This document shows positions 1 through 64,000 of a stretch of DNA of 64,000 bases, piece after piece. The position numbers and the translations under genes were made by a program. The stretch's first letter is position 1, and every line of letters starts with the position of its first letter. This stretch comes from an uncultured Pedosphaera sp. (GTDB lineage Bacteria; Verrucomicrobiota; Verrucomicrobiia; Limisphaerales; Pedosphaeraceae), in the NCBI GenBank assembly GCA_903918755.1, contig CAIXFN010000018.1, positions 1-64,000 on the forward strand, given 5' to 3'. A model generated the notes under the pieces. It saw nothing but the letters and a program-made list of their open reading frames with translations. It ran no database searches and had not been told where the DNA came from.

Positions 1-393
1 CTGCCCTAACTCGTGCTAAAGGTGTCTGGGGAGCACGCCCGGTTTCGAGGACCGCCGGGCCGCCCGGCCAAGGTTGAATTTTGCCCGGCGGAACCAGGAT
101 TCCGCCCGGCCCGCTCTTTGACATAGTAAAATTGCTGTCTACCTCCGTCAGACGAAGGCCAGGCCGTCGCCCGATAGGGATCATCGCCGCGTGCCGTCGA
201 AACCGGCACGCGGCCCACCGCCACCCACACCTCGCGCCAAAACCGTTATCGATACACCTGATTCTTCGCGCACTGCCCCCACCCCCGGAATCGCTGTGCT
301 CGCCATCCGAGTCCACCCAGTCCAGGCTCCGGACACTTAACCTGCCCGGCGTCCTGTCAGGCGTAGCCTTGGCGAAGACGGAAGCTCCCAGCG
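1..393 (+). repeat. Dispersed repeat, module 1, copy A
   Basis: This non-coding GC-rich stretch is closely matched, base for base over long runs, by 8437-8833. Shared landmarks in the same order include the CTCGTGCTAAA start, a GGCGGAACCAGGATTCCGCC inverted repeat, CATCGCCGCGTGCCGTCG, the stretch ending ATCGATACACCTGATTCTTC, and GGACACTTAACCTGCCCGGC. The two copies have almost the same length (393 and 397 bases). Frames read through it give only low-complexity peptides that are not conserved between copies, so I treat it as non-coding. The window may start inside the element. Its function is unknown. Confidence 0.85.
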
Positions 394-399
394 TTGGCC

Positions 400-660
400 A
401 GCGACAACTAAAAGTGACCGGTGACGATTATCAGTTTTCCGGTGGTTTGGAATGATGGGGGCGGCGGTTCCGCCCCGAGGCCGGATGGCCTTGGGGAAGG
501 GCTGCTGCCAATGATCACCAAACAGCAATACCGAAAACTGATGAGCGAGTATCAAGCGACCGGAAACCTCACAAACAGTGCCATGAAGGCGGGGATGAGC
601 CGCCGGATTGCGCGCAAATATTTGCGGGCGGGCCAATCAAACTCCCGTCTCCCCGCCTGA
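400..660 (+). mobile_element. IS21-family remnant (left end plus istA start)
   Basis: This stretch holds the upstream leader and first codons of an IstA-type transposase and then stops. The leader (about 400-470) resembles the repeated terminal region that I associate with IS21-type left ends. The remainder of istA and the whole of istB are absent. The fragment joins directly onto a 63-base repeat unit starting near 629. No target duplication or right end can be recognised. The assignment to IS21 rests on the encoded peptide; the exact left boundary is a guess. Confidence 0.55.
511..660 (+). pseudogene. istA: IstA transposase N-terminal fragment
   Basis: The reading frame from ATG 511 encodes about 42 residues typical of the N-terminus of IS21-family IstA: it begins MITKQQYRKLMSEY and continues with a SAMKAGMSRRIARKYLRAG helix-turn-helix. 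After that the frame runs into the neighbouring 63-base repeat and stops within a few codons. IstA is normally about 400-500 residues with a DDE integrase core, so this is a non-functional stub holding only the start of the DNA-binding domain. There is no istB ATPase next to it. Confidence 0.7.
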
Positions 661-691
661 GTCCAGATTCCGGACACTTAATCCAGTTTCG
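629..691 (+). repeat. 63-bp repeat unit, copy 1
   Basis: The unit starts around GGCCAATCAAACTCC, has a C-rich middle, then AGTCCAGATTCCGGACACTT and ends AATCCAGTTTCG. It abuts the truncated istA fragment. Three more units in the same orientation lie at 771-833, 910-973 and 8887-8949. Confidence 0.8.
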
Positions 692-770
692 AGCTTGGAT
701 CGAACGGATTGCTCCGCGGGTGCCTTGTTCAGCGTTTGTTCAATTCCATTTTGCGAGTTTTGAGGCTTTT

Positions 771-833
771 GCGGCCAATCAAACTCCGGCGTCCCCTCCC
801 GAGTCCAGGTTCCGGACACTTAATCCAGTTTCG
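771..833 (+). repeat. 63-bp repeat unit, copy 2
   Basis: The order is the same as in copy 1: GCGGCCAATCAAACTCC, a C-rich middle, GTCCAGGTTCCGGACACTTA and ATCCAGTTTCG. It is separated from copy 1 by about 80 bases of unrelated sequence. Confidence 0.8.
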
Positions 834-909
834 CGGCCAACACTGCCGGCAATCACCCGCCTACCTTGATCACCGCTGGGTTGTTTCTTTTTGACCATTT
901 TTGACTTCT

Positions 910-973
910 GGCGATCAATCAAACTCCGCTCTCCCCGCCCGAGTCCAGCCTCCAGACACTTAATCCAGTTTCG
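910..973 (+). repeat. 63-bp repeat unit, copy 3
   Basis: The unit has GATCAATCAAACTCC, a C-rich middle, GTCCAGCCTCCAGACACTTA and ATCCAGTTTCG. It is followed at 974-1045 by a tail that also follows copy 4 at 8950-9022, so the unit and tail form a larger repeated block. Confidence 0.8.
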
Positions 974-1045
974 TTTCGCGTGATCTCCCCCCACCACCCG
1001 GTAATCACCACCCCAGCCTGTATCGTGGGTGGCGGCGTGGCGGTA
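974..1045 (+). repeat. Dispersed repeat tail module, copy A
   Basis: The tail contains GCGTGATCTCC, ACCCGGTAATCACC and a GGCGTGGCGGTAGGG-like end, matching 8950-9022 with scattered substitutions. In both places it is the last part of the composite element before the end of a minus-strand gene. Confidence 0.65.
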
Positions 1046-1064
1046 GGGATTTTGATGGGCGGAT

Positions 1065-1083
1065 CCGGTGGTTTCACCACCGG
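1065..1083 (-). terminator. Perfect hairpin abutting the stop codon
   Basis: CCGGTGG and CCACCGG form a perfect 7-bp stem with a 5-base loop, immediately after the stop codon of the minus-strand oxidoreductase. On the minus strand no clear T-run follows, so this may be only a weak terminator or an mRNA 3'-end stabiliser. Confidence 0.35.
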
Positions 1084-2457
1084 TCACAAACGCCAACCGG
1101 GTCGGTGTTCGTAATCCAGGTATTGGTTGGCGTCAGGGTCGTTGGTAAACTTCATGTTTGGGCTGTCCCAGAGGAGTTTGTCGCCGCCGTTCCGGACGCA
1201 CACGCTGCCCAGCAGCACCGCTTCGGTCAGCGGACCAGCGAAGGCGAAATCCGAGCGGGTCGCGGAGCCGGTCTTGCAGGCGTTGATCCATTCCTGATGA
1301 TGACCGACCGAGCGGGGGAGCGTTTTCGGCGGGCGTTGGTAGGCCTGATCGCGACTCTTCGGAAGCAGATGGGGTTGATTCCCACCCCAGCCGGTCACTA
1401 ACATTTTTCCCTGATCGCCGACGAAGATAATGCCATCCTCGGGATCCAGGGCGCGATCATCGCCCAACTCGGCGGGTCGTTCGGGCAGGAGTCCGCCATC
1501 GTACCAATGCAATTTGACGGGAGGCAGGTCGCCCCGCGCCGGGAATTGGTAATGCACCACGGAGGCCACGGGAACGGTTTCGGCAAAGACCGGCGACGAA
1601 CTTGCCTGAATCCATTCGGGCGCCCCCAATTTCAAGGCGGAAAACACCGGGGCCAGATTATGGATACCCATGTCCCCGAGTCCGCCGGAACCGAAATCCC
1701 ACCACCCACGCCAGCGGAAGGGCAAATACGCCGGGTGATAAGGCCGGACGGGCGCGGGGCCGAGCCAGAGATTCCAGTCGAGCGTTTCCGGCACCGGGGG
1801 AGTTTCTTTGGGTCGCTCAATGCCTTGCGGCCACCAAAGAGGCAGTTTGCCCTTGTGGGTGGGGCGGTCTGACCAGACATGCACTTCCCGCACGGGACCG
1901 ATGGCCCCATCCCCCAGCCATTCATTAATCAGCCGGTTGCCTTCGAAAGCCATGCCCTGATTGCCCATTTGCGTGGCGACCTTCGCCTCGCGCGCCACCT
2001 GCGCCACCGTGCGCGCTTCCCGCACCGTGCGGGTGAGGGGCTTCTCGCAATACACATGCTTGCCCGCCCGCATAGCCGTCACGGAGACGATCGCGTGCAG
2101 GTGGTCGGGCGTGCCGATCACCACGGCGTCGATATTTTTCTCCTTATCGAGCATCTCCCGAAAATCTTTGTAGCGTTTGGCGTTGGGATATTTCGCGAAC
2201 GTTTTGGCGGCGTAATCCCAATCCACATCGCAAAGGGCGACGATGTTTTCGCCGCTGACGTCGTGCAAATCCGAGGCGCCCTGGCCGCCGATTCCGATGC
2301 CGGCGATGTTAAGTTTACTGTTGGGCGAGGTCTGTCCGGGACCGCCGAGGACACGGCGGGGCAGGATCATGAAAGCGCCGGCGGCAGCGGAGGAGGCCAG
2401 GAACTTCCGACGGTTGAGACCGGTTTGGTCAGCAGCGGGAGTAGAAGGAGTATTCAT
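1084..2457 (-). CDS. Gfo/Idh/MocA family oxidoreductase, Tat-exported
   Basis: A 457-residue NAD(P)-dependent oxidoreductase of the Gfo/Idh/MocA type, expected to oxidise or reduce a sugar hydroxyl or keto group. The N-terminus carries a twin-arginine signal (RRKFLASSAAAGAF, arginines at 16-17), so it should be exported folded with its cofactor. A Rossmann GIGIGGQG motif follows at about 53-60, then GTPDHLHA and the family EKPL motif; the C-terminal half has a DMGIH element. I start at ATG 2457 because the signal begins there; an in-frame upstream ATG at 2526 would overlap the end of the preceding gene. It is the last gene of a four-gene operon with two further sugar enzymes and a DUF1080 lipoprotein. 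The substrate cannot be read from the sequence. Confidence 0.9.
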   Translation of the reverse strand: MNTPSTPAADQTGLNRRKFLASSAAAGAFMILPRRVLGGPGQTSPNSKLNIAGIGIGGQGASDLHDVSGENIVALCDVDWDYAAKTFAKYPNAKRYKDFREMLDKEKNIDAVVIGTPDHLHAIVSVTAMRAGKHVYCEKPLTRTVREARTVAQVAREAKVATQMGNQGMAFEGNRLINEWLGDGAIGPVREVHVWSDRPTHKGKLPLWWPQGIERPKETPPVPETLDWNLWLGPAPVRPYHPAYLPFRWRGWWDFGSGGLGDMGIHNLAPVFSALKLGAPEWIQASSSPVFAETVPVASVVHYQFPARGDLPPVKLHWYDGGLLPERPAELGDDRALDPEDGIIFVGDQGKMLVTGWGGNQPHLLPKSRDQAYQRPPKTLPRSVGHHQEWINACKTGSATRSDFAFAGPLTEAVLLGSVCVRNGGDKLLWDSPNMKFTNDPDANQYLDYEHRPGWRL

Positions 2458-2503
2458 GATGTTCCGAGTGGGAGTTGCTGTTTGGGAAGGGTTGTCGGTT
2501 CGG

Positions 2504-3586
2504 TCAGGTTTTGCCCCAGAGATCAAAAGGTTTGGCCGCGCGCGTGCGGAAGGGAAGCTTCACCTTTCGACCGGTGCGGGCCGATTCATAGGCCGCGAAA
2601 ATGACTTCCAACACGGCCCGGCCGTCGGCACCGGAGACCAGGGGCGGGAGGTCCAAACGGACACAGTCAACGAAGTGCGCCATTTCCTGGGGAAAGCCAT
2701 AATTCCAAGCCTCCTCATAAATCGTAAAGCTCCAGCCTTTCGTGGATCCGGCTTTTTCCACCGCATAATCGTAGCCGTCCGCGCTGTAAGTCTGAATGGA
2801 GTTGCCGTGTAATAAATCAGCGTAGGCCACGCCCTTCGAGCCGTGGACTTCCGCGCGATCATCCATCCCGCCGAGTTTCGTCCAGCTTTCCTCGGCCATG
2901 CCAATAGCGCCATTTTCGAATTCGAGAATCAGGATCGCGTTATCCTCCCCTTTCGTTTTCCCGCCATGGACCTGCGTGCTCATCTGCGCATAGACGGAAA
3001 CAATTTTCGGACGGCCCAACATCCAGCGGAAGAACTCAATGGCATGGCAACCCATATCCATGGTCACGCCGCCGCCGGAACGTTCCACGTCCCAAAAATG
3101 CGCCGCGTGCGGACCATCGTGCTTTTCCGATTGTTTCAGCAGCGTGGGATGTCCCAGGGCGCCGCTATCCAGGAGTTGTTTCAAGCGCACATACTTGGGT
3201 GCGAAACAGAGTTCCTCGGCGTACATGAGCTTCACCTGGGCCCGCGCACACGCGGCAATCATTCGATCCGCTTCGGCGAGATTCAGGCACAGGGGCTTTT
3301 CCATCACGATGTGCTTCCCGGCGGCGGCGGCGGCGAGCGCCACCTCGCAATGGAGGTGATTCGGAATGCCGACCACCACGAGATCGATCTCCGGTTGCGC
3401 AAGCAATTCGCGGTAGTCGGTGAACACCCGGGGAATGCCGAACTTTTTGGCAAAGGCCTGGACATGTGGCCGCCGGGGCGACGCGGCGGCGACGATCTCG
3501 GCATGGGCGCAACCTTGCAGGGCGTCCGCATGAATGGAGGAGATGAATTGGGAGCCGATGAGGCCGACACGAACGGTTGGTTTCAT
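2504..3586 (-). CDS. Gfo/Idh/MocA family oxidoreductase, cytoplasmic
   Basis: A 360-residue oxidoreductase with an N-terminal Rossmann fold (GLIGSQFISSIHADAL), VVGIPNHLH, EKPL and DMGCHAIEFFRWML. It has no signal peptide, unlike its exported neighbour at 1084-2457, so the two probably act on different sides of the inner membrane. The start at ATG 3586 overlaps the stop of the NagB-like gene by four bases (ATGA), which suggests translational coupling. A longer open frame reaches 3994 but only crosses the NagB-like gene in another frame, so I rejected it. Inferred role: inner-side oxidation or reduction of a sugar released by the operon. Confidence 0.9.
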   Translation of the reverse strand: MKPTVRVGLIGSQFISSIHADALQGCAHAEIVAAASPRRPHVQAFAKKFGIPRVFTDYRELLAQPEIDLVVVGIPNHLHCEVALAAAAAGKHIVMEKPLCLNLAEADRMIAACARAQVKLMYAEELCFAPKYVRLKQLLDSGALGHPTLLKQSEKHDGPHAAHFWDVERSGGGVTMDMGCHAIEFFRWMLGRPKIVSVYAQMSTQVHGGKTKGEDNAILILEFENGAIGMAEESWTKLGGMDDRAEVHGSKGVAYADLLHGNSIQTYSADGYDYAVEKAGSTKGWSFTIYEEAWNYGFPQEMAHFVDCVRLDLPPLVSGADGRAVLEVIFAAYESARTGRKVKLPFRTRAAKPFDLWGKT

Positions 3587-4329
3587 GGTTGGGTCGCCGG
3601 TTTGCCCGACGGTTCTAAGGCGGCCGCGGCGCGGTCGCAAAGCACGGTGGTTTGGGGATGCAGCGCCAACAGGGAGGCCGGGAAATCGGTGCTGATTTCG
3701 TTCCGGACCAGTCGCTGGAACGCTGCCTGTTTGTGGGCACCGCTGACCAGCAGGAGAATCCGCCGGGACTGGAGGATCTCCGCCAGGCCGAGGGTCAGCC
3801 CAAACGTCGGTTTTGTGGCGGAACGTTCGAGCATGGGATGGGCCAGGGTTTCGGCGGTCAGCGTCGCGCGATGGGCGACCGGATGGAGCAGCGGCCCGGG
3901 CTCGTTGAAACCAAGATGCCCATTGCGGCCGAGGCCGAGCACACAGAGGTCGATGGGCCCGTTCCGGACCAGCCATTGGCGGATGCGATCGCACTCCGAC
4001 TCCGGCCGGTCGGAAACAGCCGAGAAACCGGTGAAGCGGCGCGGGGAAATGCCCCAGGGCTGGATAACGTGCTCACGCAAATAGGTCTCGCAAGACCCGG
4101 GATCGTTCTCCGGTAACCCACCCCATTCGTCCAACTTCAGCACGCGCAAGCGCGCGAAAGCAGCGGGCGATCTCCGCGCCCGGGCAGCCATGGAGGCGTA
4201 AGTGCGGGTGGGCGTGGAACCGGTGGCGAGGCACAGCAGATTTTCCGACTGACGTGCGATTTCCCGCACGATCAAAGCCGCCGCCGCCCGGCTCATGGCC
4301 TCGTGGTCGTCGTAGAGGCTGATCTTCAT
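3583..4329 (-). CDS. NagB-like glucosamine-6-phosphate deaminase family protein
   Basis: A 248-residue protein of the NagB/RpiA/6-phosphogluconolactonase fold, close to the usual deaminase length. Visible family motifs are CLATGSTPTRTY near the N-terminus (phosphate binding), KLDEWGG with the catalytic Asp, and GLGRNGHLGFNEPG with the His and Glu that open the sugar ring in NagB. This supports a deaminase converting an amino-sugar 6-phosphate to a ketose phosphate and ammonia, rather than a lactonase. It lies between the DUF1080 lipoprotein and an oxidoreductase whose start it overlaps. The start at ATG 4329 matches the typical MKISLYDD-like N-terminus. The exact amino sugar is unknown. Confidence 0.85.
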   Translation of the reverse strand: MKISLYDDHEAMSRAAAALIVREIARQSENLLCLATGSTPTRTYASMAARARRSPAAFARLRVLKLDEWGGLPENDPGSCETYLREHVIQPWGISPRRFTGFSAVSDRPESECDRIRQWLVRNGPIDLCVLGLGRNGHLGFNEPGPLLHPVAHRATLTAETLAHPMLERSATKPTFGLTLGLAEILQSRRILLLVSGAHKQAAFQRLVRNEISTDFPASLLALHPQTTVLCDRAAAALEPSGKPATQP

Positions 4330-4377
4330 GGCCGGATGGCGGACATCGCGTGATTGAAAATTGCGTGAGCCGGCGAG

Positions 4378-5097
4378 TTATAGACGACGAATGCTAAAGT
4401 GTCGGAACCACACTTCGTTGCCTTCGCTTTGAAGTCCGATGTAACCGCGGCGGTCCTTCATAAAATAGGGGGCGTCCTTGAATTTGCTGCCGCGGATCAG
4501 GGCGCTCATGGCCGGGCTGGCCCAGTCATACTCCACAATTTTGGCGCCATTGAGCCAATACTCGATGTGACCGCCACGACTGACCACGCGGGCCTGGTTG
4601 TATTCCCCGACCGGCTTGAGGTGCTTCTGCGCGTTGGGAGCGATCAAATCATACAACGCGCCGGCGGAGGTATTCGGAGTCCGGCCATCCGGATTGAGGA
4701 CATCATCGTTGATTTGCATTTCCGGTCCGGACCAATAGGTTTCCGCGGTGGCTTCGGTGACCCCGATGAAAATGCCGCTATTGGCCCCGGGCGAAAGTTT
4801 CCACTCCACCGCAAACTCGAAGTCTTCGAATTTTTCCCGGGTAATCAAGTCAATGCGCCGGCCTGGAACGCTCCGCAAAACTCCGTCCGCGCAGGTCCAC
4901 TTGTCCGACGGAAACCCCGGCTGGTGAAATCCCCGAAAGGCGTTCGTGATCCCCTCACACGTATCCAACAGGATTGTCGGAGCCCCGGGTTGGCCCGGCG
5001 AACAGCACCCCGTCAAGCCGAGGCCTGCGGCCAACGCCAACAGTGAGCGGCTAACGCTCAGTCGGGCACCAAGGTTTGCAACCAGCTTGCTTATCAT
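4378..5097 (-). CDS. DUF1080 (3-keto-disaccharide hydrolase-like) lipoprotein
   Basis: A 239-residue protein with a lipoprotein signal (LGLTGC, lipid-bearing Cys31), followed by one DUF1080/PF06439 concanavalin-like domain. Visible features include FEDFEFAVEWKLSPGANSGIF, a GPEMQINDD segment, the ALYDLIAPN loop and the terminal GYIGLQSEGNEVWFRHFSIR strand, all characteristic of the family. Members have been associated with cleavage of 3-keto-glycosides made by Gfo/Idh/MocA-type oxidation. It is first in an operon with two such oxidoreductases. I start at ATG 5097, which gives a clean signal peptide; the longer open frame upstream adds about 110 residues that do not look natural. Confidence 0.88.
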   Translation of the reverse strand: MISKLVANLGARLSVSRSLLALAAGLGLTGCCSPGQPGAPTILLDTCEGITNAFRGFHQPGFPSDKWTCADGVLRSVPGRRIDLITREKFEDFEFAVEWKLSPGANSGIFIGVTEATAETYWSGPEMQINDDVLNPDGRTPNTSAGALYDLIAPNAQKHLKPVGEYNQARVVSRGGHIEYWLNGAKIVEYDWASPAMSALIRGSKFKDAPYFMKDRRGYIGLQSEGNEVWFRHFSIRRL

Positions 5098-5287
5098 AAT
5101 TCCAGTGACAGCCACGCCGCACGGCCGACAACCGGTGGGTCGTATGCAGCAGAGCAATGTTTTCGCGATCAGGTGGTTCGGAAATGATTGTCCACTATTT
5201 TCCCGCCGTGGCAAGGATTTGCTGGCGCGGAAGGCAACACCGCAAAATGGCACTTGCGAACGGGCGGCGAGGGCATACCTTTTTACG

Positions 5288-8170
5288 ATGAAGTGGATCG
5301 CCAAGGGTGGGAGATTTTTGGCCACATTGTTGGCAGGGATGAGCCTGGTTACTTTAGCCGGCGCCCAGACGATGCAATACTCGATCGTGGCCACCTTCGA
5401 TCCTGCGGGACTGTCCACCCCAATCGGCAATCTGGTCCGGGCAGCGGACGGCAGTTTTTACGGCACAACGTCCTGGACCTACGACGGCCTTCGCGGGGCG
5501 ATATTCAGGCTCACCACCTATGCCTCGTTGACCACGGTAGCAATCTTCAGCACCACAAATGATGGCGCTTACCCTTCCGGAGGGTTAGCTCTGGGTGACG
5601 ACGGCAATTTATATGGCACGTGTGCCGGTGGCGCAAATGGGAATTTCTTCCAAGTCACGACCAACGGCACGAAGACAGGCTGGTTTCCCTTCGGCGGCAC
5701 CAATGGATTCTCTCCCGTGGGGGCACCGGTTTTAGGGCCGGACGGTTATTTTTACGGAGTAACAAGCAGCACGGCGTTTCGCATAGCAACCAATGGCACT
5801 CTGAGCACCATTGCAGTATTTAACTTTAATGGGAACGAGCCACACGCCGGCTTGACCCTTGGGAGTGATGGCAATTTTTACGGCACGGCATTCGATAGCG
5901 GATGGAATCCCGGCGTCGGAATGGTGTTCCGACTGCAAACCAACGGCACCCAGAGCGTTGTGGCATACTTCTCGGGTGGCAACGGAGCTCATCCAAGTAG
6001 CAGCTTGGTGGAAGGCCCCGACGGCAGCTATTACGGCACTACTTCAGAAGGCGGCGCCAGCGGGATGGGAGCGGTATTTCGCGTCACGACCAATGGCGTG
6101 ATCACGCTCCTGGCCTCCTTCGCGGGGACCAATGGGGCCAGCCCGAAAGCCAGCGTTATTTTTGGCGCGGACCAAAATATTTATGGCACCACTTCGGCGG
6201 GCGGCCTCGATGGCCAAGGAACCGTTTTTCAACTGACGCCTGATGGAACACTCAATACTTTGGTTTCCTTTTCCGGGACCAATGGCGCGATCCCACTGGC
6301 GGGTTTGACCCGGGGCAATGACGACAACCTTTATGGCACCACTTCGGCGGGTGGTCTTGGCGGTGGCGGAACCGCGTTCCGAATAAAAACCGATGGAACT
6401 TTTGAATCGCTCGCCTCATTCACCTCGGGAAAGGGCCGCAACCCCTGGGGAAAATTGACACCGGATGGAAACGGCAATTATTACGGAACAACCTTGCAAG
6501 GAGGAGACAGCGATCAAGGCACCGTTTTCGAACTCACCGCCAACAACACCTACCTCAAGCTGGCATCGTTTAACGGTGGCAATGGCGCCCATCCCCACGG
6601 CGGACTGACGATGGGTCGCGACGAAACTTTCTACGGCACCACGACCGCGGGCGGCGACCTGGGATACGGAACGGTGTTTTCCCTGACCACAAACGGTTTG
6701 CTGACCGCGGTGGCCTCTTTCACGAACGGTAACGGCGCCTACCCGGGCTCAACCCTGATCACGGGAAGGGATGGCAGTTTATATGGAACGGCTCACTCCG
6801 GCGGCAAGAGCAACCTGGGAACCATCTTCCAAGTCACGACCGCCGGGGCGTTGACCGCACTGGCCCATTTTGTCGGAACCAACGGGGCCCAGCCGATGGC
6901 GGGCTTGGCGTTGGGCAACGACGGCAATTTTTATGGAACAACCTATGGCGGCGGCAGCAGCAACCTGGGAACAATTTTCCGGATGACCCCCAGCGGTCTT
7001 TTATCCACCTTAGTGTCGTTTAATGGCACGAACGGCGCCAAGCCAATTGCCGGCTTGACGCTCGGAAACGACGGTTTCCTCTACGGCAGCACCTATGGAG
7101 GTGGCAAGGGCAATGGTACGATCTTTCGGGTGACAACCAATGGCGCCTTGACCACCCTGGTCTCTTGCAATGGCTACAACATCGCCAATCCGGCGGCTGA
7201 ACTGGTGCTGGGCGATGACGGCTACTATTATGGTACAGCCACTGCATTAAGCTCCGAATTCGTAGGAACAGTTTTTCGGCTGGCCACGAATGGAGCGCTG
7301 ACAATTCTCAAAAATTTCCGTGGCAGCGACGGAGGCTACCCGAGGTCCCGGCTCGCCTTGGCCGCGGAGGGAAGCTTTATCGGGTCAACCGATTCTGGCG
7401 GTCCCTATAGCATGGGCATTTTGTTTCGCCTGGGGTATGGGCCGAATCCGCCTTTCGTTACCGGGCAACCCGTTAGCCTGGCGGTGACCAATGGCGGCAC
7501 CGCCAGTTTTAACGTGACGGCTTTCGGTGCCCTGCCCTTGAGTTATCAATGGTTCAGCAGCTCGGGCCGTGCGGCCACCGCGACGGGCGTGCTTTGGGGG
7601 ACATGGATGCCGGAGGTGGATGTGATCGACGGTGGAGCGGGTTATTCGTCGATTCCCCCAGTGCAGTTTTTAGGACAACCCGCCGGCCCGGCTTCGGTCG
7701 CTGAAGCGGTCATTTCCAATGGGATGGTGACTGCGGTGAACCTGACTACTCACGGTTTCTATAATCAGACCCCGGTCGTCCAAATCGGGAATCCTGCTCC
7801 CACAACCGGTCAATTTTTGTCCGGCCAGACGAGTCCCACTTTGTCGTTCCCCGCGGCCACGCGCGCCGATGCCACAAATTATTATCTCGTGGTCGCGAAT
7901 AATTATGGGAGCGTGACCAGCACCATGGTAGGACTCTCGGTCTTTCTGCCGCCGCAAAATTTCACCGTGGGAAATTCCGGCAACGGATTGCAGTTCAACC
8001 TCACCGGCACTCCGGCTTATCCTTACACCCTCCAAGCCACCACCAATCTGTCCCCGCCGGTATTGTGGAATGCCGTCGGAACGCTGCCCGCCGATACCGA
8101 TGGCCATTGGCAGATGATGGATACCAATTTGAGCCTGGGGCGGCGGTTTTTCCGAGTCCTGGCGCATTAA
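5288..8170 (+). CDS. Secreted GloVer tandem-repeat protein
   Basis: A 960-residue secreted protein with a signal peptide at about residues 1-26 (MKWIAKGGRFLATLLAG...AGAQ). Residues about 30-715 are roughly fifteen imperfect repeats of 43-48 residues, each with a G.DGNFYGTT..GG core and then GT.F..TTNG.L..L.SF, the signature of the TIGR03803 'GloVer' repeat. These probably stack as a beta-propeller or solenoid. From about 722 there is an Ig-like domain (FVTGQPVSLAVTNGG), then a C-terminal module ending LQATTNLSPP...FFRVLAH, seen in other secreted proteins of this window. The start at ATG 5288 is chosen for the signal; the open frame reaches further upstream. Function is unknown; surface adhesion or glycan binding is a guess. 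Confidence 0.85.
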   Translation: MKWIAKGGRFLATLLAGMSLVTLAGAQTMQYSIVATFDPAGLSTPIGNLVRAADGSFYGTTSWTYDGLRGAIFRLTTYASLTTVAIFSTTNDGAYPSGGLALGDDGNLYGTCAGGANGNFFQVTTNGTKTGWFPFGGTNGFSPVGAPVLGPDGYFYGVTSSTAFRIATNGTLSTIAVFNFNGNEPHAGLTLGSDGNFYGTAFDSGWNPGVGMVFRLQTNGTQSVVAYFSGGNGAHPSSSLVEGPDGSYYGTTSEGGASGMGAVFRVTTNGVITLLASFAGTNGASPKASVIFGADQNIYGTTSAGGLDGQGTVFQLTPDGTLNTLVSFSGTNGAIPLAGLTRGNDDNLYGTTSAGGLGGGGTAFRIKTDGTFESLASFTSGKGRNPWGKLTPDGNGNYYGTTLQGGDSDQGTVFELTANNTYLKLASFNGGNGAHPHGGLTMGRDETFYGTTTAGGDLGYGTVFSLTTNGLLTAVASFTNGNGAYPGSTLITGRDGSLYGTAHSGGKSNLGTIFQVTTAGALTALAHFVGTNGAQPMAGLALGNDGNFYGTTYGGGSSNLGTIFRMTPSGLLSTLVSFNGTNGAKPIAGLTLGNDGFLYGSTYGGGKGNGTIFRVTTNGALTTLVSCNGYNIANPAAELVLGDDGYYYGTATALSSEFVGTVFRLATNGALTILKNFRGSDGGYPRSRLALAAEGSFIGSTDSGGPYSMGILFRLGYGPNPPFVTGQPVSLAVTNGGTASFNVTAFGALPLSYQWFSSSGRAATATGVLWGTWMPEVDVIDGGAGYSSIPPVQFLGQPAGPASVAEAVISNGMVTAVNLTTHGFYNQTPVVQIGNPAPTTGQFLSGQTSPTLSFPAATRADATNYYLVVANNYGSVTSTMVGLSVFLPPQNFTVGNSGNGLQFNLTGTPAYPYTLQATTNLSPPVLWNAVGTLPADTDGHWQMMDTNLSLGRRFFRVLAH

Positions 8171-8436
8171 TCCCGGCAGTTTAAGTGGACGGAGTGGACA
8201 GGCAGCGGGCAGCATCAGGGCAGGCGCACACCTACGCGTTAAAAGCAGTTTCCGGAGGGTCAGGTCAAAGGGGTCAACCCATAGTTTGGTTCGCAACCCA
8301 CAGAAGGTTGTCGTAATGGAGAGCCATCCATTTAGTTTTCTTTGTTCAAAACCCTTTTTGAATGAAATCTATTTACTTACCGCACAGTTCGTTACCAACT
8401 AAATGCCGATAAATTCCTACGGTAGCAATTCAAACC

Positions 8437-8833
8437 GCCCCAACTCGTGCTAAAAGTGTTTTGGGAGCCCGGCCGGTTTCCGCAACCTCGGGGTCGCCTG
8501 GCTAAGGCCGTATTTTACCCGGCGGAACCAGGATTCCGCCCGGCCTGCTCTTTGAAATATTGCAATTGCTGTCGACCTCCCTCAGACGGAGACCAGCGCA
8601 TCGCCCGCTGGAGATCATCGCCGCGTGCCGTCGGATCCGGCACGCGGCCCACCGCCACCGCCACCCGCACCTCGCGCCAAAACCGATATCGATACACCTG
8701 ATTCTTCGCGCACTGTCCCCCACCCCCGGAATCGCTGTGCTCGCCATCCGAGCCCACCCAGTCCAGGTTCCGGACACTTAACCTGCCCGGCGTCCTGTCC
8801 GGCGTAGCTCAGCGAAGTCGGAAGCTCTCAGCG
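8437..8833 (+). repeat. Dispersed repeat, module 1, copy B
   Basis: Second copy of the 1-393 element in the same orientation and of nearly equal length. Identity is strongest over the GGCGGAACCAGGATTCCGCC palindrome, the CATCGCCGCGTGCCGTCG block and the last 150 bases. Together with 8887-9022 it forms a composite element filling most of the 8171-9119 gap. The remaining bases 8171-8436 hold no gene, tRNA or terminator that I can see. Confidence 0.85.
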
Positions 8834-8837
8834 ACCT

Positions 8838-8868
8838 GTCCGCCATAGCTACCCCAGCGACGGCGGAA
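8838..8868 (+). repeat. REP-like imperfect hairpin
   Basis: TCCGCC at 8839-8844 pairs with GGCGGA at 8862-8867 around an AGCTACCCCAGCG loop. A related sequence with a GTCCGGCGTAGCTCAGCGAAG core lies just upstream at about 8795-8822. Such TCCGCC...GGCGGA hairpins resemble bacterial REP-type elements. Confidence 0.5.
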
Positions 8869-8886
8869 GCATGGGTTGCGCCTCTT

Positions 8887-9022
8887 GCGGCCAATAAAAG
8901 TCCGTTCTCCCCGCCCCAGTCCAGGTTCCACACATTTAATCCAGTTTCGTTTTGCGTGATCTCCGCCAACCTCCCGGTTACCGCCCCAGCATGTGTCGCT
9001 GGATGCGGACGTGGCGTAGGCA
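8887..9022 (+). repeat. 63-bp repeat unit copy 4 plus tail module copy B
   Basis: Bases 8887-8949 match the 63-base unit (GCGGCCAATAAAAGTCC, AGTCCAGGTTCCACACATTT, AATCCAGTTTCG). Bases 8950-9022 match the tail at 974-1045 (GCGTGATCTCC, CCTCCCGGTTACC, GGCGTAGG). Copy B has a single 63-base unit and no transposase fragment, whereas copy A has three units and the istA stub. Confidence 0.7.
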
Positions 9023-9119
9023 AAGGACAATTCCGCCGACATATCCCTGCTTCGCTCAGAACTAAGCCGACAACCCTCCGGTTTGAAGAATGCAGGAACG
9101 AACGCGGCGGGGACTCCAA

Positions 9120-10913
9120 TCAAGGCAGGCGAACGCCCAGACGGTAGAAGCAGTTTCCGGCGGGGGCATTGGAATCGATCAGGGTCAGCAGGTTGCCAAT
9201 GCCGGGCAAGTCGGTTTGGGCGGTCACGGTTACCCAATTGCCGGTGGTCAGGTCTGTGCAGCGATAGAGGGTGTAGAGACGGTTGGTGGAGGAGAGCACG
9301 GTGAGTTGCGGGGGGGCGGTCCGCATATCGAGGATGCGCAGGGCGGAAGAAGCGTCGGTGGGATTGGTTCCGGCGAGGTATTCCTGACCGGCGGTGTAGC
9401 CGTCACCATCAGTGTCGCTCGCTTCGGCGGCATCGAAGTTGTCGGTCCAGCCAAAGGCGGCTAGCCACCAATGCGGAGTGCCACCCGCCGCCAAGTCGGG
9501 AGCGAATGAGCAAGTGAGGGAGCCGTCGGCGGTGACGTTGGGCCAGGCGAAGGAGGTGACCGCACCGACGGAAACTCCGTTGGACGTCACATCGGCGACG
9601 TGCCAATAAAGGTCAGGCGAGATCAGAAAATTGGTGGTGGAACCGCCAGGCACCAAGACCAGACCGGAAGGCTGGATGGTCCCGTGGCTGCCCGCCGTGG
9701 CAGTGATGGTTTGGTTGAGGGACAAACTGTAAACGGCGCCGTTGAAGTAATTGCCGCCCGAATAAGTCGTGCCGTACAGCACCGCGCCGGCAACCGTCAG
9801 GCCGCCCTGGGGAGAGCTTCCGTCTGCGGGAGCGCCGGCGAAGGAATGGAGCACGCTGAAGCCGGAGCCATTCGTGTTGATTTGGAAGGCAACGCCGGCG
9901 GCATTTTTCCCTCCATACGGGGTCGTTCCGTAGAGGGTTGAGCCGGAGAGCGACAACGAGCGGACGGGTCGACTGCCGTCGTTGGCCCCGCCGGCAAAGC
10001 TATGGAGGTTGGTGTAGCCGCTGCCATCCAGATTCATGCGGAACACCACGCCGAGATCATTGGAGCCGCCATAATACGTCATGCCATAGAGCGTTGAATT
10101 GGAGATCGTCAGGCTGTCGTAGGGTTTGCTCCCATCATTGGCGCCGCCGGTAAAACTGTGCAAAATCCCAAAGCCGGTTCCATTGGTGTTGAGCTTGAAA
10201 ATTGTGCCACCATTGGCGGGTCCGCCAAACTGCGTCATGCCGTAGAGAGTAGCCCCCGAAAGCACTAATCCGCCGTAGAACGGCTGGCTGCCATCGGTGG
10301 CGCCGCCGCCAAAGCTATGCAGCAGGGCGAAACCGGTGCCATCCGTGTTGACCTTGAAGACGGTGCCAACGTTGCCGCTGCCGCTGCCGCCAAATCCGGT
10401 CATGCCATACAGCGTGGCACCCGCCAGCGTGACGGAACCATACGGAGAACGCCCGTCGGTGGTAAGATTGGCGAAGCTGTGCAGATTTGCATAGCCGGTG
10501 CCATTGGTGTTCATCCGGAACACGGTGCCCCAACCATTGGCGCCGCCGCCACTGGTCGTTCCGTAAATGGTGGAATCGGAGATGAGCAGCGAGCCGGAAG
10601 GGGCTTTGCCGTCCGCGGCACCATTGGCGAAGGTGTGTAGGAGGGTGAAACCGCCGCCATCGGTGCCGACCTTGAAAATCGTGCCAAAACCGTTAGTGCC
10701 GCCACTGTTGGCCATGCCGTAGAGCGACCCGCCGGTGAGTGCCAGAGTGCCAAGCGGTTGACTGCCATCGGCCACCCCGCCAGTGAAACTGTGCAAGAGG
10801 GTCACTTGGCCACAAGCGACGTTGGCCCCCAGGCCGAGGACCGCCAGGGCAGCGGTGATGAAGTGTTGCCGCCGCAGGGATGGCGGGTTGGTGAGGGTTG
10901 TAAATGCGTTCAT
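9120..10913 (-). CDS. Secreted GloVer tandem-repeat protein with TSP3-like segment
   Basis: A 597-residue secreted protein. The N-terminus is signal-like (LRRQHFITAALAVLGLGANVACG). Residues about 35-400 are seven or more repeats of about 48 residues of the type LLHSFTGG..DGS.P.G.L..SG..LYG.T..GG, a variant of the GloVer repeat found in 5288-8170. After a linker there is an acidic DTDGDGYTAGQEYLAGTNP segment like a thrombospondin type-3 calcium repeat (about residues 498-518). The C-terminus has a LSSTNRLYTLYRCTDL...CFYRLGV module. The start ATG 10913 is chosen for the signal. It is convergent with the other repeat protein. Function is unknown. Confidence 0.83.
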   Translation of the reverse strand: MNAFTTLTNPPSLRRQHFITAALAVLGLGANVACGQVTLLHSFTGGVADGSQPLGTLALTGGSLYGMANSGGTNGFGTIFKVGTDGGGFTLLHTFANGAADGKAPSGSLLISDSTIYGTTSGGGANGWGTVFRMNTNGTGYANLHSFANLTTDGRSPYGSVTLAGATLYGMTGFGGSGSGNVGTVFKVNTDGTGFALLHSFGGGATDGSQPFYGGLVLSGATLYGMTQFGGPANGGTIFKLNTNGTGFGILHSFTGGANDGSKPYDSLTISNSTLYGMTYYGGSNDLGVVFRMNLDGSGYTNLHSFAGGANDGSRPVRSLSLSGSTLYGTTPYGGKNAAGVAFQINTNGSGFSVLHSFAGAPADGSSPQGGLTVAGAVLYGTTYSGGNYFNGAVYSLSLNQTITATAGSHGTIQPSGLVLVPGGSTTNFLISPDLYWHVADVTSNGVSVGAVTSFAWPNVTADGSLTCSFAPDLAAGGTPHWWLAAFGWTDNFDAAEASDTDGDGYTAGQEYLAGTNPTDASSALRILDMRTAPPQLTVLSSTNRLYTLYRCTDLTTGNWVTVTAQTDLPGIGNLLTLIDSNAPAGNCFYRLGVRLP

Positions 10914-11197
10914 GGGTAATCCAGAGGACGAACTCTTCAAAAAAGAAGATTTTTTGCTGCATTAGAACTATCGCCGAACAAGGGGGGCGTAGCTCAACTT
11001 CGGTTGTTTTAATTTTTAGCAAGAATTGGCCGGTTTTTCCTGGGGCGCGCGGATAGAGGGGAAGAATAACACCGATTGGTCCGATAGGACTTACGGGACC
11101 CAGAGGACGGATGGTGGTGGTTGCGCTGCCGGAGTCGGGGAGGGCAGCACTCCGGCATGGGGAAAACTCCCCATTTCCATTCTGGCAAGGTCGTTTC
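10914..11197. other. Divergent intergenic region, no gene seen
   Basis: The 284 bases between the divergent repeat protein and histidine kinase genes contain an A-rich stretch near 10940-10960 and a short 9-bp tandem repeat (separate entry). Promoters for both genes must lie here but no convincing -35/-10 pair stands out. Confidence 0.5.
11078..11113 (+). repeat. 9-bp tandem repeat GGACNNATA-like, upstream array
   Basis: Four consecutive nonamers: GGTCCGATA, GGACTTACG, GGACCCAGA and GGACGGATG. The same consensus recurs in a five-unit array at 14056-14100, on the other side of the histidine kinase gene. Confidence 0.6.
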
Positions 11198-13972
11198 ATG
11201 ATCGGTTCCTCAGATGACAGAATTTCTGCTTTTCCCATGAACCACGTCGAGGAACCAACCCCCCTCCCGGGTCCGCAACGGGCGGTCCTGGCGGCCACGG
11301 CCGATCGGGCGCTACGCACATCCGAATTGAATTATCGCCGGCTGTTTGAGACGGCGCAGGACGGGATCCTGATTTTGGACGCGGATAACGGACGGGTGAA
11401 TGACGTCAATCCGTTCCTGATCCAACTGCTGGGGTTTTCCCACGAAGAAATGGTGGGCCGGACGGTCGGCGAGTTGAGTCCGTTCAAGGACATTGTCTCC
11501 AACCAAGCGATGCTGGAGCGGTTGCAAAGGGACGGGTTTGTCCGCTATAGCGATCTGCCGCTGGAAGCGAAGGATGGGCACAAGGTGGCCGTGGAGTTTG
11601 TCAGCAATGTGTATCAGGTCGGGGAGGCCAAGGTGATCCAGTGCAACATCCGCGAAATTACGGAGCGCAAACGGGCGGAGGAGTCGTTGCGGTTGCTGGG
11701 ATCCGCCGTGCAACAATCCCAGGAGTCCATCGTGATTACAGATGCGGAATTGGATTTGCCCGGTCCAAACATCATTTTCGTCAATCCCGCCTTCACCCGG
11801 ATGACTGGTTACACGCCGGAAGATGTCATCGGAAAAACGCCCCGGATATTACAAGGGCCGCGCACGGACAAGGCCGTGTTGCAGCGACTCCAGCAAAGCA
11901 TCTGGCGGGGCGAAACGTTTGCCGGCGAAGCCATCAATTACCGCAAGGATGGCACGGAATTTTGCCTGGAATGGCAAATCGCGCCCATTCGCAATGCCAA
12001 GGGAAGGGTCACGCATTTTGTGGCGACCCAGCACGACATTACCGAGCGCAAGCGGGGGGAGGCGGAACTGCGGTGGAAGACCGCCCTCCTGGAAGCGCAG
12101 GTGCACTCTTCGCTGGACGGCATACTGGTGGTGGACAACCAGGGAAAGAAAATCCTGCAAAACCAGCGCCTGAGCGATTTGTGGAAAATTCCACCCAAAG
12201 TGGCCGACAACAGCAATGATGCCGTACAGGTGGAGTATATCAGCCAACAAACGAAGCATCCCGGGCAGTTTGCGGAAAAGATTGCCTATCTCTATTCCCA
12301 CCCAGATGAAATCAGCCGGGATGAGGTGGCGATGATTGACGGAACGATACTGGACCGCTATTCCGCGCCCGTTCGTGATCCGGCGGGGAAGCACTATGGG
12401 AGAATCTGGTCTTTCCGCGACATCACCGAGACCAAACGAGTGCAGGAGGCGCATGACCGGCTGGCCATGGCCGTGGAGGGGGCGGCGGAAACCGTCGTAA
12501 TCACGGATACCGCAGGCACCATTGTGTATGCCAACCCGGCGTTTGAGAAAACCTCCGGCTACACCCCCACGGAGGCGCTGGGCCAGAATCCCCGCGTGCT
12601 CAAGAGCGGCAAACAGGATCACGAGTTTTATGCTCAAATGTGGGCAACCCTGCGACGCGGGGAAGTCTGGAGTGGTCATTTCATCAACAAGCGCAAGGAT
12701 GGAATACTGTACGAGGAAGATGCCACCATCTCCCCGCTGCGGGACGCCGCCGGCACCATCGTCAATTTTGTGGCCGTCAAGCGGGACGTGACCCGGGAAA
12801 TGCAGTTGGAGGAGCAATACCGCCAGACGCAAAAAATGGAAGCCATCGGCCAATTGGCGGGGGGCGTGGCGCACGATTTCAACAACATTCTGGGGATCAT
12901 CCAAATGCACGCGGATTTGCTGAAACTGTATGGGGGTCTTTCCAGCGATCAGTCGGAATCCATTGACGAAATCGCCACCAGTGTGCAACGCGCCGCCACG
13001 CTCACCCGCCAGTTACTACTCTTCAGTCGCCGGGAAGTTTTTCAACCCCGGGATCTGGATTTGAATGAGACCATGGCCGCCACCAGCAAAATGCTGAAGC
13101 GCATGCTGGGGGAAACCATCGGGATGGAAATCAAACTCGTGGCGCAACCACTCCTCGTCCATGCCGATGCGGGAATGCTGGACCAGGTGTTGATGAATCT
13201 TTGCGTAAACGCCCGCGATGCCATGCCGGGAGGCGGCCGATTGGTGATCGAAACAAGCGGAGTGGAATTTGATGAAATGGCCTTGCAGCAATCCATCCAG
13301 GCGCGACTGGGTTCATTCGTGTGCCTCACTGTGACTGACAATGGTAGCGGAATCGCGCCGGGTGTTTTGCCCCGAATTTTCGACCCCTTCTTCACCACCA
13401 AACCCGTCGGCAAAGGGACCGGCCTCGGATTGGCGACGGTCTTCGGTATCGTGCAACAACATCAAGGCTGGATCAATGTCTATAGCGAAGGGGGCCATGG
13501 GACGACGTTTCGCATTTATCTGCCGCGCCTGAGCGGGAACGCGCTCAATAAATCCGCGCCCCCGCCGCTAACGGCTCTGCGGGGAGGCCAGGAAACCATT
13601 TTGCTGGTGGAAGACGACCCGGCCTTGCGTTTCGCAGTGCGCAAGGCCCTGGACCAGGTGGGTTATCACATTCTCGAAGCACCCAACGGCGTCAAGGCCC
13701 TGGCCGTCTGGAAGGAACACCAGGATAAGATCAGTTTGCTGCTGACCGACCTGGTGATGCCAGACGGCATGACCGGGAAGGATTTGGCGCAACGTCTCCA
13801 GCAAGAAAACCCGAAACTGAAAGTCATTTACATGAGCGGCTATAGCGCCGACGTCGTCGGCAAGACTTTTCCCTTGGAGCAAGATGTCAACTTTCTTACC
13901 AAACCCTTCCCGGCGCGACAACTGGTGCAGGCGGTGCGTGAGTGTTTGGATGCGCCGGCGGCGGGGGGGTAG
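11198..13972 (+). CDS. Hybrid sensor histidine kinase, four PAS domains and receiver
   Basis: A 924-residue hybrid kinase without membrane segments, so probably a cytoplasmic sensor. In order: PAS domains at about 42-155, 165-285, 295-420 and 425-545, mostly closed by ITERKR-type linkers; a dimerisation domain with [11 protein letters not shown] and phospho-acceptor His559; an ATPase domain with the [12 protein letters not shown]-box, a TDNGSG loop and [11 protein letters not shown]; and a C-terminal receiver with [10 protein letters not shown], phospho-acceptor Asp851 in LLTDLVMPD, and the TKPF lysine. PAS2 and PAS4 resemble NIFL-type redox PAS domains ([18 protein letters not shown]), suggesting but not proving flavin or haem sensing. 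No output regulator is adjacent. Start is uncertain: ATG 11198 has an AAGG upstream; ATG 11237 is also possible. Confidence 0.9.
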
Positions 13973-14055
13973 GGCACGCAACACCGGCAGATGGGGCTTG
14001 CGCCATTCCCTTGCCCGCTAATGATTTCGGGCAGGTTTGGGGAGTTGGGGAAATA

Positions 14056-14100
14056 GGTCGGATCGGACTCATAGGACCGATAGGTCTTATAGGACTGATG
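14056..14100 (+). repeat. 9-bp tandem repeat GGACNNATA-like, downstream array
   Basis: Five consecutive nonamers: GGTCGGATC, GGACTCATA, GGACCGATA, GGTCTTATA and GGACTGATG. Because the period is nine, every frame encodes a three-residue period. No gene is evident here. Confidence 0.7.
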
Positions 14101-14137
14101 AGGCCGAAAGCGCTCGCGGGGCAGGCAGTGATGGGCT

Positions 14138-14863
14138 ATGGTGCGGGCAATGAAAATGCGATTGCGCATCGGTCTGGTGGGAGATTTTGATCCCACGGTA
14201 ACGGCTCACCAGGGGCTGGGGCCGGCGCTGGCGTTAGCCAGCGGCGCGGAAAATTTGCCCATGGAGGTCGAGTGGCTGCCGACGCCCAGTCTCGCCGAGG
14301 GGCCGGACAATGTGCTGCGCAGCCGGGATGGGATCTGGTGCGTGCCGAAATCGCCTTATGACAGCACCCACGGAGCACTCGAGGCAATTCAGTTCGCCCG
14401 GCGCAACGGGATTCCGTTTCTGGGCACTTGCGGCGGGATGCAACACGCGATCATGGAGTTTACGGAGTCAGTGTTGGGCACGCATGCGGAACACCAGGAG
14501 TTGTGCCCGGAGGCGAAGGATCCGGTGATTCATCTACTGGCCTGTTCCCTGGTGGAGCAGACCGGAGTGGTCCACTTTGCCCCCGGCAGCCGACTGCAGG
14601 AGATTTACGGAAGCCGCCAGGCGCAAGAGGGATATCACTGCCGGTTTGGCCTGAATCCGGTTTACACGGACCAACTGGAAGCGGCCGGTTTGCAGATCAC
14701 GGGGCGGGATGAAGCGGGTGAGGCGCGCGCAGTGGAATTGGCGGGGCATCCTTTTTTTATCGGGACCCTGTTCCAACCGGAACGTTCGGGGCTGACCGGA
14801 GTGGCGCACCCACTGATCCGGGCATTCTTGCGGGCCGCGACGGAATCGCCTTCCCGCTCATGA
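14138..14863 (+). CDS. CTP synthase C-terminal region-related amidotransferase-like protein
   Basis: A 241-residue protein matching only the glutaminase half of CTP synthase, without the synthetase half. Visible features are MRLRIGLVGDFDP at the N-terminus, the nucleophile elbow FLGTCGGMQHA with Cys98, and the CSLVE segment. At the place of the usual HPE catalytic pair the protein has FQPERS (Gln213, Glu215), so the catalytic His is replaced. The family is known as 'CTP synthase C-terminal region-related (seleno)protein', in which Cys can be Sec; here the codon is TGC, so Cys. It overlaps the next oxidoreductase start by four bases. The start could be ATG 14138 or ATG 14150. The reaction is unknown and classical glutamine hydrolysis is doubtful. 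Confidence 0.8.
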   Translation: MVRAMKMRLRIGLVGDFDPTVTAHQGLGPALALASGAENLPMEVEWLPTPSLAEGPDNVLRSRDGIWCVPKSPYDSTHGALEAIQFARRNGIPFLGTCGGMQHAIMEFTESVLGTHAEHQELCPEAKDPVIHLLACSLVEQTGVVHFAPGSRLQEIYGSRQAQEGYHCRFGLNPVYTDQLEAAGLQITGRDEAGEARAVELAGHPFFIGTLFQPERSGLTGVAHPLIRAFLRAATESPSRS

Positions 14864-15840
14864 ACCAAGGCATCCGCTGGGGCATCCTGGGAACGGGACG
14901 GATCGCCCGAAAATTCGCCGCGTCCCTGGCCACGCTGCCGGACGCCGAACTGGCGGCGGTCGGCTCGCGCAGCGCGGCGGCGGCCGAGGAGTTCGGAAGC
15001 AAATTTCAAATCCCGCGCCGCCATGCCACTTACGAGGCACTGGCGCAAGATCCGGGCATTGACGCGGTTTACGTCGCCACCCCCAACTCCCGGCACGCTG
15101 CGGACATGAGCCTGAGCCTGGCCGCCGGGAAGGCGGTGCTCGGGGAGAAGCCGTTTACGATCAATGTCCGGGAGGCGGATGCCGTCTTCGCGCTGGCGCA
15201 AGCCAGGAAGCTGCTGGTGATGGAGGCGATGTGGACGCGGTTTCTGCCCCTGGTAGGGGAAATGCAGGCGATGATCCGCCATGGGGCGATTGGGGAACCG
15301 CGCGGATTGCAGGCCGAGATCGGCTGGCGGGCCGAAGTTCGTTCCGGGCGGTTGTTTGAACCGGCGCTCGGGGGCGGAGCACTGCTGGATGCGGGGATTT
15401 ATCCGGTCTCGCTGGCTGCGCTGCTGTTCGGCACGCCGACGGAAATCAGCGGGACAGCCGAAATCGGGCCCACCGGGGTGGACGAAGAATTCACGGTCTC
15501 GCTCGGGCATGCCGGGGGACAAAGAGCGGATTTTCTGGGGACCTTTCGGCGGCCGTTGTCACTGGAAGCCACGATCACGGGCACGGAGGGGCAATTCCGG
15601 ATCCATGCGCCCTGGTGGAAGGCCAGCCGGATGACGTGGACCCGTGGGAATGGCCAGACCGAATTATTGGAAAGGCCGTACGAGAGCCATGGACTGCAAT
15701 TTGAGGCGGCGGCCTTCGCCAACGCCTGGCGGGCGGGGCAATTGGAATGCGCGGTGATGCCGTGGGCAGAAACCCGGGCGATCATGGGGACCCTGGACAC
15801 GCTGCGGAAACAATGGGGACTGCGCTACCCGATGGAATGA
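14860..15840 (+). CDS. Gfo/Idh/MocA family oxidoreductase (dihydrodiol dehydrogenase-like)
   Basis: A 326-residue cytoplasmic oxidoreductase. The N-terminal Rossmann fold shows GILGTGRIARKFAASL, then YVATPNSRHA, GEKPFTIN (EKP motif) and MEAMWTRFLP, which is typical of the trans-dihydrodiol/xylose dehydrogenase branch. The GGGALLDAGIYPVSLA segment sits where the active-site Asp and His are usual; here the His of the DxGxH pattern is Tyr. The ATGA overlap with the upstream amidotransferase-like gene indicates translational coupling. The next gene, a TIM-barrel isomerase, starts 55 bases downstream on the same strand. The substrate is probably a sugar or polyol, but this cannot be read from sequence. 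Confidence 0.88.
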   Translation: MNQGIRWGILGTGRIARKFAASLATLPDAELAAVGSRSAAAAEEFGSKFQIPRRHATYEALAQDPGIDAVYVATPNSRHAADMSLSLAAGKAVLGEKPFTINVREADAVFALAQARKLLVMEAMWTRFLPLVGEMQAMIRHGAIGEPRGLQAEIGWRAEVRSGRLFEPALGGGALLDAGIYPVSLAALLFGTPTEISGTAEIGPTGVDEEFTVSLGHAGGQRADFLGTFRRPLSLEATITGTEGQFRIHAPWWKASRMTWTRGNGQTELLERPYESHGLQFEAAAFANAWRAGQLECAVMPWAETRAIMGTLDTLRKQWGLRYPME

Positions 15841-15895
15841 CGCGACCGATTTGACTTGCCGAATTTTCCCGCAACACGCCCAATCCTGAATCACT

Positions 15896-16810
15896 ATGAA
15901 CCGACGCACCTTCCTCCAGACCACGGCGCTGGCGACCGCCGCAACGGCCGCCCGGGCACTGGCCCAAAATTCCCCGCCCCCCACGGCGCCGGCAAAAGGG
16001 GTGACCTGGCCCATCGGCTGCTTGAATCGGCCGTGGGTGAATCCGGACGCCGGTTGGACGCAAGAGACGGCGCTGGACGGAATCCGGGCGGCGGGCTACC
16101 GCTTGACCGGACTCCTGACGCCGTTCAAAGGTGAACCGTTTATCGGCACCGAGGCCACGCCGGAGTATCTGGCGGCGCTGAACGTCAAGATTGCCGCACG
16201 GGGATTGCGGGCCAACATGGGAGCCATCCGGCTGCCCAATCCGCTGACCGTGCCGGAAGGGATCAAAAGCGTTCGCCGGCAAATCGACAACGCAAAGATG
16301 CTGGACCTGGAATTCTTGCTGACATTTGGCGTCAACCAGGCGGTGGATTACGAAAATTATTATCGCATCATGGCGGACGCGGCGGCGTATGGCCAGGAAC
16401 GGGGATTGAAACTCGTCCTCAAGCCCCACGGAGGCGGGAGCGGCGCGGCGGAGGAGATTATCCGGTGCCTCGCGCAAGTGAAGCACCCGAACTTCAAAAT
16501 CTGGTATGATGCGGGCAACATCATTTATTACACGGGCAAGGATCCGGTGGAGCAGCTCAAGCCAATCGCTGAACACGTCACGGGATTTTGCGCCAAGGAC
16601 TGCGACAAGCCGAAGGGCGAGGTTTTCCTGGAGTTTGGCACGGGCAAGGTGGATTTCGCCGCGGTGTTCGGGGAACTCAAACGGGCGGGTTTTCACGGTC
16701 CGGTGATGGTGGAGTGCTGCGCCAAACCGCCGGGTGCGACGGCGGAGGTGATCACGGCGGCAGCCCGGAAGAACCGCGAATACCTGGAACATTTGTTCGC
16801 CGCGTTGTGA
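15896..16810 (+). CDS. Sugar phosphate isomerase/epimerase-like TIM-barrel protein, exported
   Basis: A 304-residue protein with a Tat-like signal (MNRRTFLQTTALATAATAARA) followed by an AP-endonuclease-2/xylose-isomerase-like TIM barrel. Metal-site strands are visible: LVLKPHGGGSGAAEE, FKIWYDAGNIIYY, and the HVTGFCAKDCD and GFHGPVMVECC segments near the C-terminus, which carry the His, Asp and Glu residues expected of the family. Exported members often act on secreted or periplasmic keto-sugars together with Gfo/Idh/MocA enzymes such as the one encoded just upstream. Possible reactions are epimerisation, isomerisation or beta-elimination; the sequence does not decide. Confidence 0.85.
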   Translation: MNRRTFLQTTALATAATAARALAQNSPPPTAPAKGVTWPIGCLNRPWVNPDAGWTQETALDGIRAAGYRLTGLLTPFKGEPFIGTEATPEYLAALNVKIAARGLRANMGAIRLPNPLTVPEGIKSVRRQIDNAKMLDLEFLLTFGVNQAVDYENYYRIMADAAAYGQERGLKLVLKPHGGGSGAAEEIIRCLAQVKHPNFKIWYDAGNIIYYTGKDPVEQLKPIAEHVTGFCAKDCDKPKGEVFLEFGTGKVDFAAVFGELKRAGFHGPVMVECCAKPPGATAEVITAAARKNREYLEHLFAAL

Positions 16811-16890
16811 CGGGCCGGGGCGCGGCCACCACGCCGGGGCGGGACTCTCGCTTGCAATGGTTCACGGGCGGCGGTTAGGCTGGGGGTTGC

Positions 16891-18024
16891 ATGCGGTTGC
16901 TTGACCGGTATTTATTGCGGGAATTGCTCATCTGGCTCGGGTTTTGCCTGGGTGGATTCCTGATTTTTTGGATCGCGTTCGACCTGTTCTCGCAGTTGGC
17001 GCACTTCCAGCAATACAACCTGCAGGCACGGGACCTGCTCTTTTACTATCTGGCCAAGATGCCGGAATTCCTCGTGCAGGTGCTGCCCATCGCCCTGTTG
17101 CTGGCGCTGCTGTACACCCTGACCAACCACGCGCGGCATCATGAATTGACCGCCATGCGGGCGGCGGGAATCGGGTTGGCGCGCATCTGCGTGCCTTATT
17201 TCATGGTGGGACTGGGGTGCAGTGTGGGGTTGATCGCGCTCAACGAATTGTGGGCACCCGACAGCTCCGCGACGGCCCAGAAGATCCTGGAAAGCCGGTC
17301 ATTGAAAACCGCCGAAGCGGGGCCGGTCGAATTCCAAAACAACCTGGGTTTGCGCAATTCCCGGGACGGCCGTAGTTGGATGATCGGGTCGTATGATTTC
17401 AAGACGGCGATCATGACGGGCCCGATTGTGGACTGGGTCAAAGCGGACCATTCGCGCTGGCGGATTGTGGCCCGGCGCGCGGAGCGGGTGGACGGGGTGT
17501 GGACGTTCCAGGACGTGCAGGAATACCGGGCGCTGGCGGCGGCGACGAACGAGTCCTTTTACATGACCCTGCTGTTGACCACCAATCGGCTGGCGATGCC
17601 GGAGTTTCGCGAGACCCCGGAACAGTTCCGACGGGAAGCTACCTTTGCCCAGCGACTGAGCCTGCGGCAGGCGCATACGGCGGAGATGCCGATCCGGGAG
17701 ATCCTGGATTATCTCCGGCTGCACCCGGATGTGAGTCCCCGCAACCGGTGGTGGCTGGAAACGCAATTGCAAGGCCGCCTGGCGGCACCCTGGACCTGCC
17801 TGGTGGTGGTGCTGATCGCCATCCCGTTTGGGGCGGCCTCGGGTCGGCGCAATGTTTTTGTAGGGGTGGCCGGCAGCATCGGCATTTGCTTCGCCTATTT
17901 CGTGGTGCTGCGGGCCGGGCTGGCCATGGGCACGGGCGGCTACCTGCCCGCCTGGGTGGCGGCCTGGCTGCCGAACCTGACCTTTGGCGTCACCGGCTTG
18001 TGGCTCACCCAACGCGTCCGCTAA
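16891..18024 (+). CDS. LptF/LptG family permease
   Basis: A 377-residue inner-membrane protein of the YjgP/YjgQ family, the LptB2FG transporter permease that extracts LPS and passes it to LptC/LptA. The family N-terminus MRLLDRYLLREL is followed by hydrophobic segments at about 10-35 and 50-75, a large beta-jellyroll periplasmic region at about 110-270, and hydrophobic segments at about 290-375 ending ...VTGLWLTQRVR. LptF and LptG usually occur as a pair; only one copy is here. A histidine kinase gene follows after 12 bases, so the two are probably co-transcribed. F versus G cannot be assigned with confidence. Confidence 0.87.
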   Translation: MRLLDRYLLRELLIWLGFCLGGFLIFWIAFDLFSQLAHFQQYNLQARDLLFYYLAKMPEFLVQVLPIALLLALLYTLTNHARHHELTAMRAAGIGLARICVPYFMVGLGCSVGLIALNELWAPDSSATAQKILESRSLKTAEAGPVEFQNNLGLRNSRDGRSWMIGSYDFKTAIMTGPIVDWVKADHSRWRIVARRAERVDGVWTFQDVQEYRALAAATNESFYMTLLLTTNRLAMPEFRETPEQFRREATFAQRLSLRQAHTAEMPIREILDYLRLHPDVSPRNRWWLETQLQGRLAAPWTCLVVVLIAIPFGAASGRRNVFVGVAGSIGICFAYFVVLRAGLAMGTGGYLPAWVAAWLPNLTFGVTGLWLTQRVR

Positions 18025-18036
18025 CCACCGCCCACC

Positions 18037-19764
18037 ATGAGCCAAGACTACGCCGAACTGAAGGCCCGCTACGACCGGCTGCACCTACTCTATGAGGTGG
18101 ACAAGGTCATCCATTCAACCCTGGATCCGCAAGAGGCGTTGCGATTGATCATTGAGCAGGCCGTGCTGGTCATGCGGGCGACGAGCGGATCGGTGGCGCT
18201 GATCAACCCCAATTCGGGGTTTCTGGAAATCCAGGCATCACTGGGATTGCCGGCGAACGCGGCCAGCCTGAAATTGCGGGTGGGCGAAGGGATTACAGGC
18301 TGGGTGGCGGTGAAAGGAATACCGGCGCGCTGCGGGGACGTGTCGCAGGATCCGCGGTACATCCAATTGCGGGACAACATCCTTTCCGAACTGGCGGTGC
18401 CGTTGCTGGTAAACGGGGAACTGCGGGGCGTGCTGAATGTGGACGCCGACCGGCGGGACGCCTTCAGCGCGGGGGACCAGGAGCTCCTGCAGGCCCTGGC
18501 GATTTCCGCGACGCGGGTGATTCAAAACACGTGGCTGTATGAGCAATTGCGCCTGAAGGCGCGGTTGTTTGAATCACTGGCCAGCGTGGCGCGGACGATC
18601 AATTCGGCGCTGAATGTGAACGATGCGCTGCACGTGATCACGCGGGAGTCCACGCGGATTGTGCGGGCGAAGATGTGCTCCCTGCTGATGCTGGACGAAA
18701 CGCGGGAATGGCTGGAATTGCGGGCGAGCTTCGGGGCGGGCAATGCCTACCTGCACAAACCGCGGTTGAGTGTGGCGGACAGCCTGCTAGGGACGGTGGT
18801 GCGGCGCCGGAAGCCGGTGCAGGTGGAGAATATCCAGACCTCCAACCGGTACCAGAACACGGAGATAGCGCGGCTGGAGGGACTGGTGTCCTTGCTCAGC
18901 GTACCGCTGATCTTCGCGGGGAAGGCCATCGGCACGCTCAATGTTTACATTGGAGAACCGCACAAATTCTCCGACGAGGAGGTGCGCATCCTCTCGGCAC
19001 TGGCGGAGTTGTCGGCCATCGCCCTGGAAAAGGCGCGCCTGTACGAACGGGTGGTGGATGTGGAGGAGCAACTGCGGCAGAACGAAAAACTCTCGGCGCT
19101 GGGACTGCTGGCGGCGGAGGTGGCGCATGAGATCCGCAACCCGTTAACGGTGATGAAGATGCTGTACCACTCGCTGGACCTGAAATTTCCCCAGGCGGAC
19201 CCGCGCAACGTGGATGCGCGCATCATCGGGGAAAAGATGGAGTTGCTGAACAAGATCGTGGAGCAAATCCTGGATTTTGCGCGGACCACGGAACCCAAAC
19301 TATCCGCGGTGAATCTCAACGAATTGATTGACGAGCTGGGCCTTCTGGTGCGCCACAAGTTGCGGAACCTGAACATCCAACTGACGCAGAGTCTGGCCGC
19401 GGATCTCCCGGTGATCATGGCGGACGCCACGCAGTTGGAGCAGGCATTCCTGAACCTGATCCTGAATGCGGCGGAATCCATGCCCGAGGGGGGCAAACTC
19501 TCGATCGTTTCGCGCGCCGTGCACCTGCCTCGCACGAGTGATATGCCGACGTATGTAGCCGTAGAATTCACCGATTCCGGGGCGGGGATGACGCCCGAGC
19601 AGCAGCGGCGGGCATTTTCCTCGGTGTTGACCACGAGCAAGCCGAAAGGAACCGGGCTGGGACTGGCGATTGTGGGACGGGTGGTGGAAACGCACCGCGG
19701 GAAGGTGAAAATTCGTTCCACGATGGGCCGGGGCACGACCATGACGGTGCTGTTGCCGGTTTAA
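18037..19764 (+). CDS. GAF-domain sensor histidine kinase
   Basis: A 575-residue soluble histidine kinase. A short N-terminal coiled segment (YAELKARYDRLHLLYEV) leads into a first GAF domain (about 18-170) and a second GAF domain (about 185-335). Then come a dimerisation domain with LLAAEVAHEIRNPLTVMKM, phospho-acceptor His364, and an ATPase domain with FLNLILNAAESMP, DSGAGM and GTGLGLAIVGRVVE. There is no receiver domain and no adjacent response regulator, so the partner must be elsewhere. The ligand of the GAF domains is unknown. It follows the LPS permease gene by 12 bases. Confidence 0.9.
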   Translation: MSQDYAELKARYDRLHLLYEVDKVIHSTLDPQEALRLIIEQAVLVMRATSGSVALINPNSGFLEIQASLGLPANAASLKLRVGEGITGWVAVKGIPARCGDVSQDPRYIQLRDNILSELAVPLLVNGELRGVLNVDADRRDAFSAGDQELLQALAISATRVIQNTWLYEQLRLKARLFESLASVARTINSALNVNDALHVITRESTRIVRAKMCSLLMLDETREWLELRASFGAGNAYLHKPRLSVADSLLGTVVRRRKPVQVENIQTSNRYQNTEIARLEGLVSLLSVPLIFAGKAIGTLNVYIGEPHKFSDEEVRILSALAELSAIALEKARLYERVVDVEEQLRQNEKLSALGLLAAEVAHEIRNPLTVMKMLYHSLDLKFPQADPRNVDARIIGEKMELLNKIVEQILDFARTTEPKLSAVNLNELIDELGLLVRHKLRNLNIQLTQSLAADLPVIMADATQLEQAFLNLILNAAESMPEGGKLSIVSRAVHLPRTSDMPTYVAVEFTDSGAGMTPEQQRRAFSSVLTTSKPKGTGLGLAIVGRVVETHRGKVKIRSTMGRGTTMTVLLPV

Positions 19765-19810
19765 GGATGGCCGGAGGGGCCGGTTCAGCGGGGGTTTTCG
19801 GAAGCCAAAC

Positions 19811-19838
19811 AAAAAGCCCCCGCCGGGAAGGCGGGGGC
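19811..19838 (-). terminator. Rho-independent terminator of xylA
   Basis: GCCCCCGCC at 19816-19824 pairs perfectly with GGCGGGGGC at 19830-19838 around a 5-base loop. Read on the minus strand the stem is followed by five T residues (AAAAA at 19811-19815 on the plus strand). It lies just beyond the xylA stop codon. Confidence 0.85.
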
Positions 19839-19868
19839 GCAAGCGGGAGCGGGCGGATGAGCCCCGGT

Positions 19869-21182
19869 TTAGATGAACTCGTTGATCAGGTTTTCCAGCA
19901 TTTCCTGGCGGCCGCTGGTGTTGGGGGCGGCTTCGCCCTTTTTCAAAATGTAGGTTTCCAGATCCTTGAAGCCGACGGTGCCGGCCTCGATTTTCGCGCC
20001 GATGCCGGAATCGTAGGAGCTGTAGCGCTGCTTGACGAATTTTTCGAGGCGGCCATCCTGACGGATGGCGGCGGCGATTTTCAGGCCGCGGGCAAAGGCG
20101 TCCATGCCCCCGATGTGGGCGTAGAACAAATCCACCGGTTCAAAACTTTCGCGGCGCACCTTGGCGTCGAAATTCACGCCCCCCGTGGTCAACCCGCCGG
20201 CCTTCATGATCGAAAGCATGCACTGCGTGGTGAGGTAAATGTCCGTGGGGAACTGGTCAGTATCCCAGCCGAGCATGGCGTCACCGGTGTTGGCGTCGAT
20301 GGAACCGAGGGCACCCGCGGCGGCGGCAACTTCGAGTTCATGCTGCATGGTGTGCCCGGCGAGGGTGGCGTGATTGGTCTCGAGGTTGAGCTTGAGATGG
20401 TCAATCAAATCGTATTCGCGCAGGAAATTCAGGCAGGCGGCGGCATCGGAGTCGTATTGATGCTTGGTGGGTTCCTTGGGCTTGGGCTCGATGTAGAACT
20501 GCCCCTTGAAGCCAATCTGCTTTTTGTAATCCACGGCCAGGTGGAGGAAGCGGGCGAGGTGATCCAGTTCGCGCTTCATGTTGGTGTTCCACAGGGTGGC
20601 GTAACCTTCGCGACCGCCCCAGAACACATAACCTTCCCCGCCGAGTTCGTGGGTGACTTCGAGGGCTTTTTTGACCTGCGCGCCGGCGTAAGCGAAGACG
20701 TCCGCATTGCAACTGGTCGCGGCGCCATGCGCGTAGCGGGGATGGGCAAAAAGACAGGCAGTGCCCCAGAGCAGTTTGATCCCGGTGCGCTTTTGTTCCG
20801 CCTTGAGGACTTTGACCACGGCATCCAGGTTTTTATTGGATTCGCGCAGCGTGGCGCCTTCGGGGGCGACATCGCGATCATGGAAGGCGTAGTAGGGAGC
20901 GCCCAATTTTTCGATAAATTCGAAGGCAACCCGGGCGCGATTTTGGGCATTGACGACGGATTCCGTGCCGTCATCCCAGGGGCGGATGGCGGTGCCGGCG
21001 CCGAAGGGATCGGAGAGGCGGTTGCGAAAGGTGTGCCAATAGACCACGGAAAACCGCAACCAATCTTTCATGGTCCGCCCTTCCACCAACTCGGTGGCCT
21101 GGTAATGCTTGAACGCCAGCGGGTTCTTGGACTGGGGACCCTCGTAGGGAATGCGGGAAATTTCGGGAAAAGCGGAGGACAT
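19869..21182 (-). CDS. xylA: Xylose isomerase
   Basis: A 437-residue enzyme of the usual class II xylose isomerase length, interconverting D-xylose and D-xylulose in the cytoplasm. The catalytic pair His101/Asp104 is visible in [13 protein letters not shown] at exactly the standard numbering. The metal-binding region reads [18 protein letters not shown], followed by [13 protein letters not shown] and the [17 protein letters not shown] segment. The N-terminus ([12 protein letters not shown]) is typical. There is no xylulokinase or xylose transporter next to it, so it seems to be a stand-alone gene with its own terminator. Confidence 0.97.
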
Positions 21183-21437
21183 GTTCGGATTATGGGTTGT
21201 CAGTTCGTCAATCGTTTATGGCCGCACGGTGGGGACTTGATCCCAAAATCGGGCGGAACGATAGCTAAGCGCAGGCTCGCAGGCTCTGCAAGTGACAAAT
21301 TGCAAACGGGAAAAATCGATGGAGAACAGAATCCGAACTCCACAGAAGGAGAACCGGCTGGCAATAATGCCACGCCGAGGGCGGAATGAGGGGGAATCTC
21401 CGCCGCCACGGCTGCGCGGCGGCGGTCGAAAACAGGA

Positions 21438-22673
<1,236 letters not shown>

Positions 22674-22696
22674 AGCTTACTTTCAAATACACGGAC

Positions 22697-24421
22697 TCAC
22701 GCCCCCGCCGGTGTGGCACCGGTGACGGGAGCGGATTCCGGGGCGGGCGCTGCCACAACGGGAGCGTCCGCAACGGGCGCCGGAGCGGCGACCGCGACCG
22801 GCTCAGCAATGGCCGCCGGCTCAACGGCCGGGGCAGCGGCGACCGGGGTAATTTCCGCAGGAGCGACCGCGGCGGTTTCGCCCGCGGGTTCCGCAGCCGG
22901 AGCCGCAGGAGCCACCGCCGGACTGGCGGGGGCGGCGGCTTTGGCCGCCGGTTCGGGACGGGGTTTCGGGGGCGGTTTGGGCAACGGCTTTTTGGCCGTT
23001 TCCAACAGACCGTTCGCGAACTCGATGACATGACCCTGATGAATCAGCCAGTGCAGATCCCCGATAAGGGAGGCCTGCTCGGCCGTCGGTTGCGCTTCGG
23101 CAGCCGGCTCAGCACCAGCCACCGGGGCCACTTCCGGCTTGGGAGTGGGCGCGAGGGCGGCCAGCAAAGTGCGCCGGGTGCCCTTCGGGGTGTGATTGAT
23201 CCATTCGACGATCTGCCGGACTTGCGCCGAAACCGGCGTGACGTCCATATCCAGATAATGGGGACGCGCCACGGATACGTGGGTGACAGTCTTATTAACC
23301 TTGAAGAACTGGAGACCGTGGCCGGCAAATTGCTGGCTCAAGATGGTCGCGATCTGCAAGGGGAACCGGCGCTGATCTTCCCAGCCCGCCCGGACGAGAC
23401 GCTGCATGCCCGGAGAGGTCAACTGACGGGCCACGGCACCACCGAGGGTGTGTTTGGGCACGGACTTGATGATGTTGGGGAGATGCACTTCGCGGAAGTG
23501 ACGGTCCACTTCCTCGCGATTGGGGAGGCGCAGGGGTTCGGGGACGTTGAGGCAGACGTATTCGGTCTTAACGCTCTGGTCTTCCACCCATTTTTTGACG
23601 ACGGCCTCATCTTTGACGATTTTCACGCGGGCCTTGAACAAATCGAAGGCCATGCGGGAGAAGCGTTCCTGATGGAGCTTGCGCAATTGATTCTGGTAAT
23701 CGTGGTAATTCGGGGGACCCAGAATGACGCCGCTGATGCCGCATTGGGCGACAAAAGTGTAGGTGCCCTTGGGCGGGTCAGTGGGCGTGTTCTCGGCCTG
23801 ATAGAACATGCCGAAATGCTTATCCAGGACATGGGCGATGGCCTCGGTCTCGGAAAGCCACAGCGTGTCGTCAATGGCACAAAGCAGCAGGGGCTGCACG
23901 GGGGTGCCATCAGGCTTGTTCACCACCTCGAACTTCACCTGGTGGCGTTCGGGCTTCTGCAGAATCATCTGGGCGATGTCAAAAAGCGGGAAGGAGCGAC
24001 CGCTCATTTTGATCTGTCGCGACAACGACTCCACGCCTTTTTCCTCGGGGGTGAAGGTGAGATTGATGTCGGGCAGCGGCGGGGGCAACTCGCGCCGTTC
24101 GGGACGGTTGCGGTCATCGCGACGGTCATCGCGGCGCGGGCCGCCGGCACCGCCACCCGGGCGGAACCCGGGACGATCGCCTTCGCGGCGGGGTCCACCC
24201 GGAGCGGAGGAACCACCACGCCCACCTGAGGGCGGGCCACCGGGACGGGGGGGCCCGTCGCGGCGCGGCGGAGGACGACGCCCTCCGCCGGGGCGATCAT
24301 CGAACCGGCGTTCGGGACGATCGTCACCCGGATGTTTGGCGTAACGGTTAACAGATGGCGATTCCTGCGCCCATGCGGGGAGGAACAGCTTTTCCAAATC
24401 AAATTCAGCTTCAGCAGACAT
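22697..24421 (-). CDS. Unrecognised protein, Arg/Gly/Pro-rich N-terminus and Ala/Pro-rich C-terminus
   Basis: A 574-residue protein I cannot assign. Residues about 25-105 are a disordered, highly basic Arg/Gly/Pro/Asp tract resembling RGG-type RNA-binding tails. Residues about 110-400 form a folded-looking region with motifs such as MSGRSFPLFDIAQMIL, YHDYQNQLRKLHQERFSR and YVCLNVPEPLRLPNREEV. Residues about 460-485 (LHWLIHQGHVIEFANGLLE) look like a small helical domain, and the last 90 residues are almost only Ala, Pro, Val and Glu. No signal peptide or membrane segment. Starting at ATG 24421 gives MSAEAEFDLEK; an earlier in-frame ATG adds nine residues. It precedes a DEAD-box helicase, so an RNA-related role is an inference. 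Confidence 0.75.
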   Translation of the reverse strand: MSAEAEFDLEKLFLPAWAQESPSVNRYAKHPGDDRPERRFDDRPGGGRRPPPRRDGPPRPGGPPSGGRGGSSAPGGPRREGDRPGFRPGGGAGGPRRDDRRDDRNRPERRELPPPLPDINLTFTPEEKGVESLSRQIKMSGRSFPLFDIAQMILQKPERHQVKFEVVNKPDGTPVQPLLLCAIDDTLWLSETEAIAHVLDKHFGMFYQAENTPTDPPKGTYTFVAQCGISGVILGPPNYHDYQNQLRKLHQERFSRMAFDLFKARVKIVKDEAVVKKWVEDQSVKTEYVCLNVPEPLRLPNREEVDRHFREVHLPNIIKSVPKHTLGGAVARQLTSPGMQRLVRAGWEDQRRFPLQIATILSQQFAGHGLQFFKVNKTVTHVSVARPHYLDMDVTPVSAQVRQIVEWINHTPKGTRRTLLAALAPTPKPEVAPVAGAEPAAEAQPTAEQASLIGDLHWLIHQGHVIEFANGLLETAKKPLPKPPPKPRPEPAAKAAAPASPAVAPAAPAAEPAGETAAVAPAEITPVAAAPAVEPAAIAEPVAVAAPAPVADAPVVAAPAPESAPVTGATPAGA

Positions 24422-24580
24422 GCTCGTGCATTCCAACCAACCACGCACTAACTAGTGCGGCCGGGAAGATATCGCTTGATGAGCATGCCGTGACTTGCGG
24501 CGGAATGCAAGCGTTGCCTGAAATACATTTTGCACCCCCTTTTCGAGGACCCAACCAAGCCCGGACGGCGGGGCCCGCGG

Positions 24581-25747
24581 CTACTTCCGTTTCACAGCTA
24601 CCCCGCTGGCGCGTTTGGCCAGTTTACGGCTGGTTTTGATTTTGGTGACCGTGCCGATCTGGAGGTACTTGGCGCGAATCTTCTGGTAGATTTCGTCGCG
24701 ACGGTGATAGAGGCGCTTGGGGGCGCGGGGCGCGACCCGACTAAGGCAGTAGGCGGTCAGGAGCGGCAGCGAAATGGTGGAATCCACGTAGGCGACGACG
24801 CAATCCGGGAGGGAATCCGGGTCCACCTTGCCCCAACTGACGGCTTCGGCGGGGGTGGCGCCACTCAAACCGCCGGTATCGGGACGGGCATCGGTGCACT
24901 GGAGGAAATAATCGTGGCCTTTTTCCGCGATGCCGAGGACTTCCTGGATTTGGGGCTCGGTTTGCAGCATGAAATTCTTGGGGGAACCGCCGCCGAGGAT
25001 GAAGACGGAGGATTTGTGCCGTGTGGACTTGGCCTCATAAACGATGGCGGCGGTCTGGTTCACATCCCGGTTCACGTCAAACATTAACCGGGAATCGCGC
25101 ATGGCCATGGCCGCGACGTTCATGCCGATGGAACTGTCCCCGGGACTGCTGGTGAAAATGGGAATGCCGCATTCGTAGGCGGAGGCCAGGACGGAACTAT
25201 CCGTCAAGCCGAGTTGCCGGCTGCGTTCATGGACGTATTTGCCGAGCAGGTAATGGAATTCATCGGTGCCCATGGCGCGCTGGAATTCCGGACCGGCGAT
25301 GACTTCGCGCACGAAGGCATCGGTGTCCAGGAGGACGTTGTAATCAAAAAGGATGTCGTAGATGCGGATGACGCCGTCCCGGTGGAGATCAACATCGTTC
25401 AGGAACGGGGAACCGGCATAGAGCTTCATGTCCAGACCGTAGTGGAGGTCATGGTACAGGTTGGCGCCGGTGGAGATGATCCAATCCACGAAGCCGGCCT
25501 TCATGAGGGGGATGAGGCAGGATTTGCCCAACCCGGCCGGGGTGAGGGCGCCGGTGAGGCTGAGCCCGACGTAACCGTCGTCCGGGAGCATCTTGTCCGT
25601 AAGCAACCGGGCAGCCTCGCGGAGGCGGCCGCCATTATAAGCCAGAAAAGCCTGATCCATGAGATCAGCGGCCGAGATGTCCTTGCCGACGCCAAGCGGA
25701 CACAAACGCGGATACGCGGCAAACTTACGAGATGCGGATTTGCTCAT
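24581..25747 (-). CDS. Deoxyhypusine synthase family protein
   Basis: A 388-residue protein of the deoxyhypusine/homospermidine synthase fold, NAD-dependent enzymes that transfer an aminobutyl group from spermidine. Visible family features are the [19 protein letters not shown] region, [24 protein letters not shown] (NAD binding), and near the C-terminus [19 protein letters not shown], which contains the catalytic Lys. True hypusine does not occur in bacteria, so the likely activity is aminobutyl transfer to a polyamine, or an unknown protein target. The start at ATG 25747 is chosen because the open frame upstream lies on the opposite strand of lpxK. It is divergent from the lipid A cluster. 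Confidence 0.88.
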
Positions 25748-25852
25748 GTGGGGAGTGTTACGCAACGCCGGGCAAAGGCAAATTTTTTTTGAACAAAGGC
25801 GGACCCAGCGTTCCGCTTGCGGTGGCCGCCCGCCGTTGGCACACTGGGGGGA

Positions 25853-27028
25853 ATGCGAGAAAAAATCCGTGGCTGGACGGAAACCGTGGAGACGTTCTTC
25901 CTCGAAGTCATTTTTGAGGAACGGCGGGGCACACGGGCGACGCTTGTCCGCGCGGTGCTGTTCGTCCTGTCGAAAGTTTTTCTCGCGGTGGCGGTGAAGA
26001 CGCGCCGCTTCCTTTACAACGTCCGGATCCTGCGGGATTCGACGTTGGGGGTGCAGGTGATCGCGATTGGGAATCTGACGGTGGGGGGCACGGGGAAAAC
26101 ACCGGTGGTGGAGAAATTCGCGCGGGTGCTGCAGGACGAAGGCCGGACGGTGGCGATCCTCTCGCGGGGTTACCGCTCGAAGCCGCCGCCGTTCCAAGTG
26201 TGGCTGCTGAACAAATTGCTGTTCCGGGAAGATACGACGCCACCCCGGGTGGTGTCCGACGGAAAATCGCTGCTGCTGGATTCCGAAGCCGCGGGGGATG
26301 AGCCGTACATGCTGGCTTCGAATTTGAAGGATGTCGTGGTGCTCGTGGACAAGGACCGGGTGAAGAGCGGGCGGTATGCAATTGAAAAATTCGGTTGCGA
26401 CACGCTGCTGCTGGATGACGGGTTTCAATATTGGAAGTTGCGGGGACGCCGACATGACATTGTGTTGATCGACTGCCAGCAACCGTTCGGGAACGAGCGA
26501 CTGCTGCCCCGGGGGACCTTGCGGGAACCGCCCTCGCACCTGGCGCGGGCCAGCACGATATTCATCACCAAGAGCGACGGCCAGACCGAGGCCCTGCGGA
26601 AGCGCATTGCGCAGTATAATTCCACCGCGGGGATCATCGAATGCGTGCATCACCCGCTCTACTTCGAAGACGTTTTCACCGGGGAACGGCGGGAACTCGA
26701 TGAGATCAAGGGGCGGAAAGTGGCTTCCCTGAGCGGCATCGCGCAGCCCGAGAGCTTTGAGCAGAGCCTCGTGAAGCTGGGGGGCGGGCTGGTCTATTCG
26801 AAACGATTCGCGGATCATCACCGGTTCACGCAGCAGGAAATCCTCAACGCGATCAACCGAAGCAAGAAGCGCCAGGCGGAATTGATCATCACGACCCAGA
26901 AGGATGCGGTGCGATTTCCCAAGATCGACCGGCGGGACCTGCCCATCTATTTCATGCGGGTCGAAATCAAGATCATGTCCGGGGCAAGCGATTTCCTGGA
27001 TTGTGTGCGGAAGATCTGCTTCCGCTGA
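25853..27028 (+). CDS. lpxK: Tetraacyldisaccharide 4'-kinase
   Basis: A 391-residue inner-membrane kinase that phosphorylates the 4'-position of the lipid A disaccharide. An N-terminal amphipathic/hydrophobic helix ([18 protein letters not shown], about 32-50) precedes the modified P-loop [12 protein letters not shown] at 73-84. Family motifs follow: [36 protein letters not shown] and [10 protein letters not shown]. The start at ATG 25853 has a G-rich sequence just upstream; an in-frame ATG twelve codons earlier is possible. It is the first of three lipid A/LPS core genes spaced 4 bases apart or overlapping. Confidence 0.95.
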
Positions 27029-27032
27029 GGCC

Positions 27033-28037
27033 ATGGATTACCTGCTTTATATGGTGGCGCGGGGCCTGCTGGCGGTGGTGCAATCTCTGCCCCTGGTCTG
27101 GGTGGCCCGATTCGGCCGGGGGATCGGCGCGCTGGCGCACCGGCTGGATGGGCGACATCGGCGGATGGCAATCGCGAATCTGACCAAATGTCTGGGGGAC
27201 GATAAATCGCCGACGGAGATTGCCGCCATCGCAAAGGAAAACTTCCGGCGCATCGGAGAGAATTTTGCGTGTTCCGCCAAGACGGCCTCGCTCACGCTGG
27301 ACCGGATGAAAGAACGCCTGGAGGTGGTAGGGCTGGAGAACGTGGCGCCGCCGGGATCGGAAGGCCAGCCGCTCAGCCGGATTTTCGCCCTTGGACATTT
27401 GGGAAATTTCGAGGTTTTCGCCCATGCGGTGAAATGGCTGCCGTGGTGTCGGGGAGCCACCACCTACCGGGGGCTCGACAGCCCGGGATTGAACCGGCTG
27501 CTCCTGGGGATGCGGCAAAGCCAGGACGTGCTGTTTTTTGAACGGCGCCGGGATGGGGCGGCCCTGCGGGCCGCCTTGCGGGACCAACCGTTGCTCCTCG
27601 GTTTGTTTTGCGACCAGCATGCGGGGGACAACGGCCTGCGCCTGCCGTTCTTCGGGCGGGAGTGCTCGGTGTCAAAAGCACCGGCGGTATTCGCCTTGCG
27701 CTTCAATTTACCTCTGCACATGGCCCTCTGTTATCGCACCGGTCTGGCCCGGTGGCGGATTGAGGTTTCCCCGGCCATTCCGAACACGCACGCGGACGGC
27801 ACCCCGCGCACGGCGGCGGAGATGATGCTGGAGGTGAACCGGGCATTTGAAGCGGCGATCCGACGCGATCCCGCCAATTGGTTCTGGGTGCACAACCGTT
27901 GGAAACCGGCAAGCCCGCGCGCCATGGCCCGCGCCGCGGCCGCGGCCGCGGAAGAAGAGGACGGGGAGCTTGCCCCGGGAGAAACAACCCAAGCAGAAGC
28001 CACGTCCGTCCCCCGCCATGGGAGCACCCCGACCTGA
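27033..28037 (+). CDS. Lipid A biosynthesis acyltransferase (LpxL/HtrB family)
   Basis: A 334-residue inner-membrane acyltransferase that adds a secondary acyl chain to lipid A. It has an N-terminal hydrophobic anchor (about 1-35) and the HX4E catalytic motif HLGNFE at 122-127, followed by [27 protein letters not shown] and the C-terminal [11 protein letters not shown] segment typical of LpxL/LpxM. The last 35 residues are Ala/Glu-rich and variable. It starts four bases after lpxK and overlaps the heptosyltransferase start by about 20 bases, so the three genes are clearly one operon. Acyl specificity (LpxL versus LpxM) cannot be told. Confidence 0.92.
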
Positions 28038-29166
28038 ACGCATCCTGATTCGCGGCGTCAACTGGCTGGGGGACGCGGTCATGACCACGCCTGCGTTGCA
28101 GCGGCTGCGCGCCGCCCGGCCGACGGCCCACTTGACCCTGTTGACGCACGAAAAACTCCGGGACCTCTGGGCCGGCCAGCCGGTGGTGGATGCGGTCATG
28201 ACCTTCCAGGGGAAGGAAAGCGCGTGGCAGGTGGGGCGCCGGCTGCGAAGGGAAGGTTTTGACCGGGGCTTGATCTTGCCCAATTCACCGCGGTCCGCCC
28301 TGGAAATGTGGTTCGCGGGAATTCCCCGGCGGACCGGCTACGGGGGAGGCTGGCGGAATTGGCTGCTGACCCAGCGGGTGCTGCGGCGGCAGGAAGCGCT
28401 CGCGATGCATAAGCGGTCGGACCGGGAGATCACGCGACTGGTCAAAGAAAATAAACCTCCACCAGCCCCGCCACCAGCGGCGGCGCACCATACATACCAA
28501 TATTTGCATTTGGTGGCGGCGCTGGGCGCATCGGCCGAGCCCCTGCCCCCCGCGCTCCGGGTAACCCCGGCCGACCGGGAGCGGTTCCTGAGCCGGCAGC
28601 AACTGCCCGGACCTCCCGGTCCGGGGGAACGCTGGATCGGGCTGAACGCCGGGGCGGCGTATGGCCCGGCCAAATGCTGGCCGGCGGAACGATTTGCCGC
28701 GGCGGCCATCGAGGTGCAACGGCGGACGCGGTGCCGGTGGCTGGTTTTTGGCATCCCCCAGCCGGGTGATCCCAGTGCGCAAATCGCCGCGGCGGTGCAG
28801 CGGGAGGCGGAGGCGAATTTTGGCCCCGCACCGGCGGGAACGGCCCCGTGGGTGGTGAACCTGGTGGGGGCTTCCACCTTGGGGGAACTGTGCGCGGGAT
28901 TGAATCTTTGCCAGGTTTTGCTCACGAACGATTCGGGCCCCATGCATGTAGCGGCCGCCGTGGGCACCCCGGTGGTGGTGCCGTTTGGCAGCACATCACC
29001 GGAGTTGACTGGTCCCGGGTTACCGGGCGATCCGCGGCATCATTGTCTGCGCTCCCCCACCCCGTGTGCCCCCTGTTTCCGGCGTTCCTGCCCGGTGGAC
29101 TTCCGGTGCATGACGGGAATATCAGTAGCCCGGGTGGTCGAAGCCGTGCTGCAAGCAGCCGGGTGA
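28018..29166 (+). CDS. waaF: Lipopolysaccharide heptosyltransferase II
   Basis: A 382-residue GT9-family glycosyltransferase adding the second L-glycero-D-manno-heptose to the LPS inner core. N-terminal ILIRGVNWLGDAVMTTPAL is the family acceptor-site signature. LPNSPRSALEMWFAGIPRRTGY and the C-terminal TNDSGPMHVAAAVGTPVVV (nucleotide-sugar site) follow; the last part has CAPCFRRSCP, where waaF products commonly have clustered Cys. A proline/alanine-rich insertion sits at about 145-157. It overlaps the end of the acyltransferase gene. ATG 28018 fits the alignment of the N-terminal motif. Confidence 0.9.
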   Translation: MGAPRPERILIRGVNWLGDAVMTTPALQRLRAARPTAHLTLLTHEKLRDLWAGQPVVDAVMTFQGKESAWQVGRRLRREGFDRGLILPNSPRSALEMWFAGIPRRTGYGGGWRNWLLTQRVLRRQEALAMHKRSDREITRLVKENKPPPAPPPAAAHHTYQYLHLVAALGASAEPLPPALRVTPADRERFLSRQQLPGPPGPGERWIGLNAGAAYGPAKCWPAERFAAAAIEVQRRTRCRWLVFGIPQPGDPSAQIAAAVQREAEANFGPAPAGTAPWVVNLVGASTLGELCAGLNLCQVLLTNDSGPMHVAAAVGTPVVVPFGSTSPELTGPGLPGDPRHHCLRSPTPCAPCFRRSCPVDFRCMTGISVARVVEAVLQAAG

Positions 29167-29170
29167 AGGG

Positions 29171-29251
29171 GGAGGAAGTATGAGCGCGAAAAATCCTCAC
29201 TGGCCAATCCGTGCCGGGTGCGGAATACTGCCAGCGTGCAGATTACAGTGA
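29171..29251 (+). promoter_or_regulatory. Possible leader peptide with strong ribosome binding site
   Basis: GGGGGAGGAAG just before ATG 29180 is among the strongest Shine-Dalgarno matches seen here, yet that ATG opens a frame of only about 23 codons ending at TGA near 29249-29251. It overlaps the start of the serine acetyltransferase gene in another frame. It could be a regulatory leader or a translational coupler, or a sequencing frameshift could hide the true start. Confidence 0.35.
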
Positions 29252-30156
29252 CCCAATTGACCGATCAGCTGGTGGCTTCGTACGCCCGGGTGGGCGGGAT
29301 TAACCATTTGGACGGGAAGAATCTGCCCTCCAAGCGATCCACCGGACTAATCACCCTGGATTTATTGCGCCTCCTCTTCCCCGGATTCTTCGATGACCAC
29401 CTGGTGCATTCTTCGGAGATCAAACTGGAGACGGCGGTCCTCATGGATTCGGTTTTGGAAAGCCTCGAGAATGAGCTGTACAAGAGCCTGGAATACCGGC
29501 CGACGGAGAGTCCGCCCAAGCGGGACTGGCGCCCGCTGGCGCACGAATTGACGCTGGAATTCCTAGGCCAATTACCACGAATACGGGATTTGTTGCAAAC
29601 CGACACGGAAGCGGCGTTCAACGGCGACCCGGCGGCGCTGAGCCGCGAGGAGATCATCGTGGCCTATCCGTTTATTGAAACGATCGCGGTGCAACGCATG
29701 GCCCATGAGTTGTATAAAAGAAAGGTCGCCCTGCTCCCCCGGATCATGACCGAATGGGCGCATGGGCGAACGGGGATCGACCTGCATCCGGGCGCGGTGA
29801 TCGGCTCCCATTTTTTCATCGACCACGGCACGGGCACGGTGGTGGGCGAAACCGCCACGATCGGCAACCACGTCAAAATGTACCAAGGGGTGGGTTTGGT
29901 GGCGCGCTCCCTCTCCGGAGGTCAATCCCTGGCGGGCCAAAAGCGGCACCCGACCATTGAGGATCACGTCACCATTTATGCAAACGCGACCATTGTGGGC
30001 GGCGAAACGGTGATCGGGGCGGGGAGCACCATCGGAGCCAACGTTTTCCTGCTGAAAAGTGTGCCGCCGAACTCCCTGGTGCTGCAGGATGACGTCAAAG
30101 TCAAGGTCATCAAGAAAGGCGAGCGGGAATTGGAAAGCATTGATTTCCAGATTTGA
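29218..30156 (+). CDS. cysE: Serine O-acetyltransferase
   Basis: A 312-residue cytoplasmic enzyme making O-acetylserine for cysteine synthesis. The N-terminal helical domain runs to about residue 170. The left-handed parallel beta-helix follows, with GIDLHPGAVIGSHFFIDHGTGTV, VVGETATIGNHVKMYQGV and the hexapeptide repeats VTIYANATIVGGETVIGAGSTIGANVFL. The catalytic Asp/His pair of this family lies in the FIDHGTG stretch. The length fits the longer EpsC/plant-like SAT group. There is no ATG at the right place: GTG 29218 and GTG 29236 are the possible starts. The tail (KVKVIKKGERELESIDFQI) is long and does not look like the usual cysteine-synthase-binding end. Confidence 0.9.
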   Translation: MRNTASVQITVTQLTDQLVASYARVGGINHLDGKNLPSKRSTGLITLDLLRLLFPGFFDDHLVHSSEIKLETAVLMDSVLESLENELYKSLEYRPTESPPKRDWRPLAHELTLEFLGQLPRIRDLLQTDTEAAFNGDPAALSREEIIVAYPFIETIAVQRMAHELYKRKVALLPRIMTEWAHGRTGIDLHPGAVIGSHFFIDHGTGTVVGETATIGNHVKMYQGVGLVARSLSGGQSLAGQKRHPTIEDHVTIYANATIVGGETVIGAGSTIGANVFLLKSVPPNSLVLQDDVKVKVIKKGERELESIDFQI

Positions 30157-30497
30157 TCCGGCGGGATCCCTCCGGTTACGCGATCGGGCAACCAACGACA
30201 ATTGAAGTAGGGTCCCATAAAAAGTTTGCGGTGGGGGATTGCCAAATCCGGGAGTCATGGCATCTTGGGGAGAGCCTCAGGACACGAACGGTTGGCTTTC
30301 GGCGTCTGGTCGTGAAGCCCCGGGCGACGGATATCGGGAACCTTTCGAAGCGTTGGAACGTCTCAAGGGAGAGGTTGAATGGCTGGCGGGTGGAAATGGG
30401 CAAACTGGGCTATCAGCGGGCGGAGCGGCGGAATGGGTTGGCTGGGGTGATTTTAAATTACATGAAATATCAGTTTAAGAGTCGGGTGGGTCTTGTA
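30157..30497. other. Intergenic region, no clear gene
   Basis: About 340 bases after the serine acetyltransferase. An open frame continues across the region on the plus strand, but its composition looks non-coding and no family is recognisable. No tRNA, terminator or repeat was seen. Confidence 0.4.
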
Positions 30498-30707
30498 ATG
30501 CTGACCCCACATGAGCGGTTGGCAAAGTTGACCCAACTCTGGCTGGGCAGCTTCCTGATCGGCACGTATGATTCCCTGAACGGGGCGGTGCTGGCCGTGA
30601 AGAACGGGAAGACCGGCTGCGGGGCGCTGGACAAATTGCCGGTGGAGGAACGTCCGGCGGCGTTGACCGATTGGCAAACCCTGTCGGCCGAGCACAAGGT
30701 TCATTAA
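30498..30707 (+). CDS. Small hypothetical protein
   Basis: A possible 69-residue protein starting MLTPHERLAKLTQLW, with a middle AVLAVKNGKTGCGALDKLP and an acidic end. Third codon positions are strongly G/C as in neighbouring real genes, which supports coding. It has no signal peptide or membrane segment and no family that I recognise. Its stop lies six bases before the stop of the convergent amidohydrolase gene. It could be a truncated remnant of a longer protein, because the frame stays open upstream. Confidence 0.45.
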   Translation: MLTPHERLAKLTQLWLGSFLIGTYDSLNGAVLAVKNGKTGCGALDKLPVEERPAALTDWQTLSAEHKVH

Positions 30708-30713
30708 TCCCGC

Positions 30714-32402
30714 TTAACGGTCCGGATTCTCCGAGGGCCAACCGGGCCCGCGCAAAACTTTTCCCGGCAAAGCTCCCGTCAATTCGCCCGCCGCAATGAC
30801 CGCCACGCCGTTGACGAAAACGTAGTCCATTCCCCGGGCCAACTGGTTGGGTTGCTCGAACGTGGCCAGATCCCGGATGGTGGCGGGATCAAACACCACC
30901 ACATCGGCCCACAATCCCACTTTTAACACACCACGGTCCGCAAGGCGCAGGCGTTGGGCGGGCAAGGCGGAGAATTTCCGGATGGCATCGGGCAAGGTGA
31001 GAACCTGGTCCTCGCGGACAAATTTGCGGAGAATGCGGGGAAAAGTGCCATAGGCGCGGGGATGGGGATGATCCTTGGCCAGCGGCCCCACGGGCGCGGT
31101 TCCTTCGGAATCATTGTCAATCGCCACCCAGGGTTGTTGCAACGCCAGCAGGATGTCGGCCTCGGACATGCCAAAAGTCGCCACGGACGTGAAGGCGCGA
31201 TCCGCGATCAAAAAATCGAACAGGGTATCCAACGGATCCTTGCCCCATGAGTTCGCGACGTCCGCGAGGGTTTTACCCTGCCAGATCCGCAGCGCGGGAT
31301 TCTGCACCACGCCGATCAGGATGGACTCGGGCCCCGGGATGCTGTGCCATTCATTATCCCAATCGCTGGCGGCGGCCGACAATTCCGCCCGTAAGCGTGT
31401 GCGAACGGCGGGATCCTGCAAGCGCTCGAGCAACCGGGCGTCGCCACCGGCATGCGCCCACGGAGGGATATAGGCGGAAAGGCCGTTGAACCAGGCCGGG
31501 TAGGCGTAAGTATCGGCGCCAATGTCGAGACCGCGGGAGCGCGCCGCATTGATGCTGGCGATCACTTCCGGCATGCGCCCCCAATTCTGCCGACCGGCGG
31601 TCTTGAGATGCCAGATCTCCACCGCGGTTTTGGCTTCGGTGGCAATCCGGAACACTTCGGCGAGGGCGGTCATGATGCCATCACTTTCACTGCGCATGTG
31701 AGTGGCATAGATGCCGCCGAGACGCGCCGACTCCGCGGCCAAGGCGATCAATTCCTCCGTTTTGGCATACGGTGCGGGGGCATACTGGAGGGAACTGGAA
31801 ACGCCGACGGCGCCATCGGCCATGGCCGCGCGCACCAGCGCCTTCATCGTTTCCAATTGCGCGGGAGTGGGTGGGACATCCTCCTCACCCAGCACCATTC
31901 GCCGTACCTGGGTGGCGCCGACGAAGCTGGCGAGGTTGATGCCCATGCCCTGCCGTTCCAGGCGGGCGAAGTATTCCCGAAAAGTCCGCCAATCCGGGGT
32001 GAGGGAATAATGCGCGTAGTTGTCCTTATCCAACTTGACGAGCGTATCATTCAAGGGAGCCACGGAACTGCCTTCCCCGGTTATTTCCGTGGTGATGCCT
32101 TGAAAAATCTTTGAGGGCAGGCGTGGTTCGACCAGGATGGACAACTCGGACTGGCCCAACATGTCGATGAATCCCGGGGCGACCACCCGGCCGGCCGCTG
32201 CGACTGTCTGGCGGCGCGGAGCACCCGTCAACTCCCCAATGGCGGCGATGCGGCCGGCCCGAATCCCGACATCGGCGGCGTACCAGGGGGAACCGGTGCC
32301 GTCAATGATGTGGCCGCCGGTGATGACGGTGTCAAAGGGTTCGGTGGCCCCGAGCCGATCAGTGGCTCCAGCGAAGAAAAGGAGGAGTGCGAGCAGCTTC
32401 AT
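30714..32402 (-). CDS. N-acyl-D-amino-acid deacylase-like amidohydrolase with altered metal site
   Basis: A 562-residue secreted protein of the D-aminoacylase branch of the amidohydrolase superfamily, with a signal peptide (MKLLALLLFFAGATDRLGA). The N-terminal GGHIIDGTGSPWYAADVGIR and C-terminal LADRGVLKVGLWADVVVFDP parts of the composite beta-sandwich are clear. The barrel retains YATHMRSES (His235) and IWHLKTAGRQ (His265), which bind metal in D-aminoacylase. The usual HxH of the first strand is absent: residues 77-86 read GFIDMLGQSE. The Cys-containing loop is GEGSS. It may therefore have a different metal content or substrate. Start uncertain: ATG 32459 has a better GGAG site and adds 19 residues; ATG 32402 gives the cleaner signal. 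Confidence 0.82.
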   Translation of the reverse strand: MKLLALLLFFAGATDRLGATEPFDTVITGGHIIDGTGSPWYAADVGIRAGRIAAIGELTGAPRRQTVAAAGRVVAPGFIDMLGQSELSILVEPRLPSKIFQGITTEITGEGSSVAPLNDTLVKLDKDNYAHYSLTPDWRTFREYFARLERQGMGINLASFVGATQVRRMVLGEEDVPPTPAQLETMKALVRAAMADGAVGVSSSLQYAPAPYAKTEELIALAAESARLGGIYATHMRSESDGIMTALAEVFRIATEAKTAVEIWHLKTAGRQNWGRMPEVIASINAARSRGLDIGADTYAYPAWFNGLSAYIPPWAHAGGDARLLERLQDPAVRTRLRAELSAAASDWDNEWHSIPGPESILIGVVQNPALRIWQGKTLADVANSWGKDPLDTLFDFLIADRAFTSVATFGMSEADILLALQQPWVAIDNDSEGTAPVGPLAKDHPHPRAYGTFPRILRKFVREDQVLTLPDAIRKFSALPAQRLRLADRGVLKVGLWADVVVFDPATIRDLATFEQPNQLARGMDYVFVNGVAVIAAGELTGALPGKVLRGPGWPSENPDR

Positions 32403-32569
32403 GCCGGGGAGAAACCATCCGGCAAGCCGCCGGGCTTGTCCAGTGAATCCATTTTCCATTCCCCTCCCCTGCCCCGCCAGCGCAGGATCCCCCAAAAACT
32501 TGTGGGCTGGCGGTAAACCGGTCCAAACTTTGAGTTTCCCGACCAACCCCATTTTGCTATCCTGAAGCC

Positions 32570-33940
32570 ATGCGAAGCCCAGTCGCCCTGATCCCAGTTT
32601 CCCTTGCCGCCTGGTTTCTTTACCCAGGTCCACTGGCGGCGGAGGATGGAGACATCACCTTTAATCGCCAGATCGCGCCGATCATTTATCAAAACTGCGC
32701 GCCCTGCCATCGTCCGGGAGAGGCCGCGCCCTTTCCCCTGTTGTCCTATGAAAATGTCGCCAAAAAAGGAAAGGCGATCGTGAAAGTAACCGCGGCGCGT
32801 TTCATGCCGCCCTGGAAGCCGGAGGCGGCGTCCTTTGCGTATCGCGATGAGCGGCGCCTCAAGGAAGCGGACATTGCCCTGATCCAGAAATGGGTGTCGG
32901 CCGGGATGCCGGAAGGCGCGGCGGCGGACAAGCCGCAGGCACCGCAATTTCCGTCGGGCTGGCGTCTGGGGGAGCCCGACCTCGTCGTGGAGATGCCGGC
33001 GGCCTACCATGTGCCGGCCGGGGGCCCGGATATTTACCGGAACCTTGCCGTCCCGCTCGGATTGGGGGAGGAGAAGTGGCTGACGGCGATCGATATGCGA
33101 CCTTCGGCCCGATCGGTGGTGCATCATGTGCTTTATTTCGCGGATCCGTCCGGTCATGCGCATGAACGGAACAAGGCCGGGGAGGAGCCCGGATTCAGCG
33201 GGATGCGTCCGGGGGGCGCGGCGGTGCCGCTCGGCGGTTGGGCGGTGGGAGCGCAGCCGCATTTTTTCCCCGAGGGCCTGGCGTTGCGAGTACCCAAAGG
33301 AGCGGATCTGGTGATCCAGTATCATTTCCACCCGAGCGGCAAACCGGAGGCCGAGAAATCGCTCATCGGCCTGTATTTTGCGAAGGAGGCGCCCAAGCGC
33401 ACCTTAACCCGCATCCAGATGCCGCCCGATTATGCGCTGTTTTCGGGTCTCAACATTCCAGCCGGGGAAAAGGATTTTGTGATCCGGGACAGCTACACCC
33501 TGCCTCGTGACATTGAAGCGGTGGGGGTGGGAGCGCATGCGCATTATCTGGCGCGGGTGATGAAGATGACGGCGACCTTTCCGGGGGGCGACGTGAAAAC
33601 TTTGCTGAACATCCAGGACTGGGACTTCGCGTGGCAGGATCGCTACTTTTTTCAGGAATTCCAAAAGCTGCCCCAAGGCACCCGGCTGGACGTGGAAATC
33701 CACTGGGACAACTCCGCCACCAATCCGCGGAATCCTTCGAATCCGCCCATCCCGGTGGAATGGGGGGAGCAGACGAAGGATGAAATGGGGAGCATCAGCC
33801 TGATGGCGGTGCCGGGGAGCGAGGCGGACCTGCGCCCACTCCAAACCAGCCTCACCCGGCGACGTAATGACCTCGCCCGGGAAAAAATGCAGACCGACCC
33901 CGACCTGGCGCGCAAAGTGGCGCGACTGCTGGCGCAATAA
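32570..33940 (+). CDS. Secreted haem c protein with copper monooxygenase-like domain
   Basis: A 456-residue exported protein (signal to about residue 24). A short cytochrome-c-like domain carries one haem motif CAPCH (Cys43, Cys46, His47) and a RFMPPWKP segment with a possible Met ligand. From about residue 140 the protein resembles the C-terminal half of copper type II ascorbate-dependent monooxygenases (PHM/DBH type), with candidate copper ligands in SVVHHVLYF, IQYHFHPSG and GVGAHAHYL. The combination suggests haem-to-copper electron transfer, so it may be a periplasmic hydroxylase that does not need ascorbate. It diverges from the amidohydrolase gene. The substrate is unknown. Confidence 0.78.
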   Translation: MRSPVALIPVSLAAWFLYPGPLAAEDGDITFNRQIAPIIYQNCAPCHRPGEAAPFPLLSYENVAKKGKAIVKVTAARFMPPWKPEAASFAYRDERRLKEADIALIQKWVSAGMPEGAAADKPQAPQFPSGWRLGEPDLVVEMPAAYHVPAGGPDIYRNLAVPLGLGEEKWLTAIDMRPSARSVVHHVLYFADPSGHAHERNKAGEEPGFSGMRPGGAAVPLGGWAVGAQPHFFPEGLALRVPKGADLVIQYHFHPSGKPEAEKSLIGLYFAKEAPKRTLTRIQMPPDYALFSGLNIPAGEKDFVIRDSYTLPRDIEAVGVGAHAHYLARVMKMTATFPGGDVKTLLNIQDWDFAWQDRYFFQEFQKLPQGTRLDVEIHWDNSATNPRNPSNPPIPVEWGEQTKDEMGSISLMAVPGSEADLRPLQTSLTRRRNDLAREKMQTDPDLARKVARLLAQ

Positions 33941-33984
33941 ATCCGCGCTTCCGTCCCGGGGTAATTCCATGGTTCGATGGCGGG

Positions 33985-35586
33985 GTGGCGCGCGGAGTCA
34001 TTTTTGAAGACGAACACCTGCTGGTGATGAACAAACCGGCGGGAATGAACACCCATGCCCCGGACCCGCACGCCGGGGAGGGATTGCATGAATGGTTGAA
34101 GCACCGCGAACCGCGGTGGGCGGATCTCGCAATTCTGCACCGGCTCGACAAGGGCACTTCGGGGGTGCTGGTGTTTGGCAAAACCCCCGTGGCCAATCGT
34201 TCCCTCGGGGAACAATTCACCGCCCACACCATCCGGAAAAAATATCATTTGCTCACGGACCGCGTGGTACCGTCGGGCCGGATCCACACGGTATCCGCCC
34301 TGGTGCGCGCGGGAGAGAAATACCTGAACCGGCCGCTCCACGCGGGGGCGGAGCGGGCGGAGACGGGATTCAAGTCCCTCGGGCCATGGGAGGGCCGCGT
34401 ATTGGTGGAGGCCGAACCGGTGACCGGACGCACGCACCAAATTCGCGTGCATGCGGCGGCAGAAGGCTTCCCAATCGTGGGGGACATCCTGTATGGCGGC
34501 ACGCCGGCGCCGCGGATTTTCCTGCACGCGCTGGAATTGCGCCTGCGGCATCCCGCCACCCACGAGGAAATCGCTTTCACGGCCCCGGCTGATTTCAACG
34601 CCGACCCGCGGCTGGCGCTCCGGGAAATGCTCGTTGAGCCGGGCATGACCGGTGGCGAAACCACCGCTTACCGGCTGGTTCATGGCGCGGCCGACGGCCG
34701 GCCGGGCTGGTACGTGGATCGGCTGGGGGATTATCTGCTTTCCCAGGGCGGGGAGCCGCTGGCACCGCGCCAGCGCGCCGACCTGGCCCGGCTCATGAAT
34801 CACTGCCAGGCGCGGGGAGCGTACCACAAGCTCTTGCACCGGCAACCGGGCCGCAGCGGACCGCAGCTCGCCTCGCCGGAGTTCGTGCTGGGAGAAGCGG
34901 CGCCGGACACTTTTGCGATTTGGGAAAACGGTGTCCGCTATGAATTGAGCTTCAAGGAGGGTTATTCCGTGGGGCTGTTCCTGGATCAGCGGGATAACCG
35001 CCGGCGTTTCCTGACGAATCATGTGGCCGCCCGGTTTCCGCCGTTTCCCGGCGGGATGGCCGGGCGGGAAGTCCTGAACACGTTTGCCTATACCTGTGGT
35101 TTTTCGGTGACCGCGGCCAAAGCGGGCGCGCGCGTCACGAGCCTGGATCTCTCCCGGAAATACCTCGACTGGGGGACGCGCAATTTCGCGTTGAACGGGC
35201 TGGATGCAGGAGCGCACGAGTTCATCCATGGCGATGTCTTCGAGTGGCTGCGACGGCTGGGTAAGAAGGGGCGGCAATTCCAGGCAATCGTCCTGGATCC
35301 GCCCACCTTCTCGCATTCGAAGGAACATGGGGCGTTTCAAGCGGAGAAGGATTATGGCCAACTGGCGCTGGCCGCCCTGCCCTTGCTGGCGCCCGGGGGT
35401 GTTTTACTGGCTTCCACCAATGCGGCCCGGTTGGAGCCGACCAAATTTCTGGCGTCCCTCCAAAGCGCGATCCAAACCTCCCGCCGCCGCATCCTGCAGC
35501 AGCATTACGTGCCGCAGCCGCCGGATTTTCCGGTGCATCGGGAGGAGCCGGCGTATCTGAAGACCGTGTGGCTCAGGGTGAGCTGA
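33985..35586 (+). CDS. Fusion of RluA-type pseudouridine synthase and SAM-dependent methyltransferase
   Basis: A 533-residue fusion of two RNA-modifying enzymes. Residues about 1-210 are an RluA-family pseudouridine synthase with FEDEHLLVMNKPAGM, the catalytic HRLDKGTSGVLVF (Asp55) and GRTHQIRVHA. Residues about 215-533 resemble the class I methyltransferase of the RlmI/RlmK type: LVHGAADGRPGWYVDRLG, GYSVGLFLDQRDNRR, NTFAYTCGFSVTAAKAG (SAM site), VTSLDLS, and the active-site LDPPTFS. The target is probably rRNA. The start is GTG 33985; no in-frame ATG precedes the first conserved strand. It is convergent with the next gene, with four bases between the stops. Confidence 0.88.
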   Translation: MARGVIFEDEHLLVMNKPAGMNTHAPDPHAGEGLHEWLKHREPRWADLAILHRLDKGTSGVLVFGKTPVANRSLGEQFTAHTIRKKYHLLTDRVVPSGRIHTVSALVRAGEKYLNRPLHAGAERAETGFKSLGPWEGRVLVEAEPVTGRTHQIRVHAAAEGFPIVGDILYGGTPAPRIFLHALELRLRHPATHEEIAFTAPADFNADPRLALREMLVEPGMTGGETTAYRLVHGAADGRPGWYVDRLGDYLLSQGGEPLAPRQRADLARLMNHCQARGAYHKLLHRQPGRSGPQLASPEFVLGEAAPDTFAIWENGVRYELSFKEGYSVGLFLDQRDNRRRFLTNHVAARFPPFPGGMAGREVLNTFAYTCGFSVTAAKAGARVTSLDLSRKYLDWGTRNFALNGLDAGAHEFIHGDVFEWLRRLGKKGRQFQAIVLDPPTFSHSKEHGAFQAEKDYGQLALAALPLLAPGGVLLASTNAARLEPTKFLASLQSAIQTSRRRILQQHYVPQPPDFPVHREEPAYLKTVWLRVS

Positions 35587-35590
35587 ACGC

Positions 35591-37081
35591 TCACCATTGC
35601 CGCACGCGATAAAACATCCGCCCTTGGTTGGTCAAAGCGCCCGGATCGGTAAACGAAAGCTCGGGAAGGATGGGGGTGAATGGCTGGTACGGACCTTCAA
35701 GGCGGTCGGACCGCTCCAATTGGAACACCCCGCCGCGACCGGACCAGGTGAGTTGAGCCCCGGCTTTCGGGGAATCGAAGGCCAAACCCAGGACCGGACT
35801 GGGAAGCAGCAGCACCTCGTCCGTCACCACAAAAAGGGCATCGAGGCCCAGGTCGGCGGGAGCATTCGTTGGCGCAAAGGCGGCCAGCAAATCGGCATTG
35901 CGATAAACCACATAGCCCTGATCACTGAGTAAATCGCCCCCGGCAATCGGCCCGAGGACCTGGTCCTGAAAAGCATCCTCCGTGGAAAACCAGATTTCCC
36001 CGTTGGGCCAGAGGTAGAAAGCATCCAGGCCATAATCGCCCCCCGGCTTGGGAGGATGGAAGGCGGCGAGCAATTGCTGGTTACTCCGGAACACGGTTCC
36101 CTGGTTGGAGAGCAAGTCTCCCCGTTGCAGCGTGGTATTGAGCCGTTGAGAAAAAACGTTGGTGGGGAGGGAAAAAAGCACCTCGCCCGTGGGCAGGACA
36201 TGGGCCGCGTCCAGGCCGAAGTCATTCGTTTTGGCGGGGGCGAAAGCGGCAAGCAGCTCCTGATTCCGGTGCAGAATGATTCCCCGGGTGGAGAGCAAGT
36301 CGCCGTGCTGCAGCTGGCCAAGCCAATCGCTGGTAATACCGCTACCGAGGGAGAAGGCAATTTCCGCGCCGGGCAGCACGTCAATGGCATCCAGCCCGAG
36401 ATCCGGACCGGGTGGGAAGGCGCCCACGGTGGTAAACAAATCGGCATTCCGTTTGACCTGACGGCCGGTGGTGGAAAGCAGGTCACCGCCCCGGGTGAAT
36501 TTCGCGGCAGGATCCCCCGTGCTAGCGGTAAAAGAGGTCGCGGTGGAGAACCAAATTTCCCGCAACGGCGCGGCCGCCAGCCGGAGATTGTACACCTGGG
36601 TGAAGGTGCCATTGGTCTGGGTGAGGGTGACATCCAGCATGGGCCACCGCCGGTTCAGAAACGTGGAGTCATTGGTGAAGTAACAAGTGCGGTTGGTATA
36701 GCCATCATTGATTTGCACCGCCAGCGAGAGTTGCAGCGTGACGGTGAAATCGCCAAGGAGGGTGAGCACCCCGCCACCCGTGACCAGATAAGGGCGATCC
36801 CCGGCGGTGAAATGCACGTTTTCCAAAGCGTAGTGCGTCGCCGGCAGGGATTCATCCAGCAAGCGCAAAGTGAAACTTCCGCGCATGGGAACGAGGATGG
36901 AAGGGCGGCCGCAGACCGGGCAATCATCCAGCAAAGATGCGTCCGCAACGAGCTGATAGGCTATGGGAAGGGCGGGGGTAGCGGTCTGGGCCGTAACCAA
37001 AGTGGCTCCCCCCGACAGTACAAGCAGCAGGACCAGGACAGTTGCAGTCCGCCGGGAACGTATTGACCAATCGTAATGCAT
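35591..37081 (-). CDS. Secreted repeat protein with GDLLS repeats
   Basis: A 496-residue secreted protein that I cannot assign to a family. The signal peptide (RTATVLVLLLVLSGGATLVTAQ) is followed by a domain with a CPVCG pair near residue 54. Residues about 215-415 contain four or five repeats of about 47 residues with the pattern GDLLS..G.....N..LLAAF.P.....D.GLDA..VLP.GE..FS. The C-terminus, LTWSGRGGVFQLERSD...RMFYRVRQW, is the same kind of module that ends the GloVer-repeat proteins in this window. The start at ATG 37081 gives the signal; the open frame extends further and would overlap the dehydrogenase gene. Confidence 0.78.
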   Translation of the reverse strand: MHYDWSIRSRRTATVLVLLLVLSGGATLVTAQTATPALPIAYQLVADASLLDDCPVCGRPSILVPMRGSFTLRLLDESLPATHYALENVHFTAGDRPYLVTGGGVLTLLGDFTVTLQLSLAVQINDGYTNRTCYFTNDSTFLNRRWPMLDVTLTQTNGTFTQVYNLRLAAAPLREIWFSTATSFTASTGDPAAKFTRGGDLLSTTGRQVKRNADLFTTVGAFPPGPDLGLDAIDVLPGAEIAFSLGSGITSDWLGQLQHGDLLSTRGIILHRNQELLAAFAPAKTNDFGLDAAHVLPTGEVLFSLPTNVFSQRLNTTLQRGDLLSNQGTVFRSNQQLLAAFHPPKPGGDYGLDAFYLWPNGEIWFSTEDAFQDQVLGPIAGGDLLSDQGYVVYRNADLLAAFAPTNAPADLGLDALFVVTDEVLLLPSPVLGLAFDSPKAGAQLTWSGRGGVFQLERSDRLEGPYQPFTPILPELSFTDPGALTNQGRMFYRVRQW

Positions 37082-37166
37082 GGCAGCCAAACCGGGACTT
37101 ACGCGGTTAACATACACCCGCTGGCCGGGTTGCGCCAATGGTTTCAGCGGGGCACCGTAACCCGGC

Positions 37167-38432
37167 TCAAATCGTGCCATCCCCTTCACCCCGCGGGGTG
37201 AAGGCCGCGTGGTAAAGCTCGGCAAAGTCCGCGGCCGTAATGGGGCGCGGGTTGAAACCGGCGGTCCACTGGCGGGCGGCTTCGGCGGCGAGTTCGCCAA
37301 TCCGGGCGGGATCGACCCCGCATTCGGCGAGGGACCGCGGCATGCCGGCCAGATTCAAGAGGGATTCCAACCGGGCGACGAGCGCGGCCAGCGCCGCCTC
37401 GTGGCCTTCGCTCGCACAGGCGATTTCCGGGGCGGAAGCCAGTTCCGCGTACGCCTGGCAGGCGGCGGGATCGCGACCGTTAAAGCGCACCACCCAGGGC
37501 AGCATCATGCCTACGGCCTGGCCGTGGGGTACGCCAAAATGGGCGGTCAGGGGATTGGCGGCGGAATGCACCGCGCCGAGCATGCTGTTTTCAATGGCGG
37601 TACCGGCGAAAGCGGCGCCGAGCAGCATGCTGCCCCGCGCTTCGGCGTCCGCCGGATTTCGCAGCACCCGGGGGAAACTGGCCACGGTCAACTTGAAGGC
37701 CTCGTGCGAGTACATCAACGAGAGGGCCGTGCGCTTCCGGGTGACCGCCGTTTCCACGGCATGGGCGATGGCGTCGATGCCCGTGCAGGCGGTGACTCGC
37801 GGGGGCTGGGACAGCGTCAAAGCGGGGTCCAGAATGGCCACCCGGGCGGCGGCTTTGGGATCGCCACAGGCCATCTTTTGGTGGGTGGCCTCGTCAGCGA
37901 TGAGGGCAAAAGACTGGCATTCGCTCCCGGTGCCGGCGGTGGTGGGAATGGCGATCATGGGCAACATGGGTTGGGTGGCTTTGCCCACGCCCCAGTAATC
38001 CTGCATGCGGCCCCCGTTGGTATAGAGGAAATTACACCCCTTGGCGGTATCCATGCTGCTGCCCCCACCCAACCCAATGAGGGTGTCCACGCCAGCCGCT
38101 TGCGCGACGGCCAGGCATTCGGCCACATCGGCCGTCGTCGGATTTTCGCGCGCCCGGCCGAACACCGTAACCGCGAGACCTTCCCCAGCAAGAAATTCCT
38201 GGACTCGTCCGGCATGGCCGGCGGCGACAATTCCCGCATCCGTCACGAGCAACACTTTGCGGGCGCCCAACCCGCGGGCCAATTCGCCCACCCGGGCCAC
38301 GCCCCCAACGCCAAATACCAGGCGCGTGGGGGAATGGTAATCGAATGGAATTCCCGGGGATGCCGGTGCGGGGGAAAAGCCAGCCGCGCCGCGCGCGGAC
38401 TGGGGGGAGGCAGGCGGGACAGCAGTAGGCAT
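37167..38432 (-). CDS. Iron-containing alcohol dehydrogenase
   Basis: A 421-residue cytoplasmic group III (Fe-type) alcohol dehydrogenase. Visible features: VFGVGGVARVGELARGLG, the NAD-binding GLGGGSSMDTAKG, IPTTAGTGSE, and the metal region VHSAANPLTAHFGVPHGQAVGMMLP with the family His residues. A Pro/Ala-rich N-terminus of about 25 residues is unusual. It lies 12 bases downstream of an aldehyde dehydrogenase-family gene on the same strand, so the two are probably co-transcribed and act in sequence on the same alcohol/aldehyde pair. The substrate is not known. Confidence 0.93.
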   Translation of the reverse strand: MPTAVPPASPQSARGAAGFSPAPASPGIPFDYHSPTRLVFGVGGVARVGELARGLGARKVLLVTDAGIVAAGHAGRVQEFLAGEGLAVTVFGRARENPTTADVAECLAVAQAAGVDTLIGLGGGSSMDTAKGCNFLYTNGGRMQDYWGVGKATQPMLPMIAIPTTAGTGSECQSFALIADEATHQKMACGDPKAAARVAILDPALTLSQPPRVTACTGIDAIAHAVETAVTRKRTALSLMYSHEAFKLTVASFPRVLRNPADAEARGSMLLGAAFAGTAIENSMLGAVHSAANPLTAHFGVPHGQAVGMMLPWVVRFNGRDPAACQAYAELASAPEIACASEGHEAALAALVARLESLLNLAGMPRSLAECGVDPARIGELAAEAARQWTAGFNPRPITAADFAELYHAAFTPRGEGDGTI

Positions 38433-38444
38433 GGCCGGGTGAGA

Positions 38445-39881
38445 TTAGACCGCCCGTTCGATGGAGCGCCGTTTATACAAAAACTCGAACATATTGCCCT
38501 CATGGGGCTGATCCCAGGAAATCTGCATCGTGGAGATGGGGCCCAGGTTGAGGCGCTCGATGAGCGGGGATTCCAACAGTTGATCCGTAAAGACCGGGTC
38601 GCAGGTGATCGCGGTCACCACCAGGGAGGGGCCGATTTGCGCCAGCATCTCCTTCTGCGGCACCTCAACGACACTGGCATAGGGACAAAGGAATTCGCGA
38701 TTCGCCAACGGATGCTTGAAGGAATCACACAGGACGATCGTGGGGCGCAGATAAACTCCGCCCTCGAAGGCCACCTTGCGGGGACCGTTCCGGTATTTGG
38801 CGGTGACATCGACCGCGCCCGGCACCTTTAAATCCGCTTCAATCGTGGCGTCAATGGAGTCGGCCATCTTGACGTTGGCGAAGCCGGAGAGCCGGGCATT
38901 TTCGTCAGCGGCCGGCAGCGGCGTGATAGGTCCCAGCTTTTGGGCGAGTGCATCCGCAATCGCCGCCGCGTGGCGCGGCACGACGATGGCCGAGGCGTTA
39001 ATACAACTGCGGCCGCCGTTGTCGGCGATGGAGCCGGCCATCAGGTCCAAATAGTCCGGCCAATGGTCGATGGCGTCTTCCCCGATCAAAATCTTGCTGA
39101 AACCGGGGCCGTGCAGCTGGATGGCCGGGTTGTTGGCGTAGCGTTCGGTGGTGCTCTTGTCGCCGAAGATCAGCGCCCGGCCGCAGAGTTTCAGAATTTC
39201 GGCAGCGCCTTCGTGGTCGGTGGGATAGAAGCCGAAGGCCTCGGCCGGACAGCCGGCGGCGATAAAAGCCTGGATGAGCCGGAGCGGAGTCCAGGGTTCC
39301 TCCTTGCCGGGCTTGATGATCACCGGAGTTTTCAGGGCGATGGCCGGGAGCCAGAGCGAATTCACCGCGGGAGAATTGCTGGGCATGACCAGACCGAGCG
39401 CCTGGGCGGTGGGGTAATAGCTGATGGGCGTGCCCGATTGAACGCCGTAACCACGATCCAGGATTTCCAAATTCAACCCGCGGGTCAACCCGTTGAGCAC
39501 GGTACGCATATGGGTGAGCGCATGGTGGATTTTGGCCATGTTCCGGCGAACCATGACGTGGGGCAAGCCGCTGGTGGCCGAAAGAGTTAGGAGGTAATCC
39601 TGGGGAGACTGGGTATGGCCCTTGTCGCCCAGCGGCAGGGTGCCATTGAGGAACAGGTCGCCGGCCCGGGCGCTGATTTCAATCAATTGCTCGGTGGTGA
39701 ACTTTTTGAGGGCGGCGCGGGATTCACTGATGCGGCCCAGATCCTTGCGGATGATGCCGGCATTCACCTGGCTGATCGTGACCAGGGGCACCCCGGTGCG
39801 GTGGTCCAGCAGGCTGACCTGGTCAAGACTTTCGTAAGGACGGCCGCGACGCAGCGCGGGAAGATGGGGAATTGAGCTCAT
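38445..39881 (-). CDS. Aldehyde dehydrogenase family protein, possibly CoA-acylating or atypical
   Basis: A 478-residue protein of the aldehyde dehydrogenase superfamily. The nucleophile region is present (NGGRSCINASAIVVP), as are the cofactor-binding LGLVMPSNSPAVNS and TPVIIKPGKEEPWTPLRL. The general-base Glu of classical members (ELGGK-type motif) is replaced by IQLHGPGFSKIL, as in CoA-acylating or LuxC-like members. It is therefore not certain that this enzyme makes a free acid. It is encoded just upstream of the Fe-alcohol dehydrogenase in what looks like a two-gene operon. Confidence 0.85.
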   Translation of the reverse strand: MSSIPHLPALRRGRPYESLDQVSLLDHRTGVPLVTISQVNAGIIRKDLGRISESRAALKKFTTEQLIEISARAGDLFLNGTLPLGDKGHTQSPQDYLLTLSATSGLPHVMVRRNMAKIHHALTHMRTVLNGLTRGLNLEILDRGYGVQSGTPISYYPTAQALGLVMPSNSPAVNSLWLPAIALKTPVIIKPGKEEPWTPLRLIQAFIAAGCPAEAFGFYPTDHEGAAEILKLCGRALIFGDKSTTERYANNPAIQLHGPGFSKILIGEDAIDHWPDYLDLMAGSIADNGGRSCINASAIVVPRHAAAIADALAQKLGPITPLPAADENARLSGFANVKMADSIDATIEADLKVPGAVDVTAKYRNGPRKVAFEGGVYLRPTIVLCDSFKHPLANREFLCPYASVVEVPQKEMLAQIGPSLVVTAITCDPVFTDQLLESPLIERLNLGPISTMQISWDQPHEGNMFEFLYKRRSIERAV

Positions 39882-40037
39882 GGGGTATGAAAACGGGCGA
39901 TGATGGACTGGTGGGCGGCCTCAGTCCTGGCACGGTTTCCAAACCGTATTTGAATCGTTCATGGGCAGGAGTCTAATTCATCAGGCGCACATTTCAACCC
40001 AGCAATGCGCCGGGGGAAAAACGGGCGAAGGGCGGGT

Positions 40038-40847
40038 TTATTTCAATTCCAAATGGGCGGCAGGTCCATCGGGCGCCGCGGGATTCTCATCCGGGAAATA
40101 CACCCGGACGGCGTTGAAGCGGTCCGCCCGCCATTGGTTTTCCCGGAGCAGCCAGTCCCGGACAAATTCCGCCACGGTTTTGCGGCATTCCTCGCGCACC
40201 GCCTCGCGGTGGCGCGGGTCGTTGGCGTAACGGGCCAGCGTGGGCGTGATGTCGCGTTCCAATTCGGCCATCTGGGAATCCGCATTGAGCCGGGCCCAGC
40301 CGCGGGTGGATTTCTTTTCCAACCCGGCGGTATTGATGGCGGGCGGCTGGGCGGCGCGAAAAACCGGAGCGTGGACGATGCAAATATTGGAACGGACCTC
40401 GAGCTGCCAGGCATCGTGCAGACGTAGGTAATAACGGTAGGTGGCAGGGACCCGGATTTCCGTGACGGTGGTGCCCAAGTCCACCAACCCCCAGGCTGTT
40501 TTGAGATTGTCGGTACCGGAAAACACTTCCGTCACCTTCAAAGCACCGAGTTCGAGCCGTCCCCCCGGTTCGCGGGAGAGGGTGGGCAGAGCCTCGGTGA
40601 AGGTTCGGGTGATGGTGCCCTGGTTGAACCGGGCGAGCACCTCGCCGGTTTCCTGACCGATGGCCTGGATGACTCTGACCGCCTCGGTGCCCCCGGCCTT
40701 GATCATCCGCTCCGAACTGCTCTGGCAGCCGCGCAACATGGCCCCGGCGGCGACCAGGGCCAGGCCCACGACCGCAATGAGGGCAAAGGGCCAGCGAAAC
40801 CGGGCCAACTGGCCATCCGGCGGCGGGTTGGATGGTGATGCATTCAC
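40038..40847 (-). CDS. Membrane-anchored DUF4230-like protein
   Basis: A 269-residue protein with a single N-terminal transmembrane helix (FALIAVVGLALVAAGAML, about 22-40) and a large periplasmic part. The ELGALKVTEVFSGTD segment, TEIRVPATYRYYLRLHDAW, and the C-terminal VREECRKTVAEFVRDWLLRE helix resemble the DUF4230 family; I am moderately sure of this. The function of the family is unknown. No ATG fits: GTG 40847 is the most plausible start, because it puts the membrane helix close to the N-terminus. It diverges from the DUF5069 gene. Confidence 0.7.
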   Translation of the reverse strand: MNASPSNPPPDGQLARFRWPFALIAVVGLALVAAGAMLRGCQSSSERMIKAGGTEAVRVIQAIGQETGEVLARFNQGTITRTFTEALPTLSREPGGRLELGALKVTEVFSGTDNLKTAWGLVDLGTTVTEIRVPATYRYYLRLHDAWQLEVRSNICIVHAPVFRAAQPPAINTAGLEKKSTRGWARLNADSQMAELERDITPTLARYANDPRHREAVREECRKTVAEFVRDWLLRENQWRADRFNAVRVYFPDENPAAPDGPAAHLELK

Positions 40848-41069
40848 AACCTGATGTGGACAAAGGGCGTTCCGGGAAAACGGGAAAAATCCGCCCCGAA
40901 CCGGTTCAATTCCGGCGTGGTAGCAGGGTAAAGCTGATCGGAAAACTTGGCAAGCGGACCCTTTTCGCGGCCCGACTTGCAATCCGGCGGATTCGCGTCA
41001 TCTTGTCCGGCGCTCAAACAACGTGACCAGCGCGTCCAAACCATCAATCCGAACAACCAAACTGATAAT

Positions 41070-41522
41070 ATGCCTCTTACCAACGCTCCTGATCTGACCA
41101 AACGTGCCCCCCGCAGCGCCCGCGTGCGCCTGGGCGGCTATGTCATCCTGCCCCGCATGTTGGACAAAGGCCGCGCCACCATCGCCGGCACGAACGGCGA
41201 TTACCATTACGACTGTCCGATGGATCAACGTTTCCTGAGCTTCGTCGGCATCGATGCGGCCGCCTTGAAGGAACAACTCGCCACCGGGGCCGGTGATGGC
41301 GAAATCCTGAACTGGATCCTTGCCAACGGGAAGCATCCCCGCACGGATGGCGAAATCCGCTCCTGGACCGAAACGGCCACGGAACGCACCCCGGGTGATC
41401 CGGAATCACGCACCTATTTTAACGACATCCAGGTTAAATGCGCACCGCTGCGTGAAGACATCTGCACCTGGTTTGATCTGCTGGATGCGGATGACCACGT
41501 GAGCTACGGCGGCCTGGCCTGA
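41070..41522 (+). CDS. DUF5069 domain protein
   Basis: A 150-residue cytoplasmic protein of DUF5069. Typical features are APDLTKRAPRSARVRLGGYVILPRMLDKGRA, the tract NGDYHYDCPMDQRFLSFVG, and EILNWILANGK. Proteins of this family are widespread in Verrucomicrobiota and Planctomycetota and have no known function. The start at ATG 41070 is a good fit to the usual N-terminus. A clear terminator follows. Confidence 0.88.
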   Translation: MPLTNAPDLTKRAPRSARVRLGGYVILPRMLDKGRATIAGTNGDYHYDCPMDQRFLSFVGIDAAALKEQLATGAGDGEILNWILANGKHPRTDGEIRSWTETATERTPGDPESRTYFNDIQVKCAPLREDICTWFDLLDADDHVSYGGLA

Positions 41523-41550
41523 ATTGCAGCGTAGAGCCGAGTGAAAATCA

Positions 41551-41595
41551 CCCCCAGCCGGCCGTCGCAGGCGACCGGCTGGGGGTTCGGTTTTG
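41551..41595 (+). terminator. Rho-independent terminator, probably bidirectional
   Basis: CCCCCAGCCGG at 41551-41561 pairs with CCGGCTGGGGG at 41575-41585 (11-bp perfect stem, 13-base loop), followed by a T-rich TTCGGTTTTG. It lies after the DUF5069 stop and, on the other strand, downstream of the phosphate transporter. Confidence 0.8.
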
Positions 41596-41717
41596 AAGCG
41601 ACGATGGGGCAGAGTAATCACCGAGGCGGAAGAGGGTCGCTGAGAGATACTTAATCCCAACGGTGAGGGGTGGGATCGACCCGCGGAATCGGCGTGGAGG
41701 CCCCGAGTGCCCACCGC

Positions 41718-42839
41718 TCAAGTTCGGGCAACGATCCAGTAGGTAAGGGCGGCCAGCAGCGCGGCACAAGGCAGGGTGATGACCCAGGAGAGCACGATTC
41801 CTAGCATGACCTTCACGTTCGCCTGGCCCGAGATCAAACCGATACCGAACAGCGACCCGACGGCCATGTGGGTGGTCGAAACCGGCAGGCCATAAGCGCT
41901 GGCCAGGATGACCAGGGCGCCGGTGGAGAGATTCGCGGAAAGCCCCTGGCCATGATTAATCTTTGTGAGTTTGTGACTCAGGGTCTCCGCAATCCTGCGC
42001 GAATGAATTAGGCCGCCGAGCGCCATCATCGCGGCCACCGCCAGGAAACCCCAACGAATGTCCGCGATTTTCAGCAGGAGCAACAGCGCCACGATCTTGG
42101 GAGTGTCATTCAGCGACCGGGCGAAGCAGACCACCCCGGCACTGAGGAAATGCGCCACGTCCATGATGCGTTGGGTTCCAATTCCCACAAAAGAGCCGGC
42201 GTAACGATCCGCGCAACGACTGGCCTCGGCAATCATGATGGAATGTTCGGGCGAGACCGGTTGCCGCGCCAGCGCCGAACCGGGTTGCGGCATGGCCAAC
42301 ACCCGCTCCTCGGCACCCAGGCAGAGGCACCATTCTTTCCGGACCCCGAGGGCAGTCCGGCAAAAGCGCAGCAGGAGATAGACTGCTGCCCCGGTGGCGA
42401 TGGCCAGCGCCGGACTGAGCAGAAGCGGCACCAGGAAACTCTTTTGTAAGGCGGCGAAATCCACCCGCGAAACAACCGCGACGAGGCCAGCACCGACCAA
42501 GGCGCCGGCCAACCCGTGGGTGGTCGAAACCGGAAAACCCGTCAGCGTGGCGATGATCACCGTCAGCGACGCGCCGATGGCAACCGCCAAAAGAAAGTGC
42601 TCCGAACCCACGAGCGAGTCGGGCACCAAACCCTTGCCCGAGAATTTCTTGAGGAGCGCATGGGCGACGAAGATCGCCGTGATCGAACCCAAGGCCGTTG
42701 TGGTGGTGGCCCAAGCCAGGGCCGAGCGATAACTGGCCGTGGCACTGCCGTAGAGCGAGGCCACACCTTTAAAGTTGTCATTGGCCCCGTTGGAATAGGC
42801 CAGAAAGCAGGTCGCAAGAAAGAGCAGCAGGGCGATCAT
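41718..42839 (-). CDS. Inorganic phosphate transporter, PiT family
   Basis: A 373-residue inner-membrane protein with about ten hydrophobic helices. The PiT signature appears twice as internal repeats: SNGANDNFKGVASLYGSA near the N-terminus and RSLNDTPKIVAL in the second half. GFPVSTTHGLAGALVG and GLPVSTTHMAVGSLFG mark the second conserved element of each repeat. It should import phosphate with a cation (proton or Na+, not decided). It has no PhoU/DUF47 partner next to it. No promoter could be defined in the 246 bases before it, where I see no gene. Confidence 0.9.
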   Translation of the reverse strand: MIALLLFLATCFLAYSNGANDNFKGVASLYGSATASYRSALAWATTTTALGSITAIFVAHALLKKFSGKGLVPDSLVGSEHFLLAVAIGASLTVIIATLTGFPVSTTHGLAGALVGAGLVAVVSRVDFAALQKSFLVPLLLSPALAIATGAAVYLLLRFCRTALGVRKEWCLCLGAEERVLAMPQPGSALARQPVSPEHSIMIAEASRCADRYAGSFVGIGTQRIMDVAHFLSAGVVCFARSLNDTPKIVALLLLLKIADIRWGFLAVAAMMALGGLIHSRRIAETLSHKLTKINHGQGLSANLSTGALVILASAYGLPVSTTHMAVGSLFGIGLISGQANVKVMLGIVLSWVITLPCAALLAALTYWIVART

Positions 42840-43085
42840 CTAAATGGGTTCACGCAGTTCATATGCATGTTTGCGCATACGAGCTTGGCGCACTTTCCCC
42901 GACCGGCCCACACTTCTCAAGAGTATTTTCCCAAGAAACGGATCAAATGACACCCATGCGTGCGCGAGCCTCGCGCGTCGTGGCCGCCCCGGATCGCCCA
43001 AAGCGTCGCACCGGAAGAAGATTCGAACCGAGCCACCCAGAAAATCAATCGCCAATCGCGAAACGAAGACCGGCGGGGGCCCCGA

Positions 43086-43583
43086 CTATTTTTTCTCCTT
43101 TGGCTCCCACAATTCGACACGGTTGCCTTCGGGGTCGGTCACCCAGGTGAAGCGGCCATACTCGTAATCCTTCACCTTTTCAACGGCGACCCCGCCGCTC
43201 TTGAGCTGTTCCATCATGCGATCCAGGTTGGCCACCCGGTAGTTGATCATGAATGACGCGGTGGAGGAGCCAAAGTAGGTGGTGTTGGTGGGGAATAGCG
43301 TCCAAGTGGTGTGCCCCACGCGGTCCGGGTTCTCCTTCTCCCGCCAGGTGAAGTCCGCATACCCGCCGCGGACGGGGATGCCCAGATGGTCGCGGTACCA
43401 CGCCGACATGACTTTCGGGTCACGCGCCTTCAGAAACACACCGCCGATCCCGGTGACCTTTTCCAGCTCGGCGGTCTTTTTGGCGGCTTCCTGGGAGGAG
43501 GAGCGGGCGGACCAAAGGCAAACGACGGCCACGATCAAGGAGCTGAGGGTAATCAATCGTTCAGTCTTCATGGGCATGTTCAT
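43086..43583 (-). CDS. VOC family protein with signal peptide
   Basis: A 165-residue exported protein of the vicinal oxygen chelate (glyoxalase/dioxygenase) superfamily. A signal-type N-terminus (LITLSSLIVAVVCLWSARSSS) is followed by one VOC domain: FLKARDPKVMSAWYRDHLG, GHTTWTLFPTNTTYFG, ASFMINYRVANLDRMMEQL and FTWVTDPEGNRVELWEP. The Glu near the end is a typical metal ligand. Most family members are cytoplasmic, so export is unusual. Starts at 43583, 43577 and 43571 are all possible. The substrate is unknown. Confidence 0.82.
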   Translation of the reverse strand: MNMPMKTERLITLSSLIVAVVCLWSARSSSQEAAKKTAELEKVTGIGGVFLKARDPKVMSAWYRDHLGIPVRGGYADFTWREKENPDRVGHTTWTLFPTNTTYFGSSTASFMINYRVANLDRMMEQLKSGGVAVEKVKDYEYGRFTWVTDPEGNRVELWEPKEKK

Positions 43584-44013
43584 TCGGGCGGATGGGGTGG
43601 AGTTCTATGGATAGGGATTGGCTTTATCGGGCACATTGGTGCGGCACGCTGCCTGGGAGAGCGAAAGAAATTGTTCCTGGATCACACCAAGCATTAGCGG
43701 AAATTATCAATCGGGAGGGGAAGAGTCAACCGGCAGTTTTGGGCGTTGCCGACTCATCGGAATTTGACTTTTTTCCGCGCCCCGCAGGCGCACTGCCGGA
43801 ATCCCCAAGCCGCCAGGGTCGATCCGCCACGAGTGACCAATTCCGCCACTTCCGGCTGCAGGAAATCACGTCCCCCCGGGGGAAACAAATCACGGCTTGT
43901 TATGGGCCACAGTTACGCTGCGGTGAATCCCTTCCAGTGGCAGCGCACCCGACTGGTTCCGCGCGGTGGTTGCCGGGTGTCGCTGTCTGAAAATATGAAG
44001 TCTCATTTCTTGC
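43584..44013. other. Intergenic region, no gene seen
   Basis: A 430-base gap between the VOC protein gene (minus) and the end of the porin gene (minus). No tRNA, terminator or conserved open frame was visible. It must contain the VOC promoter near its left side. Confidence 0.4.
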
Positions 44014-45534
44014 TCAAAATTCCCAGTGAAGTCGGGCGCCAAAAATCGAAACGGGGCCGCGATCCCGGTTGAACGCCGGGTTGGTGATGAATTGGTAGTC
44101 CAGCGTGGCATGGGTGCCGGGGCAAATTTTGAAATCATAATACACTTCCAGAAGCTTTTCCCAGCCGTAGCTCAAGGCGCCATCACCCGCCAGAATGCCG
44201 GTGCCGCCCGCCGCAAAGAATTTCCGGTGCGCAGGCGCGATATCATTGGCCACTCCCGCCCAACCGAAGGTGTCGCCAGACCGGCCCCAAGCTTCGCCTT
44301 TGACGCTGATGCCCGCGGTCGCAGTGTAATCCACATCGCTGAAAACCCAGGCTTCGCTTCGGCCATCGCTCCAACCGACCCGCGAGAAGAAGCCAACATT
44401 TTTCATGATTTCCTGTTCCCAGTTCAGACCGAAACCGAATTTGAACCGCCCGGCGCGGGTCGCCGGGATATCAACAGGCCGGGTGGGATCATTAATGGCC
44501 GTTTGATAGCGCCCCATGTTGGCATGATTTAGATAAGCCAAAAGCCGGAGGACACCGGGATGGCGGCCGATAGTGTAATGGCGCTCCCCTTCCGTGACCA
44601 TTCCCCAGGACTCTAAAAGTGGACCATCATTGGCCGAACCGACATGCGGCCATTTGAGATACTGGTCTTCTGCGGTTAAGCCGTTCGGAACATCCGCCAA
44701 TTGGAAAAATCCATAACGGAGCGCCCATTCGGGTTGCTGCAACTCCACCGCGAAACCGGTGGTGTATCCGAGCGCGTCCGCAGGATAATCCCAGGCTTCG
44801 TTGGCCATGAGCGACCAGTTCATGAATTGAGTGCGGGGATCATTTGCGTAAGCATTTTTGTCGAAGATATCCTTGGGGCTAAATCGGCCCAGTGTGAGGG
44901 TGAGGCGGGTAACATCCTGCCTGCCGCCCAACGTAAGCTGGTCGGCTGGCACATCCTCCTCCCCGCCGCCAAAGCCCAGGGTTTGCCGGATAAAGAGCCG
45001 CGCGATGGTCCCGTTCGGAACCCCACTGCCAAGCTTGAAGGCTTCGCCGTTCGGAAAACCTTCCACCCCGAAAGTATTGCCCAGTCCAAATCCCTGCCAC
45101 ATCAATCCGTCGAGGTGTGCCTCGGCTCCCGGCCACAACCGGACACCGAAGAATAAATCAAGGGATATGGTTTCGCGAGTTTCCCCGCCCTGGGGCAGGC
45201 TGTTGGGTCCGGAATACTTTGCCGGAATCGCCGGATAGCCCTGCACGATATCGGTATTCTGCAGGTGCCAATCCCAAAAGCGCTCCGCCCCATCCGCCCG
45301 CCCTTCGGCGGGGCTTAAGCCGGTGCGCGCAGATCCGGGTAGATCTGCGGGAACGGAAGTTTCTGAAGCATTGGTGCCGTCCAGCCCGCGGGTCGCGGAA
45401 CACGGCGGCTCGTCCGCTGGGGCAGCGCAAACTTTCTTGGCGGCAGTTCCCCAAAGCAAACCAGCAGCCAGCCAAAAGGTGATTCTATTTTTTCCCCTGC
45501 CCCCCTCCCGGGCAAATGTCTCGAGTCGCTTCAT
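44014..45534 (-). CDS. OprB-like carbohydrate-selective porin
   Basis: A 506-residue outer-membrane protein with a signal peptide (FWLAAGLLWGTAAKKVCAA), a variable region, and then a large beta-barrel with alternating aromatic strands. FWDWHLQNTDIVQGYPA, GRFSPKDIFDKNAYANDPR, WSLMANEAWDYPADALGYT, GLNWEQEIMKN and the terminal strand GARLHWEF are characteristic of the OprB/porin-B family. The final Phe fits recognition by the BAM complex. It is transcribed divergently from an MntR-type regulator, and the two genes share a 90-base AT-rich control region. This makes metal-responsive expression likely, but the transported solute is unknown. Confidence 0.88.
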   Translation of the reverse strand: MKRLETFAREGGRGKNRITFWLAAGLLWGTAAKKVCAAPADEPPCSATRGLDGTNASETSVPADLPGSARTGLSPAEGRADGAERFWDWHLQNTDIVQGYPAIPAKYSGPNSLPQGGETRETISLDLFFGVRLWPGAEAHLDGLMWQGFGLGNTFGVEGFPNGEAFKLGSGVPNGTIARLFIRQTLGFGGGEEDVPADQLTLGGRQDVTRLTLTLGRFSPKDIFDKNAYANDPRTQFMNWSLMANEAWDYPADALGYTTGFAVELQQPEWALRYGFFQLADVPNGLTAEDQYLKWPHVGSANDGPLLESWGMVTEGERHYTIGRHPGVLRLLAYLNHANMGRYQTAINDPTRPVDIPATRAGRFKFGFGLNWEQEIMKNVGFFSRVGWSDGRSEAWVFSDVDYTATAGISVKGEAWGRSGDTFGWAGVANDIAPAHRKFFAAGGTGILAGDGALSYGWEKLLEVYYDFKICPGTHATLDYQFITNPAFNRDRGPVSIFGARLHWEF

Positions 45535-45542
45535 TGCATGTG

Positions 45543-45560
45543 TTTTATAATATTATCAAA
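45543..45560. promoter_or_regulatory. 18-bp palindrome between porin and MntR-type genes
   Basis: TTTTATAATATTATCAAA reads the same on both strands except for one base pair (16 of 18 positions symmetrical), with a perfect ATAATATTAT core. It lies just upstream of the porin start and about 65-80 bases before the regulator start. A TATAAT at 45588-45593 is a candidate -10 box of the regulator. The size and position suit a DtxR/MntR-type dimer operator; the sequence is not identical to known MntR boxes. Confidence 0.55.
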
Positions 45561-45624
45561 GTATTTAGTCCACTGTTTTGTTTTACTTATAATACATTTT
45601 CTGTTTCTCTTAAACGACCGAACC

Positions 45625-46125
45625 ATGCAGAATCACTGGAAATCGTTCCCGGTGTTTGCTATGCAAGAAGTAATGTCAACGAAGCGAGTGAACTCAGCCA
45701 GGGCGACGGCGACACGGTCGGAATCCACCGAGGACCATTTGGAGCGGATCCAGGAATTGGTGGACCTGAAGGGGTATGCCCGCGTATCGGACATTGCGGT
45801 GTCCCTGGGCTTGAGCCGATCAACGGTGTCCAACATGGTCCGCCGCCTGGCCCAGCGGGGTTTTGTGAATTACGAAAAGTATCGCGGCTTCACCCTCACC
45901 ACGGAAGGCCGCGCAGTGGCGAACCATGTTAAAGTGCGCCATGAAACGTTGACGGAAATGCTGCAACTTCTGGGGATCAGCCCGGAAACGGTGGCGGTGG
46001 AAGTCGAGGTGATCGAGCATCATCTCCGTCCCGAAACACTCCGGGTTTTTTCACGTTTGGTCCGCTTTTGGCAGGAACACCCCGAACAACTGCAAGCATT
46101 TCTTCGGTACGGCAAAGCGAAATAG
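45625..46125 (+). CDS. MntR/DtxR-family metal-dependent transcriptional regulator
   Basis: A 166-residue regulator with an N-terminal winged helix (RVSDIAVSLGLSRSTVSNMVRRLAQRGFVNYEKYRGFTLT split as a helix-turn-helix plus wing) and the helical dimerisation domain, without the SH3-like domain of larger DtxR proteins. The metal ligands of Bacillus MntR are conserved: Asp37, Glu40, His106, Glu128, Glu131 and His132. It should bind Mn2+ (or Fe2+) and repress. It is divergent from an OprB-like porin with a palindrome between them. ATG 45625, 45661 and 45673 are possible starts; the first gives a tail longer than usual. Confidence 0.88.
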   Translation: MQNHWKSFPVFAMQEVMSTKRVNSARATATRSESTEDHLERIQELVDLKGYARVSDIAVSLGLSRSTVSNMVRRLAQRGFVNYEKYRGFTLTTEGRAVANHVKVRHETLTEMLQLLGISPETVAVEVEVIEHHLRPETLRVFSRLVRFWQEHPEQLQAFLRYGKAK

Positions 46126-46163
46126 AACTGCGCCACTTAAGCCAAGCCATTACCAACCGAAAA

Positions 46164-46207
46164 GCCCTCCCAACGATGCCAAGCCCGTTTGGGGTGGCGG
46201 TTTTTTT
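46164..46207 (+). terminator. Terminator of the MntR-type gene
   Basis: GCCCTCCCAA and TTGGGGTGGC form an imperfect 10-bp stem (two mismatches) followed at 46199-46207 by GG and a run of seven Ts, about 40 bases after the regulator stop codon. A second short hairpin (GCCCGT/ACGGGC) lies at 46215-46232. Confidence 0.65.
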
Positions 46208-46343
46208 GATGCCCGCCCGTGGGTAGACGGGCACAAGACTGATGGGGTTGGTGAAGGATGCGCGGATTGGCCAAGGTTGGGCAGGGTGTTCACGGAGGCG
46301 CAGGCCGCCTGCAGGCGGAACTCCGAACCGGGGGCGGTGAATC

Positions 46344-46419
46344 TGGTAGCCCCATCCAGAATTGAACTGGAATAACACGTTTAGGAAACGCGGGCTCTAT
46401 CCATTTGAGCTATGGGGCC
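46344..46419 (-). tRNA. tRNA-Arg(CCU)
   Basis: The minus strand from 46419 folds as a cloverleaf: acceptor GGCCCCA with TGGGGCT, D stem GCTC/GAGC, anticodon stem CGCGT/ACGTG with loop TTCCTAA, T stem TCCAG/CTGGA, discriminator A and an encoded CCA end (46344-46346). The anticodon CCU reads AGG (arginine). Acceptor pair 1-72 is a G-U. Confidence 0.93.
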
Positions 46420-46632
46420 GACCGGGGAAAACATTACCCGCGGCGGACATTCCCGCAAGCCGGAATGCGCCCACGCCGGCCGGCAGACACGGCCCGCCCG
46501 GGTAACCGGCACTGAGGGCACAATGGGTCTTCGGGGGAGGGATTTTCGAAAACGCGCGAAGCGCGAGGAAATAAGGGGGTGGATTTTTGGTCGATACTGC
46601 GCCATAATGCCGACAACGAATTAATCATTACT

Positions 46633-46956
46633 ATGAATCTGATCAAAATTACCGGATTGGGATTGTTACTCGCCGGCTGTCTGGCCGGCCCCATGGCGAA
46701 AGCCGACGACGCCGCGGCGAAACCGAAGCCGTACACGCTGAAAGTCTGCCCGGTTTCCGATGAAAAACTCGGCGGGGACATGGGCGAGGCTTACACCTTC
46801 GTTTACGGCAAAACCAAGGACAGCGCCGGACGCGAAATCAAGCTGTGCTGCAAATCCTGCCTGAAGGATTTCGAAAAGAGCCCGAAGAAATTCCTCAAGA
46901 AGATTGACGCCGCCGAAGCCAAAGAGGCCAAGGCCGCCAAAGAAAAGAAGAGCTGA
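46633..46956 (+). CDS. Small Cys-rich lipoprotein, YHS/TRASH-like
   Basis: A 107-residue exported protein. The N-terminus has a lipobox, LLAGC with lipid-bearing Cys16. The remainder has Cys39 in KVCPVSDEKLG and LCCKSCLKDF with Cys72, Cys73 and Cys76, then KSPKKFLKKI and a Lys/Ala-rich tail (EAKEAKAAKEKKS). The CPVS...CC.SC...F...P..F pattern resembles the metal-binding YHS/TRASH-type zinc-ribbon-like domains, often attached to copper or heavy-metal handling proteins. No partner gene is adjacent. A terminator follows. Confidence 0.78.
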   Translation: MNLIKITGLGLLLAGCLAGPMAKADDAAAKPKPYTLKVCPVSDEKLGGDMGEAYTFVYGKTKDSAGREIKLCCKSCLKDFEKSPKKFLKKIDAAEAKEAKAAKEKKS

Positions 46957-47001
46957 GCTGGGCTTCCGCCCGACCCGGCACTTCCCGAGGTCCGCCAACC
47001 C

Positions 47002-47027
47002 CTCCCCTCCCCGGGGGCGGGGTTTTT
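47002..47027 (+). terminator. Terminator after the small lipoprotein gene
   Basis: A CCCC-CCC/GGG-GGGG hairpin with a small mismatch is followed by six Ts (47023-47028 region), about 45 bases after the stop codon at 46956. Confidence 0.65.
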
Positions 47028-47290
47028 TCATGCCCCCCCCTCCGCACCGACCAGGGAAACTGAGGCCTGGCCGAGTAGTACGATGTCGGGCATCGGAGCA
47101 GTCCTGGCAGCCGATTTTCCTGAAGGGCAAAAAAGGGTTACCAATCAACAAATTTCGGGCAGCAGCTCCGCCACATCTCTGGCAAACTAATCTCGCAATA
47201 GGATAAGTGCAGTTGTCCGCGGGTCGCTCAGCAAGGAATGGGCACCTTGGCATGAGAAAACGGCACGCGGCAGTTGAGTTCATTAAGCGG
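47028..47290. other. Intergenic region, no gene seen
   Basis: About 260 bases between terminators. I saw no coding sequence, tRNA or promoter that I can support. Confidence 0.4.
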
Positions 47291-47328
47291 AACGGGCGGT
47301 GGGAGGCAACTTCCACCGCCCGTTTTGC
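47291..47328 (+). terminator. Strong hairpin terminator, orphan
   Basis: AACGGGCGGTGG at 47291-47302 and CCACCGCCCGTT at 47313-47324 form a perfect 12-bp stem with a 10-base loop, followed by TTGC. It faces no plus-strand gene closer than 46956, which already has its own terminator, so an unannotated transcript may end here. Confidence 0.6.
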
Positions 47329-47377
47329 TGTTGGGAAGGTAAGCTTTCGCGACCGGCTCGGCCACCAACCCCACAAA

Positions 47378-47415
47378 GCAAAAGGGGTGGCGAACCAACT
47401 TTGGTTCACCACCCC
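47378..47415 (-). terminator. Terminator of the 1488-residue protein gene
   Basis: GGGGTGGCGAACC (47384-47396) and GGTTCACCACCCC (47403-47415) form a 13-bp stem with one mismatch. On the minus strand it is followed by TTTTGCTTTG. It lies about 25 bases after the stop codon at 47439. Confidence 0.8.
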
Positions 47416-47438
47416 GGTGAGAAGGCCAATAACCGCGA

Positions 47439-50400
47439 TTATTTGTCGTGCATGTGCTCGTGGTCAGCCGCCGGCGTGGGCAGCGGGGCGTCCGGATGAG
47501 CCAGGAGGTAGGCATCGATATCCCGGGTCACAACCAGTTGCCCCCACATCGTCAGGGCATGGCCGGGGAAGGTGCAGACGAATTCCTCGATGCCTTCCGC
47601 CGTGGGAGCGGTCATCTTCAGAGTTTCGCGCTGTCCCGCACCCAGCAATTTGGTGGCGGCAATGATGTCCGGGGTATTCGGCACATAGGGGCGTCCTTTG
47701 CTGTCGAGCTCATCGGGCTTCATCGTGGCGGCCAAGGTTCCGACCTTTTCCCGGGTGCCGGGTTTCACCACGGTGAGGTTATGCGGCATGAAGTCGCCGT
47801 TTTCGAAAATGATTTCGAAGGGTTTGCCGGCTTCCACGAGGATGCGGGGGGTGTCGTAGCGCATTTGTTCTCGGACGGTCTGGATGACGAAGACGGGCAC
47901 GCGCAACTGACGCAGTTCGGCGCGGGCGGCGGTCGCTTTTTCCACCGGCAGGAAGCTGGTGAGATCGGAAGCGAATTGGACGATCTCAATGAATTCCTGG
48001 GCGGTGCGTTTATCAGCAGGAACTTGTTTGGCCCAATTCACCAGAGCGCTGGCAGAGGCGGCAGCCTCGGCTTTCGGCCAGGCGGCACGGGGCAAGGCCC
48101 GCAGACCACGGGCGGCGGTGGCCACTTCCTCCCCCTTCACAATCAAGGAAGTCAGGCTGAAGAAAACTGCGGCCGGTTCATGGTTCATGCTCACAATCGC
48201 GCGGATGGCCGCACGACGGACGACGCTGGAGGGATCCCCGGCCATGTTGAAACGGGAAACGGGGGTGGGAGCGGCATTGCCGGTCCTCTTGAAGACTTCG
48301 CCGCGACCGGCATCCAGCACAGTGAGGGTGAAGTTGGCCAGACGGTTGCCCAAATCACCGTCGGTACGGTTCCAAATGGCAATGGAATCGATCGGGTATT
48401 CGCCGCCCAAATCCACTTCCCACCAGGGACTTTGGACATTCTCGCGGGTGTGGGTGGAAGTATCCGCGCCATAAGCCCCGTCGGTGCGACCATCAATCGC
48501 CCGGGAGGCAATGCCGCCGTTCGAGGTGTTGATCTGCCGCGCCTTGCCCTGGAGGGCAATATTTTTGCCGTCACTGATCACTTCGACTTCGGCCAGGGTG
48601 AGGGTCCCCTTGTCGGGAAGTTCCACGCGGACAAACCGGCCGACGTTGGCCGCCGCTTTGGTGGCGGCGCTGGCACCCGGAATCGGATCCGCCAGCAAGG
48701 GCTTAACCCGGTCATAGGCCTTGGCGCGGAAGTCGGGATCACTCAGGAGCGGAATCCCGTTCAGCAATTCGGCCAACCGGGCCGGCTTCGGGGCGGTTTC
48801 CTGCCACACCGCGGTGAAGGAGTCGTCCGCGAGGGCGAGGGCAGCCCAGGCGGCCTGGTGCAATTCCGGCGATCCCGGTTGGGCGGTCAGTTTGGCGACC
48901 CGTGCGCGCATGGCCTTCAATTCATCCGGGGATTGGAAAACGAGCATCCGGGCGAGACTGCCCGCGGCGGCGGCATCGGTGCCAAGTTTACCCTCGATGG
49001 CCTCCAGGGCGACTTCGGTCCGGGTGACGTTGCGTTCCTTGGCAATCGCCTGCAAGGCCACCAAACGGTCGGCATCAGCGGCATCGTTGCGCATGAAAAT
49101 GGCCGGCAACACACTGCCACTGCGCGGCAGCTTCAACAAATCGGGGGTGGAGATATTTTGGAGCAGGTAATCCAGGCCAGCGGGATTATCCGTGGCGATC
49201 GGCTGACCCGCGGCCAGCGCCTTGCGCCAGAAAGGATCCAGCTGCTTGAGCGTTTCGTGCAAGGTGTAATCGAGATAGTAGTCCAGCGGATGCTTGAGAA
49301 TGGCCAGGGCGACTCCGGCGGCTTCACCGGTGCGGAAGAAACTCGCGGCGCGCACGGCTTCCAAACGGACCCGGGGGCTCTCATCCAGGGCGGCCTTCGC
49401 GAACAGGGCGAGGGCATCGGGGACGCGGTCACGCCAGTAGCACAGCACATGGGCGGCGGCGGCGCGGGCGCGCGGTTCGGGGGAGGCCAGGACGCGCTTG
49501 AGCAAGTTGACGTCCACCACGTTCATCCACTGATGCACCCAGAGGGCTTCGAGCACATTGTGCTCATAACGGGCGTCTTTCCGGTCGAGACCCGCCACCC
49601 AGCGGTTGACCTCGGCGATCACCTGGGCTGGTTCGTGTTTGCCCAGTTCCACTTTGGCCAGGGTCCGGGTCTGGTCTTCCGGGGCCTGCAACAAGGCCAG
49701 CAGCGCAGGAATGGTTTGTTTGTCGATCTTCGGCGGTTTGACGGCGGGGATGCCGTCGTAGGTGATCCGGTAGATACGGCCATGATCATGATCGCGATTC
49801 GGATCCCGCAAATGATGCTGCATGTGACCGATGATCGGGTTGTGCCAGTCCAGCACGTAGATCGCACCGTCGCCACCCACGTTCACGCCGATGGGGCGGA
49901 AGTTCGGGTCGCTGGAGCTCACCAAGTCTTCAATGGTTTCACCCTGCAAACCAGAACCCTCTTCGGTCACCTTGACCATGTACACGCCCTGGAAGCTGAT
50001 GCAGTTGGCGTTCAGGAAATTTCCCTGCATTTCGGCGGGAAAAGCGCGGCTGGACAAAATGCCAGTGCCACCGCACGGACGGGAGGGACGGTTCCAGAAC
50101 TCCTTCATCCCATTATGTTTGGCGGGGTAATCCAAGTGACCGCTAAAGGCGGGCCCGAAATAATTCGCGTTGCCGGTCGCGTCGGTGATGATGTCGTTAC
50201 CCCAGTAATCGAACACCCGACCGTGCGGGTTGGCAAAGCCGTAGGCCACATAAGTTTCAAAACGGCCGGTGCGCGGCTCAAAGCGATAAATCGCGCCGTC
50301 ATTGTTGCGCAAGGGACCATTCACGGTTTCCAACTGGCTGCGGTGGAACACACCGTCACTCAGATAAACCGCGCCGCCGGGGTCAAGGACGAGGGAATTC

Positions 50401-51905
50401 GCCGTATGATGGGAATCCGCGGAATCCAGCCCCATCACCACACGTTCCTTCGTATCCGCCTTGTCGCCACCCTTGCTGTCCCGGACGTACCAAAGATCGG
50501 GCGCCTGCATCAGGAGGATGCCGTCCTTGTAGAACTGGAAGCCGGTCGGCGCATTCAAATCGTCAATGAAATGGGTGCATTTATCGGCGACGCCATCGCC
50601 GTCGGTGTCTTCGAGGATGAGGATGCTATCGCCTTTTTTGCTGTCGGGACGGCGCTCGGGATAATTCGGCCAGACTGAGACCCACAGGCGGCCCTTAGTA
50701 TCCCACGCGGTTTGCACGGGCTTGGCCAGTTCGGGGAACATTTCCTCGCTGGCGAACAGGTTCACCGTCATTTTGGCGTGGACCTTCATTTTGGCGATGG
50801 CCTCTTTGCCGCCCAGGAATTGGAAGGAACCGTCCGCATTCTGACCGCGTTCGTTGGTTTCGACTTTGGTCAGCGCAGGTAGATTGGAATCATCGATCTT
50901 GAGGTCGCCGCCCTTGGCGACGGCCCAGACCCGCTGGTCACGGTTGGCAGTAATGACATCACGCTGGGACATTTCCTCCTGCATCACCTTGAAATTGGAG
51001 ACATAAGGAGCCGGGGCATTGCGGTCGCTGATGAAGCTGCCCTTGGAGGGCTGGTAGGCCAGGGCGGAACGACCGCCATAAACGTTGTAACCGTCCACGG
51101 TCCGGTAACGGCCGTGCCACTCGGCGTTTTTCTCATTGATCGCCGAACGGAGTTTCTCGAAGCCGCCCGCGGGCAACTCAGTGCTGGCCTTGGGGGATTG
51201 GCCGGCGAACAGGCCCTTGAACATGACATCGGCCAGGGCGCGGTCACCGGCTTCACTCAAGTGCAGGCCGTCAATGGTGAGGGATTGGTGTTGGGCGGCG
51301 GCGGCGGCGTATAGCTGGAGGGAAGGCTCGAACAAGTTGACGAACAAGACCCCGTCGGCCGCGGCGACTTCGGCCATGGCGGCGGTGTATTCCCGTAAGT
51401 TGGGATTGTTCGCGGTCGCATCGTCGAAATTCAAATCCTGCACCCGCTCATTGGCGATCGGGGAAAACAGCACGACGCGGGTCTTCCCGTGGCCGGAAAA
51501 ATCCTTGGCTTGGGTTTCCTTCACATATTTGTCGAGGTCGGCCTTAAACTGGTTGATGCCTTCATGGCCCTTGAAAGATTCATTGAAACCGAAGAAGGCA
51601 AACACCACATCGGCCTTTACCCGGCGCAACCATTCATCCGGCGTGCCGAAATTTTCCGAGCGATGGCGGATGGTGATTTCATCACCGGGAACGGCCAGAT
51701 TACGGAAGACCAGATTGGCATCCGGGAATTTGGCGGTGATGAGGGTTTCGAGCCAGCCGGTGTGCTGAAAGCGATCCGGGAGTTCGTTGCCGACAATGGC
51801 GATGTGCTCGCCGGGCTTGAGTTCAAGCTGCGCAGGTGGTTGCTGCGCGCGAACGAAGGACGCTCCGGCCAGCGCCAGGGCTAGTACCAGTATTCGGATT
51901 TTCAT
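47439..51905 (-). CDS. Giant secreted SGNH hydrolase/propeller/HEAT/discoidin/cupredoxin protein
   Basis: A 1488-residue exported protein (signal MKIRILVLALALAGASFVRAQ). In order: an SGNH/GDSL-like hydrolase domain (about 25-265, with IAIVGNELPDRFQ and DGLHLSEAGDRALA); a beta-propeller of the 'PVC-type membrane-bound dehydrogenase' kind (about 370-770; DTDGDGVADKCTHFIDDLNAPTG split over the window is its hallmark); HEAT-like helices (about 780-1090); a discoidin-like domain (about 1130-1250; SPWWEVDLGGEYPIDSI); more helices; and a C-terminal plastocyanin/azurin-like domain with type 1 copper ligands His1375, Cys1444, His1449 and Met1453. The common C-terminal haem c domain is absent and copper may replace it. 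Start ATG 51905. Substrate unknown, probably glycan-related. Confidence 0.85.
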   Translation of the reverse strand: MKIRILVLALALAGASFVRAQQPPAQLELKPGEHIAIVGNELPDRFQHTGWLETLITAKFPDANLVFRNLAVPGDEITIRHRSENFGTPDEWLRRVKADVVFAFFGFNESFKGHEGINQFKADLDKYVKETQAKDFSGHGKTRVVLFSPIANERVQDLNFDDATANNPNLREYTAAMAEVAAADGVLFVNLFEPSLQLYAAAAAQHQSLTIDGLHLSEAGDRALADVMFKGLFAGQSPKASTELPAGGFEKLRSAINEKNAEWHGRYRTVDGYNVYGGRSALAYQPSKGSFISDRNAPAPYVSNFKVMQEEMSQRDVITANRDQRVWAVAKGGDLKIDDSNLPALTKVETNERGQNADGSFQFLGGKEAIAKMKVHAKMTVNLFASEEMFPELAKPVQTAWDTKGRLWVSVWPNYPERRPDSKKGDSILILEDTDGDGVADKCTHFIDDLNAPTGFQFYKDGILLMQAPDLWYVRDSKGGDKADTKERVVMGLDSADSHHTANSLVLDPGGAVYLSDGVFHRSQLETVNGPLRNNDGAIYRFEPRTGRFETYVAYGFANPHGRVFDYWGNDIITDATGNANYFGPAFSGHLDYPAKHNGMKEFWNRPSRPCGGTGILSSRAFPAEMQGNFLNANCISFQGVYMVKVTEEGSGLQGETIEDLVSSSDPNFRPIGVNVGGDGAIYVLDWHNPIIGHMQHHLRDPNRDHDHGRIYRITYDGIPAVKPPKIDKQTIPALLALLQAPEDQTRTLAKVELGKHEPAQVIAEVNRWVAGLDRKDARYEHNVLEALWVHQWMNVVDVNLLKRVLASPEPRARAAAAHVLCYWRDRVPDALALFAKAALDESPRVRLEAVRAASFFRTGEAAGVALAILKHPLDYYLDYTLHETLKQLDPFWRKALAAGQPIATDNPAGLDYLLQNISTPDLLKLPRSGSVLPAIFMRNDAADADRLVALQAIAKERNVTRTEVALEAIEGKLGTDAAAAGSLARMLVFQSPDELKAMRARVAKLTAQPGSPELHQAAWAALALADDSFTAVWQETAPKPARLAELLNGIPLLSDPDFRAKAYDRVKPLLADPIPGASAATKAAANVGRFVRVELPDKGTLTLAEVEVISDGKNIALQGKARQINTSNGGIASRAIDGRTDGAYGADTSTHTRENVQSPWWEVDLGGEYPIDSIAIWNRTDGDLGNRLANFTLTVLDAGRGEVFKRTGNAAPTPVSRFNMAGDPSSVVRRAAIRAIVSMNHEPAAVFFSLTSLIVKGEEVATAARGLRALPRAAWPKAEAAASASALVNWAKQVPADKRTAQEFIEIVQFASDLTSFLPVEKATAARAELRQLRVPVFVIQTVREQMRYDTPRILVEAGKPFEIIFENGDFMPHNLTVVKPGTREKVGTLAATMKPDELDSKGRPYVPNTPDIIAATKLLGAGQRETLKMTAPTAEGIEEFVCTFPGHALTMWGQLVVTRDIDAYLLAHPDAPLPTPAADHEHMHDK

Positions 51906-52023
51906 GATGTGACCAATAACATAGTGCAGACCGAACCCGGGAGTAAAGCGCCCGGTTTCCCAAAAGGGACGCTGCCAGGATCTGAAATGCACCCTTTCTC
52001 GACGCTCTCCGCCGGGGCAAAAT

Positions 52024-53688
52024 TCAATGCCCGGATTGGAGCAAATCCCCGAAGGCCGGGAGGAGGGAGTATTTCATTTGCCAGGGGGTATACATGAAGC
52101 CACGCAGCTGGGGAGTTTGGGCCCCCAATTTCATCCAACTTTTAACCTCCGCCAGATCATCGGCGTCGTAATAGCAGGCCACGAGGGTCGCAAACCCGCG
52201 GCCGGCAAAGAACTCCAGGCTTTTCGGACGCGGTTCCCCACCCCATACGGCGATCACCAGATCCTTGGGTACGTGATCCCAGGAGCCGGTGAAATCCCCC
52301 CGGGCCAGATAGTAATTTCCGTGGGCGTTGTGGTTGGGGTCCAACATGTCCGACCAGACATAAACCCGGGTCGCCGGGCTATACCGCCGGATGGCCTTCG
52401 CCTGGGTGGTCACGCATTCTCCCAGCAGTTCCCCCAGGTTGCGCCCGGCGCACGCCCGGCACGTGCCCGCCATGCGCACTTCGTCCATGTTCAGCAGGAC
52501 CCGCCGGGGATGCACCTGCTCCGCCAACAGGCGGGCTTCGTGGTCAAATATTTCCGCCACGGCCGGCTCGGCCATGCAAACGGTCACCTGGGAGTCGTTC
52601 AGGATCAGCGAATGATACCAACTTACCCGCAGCGCCGCGCCTTCCGTCAACCGGCCCCCAGGCAGGACCTTCAAAGTGGCGGCCGGGACTTCATCCCGCC
52701 ACGGACTCAGGAGCGAGTTATCAAACGGGGCGTAATCCTTCCCCTCCATGTAGGTGGTCAAGCCATCGCGGCTGCGGACGGTGACCGGGGTACCCGGCCG
52801 GCGGAGGGCATTGACCGGCCCTACTTCCTCAACCCGCCAGTCATCCAGCCACAACTTGCCGGATTTGCCGCCCCACATGCCCGCGTACACCATGACTTTC
52901 TCCCGTTCGAGGGAATTAAAAAGGAACGAAAGCTTCCGCCAATCGGCGGTGGACTCCAGATTGAACTGCCGGGGCGCCAATTCCTGGTCGCCGGCGAGGA
53001 TCATCGTTCGGAAGGCCCCCGCCGGGGCGAGCCCTGCGGTTTTCACCCAAAGCGTGACCCGATAGCAACGGTGTGGCACCACGCGAATCTCCTGCATGAT
53101 CCGGCCATGGCCATGCTCGTTGGCAGTAAAATGCTCCATCCGCAAAGACGCCTGTCCGCCATGCTTGACCTGGGTGTCCACGAAACTAATTTCCCCCGGC
53201 TGATCATGAAAATTGAAGCCTTTGAACTGGTTTCCTTTGAAATCCTCAAACCCGCCGTTCACCAAGAGCGAGTCAGAGGTCCCTGCGAACTGCGCCCGGC
53301 CATCGCGCACCACAAAAGGGGCATCCTGCACCGGCAACCCTTCGGCCAGATTGTGGTCGTGCGCCAGGACGCCGCCGCCGTACCCCACAGAAAAGACGGC
53401 GGGAATCAACTCCATGCCATTCCGCTCACAGGCTTGTTGGATCTGTCCCAGTCGGTGGAAATAGTCGGGTGACTGCCGGCACAAGGTGTCCATTCCGGAA
53501 GAAAGCACCGCGCCATTGATGCCGTGCTTCCCGGCGGTGTCCAACACCCGGGAAATCGCGGTCACGTCCTGGTCCTTATCGAGGCCCCAGCCGAAGAGCC
53601 AGACGAAGCGATCGGGGTAGGGTTCGGCGGCGGGAGCCGAAAAGGCCAGCAGGGTGAGCAGACAGCCGGCGGAAAGGGCGTGTTTCAT
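52024..53688 (-). CDS. Secreted glycosidase-like protein with inserted CBM-like domain
   Basis: A 554-residue exported protein (signal MKHALSAGCLLTLLAFSAPAA). The N-terminal region (about 20-110, RFVWLFGWGLDKDQDV, GINGAVLSSGMD) and the C-terminal half (about 350-554, RRVLLNMDEVRMAGTC, VWSDMLDPNHNAHG, VIAVWGGEPRP) look like the two parts of a TIM barrel resembling GH20-type or related glycosidases. Between them, about 130-280, is a beta-sandwich like a carbohydrate-binding domain (SLLVNGGFEDF, CYRVTLWVKTAGLAPAG, GKLWLDDWRVEEV). The active-site acid could be in NMDEVRM. Starts at 53688 and 53694 are possible. The gene family is not certain. Confidence 0.7.
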   Translation of the reverse strand: MKHALSAGCLLTLLAFSAPAAEPYPDRFVWLFGWGLDKDQDVTAISRVLDTAGKHGINGAVLSSGMDTLCRQSPDYFHRLGQIQQACERNGMELIPAVFSVGYGGGVLAHDHNLAEGLPVQDAPFVVRDGRAQFAGTSDSLLVNGGFEDFKGNQFKGFNFHDQPGEISFVDTQVKHGGQASLRMEHFTANEHGHGRIMQEIRVVPHRCYRVTLWVKTAGLAPAGAFRTMILAGDQELAPRQFNLESTADWRKLSFLFNSLEREKVMVYAGMWGGKSGKLWLDDWRVEEVGPVNALRRPGTPVTVRSRDGLTTYMEGKDYAPFDNSLLSPWRDEVPAATLKVLPGGRLTEGAALRVSWYHSLILNDSQVTVCMAEPAVAEIFDHEARLLAEQVHPRRVLLNMDEVRMAGTCRACAGRNLGELLGECVTTQAKAIRRYSPATRVYVWSDMLDPNHNAHGNYYLARGDFTGSWDHVPKDLVIAVWGGEPRPKSLEFFAGRGFATLVACYYDADDLAEVKSWMKLGAQTPQLRGFMYTPWQMKYSLLPAFGDLLQSGH

Positions 53689-53826
53689 AACCATGGTGCG
53701 GTTCAGGGAAATTGATGGGAGGAGCATAGCGCCTTTCCAGCGTGGTCAGCAAGCCTGCGGGAGCGGGCCAAAGAGGCCCGGCTTTTCCCTCGAATCCGGG
53801 GGCGCGAGCTGCTACGCTGCGGGAAG

Positions 53827-55020
53827 ATGCGAAACATGGTCCAATCCCTCGTCCGCGCCGCGGCGGGTGCGCTGCTGCTGGCGGCGAGTCTGCTCCTGGC
53901 GGGGTGTTCCACGTTCGACCACGACTGGCACCTGGCCGCCCACCCCGCCGTGGCCGGGGGGCTGGCCGGCCGCTGGCAGGGAACCTGGCAGAGTGATGAC
54001 AGCGGGCACAACGATCGCTTGCGCTGCCTGATGACGCAGACTGCCGAGGGGCAATATTCCGCCCGCTTTCATGCGATTTACCGGGGGACATTTACGTTCA
54101 GTTACACGGTCCCGTTGCGCGCGGAAGAGACGGCGGGGCGGTTGGCATTTCGCGGCGAGGCGGACCTGGGCTGGCTGGCAGGCGGAATTTACCACTACGA
54201 GGGCTGGGCCGAGGGCACCAATTTTTTCTCTACTTACCGATGCAAATATGACCACGGAACGTTTCGCATGGGGCGGCCGACGGAGGATTTGCCCGCGACG
54301 GGAGCACCGCCAATGTCACCCCTCGCCGGAGCCAACCAGGCGCTGCTGGTGACGACCACCGATTGGACGAATAGGAACGGAACCTTCCAACGATTTGAGC
54401 GTGCCAACTCAACCGCGGACTGGCAGACCGTCGGCCAACCCGTGGCGGTTGTGGTCGGCCGCAACGGCCTGGGATGGGGCAGCGGCTTGGCGCCCGCGCC
54501 GGTGGCACACGCCGGTCCGCGCAAGCGCGAAGGCGACGGCAAGAGCCCCGCGGGAGTGTTCCGACTCAGTTCGGCCTTCGGACTGGCGACCAAAGACCAG
54601 GTGCCGGGAATCCGCTTGCCCTATCAAACTCTTACCTCGGCCATTGAATGCGTGGATGACGTGAAGTCCACACATTATAATTCGGTGGTGGATAGCACCA
54701 CGGCAGGTCCACCGGATTGGCAAAGTTCGGAAAAGATGGCGGCGATTGGTGAACCCTACCGCTTGGGAGTCGTCGTTGACCACAACACCGACCCACGGGT
54801 GCCCGGCGGCGGTTCCTGCATCTTCCTGCACATCTGGCAGGGACCGCAAATCGGGACCAGCGGATGCACGGCCATGGCGCCCGGGGAAATGGAGAGCCTG
54901 GTCACGTGGCTGGATCCCGCGGCGCACCCGGTGTTGGTGCAAATGCCGGCGGCCGATTACCGTCGACTACGGTCGGACTGGCATTTACCGATGCTGCCAT
55001 GGCTTGAGGCCGGCAGGTAA
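53827..55020 (+). CDS. Lipoprotein with L,D-transpeptidase (YkuD)-like C-terminus
   Basis: A 397-residue lipoprotein (lipobox LLAGC, about Cys27) with an N-terminal beta-rich domain of unknown type (about 40-150; GRWQGTWQSDDSG, NRLR-like motifs). The C-terminal part from about residue 195 has VAVVVGRNGLGWGSG, GDGKSPAGVF, RLGVVVDHNTDPRVPGGGS and HIWQGPQIGTSGCTAM. The last contains the His and SxGC (Cys347) of YkuD-type L,D-transpeptidases, as in the ErfK/YafK branch. It would act on peptidoglycan cross-links or protein attachment in the periplasm. The start ATG 53827 is followed by a normal signal. It diverges from the glycosidase-like gene. Confidence 0.83.
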   Translation: MRNMVQSLVRAAAGALLLAASLLLAGCSTFDHDWHLAAHPAVAGGLAGRWQGTWQSDDSGHNDRLRCLMTQTAEGQYSARFHAIYRGTFTFSYTVPLRAEETAGRLAFRGEADLGWLAGGIYHYEGWAEGTNFFSTYRCKYDHGTFRMGRPTEDLPATGAPPMSPLAGANQALLVTTTDWTNRNGTFQRFERANSTADWQTVGQPVAVVVGRNGLGWGSGLAPAPVAHAGPRKREGDGKSPAGVFRLSSAFGLATKDQVPGIRLPYQTLTSAIECVDDVKSTHYNSVVDSTTAGPPDWQSSEKMAAIGEPYRLGVVVDHNTDPRVPGGGSCIFLHIWQGPQIGTSGCTAMAPGEMESLVTWLDPAAHPVLVQMPAADYRRLRSDWHLPMLPWLEAGR

Positions 55021-55483
55021 GGCCGGGTCGAATTGAAAAACAAAGCGACTGTCTCCGGCTCTGCGATCAAATTTCTTCACCGCAAGCGATGGCGAGGCAC
55101 TCGGCCACCGATCGCACCCCGGAAGTCAGAACAAATTTTTCACCATTTTGTGGCAGGTTGAACTGCGAATGAGGGAACGCAATAAACAACTTTGCCGACT
55201 TCGAATCATTGGCGGTTCCGGACCAATCGAGGAGTTCACACCACGCGCTTACCAGACCTTTCCAACCCAGATCCTTGCGCTAGCCGGTGGCGGCAAACCT
55301 TCGGTCAATGGGTAATTGCAAAGCACTGTCCACCGCCCGCTCTACAGGGACAATGGCATAGCGCCTCGGCAGCGAGAAATCAGGGAGCGGCATAGCGGTT
55401 TATTTTCACGCACTGGCAATCGTCTGCCTTGGAATGAGGTGGACAAGTAATGCGTATTTTCCCCATCACAATTTTTGTCGTTA
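55021..55483. other. Intergenic region, no gene seen
   Basis: A 463-base gap between convergent genes. Open frames here are short and have random-looking composition. No terminator, tRNA or repeat was recognised. Confidence 0.4.
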
Positions 55484-56137
55484 TCAGGTTCCCAGCCACC
55501 AAATATATACTCCCGCGGCGATTCTTTGGCGTTCGCCTTCTTTGAGCAGTTGCGCGTCTTCGTCAATTCGGAACACGCGAATTCCAAAGGCAAAGCCGCC
55601 CCACCCATTTTTGCAAAGGCCAATGTGTGCCGGAACACTTGGGTCATTCAAACGGTCATTGCAGACGTATACGGGCGTTAGCATTCTGATACTCGGGGGG
55701 AGTTGATCATAAGCCAATTCAAAATCTTGGATTCGGTCATCTTTGACCGGCCAGGCTGCCAGGAGTTTTAGGCAATCCTCACGCAACCCGGCGTCGATGG
55801 CCCTTTTCACTTCCTGAATCCGCAGATTGCTGCCGAGGACACCTCCCAAAATGCAGGCGCTGACGATACTGATGAATGCCAGGAGGGTGATGGCCCAATG
55901 CTTGACCGCAGAAGAGCCACCCTTTTTATCCTGAACCAAACGGCCAAACAATATTGCCCAGACGCGGTGGATCAACCAAATGATCCCCAAGCTCAGCCAG
56001 GCCAACTCGAAGCCCAACGCCTTGATCGAACCCCATCGGCCAACGACGGGGAAGGCGACACCAGTAATCAGGGTCAAGAGCAGGAGCACGAACGAAAACG
56101 TGTTATGTCGCTTGCTGGTGGTGGAGAGTTCGTTCAT
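55484..56137 (-). CDS. Unrecognised membrane protein with three predicted helices
   Basis: A 217-residue protein that I do not recognise. Three hydrophobic segments (about 14-33, 40-65 and 80-103: FVLLLLTLITGVAFPVVG, LGFELAWLSLGIIWLI, WAITLLAFISIVSACILGG) precede a soluble C-terminal domain of about 110 residues with YDQLPPSIRMLTPVYVCND, NGWGGFAFGIRVFRID and LLKEGERQRIAAGVYIW. Codon use is less GC-rich than in the neighbours, which may indicate acquisition. Its neighbour upstream is another small membrane protein. No function can be suggested. Confidence 0.6.
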   Translation of the reverse strand: MNELSTTSKRHNTFSFVLLLLTLITGVAFPVVGRWGSIKALGFELAWLSLGIIWLIHRVWAILFGRLVQDKKGGSSAVKHWAITLLAFISIVSACILGGVLGSNLRIQEVKRAIDAGLREDCLKLLAAWPVKDDRIQDFELAYDQLPPSIRMLTPVYVCNDRLNDPSVPAHIGLCKNGWGGFAFGIRVFRIDEDAQLLKEGERQRIAAGVYIWWLGT

Positions 56138-56237
56138 CGAGAATTTTTTTGCGCCGATTCTTAGTTTCCGGGACTCATCTTTCCGCCTTCCAGAAAGCTG
56201 AACATTCGAGATCGGACTCGCTCACAAGTCAAACGGT

Positions 56238-56555
56238 TCACTTACCCCGATTTCGCCACGCTTCCCAAGCCAGGACAACCAAATACTGGAGAATCCAACC
56301 GGCCAACAATGGTGGTCCAACGTTCCAAACCATGCATTCTGAGAAGAATTCCCGAACGTCCTTGGTGAGGTGATAATCTCCTCGTTTGAACAACCACAAC
56401 AAGAAGGTGAAATCCGAATACGTTGCGCCTTTCACATCGCCCGGCCAAAACCAATTCGTGGCAATAATCGGGAGGCTGATGCAAGAGAGCACGAGCCAAT
56501 TGATCTTCAGCTGGCGGCGAAGATTCAGGGCGGGACGAGCAATTGTCGCTGGCAT
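56238..56555 (-). CDS. Small membrane protein, two predicted helices
   Basis: A 105-residue protein with two hydrophobic segments (INWLVLSCISLPIIATNWF at about 19-37 and VGPPLLAGWILQYLVVLAW at about 77-98) joined by an aromatic, charged loop. No family is recognisable. Codon use is less GC-rich than the surrounding genes. It is upstream of the 55484-56137 gene on the same strand. Confidence 0.55.
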   Translation of the reverse strand: MPATIARPALNLRRQLKINWLVLSCISLPIIATNWFWPGDVKGATYSDFTFLLWLFKRGDYHLTKDVREFFSECMVWNVGPPLLAGWILQYLVVLAWEAWRNRGK

Positions 56556-56617
56556 CAGCTATTTCCCAAGCTTCTTTCCGATTCCCAGGATGGGCCGAAA
56601 AACAAACCTTGGGACAA

Positions 56618-57268
56618 TCATAACCTATCATTTTCGCGAACGTAGCGCAAGGCGAAGGTGGCCGTCACCGTAGCCAGAGTCGGAGCGACCAGATAAAGCC
56701 ACAGATGTTCCAAATGGCCGGAGACCAAGGCCGGGGCCAGCGAACGCACGGGATTCATGGAGGCACCGCATATCGGCCCGGCAAACATCGCTTCCAGCCC
56801 GATCATGGCTCCCACTGCGATGCCGGCAGTGATGCCCTTTTCCTTTGCCCCGGTCGAGACGTTGAGAATGGTAAGCATCAGGAAGAAAGTCAGAATGAAC
56901 TCCAGAATGAAGGATTGCTGCTCCGATCCAGCCGGCATGGTGGCGCCCAGTAGTTGGTTGCCGGGAAAGAGCAACCGCAAGACTCCACTGGCCAGCAGGG
57001 CACCCAGCAACTGACTGAAGACGTAACCAGGAATTTCCGCACCCGGCAGCCGCCGCGCCGCCCAAAAGCCGATCGTCACCGCCGGGTTCAAGTGCGCGCC
57101 GGAGATGTCCCCGAAGGTGTAAATCATCACTAGCACAATCAGACCAAACGTAAGCGCCACACCCACGTGAGTGAGACTGCCCGAGGTCACTTGGTCAACA
57201 ATGATTGCCCCCGTGCCCGCAAACACGAGTCCGAAGGTGCCCAGGAATTCGGCGGCGTATTTTTTCAT
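56618..57268 (-). CDS. MIP-family channel (aquaglyceroporin) of the ars operon
   Basis: A 216-residue inner-membrane channel with six helices and two half-helix loops. The two pore motifs are DISGAHLNPAVTIGFW and CGASMNPVRSLAPAL (the second NPA is NPV here), the latter with the conserved Arg. It begins three bases after the arsA stop, the same spacing as between the other ars genes, so it belongs to the operon. AqpS of Sinorhizobium meliloti is a known MIP channel replacing ArsB as arsenite exit route. Here it is combined with ArsA and ArsD, and no ArsB or Acr3 gene is present in the window. Confidence 0.88.
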   Translation of the reverse strand: MKKYAAEFLGTFGLVFAGTGAIIVDQVTSGSLTHVGVALTFGLIVLVMIYTFGDISGAHLNPAVTIGFWAARRLPGAEIPGYVFSQLLGALLASGVLRLLFPGNQLLGATMPAGSEQQSFILEFILTFFLMLTILNVSTGAKEKGITAGIAVGAMIGLEAMFAGPICGASMNPVRSLAPALVSGHLEHLWLYLVAPTLATVTATFALRYVRENDRL

Positions 57269-57271
57269 GGC

Positions 57272-59068
57272 TCAATTCATCGGGATGTTCACGGTGGGGA
57301 AGAGTTGTTGCAAGCGTGCCGGGCCGACGGGTTCTTCCAGCACCCACGGCACCAGGATGGTACGATGGGAGAGTTGCCCGGTGACTTCGCGAATGAAGAG
57401 GGTTTCGCCAATGCCACGAGCGGCGAGGAGCGGGTCCCGCGAACCGCTCGGTGCAAAACTCTGGTTGATCACCCAGGCGAATGGCTCAATGCGGGCCCGC
57501 CGCAGGTCCGCCTGCAGCGCCGCCGCCTCGTGGACCGGGGTGGCCTCCGGCAGGGTCACCACCAGCACCCGGGTGAAATCGGGGTCCCGCAGGCGCGGGA
57601 GCAATTGCAGGACTTCCTCCGGCAGATTGCTCGCCTTGCGCGCAATTTCCCGATGATAGGCTTCCGTGGCATCCAGCAGGAGGAGGGTGTGGCCGGTCGG
57701 GGCGGTATCCAGCACAACAAACGCCGCCTGGCCTTGCGCCACCGTGCGCGCAAACGCCCGGAATACCGCAATTTCCTCCGTGCAGGGTGACCGCAAATCC
57801 TCCTCCAGCAACGCCCGCGCGCCGGCGTCGATATTTTTACCCGCCGTGGCCAGCACCTGCTCAACATAATTCCGCGTCTCCGCCAGGGGATTAATCCGGC
57901 TGACCTCCATGCCGCGGATCTGGCCCGCGGCCGCGGCGACGTGGGCCGCCGGGTCGGTGGTGCTAAGATGGACCTTGAAGCCGCGCCGGGCGAGTTCCGT
58001 GGCAATGGCGGCGGCGATGGTGGTTTTGCCCACGCCGCCTTTCCCCATGGTCATGACCACGCCCTGGCCGGCCTTGGCCAATTCATCCACCAGTTCGGCC
58101 AGCGATTCGGTCGGAGGCAAAATCAAAGCTGAGCTTGTCGCTGGCGGCAGACCCACCGGGACTTCCGGTGCCAACAGCGCCCGCAACGCGTGCAAACCCA
58201 CCAAATTATAAGAGCGCAGCGCCACTTGGGACACAGGCATCCGGGAAAGGAAATCGTGCGCCGCCGCGAGCGCTTCCTGGCTGCGGGCTTGCAAGGCCAA
58301 GGCCACCGGATCATCGCCCACGGCATGGAACAGCCCGTTCAGAATCAGCCGTTGATTGCGCACGCCGATGGCGGCCAATTCGTGGCTCGTGCGTTCCGCC
58401 TCCGTCAACGCCGCCCGTTGCGCCCGACTCACCAGCACCAGCGTCGTGCGCGCGCCATCCGCCAGGGACGCCACGGCAGTGGCGTAAATCGTCCGCTGCT
58501 TTTCCAAACCCGCTAGGGGGCCAAGGCAGGAATTGCCGGTCGTGTTGTTTTCAAAAAAACCGGTCCACGCCCCGGGGAGCGACAGCAGCCGAAGGGTGTG
58601 CCCCGTGGGCGCGGTGTCAAAAATCACGTGATCGAATTCCGCGGTGGCCTCCGGTTGCCCCAATAATCGGGAGAATTCATCAAAAGCCGCAATCTCCATG
58701 GTACAGGCACCGGAAAGTTGTTCCTCCATGCTTCGCACAATCGCCGCTGGCAGGGTGGCACGATAAGGGCCAACGAGTTTTTCGCGATAGGCCTCGGCGG
58801 CGGCGGCGGGATCAATATTCAAAGCCGCCAGCCCCGGCACCCCAGGAATCGCGGTCGGCGCCGGCATCAGGGTCACACCCAAAACTTCGTCCAGATTGGA
58901 GGCCGGATCCGTACTCACCAGGAGGACCCTTCGACCACGGTCCGCCAGCGCAATGGCCGAGGCGCAGGCCAGCGAGGTCTTCCCCACGCCTCCCTTGCCG
59001 GTAAAGAAAAGGAAGCGAGTAGGCGAACTCAGAAACTGGGTCAGCGGGGTCCCGGTGGAAGGATTCAT
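57272..59068 (-). CDS. arsA: Arsenite-translocating ATPase ArsA, two-domain
   Basis: A 598-residue ATPase, full length for the fused two-domain ArsA that powers As(III)/Sb(III) export. Both P-loops are intact: GKGGVGKT at 24-31 and again in the second half (about 338-346, MGKGGVGKTTIAAAIA). The three arsenic-binding cysteines appear conserved: Cys122 in QLSGACTMEIAAFDEF, Cys181 in GNSCLGPLAGLEKQR, and the Cys in LRSPCTEEIAVFRAFA. DTAPTGHTLRLL occurs in both halves. Its usual partner is the ArsB membrane pump, which is not present in the window; instead an MIP channel gene follows after three bases. Confidence 0.97.
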   Translation of the reverse strand: MNPSTGTPLTQFLSSPTRFLFFTGKGGVGKTSLACASAIALADRGRRVLLVSTDPASNLDEVLGVTLMPAPTAIPGVPGLAALNIDPAAAAEAYREKLVGPYRATLPAAIVRSMEEQLSGACTMEIAAFDEFSRLLGQPEATAEFDHVIFDTAPTGHTLRLLSLPGAWTGFFENNTTGNSCLGPLAGLEKQRTIYATAVASLADGARTTLVLVSRAQRAALTEAERTSHELAAIGVRNQRLILNGLFHAVGDDPVALALQARSQEALAAAHDFLSRMPVSQVALRSYNLVGLHALRALLAPEVPVGLPPATSSALILPPTESLAELVDELAKAGQGVVMTMGKGGVGKTTIAAAIATELARRGFKVHLSTTDPAAHVAAAAGQIRGMEVSRINPLAETRNYVEQVLATAGKNIDAGARALLEEDLRSPCTEEIAVFRAFARTVAQGQAAFVVLDTAPTGHTLLLLDATEAYHREIARKASNLPEEVLQLLPRLRDPDFTRVLVVTLPEATPVHEAAALQADLRRARIEPFAWVINQSFAPSGSRDPLLAARGIGETLFIREVTGQLSHRTILVPWVLEEPVGPARLQQLFPTVNIPMN

Positions 59069-59071
59069 CGG

Positions 59072-59443
59072 TCAGCAGTTACCGCTACAGCCGCAACTAG
59101 AATTAGCCAGCACCGTGACGGCCACCCCTTTCAGTTTGGCCAGGTCGGCAAGCTCCGCGCGGTCTGGATAACGTCCCGCGACCGCCACCCGACCGTCAAC
59201 CAGCAACAGCGGCAGGGCGGGCTCGCCCTTTTCGGCCAGCGCCGCACTCACCAACTGGTTGGCCACAAAGGCGGCCGGATTTTGGGACAGGTTATGGCGT
59301 TGGACCAGCACGCCCGCGCCCTTGAGCCAGTCGAGATCCGCGGCGAATTGGACCAATTTCGGATCCACCTCGGGACCGCAGACGCCGCTGGTGCAGCACA
59401 TGGCTGGGTCGAACACTTGAATGATTTTCGTAGTTACGTTCAT
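59072..59443 (-). CDS. arsD: Arsenite metallochaperone ArsD
   Basis: A 123-residue protein that carries As(III) to ArsA and in some systems also represses weakly. The metal-binding CC...C motif is present near the N-terminus (FDPAMCCTSGVCG: Cys16, Cys17, Cys22), and a C-terminal SSCGCSGNC cluster provides Cys117, Cys119 and Cys123. It sits three bases after arsC and three bases before arsA, in the arsC-arsD-arsA order. Length and motifs fit the family well. Confidence 0.95.
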   Translation of the reverse strand: MNVTTKIIQVFDPAMCCTSGVCGPEVDPKLVQFAADLDWLKGAGVLVQRHNLSQNPAAFVANQLVSAALAEKGEPALPLLLVDGRVAVAGRYPDRAELADLAKLKGVAVTVLANSSCGCSGNC

Positions 59444-59446
59444 AAA

Positions 59447-59911
59447 TCAGGAGCCCTTCGTCCGCAGTTGGTCACGCCGGCCATCCGCATAAGCCTCGAA
59501 AACCATTTTGATCTGGTCGCGCACCTGCCGGAACACCGCCAGTTTTTCCTCCTCCGTGCCCAACGCATGCGCCGGATCATAAAAGCCCCAATGATGCCGG
59601 TTCAACTGGCCGGGGTAGACCGGACACGCCTGATCCGCATTGCCGCAGACCGTGATGACGGTTTCCACTGGCTGGTGCAGAAATTCGTTCATCGATTTGG
59701 AATGATGCCCCGAGATATCAATCCCGATCTCTTTCATCACCTGGATGCCGAGCGGGTGCACGTAGCCGGCCGGTTTCGAGCCCGCGCTTTGCACATTGAG
59801 AAAATCACCCGCCACCGCCCGCAGGAGGCCCTCGGCGAGGTGACTGCGACAGGAATTGCCGGTGCAAAGAATGAGAACGGTAGGTTTCACTTGGGACATT
59901 GGCGTTGACAT
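59447..59911 (-). CDS. arsC: Arsenate reductase, thioredoxin-coupled LMW-PTPase type
   Basis: A 154-residue arsenate reductase converting As(V) to As(III). It has the CX5R phosphate-binding loop near the N-terminus, with Cys16 and Arg22 in LILCTGNSCRS. The redox pair of the thioredoxin-linked class is Cys89 and Cys96 in ITVCGNADQACP. The N-terminal Cys therefore cycles through a disulfide relay, not glutaredoxin. Its start overlaps the end of arsR by about 25 bases; ATG 59911 and ATG 59899 are both possible. Confidence 0.95.
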   Translation of the reverse strand: MSTPMSQVKPTVLILCTGNSCRSHLAEGLLRAVAGDFLNVQSAGSKPAGYVHPLGIQVMKEIGIDISGHHSKSMNEFLHQPVETVITVCGNADQACPVYPGQLNRHHWGFYDPAHALGTEEEKLAVFRQVRDQIKMVFEAYADGRRDQLRTKGS

Positions 59912-60258
59912 AGTTCGGTGGGATCCATTTTCAGGATTTGTTTTAGTTTGCGGACATCGGCGGCAATGCAGGCTTCGTTTTCCAGGGCTTGGGTGATCCA
60001 GGCAAGGCCCGCCCGGACCGGGACTGGAGCATTTTGGTCCGGCAGCCGGTAATAGACCCAGCGCTCCTGCTTGCGGGATTCCACCAGCCCCGCTTGATGC
60101 AAGATGGACAAGTGCTTGGAAACCGTCGAAGGAGCGAAACCAAACAGCTCGGTAACCTGACAGACGCACAACTCGCCACCGCGCAGGGCCAGCAACATGC
60201 GCACGCGGGTTTCATCCGCCAGCGCCTTGGTGAGATTCATGACCGTTTTCATTTTCAT
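59887..60258 (-). CDS. arsR: ArsR-family arsenic-responsive repressor
   Basis: A 123-residue winged-helix repressor with the ArsR metal site ELCVCQVTEL (Cys31 and Cys33) at the start of the DNA-binding helix pair, and the helix-turn-helix FAPSTVSKHLSILHQAGLV. The family usually binds As(III) through such Cys residues and releases the operator. It is first in the operon. ATG 60258 (MKMKTVMN) and ATG 60252 are candidate starts. A possible operator lies directly over the start (separate entry). Confidence 0.95.
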   Translation of the reverse strand: MKMKTVMNLTKALADETRVRMLLALRGGELCVCQVTELFGFAPSTVSKHLSILHQAGLVESRKQERWVYYRLPDQNAPVPVRAGLAWITQALENEACIAADVRKLKQILKMDPTELCQRQCPK

Positions 60259-60276
60259 TTCGCCACTTGACGAAAT
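60257..60276. promoter_or_regulatory. Inverted repeat overlapping arsR start, candidate operator
   Basis: ATTTCG at 60257-60262 and CGAAAT at 60271-60276 are perfect inverted repeats separated by eight bases. A TTGACA (minus strand, 60305-60300) lies about 25-30 bases upstream as a candidate -35 box. The symmetry and position suit an ArsR operator that blocks transcription from this promoter. Confidence 0.55.
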
Positions 60277-60468
60277 AACGTTCCATAACCTCCCCGCATT
60301 GTCAAGCGGGTGGGCGGGGAGAATTCCCACTCAGAGGTCGGAACTTCTATCCAGCCCCACCCCGTCCGCCACCCGACCTAGCCATAGTTACTTGCCGTAA
60401 ACTGCCACCCCGAAGCCTTGGAACAGGCCGGCAAGGGGATTGACAAAGGTGCTAGGGTATAGCGCGAT

Positions 60469-63400
60469 ATGAGCGAGCTTAAACACATCTTTTCCAGATT
60501 CCACGTCTCCGGGACAAACCAGCGGTTGATCAGCGCGAGACTAAGCCGCCCGGATAGCCTGCGAGGCGAGGGTTCGCCCTCCGGCAAAGCCCCGGTGGTA
60601 GCCCGGGTCGCGCTGGGCCTGGTCGCTGCCTTATTCGTCCTGGCTGCCGGCACCCTGCCCTGTCCGGCCGGGGCGATCGTGGGCCCGATCTTCCCGCCAC
60701 TGGGGGGAGTCGGTTTCTTCCCGAATGGTGGCGAAGCCGCCCTCTCGGGAGGGGTGTACTGGACCTTCACCGGCGCCGGGCTGGCCGCCCGGGACACCAT
60801 GTATTGGGGCCCGACCGCCAGCCCCAACAACTCAAATGTGCCTGCGGTGATGTTCTCCTTGGTGGGAAATCTGACCGATTTCATGTCGTACAATTCGACG
60901 AGCGGTAATACGATTATTTTTACCGGGAGTTCGGGCGGGATCCCAACGCGCTGCCTGTTCGGGATCAACAACGCTTCGATGGCCCTGAATGGGAACGTGG
61001 GGCTCAATCCCGCCTTGGGCGCGGTAGCCGTCGTGCCGGGAACCGGAAGCTGGTCGGTGAATATCGTGGTGGAGGTTTACTTAAACGGCAGCTGGATTCC
61101 GGGACTGGCCGCTTTCGACATCCTTCATCGTGCCGATCCCGGGAATTATCCGAGGGCGAATACCGAAATCAATTGCGGTTTCTACTACGTGAATTCGGCT
61201 CCCACGATCAGCCCTATCGCAGATATGGTCGTGACCCCGGGAATTTTGTATGGGCCCATCCCCATTATCTTGGATGATTGGGAAACACCGGGCACGCTGC
61301 AGGTAACCGCCACCTCGGATAACGGGACGGTTTTGCCTTCGTCCTATATCCAACTCGTTGCTTCCGGCCCCTCCCATTACTTTTACTTCCGGTGCCCGGC
61401 CGGCCATACCGGCGTCGGCCACGCCATTCTGAATGTCACCGACCAGGATGGCGGCACCAATTCGACCAGCTTCAAGGTCACGATGGGTACGGCGCCGACC
61501 ATCAGCGATTTTGCTTCGCAAGTCGTTCAAATGAATCAGAGTTCGGCGCCGATACCTTTCACCATCGGGGACGCCGAAACCCCGGCCGGCAACCTGATCC
61601 TAACTCCCCTTTCCGGCAACCCCTCTCTGGTGCCCTTGGGCAACCTCGTTATTGGCGGCAGCGGCGCCAGCCGTACCCTCACGGTCTCCGGGGCGCCCAA
61701 TGCGGCCGGCAGCACCACCGTTGGGGTCCAGGTGAGTGATGGGATCTTCACCAACCAATCCACCTTCAACCTGCTGATCAATATACCGCCGACGATCAGC
61801 GGGTTGGGCGGAAATTATGCCGTCCAGCCGGGCGGGTCGGTGGGCGCGATTCCGCTGTCCGTGGGGGACGCGGATGCCTCGGCCAACCTCTTGACCTTGC
61901 AGGCTTTTTCGGACAACCCGGCCGTGGTGGACCCCAATCAGGTGCTCTTCACGGGTATCGGCGCCTTCCGGAACCTCTACCTCAACACGGTCGCGGGGGG
62001 CGTCGGGGTCGCCCATGTGAAAGTGGTGGTGGCCGATGCCAACGGAGGCACCAGTTTTGGCGCCATCACCGTCACCGCCGACTACCCGCCGAATCTCAGC
62101 GCCATTCCCACCCAGACGATCCAAATGAACAGCACCTCGGGCCCCATCAGCTTCACCCTTTCCGATGCTTTGATTGCGCCCGACTCGTTGTTAGTTACAC
62201 CCGTTTACGGCGATCTAAACCTGGTGCCGCAGGGAAACATCACGATCAGCGGGAGCGGCACGAACCGAACGCTGCGGGTGGCGGGCGCGCCGAACAAGTA
62301 TGGGGTCACGTTCATCGGTGTACTGGCGTACAACGGCTATTTCAGCACTCAATCGGTTTTCCAACTGACCATTAACAGCCCGCCGACCATCACCCCGCCC
62401 GGCACGAACTACGTGGTGACTCCCGGGTCGGCCAACGGCCCCTACCCTTTCACCATCGATGATGTGGAAACGCCAGGCGCCTTGAATCTGCAGGCCTTTT
62501 CGGATAATCCCGCAGTCTTGCCGGCGGATCGCGTGAATTTCTCGGTGGTAGGCGCCAACCATGTGATTTACTTCTACCCGCTGGCCGGCACCAATGGCAT
62601 TGCGCACATCACGCTGGTGGTCACGGACGTGAACGGCGGCACCAACGCAACTTCCTTCACTGTGACCTCGGACTTCGCGCCGTTCATCAGCGCGATTCCC
62701 GACCAGATTGTCCAGATGAACACGACGTCCGGCCCCATCAGTTTCGCGATCGGTTCGGCGGTGTCGCCGGCGGATTCCCTGGCCATCAGCCTCGGGACGT
62801 CCAACCCACTTTTGCTCCCATTGTCGTCCCTTACCCTCGGCGGCAGCGGCTCAAATCGGACCCTGACGATTGCTCCGCCGGCGGGCCAGTCCGGCTCGGC
62901 CACCATCAGCGTGCAGGTTTCGGATGGGATCCTGACGACGCAGACCAACTTCAGCCTGAAAATCAATCATGCTCCCGCCTTACTGGCCAATATGCCCTTG
63001 ATCGTGAATCAAGGCGGCACGGCCACGATCATCCCCGCAAATCTCACCGCGCTGGATCCAGACAATTCTCCCGCCGAAATCCGGTTTACGATCAACCCTC
63101 AAGGTACGGGCGGTTCGCCGTCCGCCGGCACACTGCTGAAAAGTGGCCTCCCCCTGCTGACCGGTTCGATTTTTACGATGGATGATATCCAGAATGGCCT
63201 GGTCACCTACCAGCACGGCGGTTCGTGCGGCGCGACTGACGGCTTTCCGTTTAGCGTCACGGATGCCTCCGGGGGCGTTGCCGTGAATAGCGGAAATCTG
63301 GCGTATAATTTTCAGATCCAGGTACAGCCGGTGGACATCGCACCCGTGGCGAAAAATGCGAGTTTCAGCGTGGCGAACGGGGCCAGTTTCAACGGGAGTT

Positions 63401-64000
63401 TGACCGCTTCCAATGGTGACTGCCGCAATTCCGTCCTGACCTACCAGGTGGTGACTCCGCCCGCCAAAGGCATCCTGACGGGCTTCAACGCCGCTAATGG
63501 CGCCTTCACTTACTTGTCCACCTCCACCCAACCGGGCACGGATTCGTTCACCTTCCTGGTCGCGAATTCCGGCGTGACGGCGGGCGCGACCTCGGTCGTG
63601 CCGGGAACGGTGACCATCACACTGACCAACGCGTCACCCAAGCTGACGTTTAACGTCCTGCTGCCGGTGAATCAGTGCGCCACGGCGGTGATCACCCCGG
63701 CCTACCTGACGGCGGTGGACCCGGATAACAGCCCGGATCAGATCATTTTCACGGTGAGCCCTGGGGGGCAGGGCGGTCCTCCGCACAATGGCACGTTGCT
63801 CAACAACGGCAACGCGCTGGGCAGCGGGGCCACCTTTACCATGGCGGATGTGAACAATGGCCGGGTGGCCTATCATAACAATTGCGGGTGCGATACCAAC
63901 GACGACTTTGCCATCGGCGTGACCGATACCGCAGGCGGTCAGGCCAACGACAACGGGCACACCAGTTTTTCCTTCCGCATCCGCATCACGCCGGTGGATG
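60469..64000 (+). CDS. Very large secreted Ig/cadherin/CSPG-repeat protein, 3' end outside window
   Basis: An open frame from ATG 60469 that is still open at the window end, so at least 1177 residues are seen. A hydrophobic signal-like region lies at about 48-70 (ARVALGLVAALFVLAAGTLP), rather far from the start. It is followed by a region with a choice-of-anchor-like beta domain (to about 235), then tandem Ig/cadherin-like domains of about 95-110 residues, each with PTIS..., QIVQMN..SGPISF and ...VVTDVNGGTN patterns. Near the visible end, two CSPG-type repeats start TALDPDN.P..I.FT. Likely a cell-surface or S-layer-associated adhesin. No C-terminal sorting signal is visible because the gene runs on. 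Confidence 0.85.
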   Translation, partial: MSELKHIFSRFHVSGTNQRLISARLSRPDSLRGEGSPSGKAPVVARVALGLVAALFVLAAGTLPCPAGAIVGPIFPPLGGVGFFPNGGEAALSGGVYWTFTGAGLAARDTMYWGPTASPNNSNVPAVMFSLVGNLTDFMSYNSTSGNTIIFTGSSGGIPTRCLFGINNASMALNGNVGLNPALGAVAVVPGTGSWSVNIVVEVYLNGSWIPGLAAFDILHRADPGNYPRANTEINCGFYYVNSAPTISPIADMVVTPGILYGPIPIILDDWETPGTLQVTATSDNGTVLPSSYIQLVASGPSHYFYFRCPAGHTGVGHAILNVTDQDGGTNSTSFKVTMGTAPTISDFASQVVQMNQSSAPIPFTIGDAETPAGNLILTPLSGNPSLVPLGNLVIGGSGASRTLTVSGAPNAAGSTTVGVQVSDGIFTNQSTFNLLINIPPTISGLGGNYAVQPGGSVGAIPLSVGDADASANLLTLQAFSDNPAVVDPNQVLFTGIGAFRNLYLNTVAGGVGVAHVKVVVADANGGTSFGAITVTADYPPNLSAIPTQTIQMNSTSGPISFTLSDALIAPDSLLVTPVYGDLNLVPQGNITISGSGTNRTLRVAGAPNKYGVTFIGVLAYNGYFSTQSVFQLTINSPPTITPPGTNYVVTPGSANGPYPFTIDDVETPGALNLQAFSDNPAVLPADRVNFSVVGANHVIYFYPLAGTNGIAHITLVVTDVNGGTNATSFTVTSDFAPFISAIPDQIVQMNTTSGPISFAIGSAVSPADSLAISLGTSNPLLLPLSSLTLGGSGSNRTLTIAPPAGQSGSATISVQVSDGILTTQTNFSLKINHAPALLANMPLIVNQGGTATIIPANLTALDPDNSPAEIRFTINPQGTGGSPSAGTLLKSGLPLLTGSIFTMDDIQNGLVTYQHGGSCGATDGFPFSVTDASGGVAVNSGNLAYNFQIQVQPVDIAPVAKNASFSVANGASFNGSLTASNGDCRNSVLTYQVVTPPAKGILTGFNAANGAFTYLSTSTQPGTDSFTFLVANSGVTAGATSVVPGTVTITLTNASPKLTFNVLLPVNQCATAVITPAYLTAVDPDNSPDQIIFTVSPGGQGGPPHNGTLLNNGNALGSGATFTMADVNNGRVAYHNNCGCDTNDDFAIGVTDTAGGQANDNGHTSFSFRIRITPVD

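Follow-up and report, generated by a model that had tools for sequence, protein, structure and literature searches.

Among described systems, the Coprinopsis cinerea pyranose dehydrogenase CcPDH carries an AA8 cytochrome b, an AA12 PQQ propeller and a CBM1 on one chain; it oxidizes L-fucose and needs its own cytochrome domain for electron transfer to LPMOs (PMC5960967). The PQQ-binding residues of CcPDH include Arg430, Asn431 and His363, of which His363 corresponds to His144 of sGDH, and some bacteria take up PQQ from outside (PMC6881789). A bacterial family defined by NCBIfam TIGR02604 ("PVC-type heme-binding CxxCH protein") and Pfam DUF7133 has a propeller, HEAT repeats and a C-terminal electron carrier, in that order; our search of the open-licence literature found no biochemistry of DUF7133 proteins. 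Azurin genes have already been published from Verrucomicrobia (PMC8779525), in an article whose main text contains neither the word "fusion" nor the word "membrane-bound", and a literature search limited to open-licence articles returned no paper on a DUF7133-cupredoxin fusion. Finally, F-type lectins contact fucose through a His-Arg-Arg triad embedded in the motif HX24RXDX4(R/K) (PMC5712786).

The window analyzed here, a 64,000-nucleotide stretch of DNA from an uncultured Pedosphaera sp., holds a gene whose product resembles each of these systems in part. The gene is an uninterrupted frame of 1488 codons running from ATG to stop (Table 1). The initial annotation had read five kinds of domain on this one chain, and Pfam matches all five above their curated cut-offs, in the order GDSL/SGNH (residues 49-222), DUF7133 (best stretch 367-581), HEAT_2 (801-876), F5/8-type-C_2 (1135-1200) and Copper-bind (1345-1459). 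Judging from a signal peptide recognized by eye, the protein is probably secreted and periplasmic or located at the cell surface. An antisense open frame of 1076 aa (47448-50678, plus strand) overlaps the gene and is most likely a mirror of the coding strand or an effect of composition.

Table 1. Features of the window gene, and ORFs of related loci that carry both a cupredoxin and a CxxCH motif
Feature	Coordinates	Strand	Basis
Whole gene, 1488 aa	47439..51905	minus	ORF and relatives
Probable Sec signal peptide, residues 1-20 (...SFVRA, then Gln21)	51846..51905	minus	Read by eye
SGNH/GDSL-fold domain, residues 30-235	51201..51818	minus	Pfam PF13472, fold comparison, motif alignment
Glu41 codon (SGNH nucleophile position)	51783-51785	minus	Motif alignment
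DUF7133 propeller, residues 366-735	49701..50810	minus	PF23500 222.8 bits, TIGR02604 194.4 bits, fold match to AA12/sGDH
His499-His500, at the catalytic His region in the alignment with PQQ sugar dehydrogenases	50406..50411	minus	hhalign, conservation
First HEAT-like helical array, residues ~732-1084	48654..49712	minus	HEAT_2 801-876 and model helices
Discoidin-like/F-type-lectin-like domain, residues 1085-1210 (His1152, Arg1180, Arg1188)	48276..48653	minus	phmmer, triad 26/26
Second, short helical array, residues ~1225-1334	47904..48233	minus	Model helices; HEAT match 1220-1240 below cut-off
Cupredoxin domain, residues 1335-1462	47520..47903	minus	PF00127, auracyanin/azurin by sequence and fold
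Copper ligand codons His1375, Cys1444, His1449, Met1453	47781-47783, 47574-47576, 47559-47561, 47547-47549	minus	
His-rich tail HEHMHDK, residues 1482-1488	47442..47462	minus	Sequence; variable among relatives
L209 cupredoxin + CxxCH ORF	L209:2-2209	minus	Motifs; reaches edge of fetched stretch
L046 cupredoxin + CxxCH ORF	L046:792-2861	plus	Pfam
L047 cupredoxin + CxxCH ORF	L047:1523-2854	plus	Motifs

The chain belongs to the DUF7133 family (222.8 bits against a cut-off of 27) and passes TIGR02604 (194.4 bits against 122.2), with propeller, HEAT array and C-terminal carrier in the family order. The haem c motif of the TIGR02604 name is absent from the whole chain, which has no CxxCH and five cysteines in all; the name is therefore unfitting. 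The window protein departs from other members of the family in having blue copper for haem c, and SGNH-fold and lectin-like domains in addition.

The C-terminal domain carries a predicted blue (type 1) copper site. The ligands named by the initial annotation lie exactly where it had placed them: Cys1444, His1449 and Met1453 within C-T-F-P-G-H-A-L-T-M, which has the azurin spacing C-x4-H-x3-M, and His1375 upstream. All four are kept in each of the 95 distinct cupredoxin domains of related ORFs, a set found with a model of the same family. The nearest solved structures by sequence are auracyanins and azurins, and structure prediction, which the initial annotation had suggested as a check, returned, in a model of residues 366-1488, a cupredoxin fold closest to the same proteins (auracyanin 6kol at Z 18.3, with 118 residues superposed at rmsd 1.6 A; azurins, Z 16-17). 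Together, the fold match and the spacing suggest that the four ligands cluster. With auracyanin and azurin the domain shares the fold and every ligand; in contrast to them, it is fused to the end of a 1488-residue chain and stays below the cut-off of the azurin equivalog TIGR02695 (28.1 against 105.1 bits). Tails resembling HEHMHDK follow the cupredoxin in part of the closest relatives and are absent in others; the tail may aid copper loading.

The combination of domains is widespread in Verrucomicrobiota and inherited. In other genomes, 17 further genes repeat the order SGNH, propeller, cupredoxin and are 45-82% identical to the window protein where aligned, and 15 of these also have the discoidin-like domain; because same-order genes recur so often, a chance fusion is excluded. 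A genome scan located 17 loci in Verrucomicrobia records, 14 of which match nearly the whole query. Within the host's own family, five of eight genomes, its own among them, match at E 1e-100; one of the five (L051) matches over residues 22-914 only and has CxxCH in place of copper. At 1e-8 a cupredoxin profile matches 66 of 387 genomes of the phylum, many of them through short stand-alone azurin-like genes. Across 56 places with longer frames taken from this survey, copper is combined with a propeller match of any length in 47 ORFs (23 genomes); in 31 ORFs (19 genomes) the match spans 200 residues or more. Cupredoxin ORFs of 506-921 aa with no propeller match occur at L161, L163, L164, L175, L179, L181, L183, L192 and L198. 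Draft genomes supply many of these relatives; 52 regions were taken from the 87 matches listed (141 genomes).

That PVC relatives commonly end in haem c and this protein in copper, as the initial annotation held, is borne out by the host itself, where copper stands in the place of haem c, a well-supported correspondence. The genome yields 29 DUF7133 matches, two of them within the window gene, and a single Copper-bind match. Its 28 DUF7133 places reduce to 24 usable ORFs once L102, L106 and L107 (short match) and L108 (no match) are set aside; L102 and L108 both contain CxxCH. Behind the propeller, 21 of the 24 have CxxCH, which is what "haem" means in our counts, two have neither carrier, and one, the window ORF, has the cupredoxin. 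Over all loci we classified 126 propeller ORFs, counting identical ORFs once and first removing those with a propeller match shorter than 200 residues: 67 end in a cupredoxin, 51 have CxxCH behind the propeller and 8 have neither or are cut off, proportions that describe a sample gathered by copper, SGNH and own-genome searches and are not family-wide rates. Among four CxxCH ORFs submitted to Pfam, Cytochrom_C exceeds its cut-off in L218, L219 and L051 and does not in L092.

The two carriers have, by the propeller phylogeny, been exchanged at least three times. For alignment and tree building, rows shorter than 300 residues were removed, which left 123 of the 126; a quick tree of these, rough and with many long branches, has 10 changes of the copper label, at least 7 of them forced by well-supported branches. 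Removal of rows lacking SGNH and of seven near-duplicates left 91 SGNH-propeller rows for a careful tree, in which there are 4 copper/haem changes, at least 3 of them forced by well-supported branches; a single change occurs in 0% of 200 bootstrap trees from the same set. A single copper clade, with all 58 copper rows held together, was rejected (p-AU 1.6e-106). The haem-tailed L218 and L219, both from one genome, fall within a set of six copper and two haem rows with support 100/100 and adjoin one copper row at 99/92; on this tree, haem-tailed proteins nest inside a copper clade.

Some loci appear to keep the two carriers together on a neighboring frame. In L209 the SGNH-propeller ORF ends with no carrier; a cupredoxin motif followed by CxxCH lies on the ORF that comes next on that strand. 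In L046 a two-carrier ORF, with Copper-bind and Cytochrom_C both above their Pfam cut-offs, lies behind a propeller fragment. These ORFs and that of L047 are apparently a carrier subunit holding both metals. The following ORF in L251 contains only CxxCH and has a start that, by eye, resembles a signal peptide. The split at any one of these four loci could be a sequencing error, since the frames come from draft assemblies. In two further SGNH-propeller ORFs of the window type (L206 and L214), neither the ORF nor, by eye, the downstream frames contain a carrier.

We posit that the window protein is a secreted DUF7133 electron-transfer protein whose propeller oxidizes a sugar or glycan and passes electrons to the built-in C-terminal blue copper, a reading to which we assign a probability of roughly 0.55. 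The substrate would most likely be a sugar or the end of a glycan; electrons would travel from the propeller to the blue-copper center, which would hand them to another carrier, and in some relatives haem c adjoins that center. The F-type-lectin-like domain and the degenerate SGNH-fold domain would most likely hold carbohydrate, perhaps fucose-containing, rather than cut it. The PQQ-contacting Arg is missing in all 67 copper-tailed proteins, so that oxidation and cofactor are inferred, as are the dehydrogenase identity of the propeller, its substrate and the direction of electron flow.

The propeller fold fits PQQ sugar dehydrogenases best, as far as predicted models can tell, and a shared fold shows no function. 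In a first model (residues 22-780; mean pLDDT 76, and below 50 in residues 553-612, which include Ala558 and Asn559), the propeller matches the PQQ domain of CcPDH (6jt5) at Z 21.9, the Trichoderma reesei AA12 enzyme at about 21 and sGDH (1cq1) at 19.7. CcPDH thus shares with the window protein the propeller fold as well as the plan of a single chain combining a carrier, a propeller and a carbohydrate-binding module; it differs in that its haem b is N-terminal and in having the PQQ Arg430 where the window protein has Ala. A second model (residues 366-1488; pTM 0.53), which does not fix the distance or arrangement of propeller and cupredoxin, gives sugar dehydrogenases at Z 16.2-17.5. The propeller profile found no clear relative among PDB sequences, its matches being mostly antibody chains. 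Against five GSDH proteins of the host, taken from twelve matches in that genome, hhalign gave E 4.5e-8; in this thin alignment the catalytic His (His144 of sGDH, His363 of CcPDH) is matched by His499-His500, give or take one column, the conserved Asn by Asn559, and the Arg that contacts PQQ (Arg228 of sGDH, Arg430 of CcPDH) by Ala558.

These positions bear on the alternative that survives best, in which the propeller is a binding or scaffold element with no redox chemistry and the whole protein an extracellular relay or docking platform that presents its carrier on a carbohydrate surface and feeds, for example, copper enzymes. Possible, if on balance unlikely, such a role would agree with the absence of the PQQ Arg from all 67 copper-tailed rows (3 of 50 haem rows have Arg there), with the resemblance of two other domains to binding modules, and with the Z of ~18 that the fold comparison gives for hedgehog-interacting protein, whose propeller serves binding. 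It would also agree with the genomic search for PqqE, run without a positive control: the host has five matches, none above the cut-off (best 56 against 381 bits), and 14 control genomes likewise have none above it; a PqqC search was uninformative, its control matching nowhere. Against a scaffold stand the best matches of the first model, which are sugar dehydrogenases, and the retention of Asn559 in 67/67 and of His500 in 63/67 copper rows, a pattern more like that of an active site.

The propeller could instead be a hydrolase of the lactonase/SMP-30 type, the carrier serving something else. Ordered by Foldseek E-value, luciferin-regenerating enzyme comes just before sGDH, lactonases reach Z ~17 in the first model, and in the second the sugar dehydrogenases hardly rise above 2p4o, a lactonase-family propeller at 16.3. 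We nevertheless consider a hydrolase clearly unlikely: Z values in the first model are 19-22 for sugar dehydrogenases and ~17 for lactonases, and hydrolysis would leave unexplained the carrier borne by 118 of the 126 classified propeller ORFs.

Quite improbable, in our estimate, is a cupredoxin that stores or senses copper and carries no electrons. A His-rich tail, present in the window protein and part of its relatives, would suit such a function. The recurrent interchange of cupredoxin and cytochrome c in one position, and the ORFs that combine copper with haem, point to electron transfer instead.

The N-terminal domain is an SGNH fold by profile (PF13472, 56.1 bits against a cut-off of 32.9) and by structure (BT4096 at Z 21.9 in the first model), and we read it as degenerate and probably sugar-binding. 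In SGNH block numbering, block I of the window protein has Glu41 at the nucleophile position, where the esterases BT4096 and Axe2, alike in fold, have their catalytic Ser. The 18 copper-tailed rows of the window type have Glu, Gly, Ala or Thr there and none has Ser; Thr is not known as an SGNH nucleophile. Serine is found in the haem-tailed L051 and in 7 of the 38 rows of a wider set that have a residue at this position (7 of its 45 copper rows are gapped), so the loss of serine is not universal. Asn108 of block III is present, and the Asp and His of block V vary among relatives. An esterase function of this domain was rejected on the replacement of the catalytic Ser. The proposal of the initial annotation, in which one chain would deacylate a glycan through an N-terminal esterase and simultaneously oxidize it through a dehydrogenase with copper as acceptor, is thus highly improbable: a fold match to esterases such as Axe2 (Z ~17) and the presence of Asp212 and His215 speak for it, and Glu41, the lack of Ser throughout the window type and, in 11 of the 45 rows of the wider set, another residue than His at the block V His position speak against it.

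The discoidin domain of the initial annotation stands as a Pfam match, and its label can be narrowed to F-type-lectin-like. The best PDB sequence matches of the entire chain are F-type lectins (phmmer; 3cqo, E 7.7e-22; 4gwi, E 2.1e-17), among them FBP32 and streptococcal fucolectins such as Sm-hPAF of Streptococcus mitis, and the fucose-contacting triad, here His1152, Arg1180 and Arg1188, is kept in all 26 copper-tailed proteins that have the domain. The likeness to these lectins thus consists of sequence match and triad. The window domain differs from them in spacing, reading HX27RXDX5R, which is longer than the published motif, and in sitting between the helical arrays of an electron-transfer protein. 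In the phmmer alignment, the S. mitis protein of known structure likewise reads RXDX5R. Seven of the 26 proteins have Gly in place of the motif's acidic residue. Elsewhere in the host genome (C112), a PSCyt1-PSCyt2-PSD1 protein (L113:1532-5104, minus strand) shows 43% identity to the lectin-like domain over one stretch.

Gene neighborhoods were compared in 19 loci, with flanks of unequal length, and no immediate neighbor is common to the relatives compared. On the same strand, a 567-aa gene (52024-53727, minus) starts 118 bases upstream; it has no Pfam match at 0.01. A small gene convergent with the window gene (46579-46956, plus) has a weak TRASH-type metal-binding match below the cut-off. 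Neither gene has a match in the compared loci of relatives. Across the 19 loci, an OprB porin is common to the window and L112 only, and the genes at 56.6-60.2 kb to the window and L037 only; we therefore claim no operon partner.

More broadly, and at well below even odds, we propose that Verrucomicrobiota possess secreted carbohydrate dehydrogenases with a plug-in carrier (copper in some, haem c in others, a separate subunit bearing the two in others again) at the end of one catalytic core that uses PQQ without the Arg or another cofactor, the window type being aimed by its fucose lectin. DUF7133 proteins are numerous in these bacteria, with 28 places in this one genome, and the fact that one core naturally bears copper in some proteins and haem in others is indirect evidence of redox chemistry in the family. 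A copper-tailed protein that passes the NCBI model for a heme-binding CxxCH protein would be misnamed by automatic annotation. If this broader reading is true, such enzymes would parallel, with copper, the fungal cytochrome-propeller-CBM enzyme, which oxidizes L-fucose and feeds LPMOs. The fucose type of the lectin domain, taken together with the L-fucose activity of CcPDH, suggests which substrates to try first, as a lead only, and the blue color of the copper site would make the redox role testable without prior knowledge of the substrate.
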